Source: a virus. Taken from it: a stretch of 22,287 nucleotides of DNA. The notes under the pieces are model-generated. The model had not been told where the DNA came from, searched no databases, and saw only the letters and a program-made list of their open reading frames with translations. The position numbers and the translations under genes were made by a program. Position 1 is the stretch's first letter; the number at the start of each line of letters is the position of its first letter. Of the stretch, positions 1 through 22,287 are shown in pieces. Where the stretch lies: IMG/VR virus record IMGVR_UViG_3300033146_004211, positions 1 to 22,287 of that record. The stretch is one strand, 5' to 3'.

Positions 1-1
1 T

Positions 2-268
2 ACAGGAAAACCACCTGAGCCAAGGTTTTCGGTTGCTACTGCGCGATACCTGTATGTGTCCAGCGTGGATGAGGCTTTTAGATTATGGCTTAGAGACAAC
101 TATCATGACATTCTCAATAACGAAAAAATAGAAATTTTTATGATTAAAGAAGGGTCAATTACTACGCTTTGGTATACTATTAAACATAATGGATTACCTG
201 ATGAAGCATGGATAGACTGGTATCATGTTGGTCATAACATTGAATTTAAAGACAGATCGGAGATTTAA
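2..268 (+). CDS. hypothetical protein, 3' end (5' truncated by window)
   Basis: The frame ending in TAA at 266-268 is open all the way to the left edge, giving 88 codons plus the stop. The gene therefore probably begins outside the window, and the GTG at 56 is only one possible internal start. The visible part is mixed acidic and aromatic, with a Trp/Tyr-rich C-terminus (WIDWYHVGHN), and shows no signal peptide or membrane segment. I do not recognise a family. It lies 3 bases upstream of the helix-turn-helix gene and on the same strand as the nuclease and helicase genes. It is most likely part of the phage DNA-metabolism operon. A replication protein C-terminus is possible but not shown. Confidence 0.6.
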   Translation, partial: TGKPPEPRFSVATARYLYVSSVDEAFRLWLRDNYHDILNNEKIEIFMIKEGSITTLWYTIKHNGLPDEAWIDWYHVGHNIEFKDRSEI

Positions 269-271
269 AAA

Positions 272-478
272 ATGGAAACTAAATATATAACATTAATAGA
301 GGCAGCAGATATGTTGGGTAAATCTGATGTGATGGTTAGAATCTACGCAAGGGCCGGATGTTTTAGGACGGCTGTTAAACTGGGGGGTACACAGTGGAGA
401 GTGGAAAGATCTGAAATAGAGGGTATTTTATCAGGTGATATTGTTGTAGATTTTAGACGGGCAAAGGAGAATATTTAA
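272..478 (+). CDS. small helix-turn-helix (excisionase/MerR-like) DNA-binding protein
   Basis: This is a 68-residue protein. Its N-terminal half reads like an HTH_17/excisionase-type winged helix: a YITLIEAADMLGKS helix pair (about 5-18), a recognition-helix region (about 19-33), then a GGTQWRVERSEIEGIL wing and helix (about 38-53). Proteins of this type bind DNA and act as excisionases or small regulators. Here there is no integrase beside it, so a regulatory or replication-accessory role is as likely. The ATG at 272 has a GGAG Shine-Dalgarno at 259-262. The gene starts 3 bases after the preceding stop and ends one base before the nuclease gene. Family assignment is by pattern only; the target is unknown. 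Confidence 0.65.
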   Translation: METKYITLIEAADMLGKSDVMVRIYARAGCFRTAVKLGGTQWRVERSEIEGILSGDIVVDFRRAKENI

Positions 479-479
479 A

Positions 480-830
480 ATGAAAGAATCTACTATTGAA
501 CAGATATTTGCAAAAAAGGCAAAAAGGTATGGCTGTAAAGTTGTAAAGTTTTATGACAATGCAGAGAATGGGGCCCCTGACAGAATTATTTTAACACCGA
601 CCGGCCACACCATGTTTATTGAATTTAAAAAGCCGGGTAAAATTTGGCGGGCAGACCAGGAAGATTATGCCCAGAAATTGGCAAAGCTTGGTTTTCTGGC
701 ATTGGTAGCCACGGGGTATGCCGGCCCAGTGGGTATTATTAACAACATATGTACAGCTAAAGATCCAAACAAGGTTTATAGTTTTTATTTAGATCTGATG
801 CGCCAACGGATTTTAACTAATGAGATATAA
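480..830 (+). CDS. VRR-NUC domain nuclease
   Basis: This 116-residue protein matches the VRR-NUC branch of the PD-(D/E)XK nucleases. It has an N-terminal acidic residue in ESTIEQIF (about 3-10), the GAPDRIIL motif (31-38, with Asp34), the FIEFKKPG motif (47-54, with Glu48 and Lys50 as the E-x-K pair) and a following Gln60. These residues would bind the metal and cut DNA; family members act on branched or structured DNA. The start ATG at 480 has an AAAGGAGA Shine-Dalgarno at about 463-469. The gene overlaps the SNF2-type helicase gene by 11 bases, so the two are probably translationally coupled. VRR-NUC genes next to SNF2-like helicases are a familiar phage pairing, probably for replication or recombination. 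Confidence 0.85.
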   Translation: MKESTIEQIFAKKAKRYGCKVVKFYDNAENGAPDRIILTPTGHTMFIEFKKPGKIWRADQEDYAQKLAKLGFLALVATGYAGPVGIINNICTAKDPNKVYSFYLDLMRQRILTNEI

Positions 831-2313
831 AGCTGAGAAATATCAACTTGAAGGCATTAAATTTATTTGCCGGCACCCTTACTGTGGTCTGTTTGCCGAC
901 CCCGGTACAGGTAAAACGGGCATGACATTAGCCGCATTTACTGCACTGAAAAAAGCTGGTATAGTTAAGCGGGCTCTGGTAATTGCCCCAAGATTAGTAG
1001 TCTATAACGTCTGGCCCAAGGAGATTAAAAAATTTGACCAGTTCAAAGATTTATCAATTAATATTATTCATGGTGAAAATAAAGACGTAAAAATTATTAA
1101 TGAATTAATGCAACCGAATCATGATTTAACAATTACTAATCCAGAATCACTAAAATGGTTTTTTTCCATGCTGACAAAAAAATGGTTTACAAGAAAAACC
1201 AATCCCTTAGGGTGGCCATGGGATATGCTGATTATTGATGAAAGTTCTAAATTTAAAAACCATGGTGCAATAAGATTTAAAGTTTTAAAACCATATTTAG
1301 AACTCTTTAAAAAAAGAGTTATATTGACCGGGACCCCCACACCCAACACATTACAAGACCTGTGGAGTCAGATGTATATTGTTGATGAGGGTCAGAGCCT
1401 GGGCGGGACATTGACAGCATTTAGATCCAGATGGTTTCAGATAGACAATCCAAAATTTTACACGTATAAACTATTGCCAAATTCCGAAAACACAATTTAC
1501 AGGGCCATAGCTCCAAAGATTATCAGATTCGACGAGACACTGTTTAAATTACCTGAACGCATCGTACACAATGTAGTTGTATCACTAAAAAATAAAGCAC
1601 AAGATGTTTATACGGGGATGGAAAAACAGCTTATTGCTGAAATTGATAATGAAGAGATTACAGCTCCAAATGCATCCTCAAAATATCTACTATGTAGACA
1701 GATAGCTAATGGATGTATGTATGACCCTGACACCCTACAGCCTGATGGGGAAATAGATGGCAGGAAACGGAAGAGAGTTGTACATAAAATTCATACCGAA
1801 AAATTAGAGGCTCTTGACAATATTTTAGATGAGCTGCAGGGCAAACCTGCTTTAATATCTTATTATTTTAGACATGATTTAGATTCAATTTTAACACATT
1901 TAAAAAAGAGATATAAAAAAGAGATAATGTTTATTGGTAGTGGTGTCAGTGTCAGTGAAGTCAATACGTCTATTGAGTTATGGAACAGGGGGCAGCTACC
2001 TGTCTTGATTGTCCATCCTGCATCAATGGCCCACGGCTTAAATTTACAGGCGGGTGGTAATGACATTATTTTTTATTCTTTAACGGACAATTTGGAAGAC
2101 TACCAGCAACTAATTAAGAGGCTACATAGACGTGGGGTGGTTGGTCAGGTAAGAGTACATAGAATTGTAGCGGATAAAACTATTGATATGGCTGTACTGA
2201 AAAGACTGGATGATAAAGCAATAAATCAGAAAACTCTTTTAGATTATATAAAAGAGTATAACAGGGAAACAACTAACAGCATGCTGGACAGTATGCAGAG
2301 TGGAGCATGGTAA
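820..2313 (+). CDS. SNF2-family DEAD-like helicase/ATPase
   Basis: This is a 497-residue superfamily 2 ATPase. Visible motifs are Walker A (PGTGKT, 28-33), the motif II box IIDESSKFKN (138-147, DESS in place of DEAH), motif III LTGTPTPN (169-176), motif V around HPASMAHGLNLQ (399-410) and motif VI around QQLIKRLHRRGVVGQ (429-443), whose spaced Arg residues and final Gln resemble the SNF2 QxxxRxxRxGQ signature. The two RecA-like lobes are complete and there is no long accessory domain, as in short phage SNF2-like proteins. It would use ATP to move along or remodel DNA during phage replication or recombination. The ATG at 820 lies inside the end of the nuclease gene. The stop at 2311-2313 abuts the amidase gene. 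Confidence 0.9.
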   Translation: MRYKAEKYQLEGIKFICRHPYCGLFADPGTGKTGMTLAAFTALKKAGIVKRALVIAPRLVVYNVWPKEIKKFDQFKDLSINIIHGENKDVKIINELMQPNHDLTITNPESLKWFFSMLTKKWFTRKTNPLGWPWDMLIIDESSKFKNHGAIRFKVLKPYLELFKKRVILTGTPTPNTLQDLWSQMYIVDEGQSLGGTLTAFRSRWFQIDNPKFYTYKLLPNSENTIYRAIAPKIIRFDETLFKLPERIVHNVVVSLKNKAQDVYTGMEKQLIAEIDNEEITAPNASSKYLLCRQIANGCMYDPDTLQPDGEIDGRKRKRVVHKIHTEKLEALDNILDELQGKPALISYYFRHDLDSILTHLKKRYKKEIMFIGSGVSVSEVNTSIELWNRGQLPVLIVHPASMAHGLNLQAGGNDIIFYSLTDNLEDYQQLIKRLHRRGVVGQVRVHRIVADKTIDMAVLKRLDDKAINQKTLLDYIKEYNRETTNSMLDSMQSGAW

Positions 2314-2314
2314 T

Positions 2315-2929
2315 ATGTCAAATTTTACATGGATTTTGGACCCGGGTCATGGCGGTGTAGGTATTGGCGGGGAGTATTTGACCAAGGGTAAACAATCACC
2401 GGATGTACCCCCCGGTATTTATGAGGGGAAGTTTAACAGGGAGGTAGCATTTGGGGTTAAGTACTCTTTAGATGAGGTTGGCATTGATTGCATGATCACC
2501 AACCCGGGCATTATTAATATTAAAAATAAATTCAGAACCAAGTTCGCCCGCGATATGCAAAAAATTAGAAAAAATTGTATTTTTGTGTCAATCCATGCCA
2601 ATGCTAAGGGGTCCGGTAAAAACTGGAATAATGCCCGTGGCACAACCATTTTTAATTACCCGGGCGACGACCGTGGTAAAATATTATCAGAGAGATTGAT
2701 AAAAGCTTTTGGCAGTCATACACATCTTTTTCAGAGAGGTATACATACATCAAGATTCAATGTGCTTTTTGGCACCCGCAATATGCCCTCTTTGCTTGTT
2801 GAGTGTGGTTTTATGACCCATAAACAGGAAGCTTCTTATTTAGCCAGCTCTAAGGGCGTCTGGGATATAGTGACTGCGATCACTCAAATGATAACCATTA
2901 CAGAGATGAAAGGGTTTTTAAAATGGTAA
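2315..2929 (+). CDS. N-acetylmuramoyl-L-alanine amidase (Amidase_3), probable endolysin
   Basis: This 204-residue zinc amidase would cleave the bond between MurNAc and L-Ala in peptidoglycan. Counting from ATG 2315, the Amidase_3 residues are in order: DPGHGG with His12, Glu37 in YEGKFNREVA, SIHANA with His94, and LVECGF with the catalytic Glu163. No signal peptide, LysM or SH3 domain is seen, so the catalytic domain stands alone, as in many endolysins of Gram-negative phages. A GTG in the same frame at 2300 could start a longer protein, but ATG 2315 has GTGGAG at 2300-2305 at the right spacing and is preferred. The gene sits in the plus-strand DNA-metabolism operon, not with the virion genes, and overlaps the DUF3310 gene. 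Confidence 0.88.
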   Translation: MSNFTWILDPGHGGVGIGGEYLTKGKQSPDVPPGIYEGKFNREVAFGVKYSLDEVGIDCMITNPGIINIKNKFRTKFARDMQKIRKNCIFVSIHANAKGSGKNWNNARGTTIFNYPGDDRGKILSERLIKAFGSHTHLFQRGIHTSRFNVLFGTRNMPSLLVECGFMTHKQEASYLASSKGVWDIVTAITQMITITEMKGFLKW

Positions 2930-3156
2930 AGCCCAACCAACATGCTGATCACTATAAAAAAATGAAAATACAGCCATGGGATGTGATGGAGCAGAGGACT
3001 GAGAGGAATGACAGCATCCCGGATATAAAATTAATTTCTCTGGCAATGGCCCTTAAATACATAATGAGGGCTGGTTTAAAAGATGGCGAGCCCTGGCAAA
3101 AGGATATTGAGAAAGCTGTAAATTTATTGAACAGGGCGTTGACTGGTGAGTGGTAA
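2923..3156 (+). CDS. DUF3310 family protein (putative nucleotide kinase-like)
   Basis: This 77-residue protein carries the compact DUF3310 pattern: HYKKMKIQPWDVME (about 9-22), then ALKYIMRAGLKDG (about 43-55), then DIEKAVNLLNRAL (about 61-73). DUF3310 proteins are common in phages and are often annotated as nucleotide kinase-like by comparison with T7 gp1.7. No catalytic residue can be assigned from the sequence, so the enzymatic role is an inference. The ATG at 2923 lies within the end of the amidase gene (7-base overlap), with AAAGGG a few bases upstream. It is the last gene of the plus-strand operon. Its stop codon is one base from the stop codon of the converging fibre gene. Confidence 0.8.
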   Translation: MVKPNQHADHYKKMKIQPWDVMEQRTERNDSIPDIKLISLAMALKYIMRAGLKDGEPWQKDIEKAVNLLNRALTGEW

Positions 3157-3157
3157 A

Positions 3158-4507
3158 CTATCTGTTAAAAATATTCTGAAATCTAAAGATCTTATCATTA
3201 TATGCCGGCACCGAGACACCATACAGATTAACATATAAGCTGTTACCGTCAAACATTAATGGCGCCTTACCGCCGTGGGTGCCAACAACATCAAGAGGTG
3301 TGTTGGATATTAATCTGAACCAGTCATCCCTATTAGTAACAGTACTTAAATAATGATTTTTAGTTGTGTTACCTTGGTATAATCCCAAGCTCAAATAGGG
3401 TAATCTGACCAACATGTTTTTTGATCCTACAGGGCCAGATCCTAAATCGGGCATGTACAGAGACAGCCACATATTTTGGCCATCAAAAACCATACCAAAA
3501 ATGTTAACATAGCCAGTGCCCCAACTATTAACTATTACCGAGCTACAATATCGTTGAGCTACAGAGCCCAAAAAATGTAATGTCGTAGTGGTAGAATTAT
3601 CATAACTCGAATAGCAGAAAACATCACCTAAACTCACTAAGTGTATGTGTAAACGGCCGGTCAGTAGAGGGAAGCTTACAACAGATGACAGACTGTTTTC
3701 CGTCAAGCTGTTTATATCATATGTGCCTGAATTGTTTCTGATTGTAAAAACTACGGTATTAAAAAGACTTATGCACTCACCGTCCGGTCTTGAGCCAGCG
3801 GATAGGCCTGTGTTATTAGATACTAATATAGTCCCGTCTGATTCTTTAATAATTGCCTGTTTGTTACCCGCCCAGTTGCCCCCACAAAAAAGATTACCAT
3901 TGGTCATAACTTTTATAATCGGCTGGGCTGACGTACCGCTGGTACCCAGATTTGCGGATTGAGACCAGTCGGGCCTATGTGCTCTGGTTGCGATCTCAAA
4001 AGCTTCCACATTTATTATAACATCTGGGGATGTACCCGCTTCTTTTAATACATATACGTAAGTTCCATCACCGGCTATACGTTGATACTTTTCAGTTAAC
4101 CTGGATGTTTTAACAACTGCTTTATCTGTTGGGTCATTTAATTGTGTAACTTCCAGAGTTGATATTGTTGTAGAGCTGTCATAAGTTATAGCCCATAATT
4201 CATGCTCTGTAACAACAGCATCGACGAAGTGATTTGTATAACTGAAGGTGTTGTATTCACTGTCTGGAAAAGCCATTTTTCTGAAATTAACAGCAGATAT
4301 GCCCCCTTTTTTAACCAGAGATAAATTATTTTTTTCGCTGTTCGCAACGTCCACAACTTCATTTAATATTGCATCACGCTCGTTCATCCTATGGTTCTCC
4401 CAGTCAAATCTCGGTTTTTCATTACCAAGCCAGCCAGCCGATATTTTAGAGTCAGATGGCTTTGCTTTAATTCCTGTTTTTGCCCATTCCAGTATTTTAC
4501 TAATCAT
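3158..4507 (-). CDS. putative tail fibre / receptor-binding protein, propeller-like
   Basis: This 449-residue protein is the last gene of the virion operon, directly after the baseplate DUF2612 gene, which is the usual place for a tail fibre. The N-terminus (about 20-50: SAGWLGNEKPRFDWENHRMN, then DAILNEVVD) resembles the short anchor segments of phage fibres. The rest is a series of short beta-rich units each containing a hydrophobic strand and a turn, such as HELWAITYD, GTYVYVLKE, GNLFCGGNW, GQNMWLSLYM and GNSLYVNLYG. This looks like a beta-propeller rather than a collagen-like or triple-helical fibre; that fold is my inference. The start ATG has an AAAGGAAAA Shine-Dalgarno. No fibre chaperone gene follows. 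A role in host recognition is likely but unproven. Confidence 0.7.
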   Translation of the reverse strand: MISKILEWAKTGIKAKPSDSKISAGWLGNEKPRFDWENHRMNERDAILNEVVDVANSEKNNLSLVKKGGISAVNFRKMAFPDSEYNTFSYTNHFVDAVVTEHELWAITYDSSTTISTLEVTQLNDPTDKAVVKTSRLTEKYQRIAGDGTYVYVLKEAGTSPDVIINVEAFEIATRAHRPDWSQSANLGTSGTSAQPIIKVMTNGNLFCGGNWAGNKQAIIKESDGTILVSNNTGLSAGSRPDGECISLFNTVVFTIRNNSGTYDINSLTENSLSSVVSFPLLTGRLHIHLVSLGDVFCYSSYDNSTTTTLHFLGSVAQRYCSSVIVNSWGTGYVNIFGMVFDGQNMWLSLYMPDLGSGPVGSKNMLVRLPYLSLGLYQGNTTKNHYLSTVTNRDDWFRLISNTPLDVVGTHGGKAPLMFDGNSLYVNLYGVSVPAYNDKIFRFQNIFNR

Positions 4508-4519
4508 GATGTTTTCCTT

Positions 4520-5113
4520 TTATGGCCAATTTGATATGGCTATATTTATCCCAGCGGCTACGGGTGCATATTGAACCAACCAGGCACGCTCTAACACAGT
4601 TAAACTCTCCGCTATTTCTACAGATACGGACCCTGTTTCAGGTACTGTTACAATAGATTCAATACCAAAAGCATTTTTAATGTAAGTGTATATATTTGGT
4701 ATAGTCGGTGAAACATTAGTTGCAAAAATTTTTGCTTTTATTAATACTCTGAACTTGTCATCATCAATTCTATCCGTAGTTGGTAAACCAAAACCGTCCA
4801 TGTAATGCCCACCATTTAAACCGGTTGAATCACTGAAACCCTCTGTAGTGCTTATCTCCGACACTGTTCCATAGGTGAAAATATTCTCCTCTGATTCATA
4901 CGGTCTGGACAAAACTCCGACTATAACACCAATTGTGTCCAACCATACACCAGAAGCTGTATCCAAAAATCTATAAAACATTAGATAGTCAATCAGGCTG
5001 TCTGTGTCATCAAACCTATTATTAATAACCTTAATTAAATCTATTAGCCTACCTGTAATCTTAAACTGGTCGGGCAATCTGTCAATCATTTTTTGGCCCA
5101 GCAAAGAAGTCAT
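4520..5113 (-). CDS. DUF2612 baseplate protein (gpI / YmfQ-like position)
   Basis: This 197-residue protein matches the DUF2612 pattern: an N-terminal helical part (RLPDQFKITGRLIDLIKVIN), a FLDTASGVWLDTIGVIVGV segment (about 49-67), then GFGLPTTDRIDDDKFRVLIKAKI (about 106-129) and a C-terminal part ending in a hydrophobic GINIAISNWP. DUF2612 proteins occupy the place of P2 gpI, linking the gpJ wedge to the tail fibre. It overlaps the gpJ gene by an ATGA stop/start and is followed by the fibre gene after 12 bases. It would be part of the baseplate periphery and fibre attachment site. Confidence 0.82.
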   Translation of the reverse strand: MTSLLGQKMIDRLPDQFKITGRLIDLIKVINNRFDDTDSLIDYLMFYRFLDTASGVWLDTIGVIVGVLSRPYESEENIFTYGTVSEISTTEGFSDSTGLNGGHYMDGFGLPTTDRIDDDKFRVLIKAKIFATNVSPTIPNIYTYIKNAFGIESIVTVPETGSVSVEIAESLTVLERAWLVQYAPVAAGINIAISNWP

Positions 5114-6297
5114 TGTACCACCTCAATTAGCGCAATGGTAGTACTTGCAATTTCGCCCGGGCCAACAGGGATGGGGGTGTCAACTGCCGGGTTGGTCTCT
5201 TTAGATATTAGCAAACTTTTAATATAGTGTCCCGGGACTGCATTAACAGGACTGTATAATCTGGACGCAAAAACGTCATTGCCTAAACCATATGGCTCTA
5301 CCAATTTATTATCCAGATAAAATTTACCGTCAAAAAAATCAACAATATTTTGTTTTATTAAATCATCGCCATTGGATGGATACTCATTATCTCTAATCAA
5401 AGTTACTTTGATACTTATATCAATCTCTACAGGTCTCGAGAATTTTACATTATAAGTTTGACCTGTTACAGGGTCACTATGTGCAACCACAACCTCACCA
5501 TATTGGCCGACGCCACCGGCTCTTGAATTAAAAATCTTACTAGCAATATCTGCATCACTACCACCCTTGACAACCGGCCATATAGTATGTGCAGGGATAC
5601 CATATTCGTCAACACTTGATGTGTCGTTCTCATATACTCTTGCGAGTGACACATCATCAATTTCCATGATAGCTGTGTAAATGGCTACAACATTCGCATT
5701 ACCACTTTGGGCTGCCGCCTGTGCCCTTCGTGGTCTTAATTCTGTATCTGTTTCTTCATTAGCTCCCAGACTTGCATCAACACTATTAACAACACCTGCC
5801 CAGCCATACACTGGAGTCTCTATTTTCGTTAATGTCCCGTTAGGGGCAGCTATAGGCCCTTCGTTGATAGCTGTTACGGATACTGTTTTGGTTTCATCTG
5901 ACGCGAGAGTTATATTTGCATCGATGGCAAATTTCTCACCCACCAAAGGATCGGAGATTAAGGAGCCAGCTGGTATATTAGAGCCTTTATGGTTTGCGGT
6001 AACATCGACACTACACGTTGAGTGTCTCGATTCCTTGCGCTTAATACCATTCAACAAAACTAACTGGGATAAAAAAACATCTTTAGCCGAGTTGGGGTTA
6101 AACAGTCCTGCAACTAATTCTATTTTTTCATTTTGGTCAGACAGCCGCTCTGAAATCATACTACCCAGCTGACCAAATACAGACTCCAAATCAGTTCTCA
6201 CACCCTCACCAAAAGCGGTCTCCAGATCTGCATCATAGTCGCTTTTAATTTTATCATATCTGTCAATATAAATACCTGTATCATCAATTATGGACAT
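5110..6297 (-). CDS. baseplate J-like protein (wedge)
   Basis: This 395-residue protein is of the baseplate J (P2 gpJ/Mu gp47) family. It starts with a short helical segment (IYIDRYDKIKSDYDADLETAFGEG), has the conserved VFGQLGSMISERL and LFNPNSAKDVFLSQLVLLNGIKR stretch, the AGSLISD/VGEKFAIDANI beta domain, and the characteristic GANEETDTELRPRRAQAAAQSG segment (about 178-199), followed by the IYTAIMEIDDVSLARVYEND and HTIWPVVKGGSDADIASKIFNSRAGG regions. It forms the wedge of the baseplate with the gp25-like protein encoded just upstream. The ATG at 6297 starts one base after the gp25-like stop. The 3' end overlaps the DUF2612 gene by ATGA. Confidence 0.92.
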   Translation of the reverse strand: MSIIDDTGIYIDRYDKIKSDYDADLETAFGEGVRTDLESVFGQLGSMISERLSDQNEKIELVAGLFNPNSAKDVFLSQLVLLNGIKRKESRHSTCSVDVTANHKGSNIPAGSLISDPLVGEKFAIDANITLASDETKTVSVTAINEGPIAAPNGTLTKIETPVYGWAGVVNSVDASLGANEETDTELRPRRAQAAAQSGNANVVAIYTAIMEIDDVSLARVYENDTSSVDEYGIPAHTIWPVVKGGSDADIASKIFNSRAGGVGQYGEVVVAHSDPVTGQTYNVKFSRPVEIDISIKVTLIRDNEYPSNGDDLIKQNIVDFFDGKFYLDNKLVEPYGLGNDVFASRLYSPVNAVPGHYIKSLLISKETNPAVDTPIPVGPGEIASTTIALIEVVQ

Positions 6298-6298
6298 A

Positions 6299-6652
6299 TT
6301 ATAAACCTATCCCCGCTGTTATTTCACCATATACTGTATCAGCAGTAAATTCTACGGTTGCTAAATGGTCATCAGGATTTAAACCAAATTCAAATCTTAA
6401 AATCTGATTCACACCCGGTGTTTTCCTTATCGTATCTTTTAATATCTTCGCTTTTTGTTCATAACTGGTTGTCATATCAAACATTGCATCATACCACGGA
6501 ACACCAATTAAGAAATTAAAAAAGTTTTCGCCTTCAATAAACAATAATCTAATCCCTGCATTCTGGGCCACCTCCGGCCCGTCAATTATTAGCTCTAAAT
6601 CACCATTTTTCATTGATAAGTTATAATCAATATCTAGTTTTAAATCAATCAC
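6299..6652 (-). CDS. gp25/GPW-like baseplate wedge protein
   Basis: A small (117-residue) gp25-like baseplate protein. The sequence shows LDIDYNLSMKNGDLELI near the N-terminus, NAGIRLLFIEGENFFNFLIGVPWYDAMF in the middle and an ILKDTIRKTPGVNQI segment towards the C-terminus, as in DUF2634 and gp25-type proteins that join gpJ in the wedge and dock on the sheath. The open frame extends to a GTG at 6682, but the GTG at 6652 is preceded by GGAAAGGTG at the right distance and fits the family length better. This start gives an 8-base overlap with the upstream gene (ATGTGATTGA). The gpJ gene follows after one base. Confident on family, less on start. Confidence 0.8.
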   Translation of the reverse strand: MIDLKLDIDYNLSMKNGDLELIIDGPEVAQNAGIRLLFIEGENFFNFLIGVPWYDAMFDMTTSYEQKAKILKDTIRKTPGVNQILRFEFGLNPDDHLATVEFTADTVYGEITAGIGL

Positions 6653-7055
6653 ATGACACCTTTCCGTCCTGACCGGCTTCACTCACCTTGACAGTACACG
6701 AGCATGGTACCACCGCCCCGCTGGCATTATTTGTAAATGAGCCGACACAGTTACCGGCATCGTCAATGCGCATAACTGCCCGATTGTCATCTTTAGTTTT
6801 AACTGCACTGGCAAGAGTAGTACCACCACCTGCAACAAATGTATGGGCAGCAAGGGTGTGTGGACAGGGCAATGCCGCTGTAAATGTATAACTAATGTTG
6901 ACTAGAGCTATTGCATTATTATCAATTTTTGTTTTAGCCGATTCGGTGGTCATTACTGAGATTTGGTCAACACTTAAATCACCAGCGTAAACAGTGCCGC
7001 CTGGTGCAACATTATCAAATTTTATTTTTAAGTTCTTAGTTGCAATTAATTTCAT
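6645..7055 (-). CDS. Cys/His-rich baseplate protein, possible PAAR-like spike tip
   Basis: This 136-residue protein is not one I recognise with certainty. The N-terminal half (about 1-55: KNLKIKFDNVAPGGTVYAGD) resembles a small beta domain. The C-terminal half has CPH at 64-66, a further His71, then Cys103, PCSC at 117-120 and Cys135. The order CPH, then Cys, then PC recalls PAAR-like tips, in which such residues bind a metal at the point of the spike. The gene is coupled by an ATGA overlap to the spike gene directly upstream and overlaps the gp25-like gene downstream, so a baseplate role is well supported by context. The tip assignment is inference; an alternative is a baseplate accessory protein with an unrelated cysteine cluster. 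Confidence 0.55.
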   Translation of the reverse strand: MKLIATKNLKIKFDNVAPGGTVYAGDLSVDQISVMTTESAKTKIDNNAIALVNISYTFTAALPCPHTLAAHTFVAGGGTTLASAVKTKDDNRAVMRIDDAGNCVGSFTNNASGAVVPCSCTVKVSEAGQDGKVSCD

Positions 7056-7657
7056 GCGTCCACCGTCAAATGCCCATTTAAATCAATCTTACCGCTGCCA
7101 TCAATACTAATACTACCGCTGCCATTATCAATATTAATAATATCGTCTTTAATATCAATAGTGGCGTCACCTGTGGCAATGTTGATATTATTATCAACTA
7201 AATGGATTATAGCATCACTATCAAGATTTTTCAATGTTAGGCCATCACCGACATCAAAACCACTATCAAAAGGCAACAGCCCCATTACAGCCACTGCATC
7301 AGAGATATTAAAAGTACGTGGGCTTTTGGCGTCTATAACATCACCTGATGAGTTTTTCCATGCGTCAATTGACCTTTGTGATACCAGTAGCAAAACCCAT
7401 GAATCAATAGCCGGTGGAGTAGTAACCCAGTAGCTGCCAGCCCCAAAATACATTATGGGTACATCTTCAAGTATGGGCATGGGTGTGGCATCTTTGCCCT
7501 TAAATTTTCTCTTTATGACAGGTTGAACAGATATTTTATTTTTACCGTCAAAAGCTGTTACCCGTCCCGGCAGGATGGTGTTGAGTTGCCCGGTCATGAT
7601 AGCATTAAAAATTTTGGGCAAGGCATGCTCAATACGTTCTTTGTGATTATAACTCAT
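7052..7657 (-). CDS. baseplate spike protein, Gp138 N-terminal type (gpV-like)
   Basis: This 201-residue protein matches the gp138/gpV spike pattern. An N-terminal OB-like domain (about 25-105) contains LPGRVTAFDGKNKISVQPV, then ILEDVPIMYFGAGSYWVTTPP and SWVLLLVSQRSIDAW. The C-terminal third (about 140-201) is a row of short alternating strands rich in Asp, Asn, Ile and Gly (INIATGDATIDIKDDIINI, then GSISIDGSGKIDLNGHL), as expected for a three-stranded beta-helix needle. It would sit as a trimer under the hub and pierce the outer membrane. It lacks an obvious HxH metal site at the C-terminus (only a single His), which fits a separately encoded tip. ATGA overlaps couple it to the hub gene and the next gene. 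Confidence 0.85.
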   Translation of the reverse strand: MSYNHKERIEHALPKIFNAIMTGQLNTILPGRVTAFDGKNKISVQPVIKRKFKGKDATPMPILEDVPIMYFGAGSYWVTTPPAIDSWVLLLVSQRSIDAWKNSSGDVIDAKSPRTFNISDAVAVMGLLPFDSGFDVGDGLTLKNLDSDAIIHLVDNNINIATGDATIDIKDDIINIDNGSGSISIDGSGKIDLNGHLTVDA

Positions 7658-8526
7658 TGTTTAAACCTCGAACTGATTAGACAATTAAAAGCCCCACCAT
7701 AATTATTACCAAAATATTTTATTTTGTTAACAATAAAAAGCCCCTCTGATTTTTTAGAGATTTTACCTTTTATATCTTTTTGAATATTACCTTTTTTGGA
7801 CCCATCCGGTGAAGCCCCTATCTGTATTAGACGTGACGGCTGGATATTTGATAATAATAATGTTTTAACATTTATGCCTTTGTCTGTTATTGTGGGCGTC
7901 CCAATGATACCTGTTGAAGGTGTCAATAGAGTTGCCTGGGAGTCATTTTTTGGTGGTGAAAAAAAATCCAAAATCTCAACAGTACCATGCTGTATTGACC
8001 ATTTTAACATATAATGAGATGTAATCTCGTTAAGTGCCATCCAGGCTTTACAGCTGAATGTCCTTGCGCTCGTAGTTTTTAAATTCTCATCATAATCAAG
8101 CACTACAGGCAATGCAAATGATGACGCAATATCATGTATAACATACTTGACGCTCATCCCTTTTGGGTATGTTTTTTCAAATATTGCTTCCTGAAATTCT
8201 TTTAATCCATCACCTGTCTCCAGGTGTGTGGCCCATGTCGGACCTATCTGTTCATGCTTGACAGTGCTTGAATCAGGATCCCAGGAACCTCTGAAAATCA
8301 TGCCAAGCTCATCACCATAACCGGCCCAGAACTCCATGCCACGGGTGGACTCAGAGAATAAATTGCGGGTAGTCTCACTCAAATTATACACTGATATTTT
8401 TGCAATGTTGGGTTTGCTGTCATCAGTTGCAATAATATCAAAGTCCATGTCCAAATTTTTAATAATGTATTTTTTACTGTTAACAAATACATGTAATTCG
8501 CAATGCCTGTCAAATAATACACTCAT
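7654..8526 (-). CDS. baseplate hub protein (gp27/gpD-like)
   Basis: This 290-residue protein lies between the plug and spike genes, where the hub is encoded in this phage type. The N-terminal part (about 14-120) is a beta-rich domain with KPNIAKISVYNLSETTRNLF and MEFWAGYGDELGMIFRGSW, a pattern shared with hub proteins of the gp27/gpD group. The middle holds MSVKYVIHDIASSFALPV and a WMALNEITSHYMLKWSIQHGTVEIL segment typical of the hub tail-protein fold, and the C-terminus ends in IVNKIKYFGNNYGGAFNCL. A trimer would form the platform between tube and spike. Both ends are ATGA overlaps. Confidence 0.78.
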   Translation of the reverse strand: MSVLFDRHCELHVFVNSKKYIIKNLDMDFDIIATDDSKPNIAKISVYNLSETTRNLFSESTRGMEFWAGYGDELGMIFRGSWDPDSSTVKHEQIGPTWATHLETGDGLKEFQEAIFEKTYPKGMSVKYVIHDIASSFALPVVLDYDENLKTTSARTFSCKAWMALNEITSHYMLKWSIQHGTVEILDFFSPPKNDSQATLLTPSTGIIGTPTITDKGINVKTLLLSNIQPSRLIQIGASPDGSKKGNIQKDIKGKISKKSEGLFIVNKIKYFGNNYGGAFNCLISSRFKQ

Positions 8527-8834
8527 TGTTTACCCACATATAAGAGCTGGTATCTATTTCCAAAATTATCAAAATCAGGATTATAATTTAAATTGTCAGT
8601 ATCTATAATCCATAATCGACCCAGTTCACGAATTGCAAAAGGGCTTAATATGTCCACGCCGGGGCCGAGAGCAATACCCTTAATATCTAAATTAAAAGTC
8701 AAACCCTTCATATCCATAACCCAAAATTTAGCAGTCTCATTCCATCTCAGAGTTATATCAACAGTTTCATTATCCAGATCAATAGTGAATTGCTGGTCAG
8801 GCTCTGGTACAGTTGGTATTACAAAACTTATCAT
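8523..8834 (-). CDS. baseplate plug protein (Pam3 gp18-like)
   Basis: This 103-residue protein resembles the baseplate plug family described from cyanophage Pam3. It opens with FTIDLDNETVDITLRWNETAKFWVMDM (about 16-42), followed by GLTFNLDIKGIALGPGVDILSPF (about 43-66) and RELGRLWIIDTD. Proteins of this sort sit inside the hub and close the tube until ejection. The gene lies between the Dit-like and hub genes and overlaps each by an ATGA junction, the conserved order in this tail type. Recognition is by pattern and position, not alignment. Confidence 0.78.
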   Translation of the reverse strand: MISFVIPTVPEPDQQFTIDLDNETVDITLRWNETAKFWVMDMKGLTFNLDIKGIALGPGVDILSPFAIRELGRLWIIDTDNLNYNPDFDNFGNRYQLLYVGKQ

Positions 8835-9493
8835 AAATACTTACCAATCAATTTATTTAATATAGATTGTTTTTTGGATTTGGGATCAATTTTCTTTGCC
8901 GTTTTTTTACCCCCTGAATGCTTACCTTTTGTTTTCATAGATGATTTTTTCTTGATTTTATCTTTTTTAGGGTCTTTCTTAACAAACCTTTTGGGGACCT
9001 GCGAAGCAGATACAGATACTATCTCGCTGGATACAGTCTCAATATGGACAGCATTTAGTCTAAATGAAAAAGCATTGTGAATGTCTTTGCTGTAAGTTGG
9101 CTGTATAGCATCAATCATAAAATTCTCATAGGTATTATCCGGTGTGACAATATCAATGATAATGTTCTGGTTCGATAATGCTTCTAAAGCCTCTTTTTTT
9201 TCATACCAAAGGGCCTGTTTCCATGGGGCACCACCGGCAATAATAGTATCTAAAGAGTAGTCCGGGTTTGTGAACACACAATCTAAAGCAACACTTACAG
9301 GGCGTTTGTATCTTGAGTCACTAATGTCAAGCCCTGCTTCAACTGGATGGTCTGTTATAATCCAGTCATGCCCGGGACTCTCATTTAGTAAAACATCAAC
9401 AGGAATATCCCCTATAAGTGTGGGGGTAGATCCGAAAATCTGTTTTAATTTTTTTGGGTCTTTAATTATTCCCTGAATCTCAGCAATAGCCAT
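8831..9493 (-). CDS. Dit-like tail/baseplate protein with lysine-rich C-terminus
   Basis: This 220-residue protein follows the tape measure gene and precedes the plug gene, the place of the Dit-like protein in Pam3-type contractile tails. Residues about 20-160 show the Dit pattern (STPTLIGDIPVDVLLNE, DHPVEAGLDISDSRYKRP, then APWKQALWYEKKEALEAL and FMIDAIQPTYSKDIHNAFSF). It would form the ring that joins tube end, hub and wedges. Residues 168-220 are unlike the rest: 21 of 53 are lysine, ending in a short hydrophobic segment (SILNKLIGKYL). This tail is probably disordered. Its ATG begins directly after the tape measure stop (TAAATG). Confidence 0.75.
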   Translation of the reverse strand: MAIAEIQGIIKDPKKLKQIFGSTPTLIGDIPVDVLLNESPGHDWIITDHPVEAGLDISDSRYKRPVSVALDCVFTNPDYSLDTIIAGGAPWKQALWYEKKEALEALSNQNIIIDIVTPDNTYENFMIDAIQPTYSKDIHNAFSFRLNAVHIETVSSEIVSVSASQVPKRFVKKDPKKDKIKKKSSMKTKGKHSGGKKTAKKIDPKSKKQSILNKLIGKYL

Positions 9494-11323
9494 TTATATC
9501 TCAACCCCACTATCAGTAACTTTGACAGCCCGCCCAAATTCGCCACTCATAATATCCACCACCCTGTTTGCAAGTGACTCACCCGACTCACCCGGCTGTT
9601 GAGTAATATTTATATTTGCATGCATTTTGTTATTTGTCTGTGAGGTCTTATTGCTTTTATTAATTACTGCCCCTGTATTTATAGCCCCCTGTGTGGGCGG
9701 TGGGTTATTACCGCCACCAAATTTTTTAACAGCATCACCGATGAAGGGTATGCCTGATATTAAATCTGTAATGCCTGATAAACTGGATTTAATAATCTGT
9801 ATTAATTTATTAGGTATCGACTGTACTAAATTAATAAAACTATTTAATACACCTAAAAAAAAGTTTTTAATTTGTTCAGCCAGTGAGTCGATATTCTTAC
9901 TAAAGTCTGCAAAAAATAAATATGTCGCTGCAATACTTTCACCTATGAAAGTGCCCAGGCCGACAAATATATTACTTATATCTTGATACATAGCCAACAG
10001 AACCAGCTTTAGACTGTCCCATAACGCACCAAAAATAAAAATAGTACCCTCTGAAAAGGCGTTAAAAAAGTCTGGTAATGTCTGTGTAAAAAATGTTTCT
10101 AAGGACTCACCAAAGGCGAGTATATGTTGGTCAAGTTCCTCTGGTGTCATACCCAAAAAGTCAGCTATAGAGGGGGTGATATTGTCATGCACAAAGTTTG
10201 CAATTTTTTCGCCCAGCTTACCCAGCGCACTCTCACCGCCTGTAAAAAACTGATATAGATCCTCGCCCAGAAGAAAAAACAGAGCCAGTATACCGGCTAT
10301 CAATGCTGGTATTAAAGCTATTTTTGCATTCATAATCATGGCCTCAATACCAACTTTTTTAATCATACCTATAAAAGTATTGATTAATAAAATAGTCTTT
10401 GCTCCGAATATGGAAGCAATTAATACACCTGTCATTTTTAAAACATTTTGTAGACCACCTAGATAATCAACGAGCTTCTGTGTTACAGTAATAAGATATG
10501 TAATTTGGGCAATAACCCATTTAATAGATCTGCCAACTCTGTCACCCCATTCAGCAAGTTTAGTTTCTAACAATGCATCATTTGCTGCAACTAGATCTAA
10601 CCATTTTTCAACCATTGGTGATAATGCATTACCAAGCAAACCAAAAAACTGATTTTTAGCTGACGAAGTTGCAGCTTCAAGACTATCCATTGCACCAGTA
10701 AAACGTATAGAACCTTTCCGGCCTTCCTCAGTTAACAGGTTCATCTTAGCTTGCTTCTCTAATATCTCGTCAACAGTCCCTGATTGTGTGCGTAAATAAC
10801 CAACAACTTTACCCGCCTCGGCCCCTAAAAACTGGGTGGCCATGGCTATGCCGGTCTGTGCGTCCTCTGTATCCTTGGCCGCTTGTAATATAGTCCTGAA
10901 CTGTTTTTCAGCATCCATTTTTACAAGGTCTTTTAACTCCAAATTAACAGAGTGAGCGGCTTTTTGAAACAATGTAAACGTCTGTGTACCGGCTTTAAGC
11001 CCACCAATTTTATTGTTCATATCTTTGAACATACGAACCATTTTTTTACCATTGAAACCGATGGCCCCCAGCAAATAGCCCCAGTTTTCAAGCTCTTCAC
11101 TGGAGACCCCAAGGGATTTAGCAAGTTGGGCCTGTACAGATACCTGTTGAGTTACTACCCGTGTTAAAGCTGTAACAGCTATGGTTGCCCCGGCAATAGC
11201 TATAGCCGCTTTTTTAGCCATACCGGCAAGATCCTCTGTCTGTTTTTTGAATTTATCCAGCCCTTTTGGGTCCACCTCCCAACCCAGAAAAGCCACGAAT
11301 TCTTCCACATAATTACCAGACAT
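9494..11323 (-). CDS. tail tape measure protein
   Basis: This 609-residue protein sets tail length and passes to the host during ejection. It is the longest virion gene and follows the frameshifted chaperone gene, as is usual. The N-terminus (VEEFVAFLGWEVDPKGLDKFKKQ) is of the phage tape-measure type, followed by an alanine-rich amphipathic helix and long helical regions. Strong hydrophobic segments occur at about 37-55, 295-320, 333-352 and 425-465, and the C-terminus is polar with Asn-, Thr- and Pro-rich linkers. With about 1.5 angstroms per residue, the tail would be roughly 90 nm. The ATG is one base after the chaperone extension's stop, with AAAGGG upstream. Confidence 0.9.
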   Translation of the reverse strand: MSGNYVEEFVAFLGWEVDPKGLDKFKKQTEDLAGMAKKAAIAIAGATIAVTALTRVVTQQVSVQAQLAKSLGVSSEELENWGYLLGAIGFNGKKMVRMFKDMNNKIGGLKAGTQTFTLFQKAAHSVNLELKDLVKMDAEKQFRTILQAAKDTEDAQTGIAMATQFLGAEAGKVVGYLRTQSGTVDEILEKQAKMNLLTEEGRKGSIRFTGAMDSLEAATSSAKNQFFGLLGNALSPMVEKWLDLVAANDALLETKLAEWGDRVGRSIKWVIAQITYLITVTQKLVDYLGGLQNVLKMTGVLIASIFGAKTILLINTFIGMIKKVGIEAMIMNAKIALIPALIAGILALFFLLGEDLYQFFTGGESALGKLGEKIANFVHDNITPSIADFLGMTPEELDQHILAFGESLETFFTQTLPDFFNAFSEGTIFIFGALWDSLKLVLLAMYQDISNIFVGLGTFIGESIAATYLFFADFSKNIDSLAEQIKNFFLGVLNSFINLVQSIPNKLIQIIKSSLSGITDLISGIPFIGDAVKKFGGGNNPPPTQGAINTGAVINKSNKTSQTNNKMHANINITQQPGESGESLANRVVDIMSGEFGRAVKVTDSGVEI

Positions 11324-11324
11324 A

Positions 11325-11561
11325 TCAACCCTTTTCTATTTCATCACTATCTATTTTCATCTGCAAAAACATAAACTCTTGCCGATCTAAAAAGTCAGGG
11401 TTTGGCCACCTCTCAACAATTGCAGGGTTAATGTTATAAAACCGGGCAACTTGACAGGCAGCCATAACCCCCCCGCTTAAACTGTGTTCCGGTCCACTGT
11501 CATCTGCTCCGCTGCCCCCTTCATTTTCGAAAACATACCGCCCATTTTGTCCTGGAGAACA
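11325..11561 (-). CDS. tail chaperone -1 frame extension (GT-like)
   Basis: This is the second frame of the tail chaperone, 78 codons from the slip site to a TGA at 11325-11327. It begins with TGT in the -1 frame (CSPGQNGRYVFENEGG) and runs to IDSDEIEKG. The frame can be read back only to a TTG at 11579 that has no ribosome site, so it is unlikely to be translated on its own. It is expected only as the C-terminal part of a fusion of 132 + 78 = 210 residues. In lambda, P2 and many other phages such longer products load the tape measure protein. The tape measure gene begins one base after its stop, which supports this reading. Confidence 0.78.
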   Translation of the reverse strand, partial: CSPGQNGRYVFENEGGSGADDSGPEHSLSGGVMAACQVARFYNINPAIVERWPNPDFLDRQEFMFLQMKIDSDEIEKG

Positions 11562-11956
11562 AAAAAAACCCCCGGCCAATTACCCTTAATACCATGGTAT
11601 AAAACCAGATACATATGATGGGGATCAATATCAAAAATTTTAGAGTTATCTAAGTCAACAACTTCATTATCATCCACAACTGCATGCTTTAGAAGTTTAG
11701 ATAACAGGAACCAAAGATCATCAAAAGAAATATTATTTTTGATTGACTCAATTACTGATTTGATTTTATCCCCATCATCAACACCATTAACTGCATTACT
11801 TATTGCTCCGAACGCATCGACTAAGACATTATGAAATACATTAGCTGCATCCTTTTGAGTTAGGGGGGTCAGGGAGTATTCAATCATATCACCTGTAACA
11901 GATTTTAACTCAAAAACAATATCGTTTTTTATCCCTTTTATTTTTCTTTGTGACAT
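11477..11956 (-). CDS. tail assembly chaperone, short form (G / E-like)
   Basis: This 159-residue protein lies between the tail tube and tape measure genes, the place of the tail assembly chaperone. It has an N-terminal beta part (MSQRKIKGIKNDIVFELKSVTG) and a helical rest (ANVFHNVLVDAFGAISNAVN, DDLWFLLSKLLKHAVVDDNE). It is not a virion protein in related phages; it keeps the tape measure soluble while the tube forms. The ATG at 11956 has AGAAAGGCC upstream. The 0 frame carries a T TTT TTT slip site at codons 130-132, after which a -1 shift enters the downstream frame. Unshifted ribosomes continue for 27 residues to a TAA. Sequence identity to known families was not recognised; the call rests on position and the frameshift. 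Confidence 0.8.
   Translation of the reverse strand: MSQRKIKGIKNDIVFELKSVTGDMIEYSLTPLTQKDAANVFHNVLVDAFGAISNAVNGVDDGDKIKSVIESIKNNISFDDLWFLLSKLLKHAVVDDNEVVDLDNSKIFDIDPHHMYLVLYHGIKGNWPGVFFVLQDKMGGMFSKMKGAAEQMTVDRNTV
11561..11567 (-). promoter_or_regulatory. -1 programmed ribosomal frameshift slip site
   Basis: On the minus strand the codons read CCG GGG GTT TTT TTT GTT, giving a perfect X XXY YYZ heptamer, T TTT TTT, in the chaperone's 0 frame. Slipping back one base enters the -1 frame that runs to 11325 and has no start of its own. I see no strong hairpin or pseudoknot just 3' of the site, and the slip may rely on the tRNA-Phe re-pairing and the upstream G run. Similar sites control the G/GT pair in lambda and E/E' in P2. 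Confidence 0.8.
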
Positions 11957-11985
11957 TTTCTTGGCCTTTCTATGTCAGAGTTAAA

Positions 11986-12405
11986 TTAAATCTCAGCACC
12001 GGAATGGAAAATTTTACCCTTTGGAAATTTCCAGATGTACTCATTAACTGTATTACCTTTTTTCTTGACCATCCTTGGTAGCGTCTTGATCTTACAACTA
12101 CCAGCATAAGCTAAATCAGCTTTACTGCTCTTATCAACTATCGTGATAGGAAAAGGTTTATTAGTTGCTATCAATGCCATAAAAACTGCATTAGTAGGGC
12201 TGTTTGTGGCAAGGAAAACATGACAGGTACCCGAACGGTCAGCACTGTCAACATGTCTACCCTCACCATCTGTGCTCATAAATATCTCACCCAGGTCATT
12301 TTCAAAACCAAAATCGACCATGGTGTCATCACCAAAAGCCCTGCATTTATGAATGCCGGCAAGGACATTAACTTTTAGTGGGTCATAACTTTTATAATCT
12401 GACAT
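11986..12405 (-). CDS. tail tube protein (DUF3277)
   Basis: This 139-residue protein is of the DUF3277 type: a YKSYDPLKVNVLAGIHKCRAFGDDTMVDFGFEND start, then GRHVDSADRSGTCHVFLATNSPTN (about 50-73) and a C-terminal beta part (KADLAYAGSCKIKTLPRMVKKKG, then NEYIWKFPKGKIFHSG). DUF3277 proteins form the inner tube of contractile tails. The gene follows the sheath gene by 14 bases, in which AAAGG is a good Shine-Dalgarno, and precedes the chaperone gene. The order sheath, tube, chaperone, tape measure is standard. Confidence 0.86.
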   Translation of the reverse strand: MSDYKSYDPLKVNVLAGIHKCRAFGDDTMVDFGFENDLGEIFMSTDGEGRHVDSADRSGTCHVFLATNSPTNAVFMALIATNKPFPITIVDKSSKADLAYAGSCKIKTLPRMVKKKGNTVNEYIWKFPKGKIFHSGAEI

Positions 12406-12419
12406 TTTCTAAAACCTTT

Positions 12420-13886
12420 CTATATTGTCCATGTTCCAACTAATTTATACTCGTTAACGGCACTGTTTAAATACGCTTGAAATACATCATAAGCGGTCAT
12501 TTTGTGACTCGCCCGTTCCGCTTGTGAGAAATCGTCTTCATCAGGGAGATTAACCAAAAATGGACGCTCAACAGTATCAACAAGTATTCGCCTGGCAATT
12601 GCCTTCTCACCAGCATCTTGAATAAAACCTGCAATAGCTGTCAGTGTTTCATTGTCAAAAGCTGTTAGAGGCTGTTGAATTGTATAGCTGAAAAGAGCCT
12701 CTCTGATTCTACTGACAAACCAGTCACGGCCTAACATGATTCTTATTTCCTCACCACCAAAAGTTAAACCATCAAACATATATGTAACTTCACCAACACG
12801 CTCTATAACGTTACCACCATGCCCAGTGACTGCTTTGGTTTCCGGTTCTGATAACACTGCATTATAACCTGATATGGATATGCCGACAATCTCTTCCTGT
12901 GCAAATTTAGTAGTGCCCTCCTGTGCTGGAATTACACAACCAAGTACAGCTGAATCAGGAAACATTTTTTCTCTTGAAACTATATTTTCGTAGTAAATGC
13001 CCGCTGTCCTTTTATAGCCCAGGGCTTTCATTTTTGCAAAAATGTTGGTGGTGTCCGCGGCATCTTTAATTTTAGTGTCATCGCTTAAAACAATCCCTAT
13101 TTTTTCAAGTGATTCAATCTTCGCGCAAAAAGCGGTTATCTCAGCTTCTTTCTCAGCTTTAACATTACTGAATTTTGCAAAAATATAATACCCGGTATTA
13201 TCTACATTCAACAGATCATTAATATTTGTCGGTACATCCGCTTTATCAATACCGGCTGTGGAAACCTCTGTTGCATAGCCCAGTAATACAGCAATATCAG
13301 TGCCTGATGGTGTGCCCAGTGGTTTAATACCAACCGTGTGACCGGCACCTGTTACAGAGTCGGGCAGTTTTAATGCTATGCGCCCAAAGTTGTCCTCACC
13401 AAAAAAGGCATTGGTGTCAGGGGTGGAAGCTGACTTAATGGCTGTTTGTATAATTGTCCAAATCTGGTCAATAGCTGTTGCACCTGAAAAGTCCAAGCCC
13501 GTCAAATCAACATCTGTACCATCTTTATCGACTGTCATTGAGCCGTTTGAGATAGATGTGTAAGTCACAAGTGTTCTGTCTGCATCAGGCAGGGTAGCTA
13601 TAGCGGGCGCATTGTCCCCATTGTCCGAAACATATAGGCCCAGCAATAGACTATCTGGTACCCTCTTTTGTGAAAAATGAGTTTGACAACATGCGTATGC
13701 AAGCCCATTTGAATCAAAGTGGTCTGCATAGTCCCCCCGTGTAACTTCCACAACCCTTTTATCCGTTGGTATCTCATCACTGTCAATCATGAACAGAGCC
13801 TTACCAAAACCGGCCGCTGGGGCTATAGCTGTCTGTAAGATTGCCTGTACATTGACCCTGTCCGATATTTGTACACCTTTTGCCAT
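12420..13886 (-). CDS. tail sheath protein (DUF3383)
   Basis: This 488-residue protein matches DUF3383 tail sheaths. It begins ISDRVNVQAILQTAIAPAAG, has the FGKALFMIDSDEIPTDKRVVEV segment, a long beta-rich middle with CCQTHFSQKR, a stretch near 300-360 (AGIYYENIVSREKMFPDSA, then TTKFAQEEIVGISI), and a C-terminal part (about 380-488) holding GREWFV-like GRDWFVSRIREALFSYTIQQP and RRILVDTVERPFLVNLPD, the region that joins neighbouring subunits. It forms the contractile outer tail. Strong AAAGGA lies upstream of the ATG. It shows that the virion is a myovirus type. Confidence 0.88.
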   Translation of the reverse strand: MAKGVQISDRVNVQAILQTAIAPAAGFGKALFMIDSDEIPTDKRVVEVTRGDYADHFDSNGLAYACCQTHFSQKRVPDSLLLGLYVSDNGDNAPAIATLPDADRTLVTYTSISNGSMTVDKDGTDVDLTGLDFSGATAIDQIWTIIQTAIKSASTPDTNAFFGEDNFGRIALKLPDSVTGAGHTVGIKPLGTPSGTDIAVLLGYATEVSTAGIDKADVPTNINDLLNVDNTGYYIFAKFSNVKAEKEAEITAFCAKIESLEKIGIVLSDDTKIKDAADTTNIFAKMKALGYKRTAGIYYENIVSREKMFPDSAVLGCVIPAQEGTTKFAQEEIVGISISGYNAVLSEPETKAVTGHGGNVIERVGEVTYMFDGLTFGGEEIRIMLGRDWFVSRIREALFSYTIQQPLTAFDNETLTAIAGFIQDAGEKAIARRILVDTVERPFLVNLPDEDDFSQAERASHKMTAYDVFQAYLNSAVNEYKLVGTWTI

Positions 13887-13905
13887 TATATTTTATCCTT
13901 TTGTT

Positions 13906-14448
13906 TTAGTTCCTGTTTACAACTATGTTAATATCCTCTGGCTCTACATAGCCAGTAAGATCCGAATCATCTAATATGTAATCCGTCTCTGTTCTCTCAG
14001 AGAATGTATTAAAAGTAAAATCCGCTTGCCCTCTTTTTTTCCAATTTGTGTCGGACAATAAAGTCAGATCCCTAACCCCGGAAAAATCTATGAGTGAGGC
14101 CCCTATATCCTTAAACAGTATTCTTGTCTCACGCTCTGCTCTTGACAGATATAGCCCCTTTAAAATATCTGCAAAATTCTCGCTGTAGATATTAATAGAT
14201 ACCATTGTGCTACCAGTATTAACCCTCAATATATCAACCTGCTCAAGCGGGTGGTCAGGGTTTGGCGATTTTTCCCACATGGGATAATCAGGCGATTCAC
14301 CCGCAATAATTTTAAAAGTGGCCCAGCTAGTCCCGTTGGGCCGATCCGGGTTGTTCTGCTCACTGCGAAAAATATTTTCCGGGCCAAAACCAGTAACCAA
14401 AACGAGCCAATTATAAAGAGCTGTTTGTAATTCATTTTGAGTTGTCAT
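13906..14448 (-). CDS. tail terminator / neck protein (LIC_12616-like)
   Basis: This 180-residue protein lies directly before the sheath gene and resembles the LIC_12616 family of neck or tail terminator proteins. It has an N-terminal helix (MTTQNELQTALYNWLVLVTG), the segment SEQNNPDRPNGTSWATFKII (about 29-48), a MVSINIYSENFADILKGLYL region and a C-terminal GQADFTFNTFSERTETDYI strand pair. Such proteins cap the tail tube and sheath and join them to the head. It overlaps the upstream joining gene by ATGA. A role in tail completion is likely from position. Confidence 0.7.
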   Translation of the reverse strand: MTTQNELQTALYNWLVLVTGFGPENIFRSEQNNPDRPNGTSWATFKIIAGESPDYPMWEKSPNPDHPLEQVDILRVNTGSTMVSINIYSENFADILKGLYLSRAERETRILFKDIGASLIDFSGVRDLTLLSDTNWKKRGQADFTFNTFSERTETDYILDDSDLTGYVEPEDINIVVNRN

Positions 14449-14801
14449 GATACACGCCTCAAAATTAATCTATAAAACTGCCCCTTATATCTCTTGTCAG
14501 TTTGAAATACCTCAAATCTTTGGCCATCCCACTCAATAGTATCCGGGTCTATGTCCTCATCACGTGGATTAATATCCATGTATTCTGTCCATGTTTTTAC
14601 AAAATTAGATACATGTTGACCGTCTGGTAAAAGCTTCATATCATTAGAACTAGCCGGCTGGGGCGAAACGATTTTTATGGGCATGGTGGTCTTTACCCCA
14701 TCAACCCAGACGCCGTTTACGTTAGAACCAGCCGACCCGGCAATTAAATTAACTAAAATAATATCATCAAAAAACACAGATAATAATTTAGAGGTAATCA
14801 T
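14445..14801 (-). CDS. head-tail joining protein, unassigned family
   Basis: This 118-residue protein sits between the HK97-gp10-like protein and the tail terminator, in the neck gene cluster. It contains SKLLSVFFDDIILVNLIAGS at the start, a GVWVDGVKTTMPIKIVSPQPASSNDMKLLPDG stretch (about 30-61), and a C-terminal beta part (DTIEWDGQRFEVFQTDKRYKG then FYRLILRRV). The last part, with its WDGQRFEV followed by an FYRLILRRV strand, is similar to phage head-tail joining proteins. ATGA overlaps lie at both ends. The neck role is by position; the exact family is not recognised. Confidence 0.6.
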   Translation of the reverse strand: MITSKLLSVFFDDIILVNLIAGSAGSNVNGVWVDGVKTTMPIKIVSPQPASSNDMKLLPDGQHVSNFVKTWTEYMDINPRDEDIDPDTIEWDGQRFEVFQTDKRYKGQFYRLILRRVS

Positions 14802-15256
14802 TTTTGCACCTCAAAATTCACACTTTGCTTCATCAACCCAGTATGGACCAGGGGATTATCAAAGCCTTTAATGTCTACTGTTAAATCTGCATTTGGTGGC
14901 TCTGATAATGTATCTATCTTATTTTTAATGTCTGCTACTGCTTTTAAGCCCAATGCTTTAATTGCTGTGTCCGCCGGCATTTTGCCCCACAACATAGCAT
15001 TAAGTAGGTTTTTAATAATGGATAAATATTCCTGTCTATTCTCTTTAACAGTAACTCTTAAAAATGGTCTCTCTGGCATATCCTCTGTGCCGAACTCATT
15101 AAACATTGCAACCTCAAAGATACTAACATTTTGCCCAGGGTACTTACCTAAACCTTTATTAAACCCTACTTTAGTTGCTGCCGGGTTGGTATTGTCTTTG
15201 AGACCTTGTACACCCTTGCCTTTAGTTTTACGCATTATGGTAACCTTGCCACTCAT
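14798..15256 (-). CDS. HK97-gp10-like neck/tail-completion protein
   Basis: This 152-residue protein shows motifs of the HK97 gp10-like group: VAMFNEFGTEDMPERPFLR (about 48-67), KALGLKAVADIKNKIDT (about 100-116), and the C-terminal NPLVHTGLMKQSVNFEV (about 133-149). Proteins of this family attach at the head-tail junction or help complete the tail. The basic N-terminus is Lys- and Asn-rich. The gene is coupled by ATGA overlaps to the DUF4054 gene upstream and the joining-protein gene downstream. Confidence 0.78.
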   Translation of the reverse strand: MSGKVTIMRKTKGKGVQGLKDNTNPAATKVGFNKGLGKYPGQNVSIFEVAMFNEFGTEDMPERPFLRVTVKENRQEYLSIIKNLLNAMLWGKMPADTAIKALGLKAVADIKNKIDTLSEPPNADLTVDIKGFDNPLVHTGLMKQSVNFEVQK

Positions 15257-15627
15257 ACTGTTAACATCCCGACACCCAGCAGGGTTACTAATCTCCAGTA
15301 TTCCTGGCCATATGGGGTTGTGGAATAATAGTTATATAAGCCATCACCAGCTATACCACCGGCTGTATCAAAATTGACAGATACATCGCCAACTTTGCGA
15401 GCACTAACATTTTTAGCTGGCCCACTTGTACCACCGCCACCCTGTTGCATTAGATGTAAACTCAAAAAATGGGCAGTCAATGCAGATAAACCCCCGTCAT
15501 AATCATCGCCCCATTCAGCCCCACTCAACTCTGATACAGCATCATCAATATAGATCTGTATCGTTGCATCAGTTGGTGGGTCTCCAAATTCAGGATACCT
15601 GGCACGTATGTCGTCGGGGGTTATCAC
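15253..15627 (-). CDS. DUF4054 head-tail connector (gp6-like)
   Basis: This 124-residue protein matches DUF4054: ARYPEFGDPPTDATIQIYIDDAVSEL (about 9-34), then a helix containing SALTAHFLSLHLMQQGGG, and a C-terminal TPYGQEYWRLVTLLGVGML. Such proteins form the connector ring under the portal. The start is a GTG at 15627, with AAAGGAC upstream inside the end of the preceding gene. The gene overlaps the HK97-gp10-like gene by ATGA. Confidence 0.82.
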   Translation of the reverse strand: MITPDDIRARYPEFGDPPTDATIQIYIDDAVSELSGAEWGDDYDGGLSALTAHFLSLHLMQQGGGGTSGPAKNVSARKVGDVSVNFDTAGGIAGDGLYNYYSTTPYGQEYWRLVTLLGVGMLTV

Positions 15628-15630
15628 TGT

Positions 15631-15930
15631 CTATAAGTCCTTTAAATCACCCAGCCCATTTTGGGGGCTGGCTTTAGATTTGTTTTTTTTTGGCTGTCTA
15701 ACAGCCTTGGTCTCTTTAGCATCTACCGCTTTACCGTCCACTTTTGGATTAAGTTCAAGAGTACCGCCCTCAATATATTTATTAAACATATCATGATTTT
15801 TTATCTCTTTAAGAAAGGAGTCATTGATGTTTGACAAAGCATCCGGGACCAGTTGAACAGTAGTTAATCTACCTTGCACGTATGCAGATAAATTAATAAT
15901 GCGTAGGGAATTATTTATAATTGTTTTCAT
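15631..15930 (-). CDS. small hypothetical protein in head-neck cluster
   Basis: A 99-residue protein of unrecognised family. The N-terminal two-thirds has short hydrophobic strands (SLRIINLSAYVQGRLTTVQL) and an EIKNHDMFNKYIEGGTLEL segment; the C-terminal third is lysine-rich and probably disordered (KKNKSKASPQNGLGDLKDL). The open frame reaches a TTG at 15948, but the ATG at 15930 has GAAAGGTC at a fitting distance and is preferred. It is the first gene after the terminator that follows the major capsid gene, so it is likely made at a lower level than the capsid. Position suggests a head or neck accessory role. Confidence 0.65.
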   Translation of the reverse strand: MKTIINNSLRIINLSAYVQGRLTTVQLVPDALSNINDSFLKEIKNHDMFNKYIEGGTLELNPKVDGKAVDAKETKAVRQPKKNKSKASPQNGLGDLKDL

Positions 15931-15940
15931 TTTTTTTTGA

Positions 15941-15997
15941 CCTTTCAAAATAAAAAGTAATCAGGTTATGGGCGGAGTAAAACCCATAACCTGATTA
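15941..15997 (-). terminator. intrinsic terminator after major capsid gene
   Basis: A perfect 15-base inverted repeat (arms 15958-15972 and 15983-15997, loop 15973-15982) is followed in the minus-strand direction by a T-rich run CTTTTTATTTT. The stem includes GGTTATGGG paired with CCCATAACC. It lies 14 bases beyond the capsid stop codon, with the next gene starting at 15930. It should stop or thin transcription after the capsid gene. It has no T run in the plus direction. Confidence 0.85.
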
Positions 15998-16010
15998 TCA
16001 GGAAATATAA

Positions 16011-16946
16011 CTAAACTTTCTCCAGAATGTACATACTCATAGGGTAATACACATTCAAGCCACCAGTTTTGGCAGTAACATTAGTAATGTACTCCAGGTT
16101 TCTTTTTTCCACTTCATGAAAAAACACGTCCTGGGGCAACTCAACCTGCACTTTGTCAGGTGAGTTATCATATACAACAGATACATCAACGCCACTTGTG
16201 CCGGCACCTTCAAGTTCCGGGACCTCAATAAAATCATCAATGGATTTTATATAAGGAGAATTTTTAACAAACCATTGCGCAATAGTTGTGGAGTTATCAG
16301 CACTAATTGCTGTCTCTGTAACAATTGCATAATTCTTGGGGGTAAGAGCTAACTTGTTGGGCTTTTCAACGCTTTTAGTAGTTGTCTTGACAGTCCTAAA
16401 CATTAAATTAATGTCATCCCTAATTTCCAGGGGTGTTTTAGTATCCCATTCAGGATCACCACTGGCACCATTAGGAGCATTGCCTGATGGGATATTAGGA
16501 TAAGTAAATAAACCATATAAACCTGTAGCGGCATCGCCCGCCCAGACAATCTTATTTATTTTCTCTTCTACTGCCCGACGTGCTGCCTGTGATCTCATTT
16601 GGTCAATAGACACACCTGCCATTTGAGCACTTTGAATCTCAAACACTGTATATCCAAAAGCAGCACCCAAGGGTTTGACCGGTACAGTTGTTTCCACACC
16701 ATCAACATCGACGCGGGGTAAGTCACCCGCATAACCATCAATTATTTTGGCTACACCACGTTTATCATAAGTCTTAAATGTTATGCTCGTTGCACCTACA
16801 TTTGTATCACTGTTTACCGAGAAAGCCTTGTCATAAGACAGTTCTGGGTATAGAACATTGTAGGCCTTTTGTTTAACAAATTCTAATTCCTTTTTAAAGA
16901 AAATAGACCCGGCTGCATCTAGTATCATTGATATTTTTTTCAACAT
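16011..16946 (-). CDS. major capsid protein (DUF2184)
   Basis: This 311-residue protein resembles DUF2184 major capsid proteins. It has an N-terminal helical arm (MLKKISMILDAAGSIFFKKE), a conserved stretch VKQKAYNVLYPELSYDKAFSVN, then GATSITFKTYDKRGVAKIIDGYAGD, and a helix SAQMAGVSIDQMRSQAARRAVEEKINKIVWAGD (about 106-138), a typical DUF2184 segment. The C-terminus has PQDVFFHEVEKRNLEY and a final YPMSMYILEKV. The open frame reaches a TTG at 16967, but ATG 16946 with AGGGT and GAGGAG upstream is preferred. It follows the cement gene by one base and is followed by a strong terminator, as befits the most abundant virion protein. Confidence 0.88.
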   Translation of the reverse strand: MLKKISMILDAAGSIFFKKELEFVKQKAYNVLYPELSYDKAFSVNSDTNVGATSITFKTYDKRGVAKIIDGYAGDLPRVDVDGVETTVPVKPLGAAFGYTVFEIQSAQMAGVSIDQMRSQAARRAVEEKINKIVWAGDAATGLYGLFTYPNIPSGNAPNGASGDPEWDTKTPLEIRDDINLMFRTVKTTTKSVEKPNKLALTPKNYAIVTETAISADNSTTIAQWFVKNSPYIKSIDDFIEVPELEGAGTSGVDVSVVYDNSPDKVQVELPQDVFFHEVEKRNLEYITNVTAKTGGLNVYYPMSMYILEKV

Positions 16947-16947
16947 T

Positions 16948-17400
16948 TTAATTACCCTGCTCCTCAAGTTTAATCATCGCAATACCTGCTGCGGTGATGG
17001 TCTCCTCAAGGGTACCATTAAGCTGTACCTGCCCTGTGCTTGCTGTACCAACACCAACAACGCCTGTTGCACTCGTTACGTAAATTTTAGCACCGGCTGT
17101 ACCAGCACTGTCTACACTAACAAGTACTTTACCGGCTGTAATAACCCCGACAACGTCCTTAGCTGCATAAACTAAAGCATCACCGGTGTTATTCTCATTA
17201 GCCAAGTCACGTACTAAAACACCTATTGGTGCTGTACCACCTTTGACTACTTGACGCTCCTTATCTGTGCCCCTTGAAACTACTAGACCGGGGGCAGCTG
17301 CTGATTCGACAACCTTGCTTTCTACATTGTTCCATGCACAATCAGCAATCTGACCTGCATAACCACGTGCCATATCTTGGCTGTATGAAGTCTGTCCCAT
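16948..17400 (-). CDS. capsid cement/decoration protein (Gp24-like)
   Basis: This 150-residue protein resembles phage structural cement proteins: MARGYAGQIADCAWNNVESKVVES (about 10-33) followed by PGLVVSRGTDKERQVV, then a glycine-, alanine- and valine-rich beta part with VDSAGTAGAKIYVTSATGVVG. Such proteins bind the outer face of the capsid and stiffen it. The gene lies between the protease/scaffold and major capsid genes. Its ATG overlaps the preceding stop (TAATG), and it ends one base before the capsid ATG, so the two are probably translated together. Confidence 0.78.
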   Translation of the reverse strand: MGQTSYSQDMARGYAGQIADCAWNNVESKVVESAAAPGLVVSRGTDKERQVVKGGTAPIGVLVRDLANENNTGDALVYAAKDVVGVITAGKVLVSVDSAGTAGAKIYVTSATGVVGVGTASTGQVQLNGTLEETITAAGIAMIKLEEQGN

Positions 17401-17915
17401 TATTCCACCTTCCCATTTCTACTGTCGATCATCTTTTGACGGGCGGCATCTACTAGAGACACACTGGATGCTTCTCCACTGAGGCCCTCAACAAGAGTAT
17501 TACTGTTCACTTTGACAGATGCAATAAGAGTATCAAAAACTGCCTGGATATACTCATCACTCTTATCATCTGTTGAAATTTTTGAGTCACTGAGTTTTTT
17601 AATGACTTCTTTTTTAATCTCAGAATCGCTCTTACTCGAAAGCTCTTTAGTGTCCAACACTTTAGAAGCTGCATCAATCAAAGCCACCCTTGCATCAACT
17701 GCAATTTTGACTTTTTTTGCAATGTCTTCATCAGTAATTTGGGCAGCTTTGGCAACATCAAGTTCACCCTTTAGTTTGTCAATTTCTTTCTTGCTGTCAG
17801 CAAGAGCTTGAACATTCTTTTTTAGTGCCTTATTGTCTTTGACAAGTGCATCAAAAATATTTGCTGCATCATCATCGATCTCAACACTGACACCATCAAA
17901 AATACGTGTTTTCAT
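17400..17915 (-). CDS. nested scaffold protein from internal start (Nu3-like)
   Basis: An ATG in the same frame as the protease gene at 17915 is preceded by AAGGA with a 7-base spacer, a near-ideal ribosome site located inside coding sequence. It would give a 171-residue protein (MKTRIFDGVSVEIDDDAAN start) containing only the coiled-coil, charged C-terminal half. This copies the lambda C/Nu3 layout, in which the scaffold is made from within the protease gene. The boundary fits the end of the protease domain (about residue 185) and the acidic-basic linker EKDSK. No experiment is available; the call is from the start signal and domain boundary. Confidence 0.65.
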   Translation of the reverse strand: MKTRIFDGVSVEIDDDAANIFDALVKDNKALKKNVQALADSKKEIDKLKGELDVAKAAQITDEDIAKKVKIAVDARVALIDAASKVLDTKELSSKSDSEIKKEVIKKLSDSKISTDDKSDEYIQAVFDTLIASVKVNSNTLVEGLSGEASSVSLVDAARQKMIDSRNGKVE

Positions 17916-18500
17916 TTTTGAATCCTTTTCAGTTTTTTTATCTAATATTCTGAACTGCTCACCTGCACGGGCCCGGTCAACAATTGCTATGTGATTACCT
18001 ATTATGTTTTTTTGTATCCCGTCGTACTCGCCAAAAGAGTCATCAACCCCACTTGTCCAGTCTATCTCAGCCTGGTAGCCTAAACTAATTTGATTTTTAC
18101 CTGCATTAATATCATTAATAGCATGTGCATCCTGAACTAAAAGATTAGCTTCAAGAGCATCCCCACTTTTTGCTTTAGATACTGATTTGGTAAACCCGAC
18201 CTGAAATTTTTTAACATTTGATGAGTCAACAAGAGTACCCGCCGGATGATTATTTGTTACCGGTTTAGATGTAAAAGACTTCAATGATTCGGGTTTAAAA
18301 ACCTCATCGGCTGGTCTTAACAGATTTAAAATTGTCCCATCTGGTCTATTCTGCAATCTCACAGGCAGATCATCTTTTAGAAAATCAACACCTTTGACAT
18401 ATTCCTGTATGCCCGGGCGACCTACTAAAGCCTTGGCATCCAAAAATCCCTCTTTGGTTTTTTTCCTTGTTGTAAATTTTGCTCTATCATAAAATAGCAT
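17400..18500 (-). CDS. DUF2213 prohead maturation protease with C-terminal scaffold
   Basis: This 366-residue protein is of the DUF2213 type. The N-terminal about 185 residues are the protease, with His85 in TNNHPAGTLVD, Ser139 in NQISLGYQAE and His170 in GNHIAIVDRARAG, which fit a Ser-His-His active site of the herpesvirus-like prohead proteases. The C-terminal half (about 196-366) is charged and helical, with a coiled coil rich in Lys, Ala and Asp (DNKALKKNVQALADSKKEID), like a scaffold. The ATG at 18500 has GAGGTAAAG upstream. A second in-frame start lies at residue 196 (see separate entry). It would cleave the scaffold once the head has formed. The gene precedes the cement and capsid genes. 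Confidence 0.83.
   Translation of the reverse strand: MLFYDRAKFTTRKKTKEGFLDAKALVGRPGIQEYVKGVDFLKDDLPVRLQNRPDGTILNLLRPADEVFKPESLKSFTSKPVTNNHPAGTLVDSSNVKKFQVGFTKSVSKAKSGDALEANLLVQDAHAINDINAGKNQISLGYQAEIDWTSGVDDSFGEYDGIQKNIIGNHIAIVDRARAGEQFRILDKKTEKDSKMKTRIFDGVSVEIDDDAANIFDALVKDNKALKKNVQALADSKKEIDKLKGELDVAKAAQITDEDIAKKVKIAVDARVALIDAASKVLDTKELSSKSDSEIKKEVIKKLSDSKISTDDKSDEYIQAVFDTLIASVKVNSNTLVEGLSGEASSVSLVDAARQKMIDSRNGKVE
17921..17929 (-). promoter_or_regulatory. internal ribosome binding site for scaffold start
   Basis: On the minus strand AAAAGGATT stands 5' of the internal ATG at 17915, with 7 bases between AAGGA and the ATG. It is inside the protease gene and in frame, and it is as good as the ribosome sites at the true gene starts in this operon. 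Confidence 0.65.
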
Positions 18501-18580
18501 TAAACTTTACCTCATATGTATTGTAAATCATTAAATGCACATAATTCAAGCGCATTATCAAAAGTTTTTTTATTTTTTTT
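18501..18580 (-). other. short non-coding gap before protease gene
   Basis: This is the longest gap in the window (80 bases). In minus-strand sense it starts with a long A-rich run after the Mu F-like stop, then a weak hairpin (18534-18540 with 18550-18556, one G-U pair, 9-base loop), then the protease ribosome site GAGGTAAAG at 18505-18513. No U run follows the hairpin, so it is not an intrinsic terminator. A weak promoter-like pair (TTGAAT and TACAAT) is not convincing. Confidence 0.5.
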
Positions 18581-19453
18581 TTAATACCGTTCCAAACCAG
18601 GGCTTGCAACACCGGGTATTAGTTTGCTCAAATCCGGCTCGGCCGTGCATCTACAGTTAATATCTTCACCCGGGTGGCCGGTCTCCGGAGGCGGAGAGTC
18701 CCACTGAAAATGCATATTGTCATTATCACGGTGTGAATCCCTGACATTCTCATCACCTGACGTTCTCCACACATAACCCACTATTCCTATGTCCTGTTGC
18801 CTGGCCATAGATAAAACCCCGTTTAATTTCTGCATCTGGTCACGTGCAATGAGTTTAGCCCTGCGAGTGTTCTGCCCATTGATTTTTAACACTTCTTCAT
18901 ATAGAGATTGATTATCTGTACCTGTTGCCAGCCCCCTATATAGCATCTCCTGAATTTTAGCCAGATGCTGCTCCGGTACTGTTTTAATCAACGCAACATT
19001 ATTATTTATTGCATCCTGTACTGTCGAATAAGTGCCCTTATCAATATTTCTACCATTTATTTTTATGGACCGGGAAAGCAAGGGCTTAACATCAATACCA
19101 ACTGTTTTTTTAAAACTTGTTATAAATTTTTGGTGGTGGTACTTATTAGCCTGGTCTAAACTACTGGTCGCAATCTTCAAAGCATACTTGTCAAGCAACC
19201 TAAATTCAGCCTCAATATCTGCAAAAGCATTGGCTAACTCTAAACCAAAAGCATCATCAATCATATAATCAGTTACTACATGCGAGCTGTATTTTATCAG
19301 TATTGGTTTAACTTTTGTACGTACGAGGGATGCAACTTTTCTAACCAGTAAATTTATTTTCCTAAAATACTGAGTGGTAATTGATGGGCTTATTGATGTA
19401 GCGTATGGGGTTTTAGATTTTTTCATTACTGAAGTTCTTTGCTTCCTGTGCAT
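18581..19453 (-). CDS. Mu F-like minor head protein
   Basis: This 290-residue protein shows the Mu F head morphogenesis pattern in its C-terminal half: RAKLIARDQMQKLN (198-211), YVWRTSGDENVRDSHR (227-242), and the HPGEDINCRC motif (260-269) near the end. The N-terminal half is helical and basic. These proteins bind the portal inside the head, and in some phages are ejected or take part in DNA entry. It follows the portal gene. The ATG at 19453 overlaps the portal's end by 41 bases; the ATG at 19426, giving 281 residues and a 14-base overlap, is equally possible because neither has a strong ribosome site. Confidence 0.85.
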   Translation of the reverse strand: MHRKQRTSVMKKSKTPYATSISPSITTQYFRKINLLVRKVASLVRTKVKPILIKYSSHVVTDYMIDDAFGLELANAFADIEAEFRLLDKYALKIATSSLDQANKYHHQKFITSFKKTVGIDVKPLLSRSIKINGRNIDKGTYSTVQDAINNNVALIKTVPEQHLAKIQEMLYRGLATGTDNQSLYEEVLKINGQNTRRAKLIARDQMQKLNGVLSMARQQDIGIVGYVWRTSGDENVRDSHRDNDNMHFQWDSPPPETGHPGEDINCRCTAEPDLSKLIPGVASPGLERY

Positions 19454-20723
19454 CCAGTTCAGCCATGCCTTCTAAATCATCAACAAAGTCATTATCCAAA
19501 GTTGGGTAAATCCCATCTGACAACAGTCTAGCAGCTGCATGGTATGGAAGTATCGAGCCATTATTAATATTGCCGGTGTCTGATTCCATGTGTAATTTTT
19601 CAATCTCAGCCAGTTCTTTGGCAGTTGCCTGCCACAGTGGTGGGAATTTAAACCCCCAGTCATCGGGGTATTCCCCCAGAACAGACCTCACGAGTATTTG
19701 ATCCAACTGCCCCAGTGGGTCATACAGGTCACTCTCCTGTTTAGCCGTTATCATATCATAGTAATTTTTTAAATCACCCTCACCAGTTGCGCTAAAACCC
19801 TTAGCAGATTGGCCCAACATTCTTGTTGCCGGTATATCCGCCGCTGCCGCCACTACTGATAAAAACTCTGTTATCATTCCGGGAAGCCCCGCAAAGCTCG
19901 TAGGGACTTTTTTATAAGTTTCATCATCCTGGTCTATAATGAGAGCTTTATTTATTGACTTAGTTACATTAGCTAGCTGAAATCTTTTAATAAGAGAATC
20001 CAAACTCTTTTTATTCATGATACGCTCAAAAAGATTTTTAACCGTTATTACATCAATATTTGCCTCAAAAATCATAGATGATATGGATTGTGTGGTGATT
20101 TTAGCATTTAATACCTCATCATAAACTCTGTTACAAACCGAACCCCCCCAAAATTGGTTCTGTTGGTATTCCAACCAGGGCAGTTCATAGCCCTCAAATC
20201 TAATTATCCTGGAGCTATGTATAGTGCCCTGATTTGATAACTGATATAATTCAGGCATTCTAAATTTTTTGAGTAAATTGGTAGTATTGATTGTATGCGG
20301 TGATAAATCCCAGCGGTCTACAACTAATAGAGATTTTAAATCACCTATGGTTATCTGCTCGACATCCAGCTCTGTGTCTATGTTGCCCAGTCTCTCGTCC
20401 ATGTTTAGAATAATAGCACTACCACCATACAACCTGGCCCATTTTAAAGCAGACGTGAAAGCCTTTTTGATTTTTAAATTCTTTTCAGCATTCTTTACAG
20501 CCTCTAATTGTTCAGAATCTAAAGACGGTGTATCAAACACCCTCCATTTTTTAGTCATATCTTCGGCCGGTATATCAACAACCTTACCAAACAACCAATT
20601 ATGATACAGTGTACCCAGATAACCCCTGTCCAAATCAATGTGTGTAAACTCCGTATGGGTCCTTTTATCTCTAGCTGTTCCCAGACCCGAGACCATATTT
20701 ATTAGTGAATCTGTAATATTCAT
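19413..20723 (-). CDS. portal protein (DUF1073)
   Basis: This 436-residue protein matches DUF1073 portals, which Pfam now names after the Acb1 N-terminal domain. It contains LYHNWLFGKVVDIPAEDMTKKW (about 40-61), ALKWARLYGGSAIILNMD, SRIIRFEGYELPWLEYQQNQFWGGSV, the stem helix region and SVVAAAADIPATRMLGQSAKGFSATGEGD near 290-318, and a C-terminal PPLWQATAKELAEIEK (about 374-389). It would form the dodecameric portal for DNA entry and exit. AAGGTGAT upstream of ATG 20723 is a good ribosome site. No Acb1 phosphodiesterase domain is present: the family name does not mean CBASS inhibition here. Confidence 0.88.
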   Translation of the reverse strand: MNITDSLINMVSGLGTARDKRTHTEFTHIDLDRGYLGTLYHNWLFGKVVDIPAEDMTKKWRVFDTPSLDSEQLEAVKNAEKNLKIKKAFTSALKWARLYGGSAIILNMDERLGNIDTELDVEQITIGDLKSLLVVDRWDLSPHTINTTNLLKKFRMPELYQLSNQGTIHSSRIIRFEGYELPWLEYQQNQFWGGSVCNRVYDEVLNAKITTQSISSMIFEANIDVITVKNLFERIMNKKSLDSLIKRFQLANVTKSINKALIIDQDDETYKKVPTSFAGLPGMITEFLSVVAAAADIPATRMLGQSAKGFSATGEGDLKNYYDMITAKQESDLYDPLGQLDQILVRSVLGEYPDDWGFKFPPLWQATAKELAEIEKLHMESDTGNINNGSILPYHAAARLLSDGIYPTLDNDFVDDLEGMAELDAQEAKNFSNEKI

Positions 20724-20732
20724 TTTATCACC

Positions 20733-21059
20733 TTAGTTAAAAATTGCAGCACTGGCACCACCCCCAGCAATAATTAATATCGCACCTTTTAGGATTAACA
20801 ATAAAATATTAACCCATGGCTGCCGGTCAGTATTGCTTTTAAACGGTGCCGGTGGTGTGGATTTTTTACGCTGTAAATGTTTGATTTGGCAGTCTTTAAA
20901 ATCCGGTTCTGACACTTTATTTTTTAACTCTGACTCTACGACTGTAACCCGCGTTACAGTGTCTGCAATTTGAGTGCTCAACAACCTGAACCCCTCGTTC
21001 ATATCTTTGTTCAGCTGTTCAAGCTTATCATAAATTCTTATGCTGTCGTCCTTGTTCAT
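20733..21059 (-). CDS. coiled-coil protein with C-terminal TM, XhlA/holin-like
   Basis: A 108-residue protein with an N-terminal helical coiled coil (KLEQLNKDMNEGFRLLSTQ, then VTRVTVVESELKNK), a short basic linker (QRKKSTPP), and one hydrophobic segment at about 82-107 (PWVNILLLILKGAILIIAGG) at the end. This layout is like XhlA and other small lysis-associated membrane proteins, though a membrane-bound virion accessory is also possible. It starts directly after the DUF1353 stop (TAGATG) and precedes the portal gene by 9 bases. The amidase is on the other strand, 18 kb away. No second spanin-like gene is seen beside it. Confidence 0.55.
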   Translation of the reverse strand: MNKDDSIRIYDKLEQLNKDMNEGFRLLSTQIADTVTRVTVVESELKNKVSEPDFKDCQIKHLQRKKSTPPAPFKSNTDRQPWVNILLLILKGAILIIAGGGASAAIFN

Positions 21060-21695
21060 CTAATCCACCTCTCCTTGCCAGTCGTTATAGTCACAGGCTT
21101 TCCAATCCCTGCCCCCAAAATACAGCCTTTTAAACTCCGAGAATTTTAACGTATATTCTAGCCTACGTTTATAGTTTTTATGCCATAATATTCGGCCCAC
21201 AAAACTTGAAACAGCAAGCCAGGCAGACCGCGCTTTAAATCTGATTCTGTATCTTCGTTTACGGTTCCAATTATAATTTATTTTAAATCGGGCCACCTCA
21301 TAAAAAAGTTTATTTCCATCCGAAAAATTGAGCGCATGAGTTGAAAAAATAAAATCATGTAACAGAGAGGCAAGCATTAGATCCATATCATCGTTGTCAA
21401 TAAATGAGCGAAAAATCTTAGGCACGCTTGCTAAATCCCAGATGAATCCAGGCAGGAATTTAAAATAAAGTTTGTCTCCATTTGCGAGGTGAATCCACAC
21501 TTCAAGAGTGTGCAACAAAACCCTTAACTGTTGAGGTGTTTTGTAATGTTTTTTTAACCAGCTGTAATTAGGCAACGTGAAGCCAAAACGACTGAACAAA
21601 CCGGTGACCTGTTTGTTGTAGTTTTTGCGCTGTATGCGCGCTGTTTCAAAAAACCCTTTTTGCTTTATTTGCGTTACGTGTAATTTTGATCTCAT
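21060..21695 (-). CDS. DUF1353 family protein
   Basis: This 211-residue protein carries the DUF1353 pattern: LPGFIWDLASVPKIFRSF (81-98), then ASLLHDFIFSTHALNFSDGNKLFYEVAR (109-136), with Trp86, Asp87, His113, Asp114 and Asp126 as the conserved residues. DUF1353 proteins occur in many phages next to structural or lysis genes; their function is unknown. The sequence is unusually rich in Arg and Lys in the N- and C-terminal parts (NRKRRYRIRFKARSAW). A TTG at 21713 could start a longer form, but ATG 21695 with AAAGAGG upstream is preferred. It lies between the incomplete structural gene and the coiled-coil protein. Confidence 0.78.
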   Translation of the reverse strand: MRSKLHVTQIKQKGFFETARIQRKNYNKQVTGLFSRFGFTLPNYSWLKKHYKTPQQLRVLLHTLEVWIHLANGDKLYFKFLPGFIWDLASVPKIFRSFIDNDDMDLMLASLLHDFIFSTHALNFSDGNKLFYEVARFKINYNWNRKRRYRIRFKARSAWLAVSSFVGRILWHKNYKRRLEYTLKFSEFKRLYFGGRDWKACDYNDWQGEVD

Positions 21696-21696
21696 C

Positions 21697-22287
21697 TTAA
21701 CCTCTTTTTGCAATTTCTAAATTAAGAGTTAAGTTCTTAATCCTTAATCTGTTTGTCCCACTCGTGTTTTTTATTAAAAACTGAATTACATCACCCTCTA
21801 CAATTTGCATACGTCCATTGCCGGCAAAGCTGCCCATATCGTTCCGCGCGAATTTGCGGCTTGCGAGCGCCTTGTCTGAAACAGTAGTGTTAATGGCCGG
21901 CGCGAATTCAAAAGTCTGCGATGTGTGCCGGGCATAACCACAACTGGACCAGAGCCCCTGATACGTTCCCGTTTTTCCACACGTTAATTGTGAGCCGCGT
22001 TGAAAATTCCCTGTTCCAGTTGCTGTATATGTTGCTGTATATGACGCGGCTACTGTGTAATGAGTTGCGTCGATTACGTACCCAACTTTAAAAATTCCTA
22101 CATATGCGGAATCGGAAAAACCATTCTGAGTGATATACTCGCCTGCCGTTAGTCCATGCGCTGCACTTGTAGTGAACGTTGTCAACCCCGTGCCACCGCT
22201 GGCCACCGCTGTTACTGCACCACCTGTGCCGGATTTGAAAGTAAAGTTTTCGTTTAGCCCTTCTGTTAAAATTTTGACTCCGTGCCA
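21697..22287 (-). CDS. phage structural protein, 3' end (5' truncated by window)
   Basis: The frame is open to the right edge, so the protein begins outside the window; the GTG at 22206 is only a possible internal start. The visible 196 residues include SAAHGLTAGEYITQNGFSDS, of the type seen in beta domains of phage tail or head fibre proteins, followed by YVGIFKVGYVIDATHYTV, a Thr/Gly-rich stretch and a C-terminal part NTSGTNRLRIKNLTLNLEI. This is a structural, probably fibre or decoration, protein rather than a catalytic one. It lies upstream of the DUF1353 gene and the portal, where terminase would be expected further on. Confidence 0.6.
   Translation of the reverse strand, partial: WHGVKILTEGLNENFTFKSGTGGAVTAVASGGTGLTTFTTSAAHGLTAGEYITQNGFSDSAYVGIFKVGYVIDATHYTVAASYTATYTATGTGNFQRGSQLTCGKTGTYQGLWSSCGYARHTSQTFEFAPAINTTVSDKALASRKFARNDMGSFAGNGRMQIVEGDVIQFLIKNTSGTNRLRIKNLTLNLEIAKRG
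22019..22042. repeat. 12-bp tandem repeat, two copies
   Basis: The unit gttgctgtatat occurs twice in tandem inside the incomplete structural gene, and makes the protein read YTATYTAT. It adds four residues and keeps the frame. It is probably a small duplication, of no known function. Confidence 0.7.

Follow-up and report, generated by a model that had tools for sequence, protein, structure and literature searches.

The tips of contractile machines are as a rule identified through an HxH or PAAR motif. The HxH end of P2- and Mu-type spikes is a stiff, metal-held spike point built into the trimeric spike chain. In T4 the tip of the gp5 spike is a separate protein, gp5.4, which binds the last gp5 beta-strand (structure 4KU0; PMC4576200). 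PAAR proteins hold zinc through three His and one Cys, while the DUF4280/IglG group uses four Cys ligands and IglG carries an N-terminal extension (PMC5349215). The AlgoCIS spike bears a single PAAR-like Alg10 (PMC8894135), and in a baseplate related to the one described here E217 gp43 forms a trimeric tip (PMC10329688).

The viral DNA analysed here (22,287 nucleotides, IMG/VR record IMGVR_UViG_3300033146_004211; hereafter the window) carries a minimal myophage baseplate in a minus-strand block ordered as tape measure, Dit-like protein, Pam3 gp18-like plug, E217 gp41-like hub, spike, proposed tip gene, gp25-like wedge, Baseplate_J, DUF2612, and fibre (Table 1). As originally predicted, the spike has no C-terminal HxH; it ends in KIDLNGHLTVDA, and its last strand is plain and beta-helix-like (...NGHLTV). 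The tip-gene ORF starts with ATG, overlaps the end of the spike gene by 4 nt, and also overlaps the start of the wedge ORF, for which comparison with relatives makes a GTG at 6652 (VIDLKLD...) the likely true start. Like T4 gp5.4, which is encoded in the corresponding position between the gp5 spike and gp6, and like phage PAAR proteins (PF05488), the gene lies between an HxH-less spike and a baseplate wedge gene. Its product, the window protein, is probably a separate PAAR-like tip that caps the blunt spike end, a reading well supported by gene position and modestly by sequence. It would do the same job as the HxH ends of P2/Mu-type and related spikes, but as a separate and presumably single-copy protein.

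Table 1 Features of the proposed tip gene and the neighbouring baseplate genes in the window.
Feature	Coordinates	Strand	Basis
Proposed spike-tip gene, 136 aa, PAAR-like	6645..7055	minus	ORF; slot and synteny; remote profile match to phage PAAR
First PAAR-like repeat, residues 33-52	6900..6959	minus	HHalign, Cys pair against PAAR profile, 76 columns
CPHTLAAH, residues 64-71, between the repeats: candidate metal ligands Cys64, His66, His71	6843..6866	minus	Kept in L002/L006, absent in L005 and L015
Second PAAR-like repeat, residues 78-101	6753..6824	minus	HHalign, residues 77-101 to a PAAR repeat
Cys103, four residues after Asp99	6747..6749	minus	Spacing equals Asp-x3-Cys of T4 gp5.4 (DPISC); kept in L002
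Cys118-Ser-Cys120, further candidate ligands	6696..6704	minus	Kept in L002, absent in Cys-less members
Spike (central puncturing protein; 201 aa) with N-terminal PF18352 domain; beta-helix end blunt and lacking HxH	7052..7657	minus	Pfam E 4e-18; alignments
gp25-like baseplate wedge	6299..6682	minus	phrog_120 E 6e-16
Baseplate_J wedge protein	5110..6297	minus	PF04865 E 2e-16
Baseplate hub (E217 gp41-like)	7654..8526	minus	phrog_196 E 5e-48
Plug (Pam3 gp18-like)	8523..8834	minus	PF22479 E 5e-22

Fifty-five distinct spike loci and one near-duplicate were compared for the slot that separates spike and wedge. Of these spikes, 27 carry HxH close to the C terminus, and in all 27 the wedge gene follows directly. 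All seven short, blunt beta-helix spikes are followed by an extra gene before the wedge, which belongs to the tip family in five and encodes a PAAR protein in two (Fisher P ~2e-7 for any ORF of at least 60 aa in the slot versus HxH, with the near-duplicate row L019 included). The two PAAR proteins, in L031(/L032) and L044, match PF05488 at E 5e-5 and 3.5e-3, just under the curated cut-off. The spike-tip role proposed for the window protein in the original prediction is supported by this exclusion of the extra gene from HxH spikes and by related phages whose slot holds a true PAAR gene. In the spike tree, L005 (blunt, with a tip gene) groups with L004 (HxH, no gene) with support 100/98, and L015 and L016 fall in a clade apart from both, so spike ends have been either exchanged or lost and regained. 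Slot pattern and tree together indicate that the tip gene substitutes for the HxH point.

In a third group of spikes the C terminus is extended by a helical-looking part in place of HxH, and some of these spikes are then followed by a small gene of 66-84 aa without a family match (L040:2343-2585, L043:2343-2585, L051:2376-2612, L059:2384-2638, L045:2374-2604, and similar), which perhaps encodes another tip or spike partner. Three spikes (L014:1909-2631, L062:1805-2614, and L069:1852-2631) have, close to their C-terminal end, a PAAR-like 'R.GD' piece and look as though a tip repeat had been built into the spike; those of L062 and L069 have an HxH in addition. A further gene of 223-228 aa lies between the PAAR gene and the wedge at L031:1874-2560 and L044:1981-2652, and the L031 product has no match in Pfam.

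Relatives of the window protein were found largely through gene order. The protein has no homologue in Pfam, PHROGs, NCBIfam, the PDB, or 50,697 phage genomes, and no family-library match even at E 10. Single-sequence searches of these collections, plasmids, and viral and genome contigs returned only L002 besides chance matches, among which we count Rhizobium regulators. L002/L006 is the close relative, at 47-51% identity. Three others (L005, L015, and L016) were recognised in IMG/VR by synteny, in the slot spike / tip gene / wedge, which all five members of the family (the window protein and four relatives) occupy. With both the window protein and L006 left out of its construction, a family model still recovers the former at E 5e-8 and the latter at 2e-4, which ties the window protein to the Cys-less members by homology. 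Leave-one-out recovery succeeds for L005 (E 4e-13) and L015 (E 4e-24); L016 returns only at 0.039, making its membership tentative. A DNA pattern for FTGGNAxGF, a motif of the Cys-less members, retrieved only the two known members and three chance matches, and a J-protein scan of genome contigs yielded no relatives. We regard the PDB profile matches to Pizza designs and to a 'tail tip gp86' (E 0.2) as chance, and a literature search on the latter found no supporting paper. The family is most likely a diverged, library-invisible version of a known kind of part.

Whether the window protein binds metal is an evenly balanced question. The residues named in the original prediction (Cys64-Pro-His66, His71, Cys103, Cys118-Ser-Cys120, and Cys135) are all at the positions given there, and Cys makes up 5 of 136 residues against 0.48% for the other 26 genes of the window (binomial P = 5e-4, not corrected for 27 genes). 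Having only two His, the protein does not offer the PAAR site of three His and one Cys; a mixture of C64, H66, H71, C103, C118, and C120 is a possible candidate. These six residues are kept in L002/L006, and Cys135 is not. None of the set occurs in L005 or L015 and one Cys occurs in L016, so the set cannot define the family. Conservation among homologues thus backs the proposed metal site in one 51%-identical relative and fails to do so in the distant members, which leaves such a site plausible in the branch of the window protein only and not as a family trait. The main alternative, to which we give a substantial minority share of belief, is a spike tip without metal, in which the Cys and His residues serve for disulfide bonds or have no special role, and the core of the cone is enough to hold it together, as in Cys-less members. 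None of these residues is present in L005 or L015 though the family can be aligned, Cys135 is lost even in L002, and retention of six of seven residues at 51% identity is not significant alone (rough binomial P ~0.07). Against a metal-free tip in the window phage stand the Cys enrichment, the fit of Cys103 to the PAAR Cys spacing, and the location of the C-P-H-x4-H cluster where PAAR has its loop histidines: in the register of the Cys pair, C64-P-H66 falls within that loop.

Likeness to PAAR-like tips, also part of the original prediction, is supported only at the level of remote family profiles and does not extend to any Pfam family at threshold. Compared with a phage PAAR profile of 11 members, the five-member tip profile gives HHalign P 2.4e-4 and probability 43%; probabilities for the tip-PAAR comparisons are low throughout (5-44%). 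The best-aligned stretch places the repeat hairpin GGTTLASAVKTKDDNRAVMRIDDAG against 25 residues of T4 gp5.4. Wedge, J, and spike control profiles do not match PAAR. The relatives are needed for the match, since on its own the window protein does not pick out the profile of PAAR (rank 51 of 99 in HHalign, score 10.9); hmmscan and a six-frame search with PF05488 were likewise empty for it at E 10. When 1,081 ORFs are ranked with a PAAR HMM, the L015 tip comes directly below the true PAARs (E 5e-4); in the ranking by the tip HMM, the best sequence outside the family is the L031 PAAR (E 0.022). HHalign self-comparison detects no internal repeats in the tip profile and none in the PAAR profile either, which makes this comparison uninformative. 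The alignment of residues 33-52 with the first PAAR repeat reduces the extra N-terminal part to only ~30 residues, in place of the beta domain of about 55 residues that had been suggested.

Convergence, in which a tip of unrelated beta fold resembles PAAR repeats merely in composition, could account for the low HHalign probability and the absent Pfam match, but we consider it unlikely because column-permuted alignments that keep composition, on either side, never reach the score (0/300; best 17.8 versus 28.7 for the real alignment), both the Cys-containing and the Cys-free sub-profile outscore 149 permutations, and alignment of just the Cys pair brings both repeats into register. An assembly chaperone or other baseplate linker, encoded after short spikes by chance, is less probable still: position alone is no proof of virion incorporation and the low-confidence AlphaFold (AF2) models (pLDDT 48 with 3 sequences, 41 with 5) are unusable as structure, but the gene never occurs with HxH spikes, PAAR proteins fill the same slot in L031/L044, and the family profile matches PAAR.

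As a proposed PAAR-like tip, the window protein shares with T4 gp5.4 and phage PAAR proteins two alignable repeats and a Cys four residues after the repeat Asp. It differs in its length (136 aa against ~97 aa), with a longer N terminus and inter-repeat loop, and it lacks PAAR motifs proper and stays under every family threshold; unlike phage PAAR, with its three His and one Cys, it is Cys-rich and has Cys-less relatives. In combining a PAAR-like body with an N-terminal extension and a candidate metal site built on Cys, the protein recalls DUF4280/IglG (PF14107), where, however, four Cys are conserved across members; the tip family has no such conserved set, which is absent from its distant relatives, and PF14107 is not matched at E 10. 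The CIS_spike_tip family (PF19267) of contractile injection systems would occupy the same functional position, but only L016 matches it weakly (E 0.17, 12.2 bits versus a cut-off of 24.1) and the window protein does not match. Searches for PF05488, PF19267, and PF14107 across the record gave no match, and full membership of the window protein in any of the three was rejected, no curated cut-off being reached.

The spike ends after its last beta-helix strand, without the iron-binding HxH point built into its relatives, and we hypothesize that the neighbouring gene supplies the point. A single copy of the tip would cap the flat end of the beta-helix of the trimeric spike and finish it to a point as gp5.4 does on gp5. 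Its cone would be formed by two PAAR-type repeats (~33-52 and ~78-101) and a weaker third at the C terminus (...V.V..AGQ). Cys64, His66, and His71 of the inter-repeat loop, with Cys103 and perhaps Cys118/120, may hold zinc or iron and stiffen this small cone in the branch of the window phage, while other family members would do without. Upon sheath contraction, the tip would be the first part to touch and breach the host envelope.

The family is new as a family and ordinary in kind, so that the 'new form of tip' proposed at the outset holds for a diverged family and not for a new mechanism. We suggest, with somewhat less than even confidence, that the minimal-myophage spike end is an exchangeable cassette (HxH point, PAAR protein, PAAR-like tip family, or helical extension plus small gene), and that a metal site was gained or lost within the tip family while the tip kept working; if true, metal is dispensable for a membrane-piercing tip. 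With Cys/His-rich as well as Cys-free members, the family would allow one to ask whether spike-tip metal serves piercing or only folding. Its invisibility to standard libraries, in the same slot as known tips, implies that tips are under-annotated in uncultured phages.

Before the tape measure gene, two overlapping minus-strand ORFs (window:11325-11956) with a GGGGGTTTTTTTTG run within the overlap have the typical appearance of a frameshifted tail assembly chaperone. A VRR-NUC nuclease gene adjoins an SNF2-type helicase gene (window:480-2313), the pair facing the tail block; L005 and L003 also have helicase genes of this sort next to their tail genes. The gene at window:2300-2929, flanked by those for the helicase and the fibre, encodes an N-acetylmuramoyl-L-alanine amidase (Amidase_3, E 4e-25), a probable endolysin.
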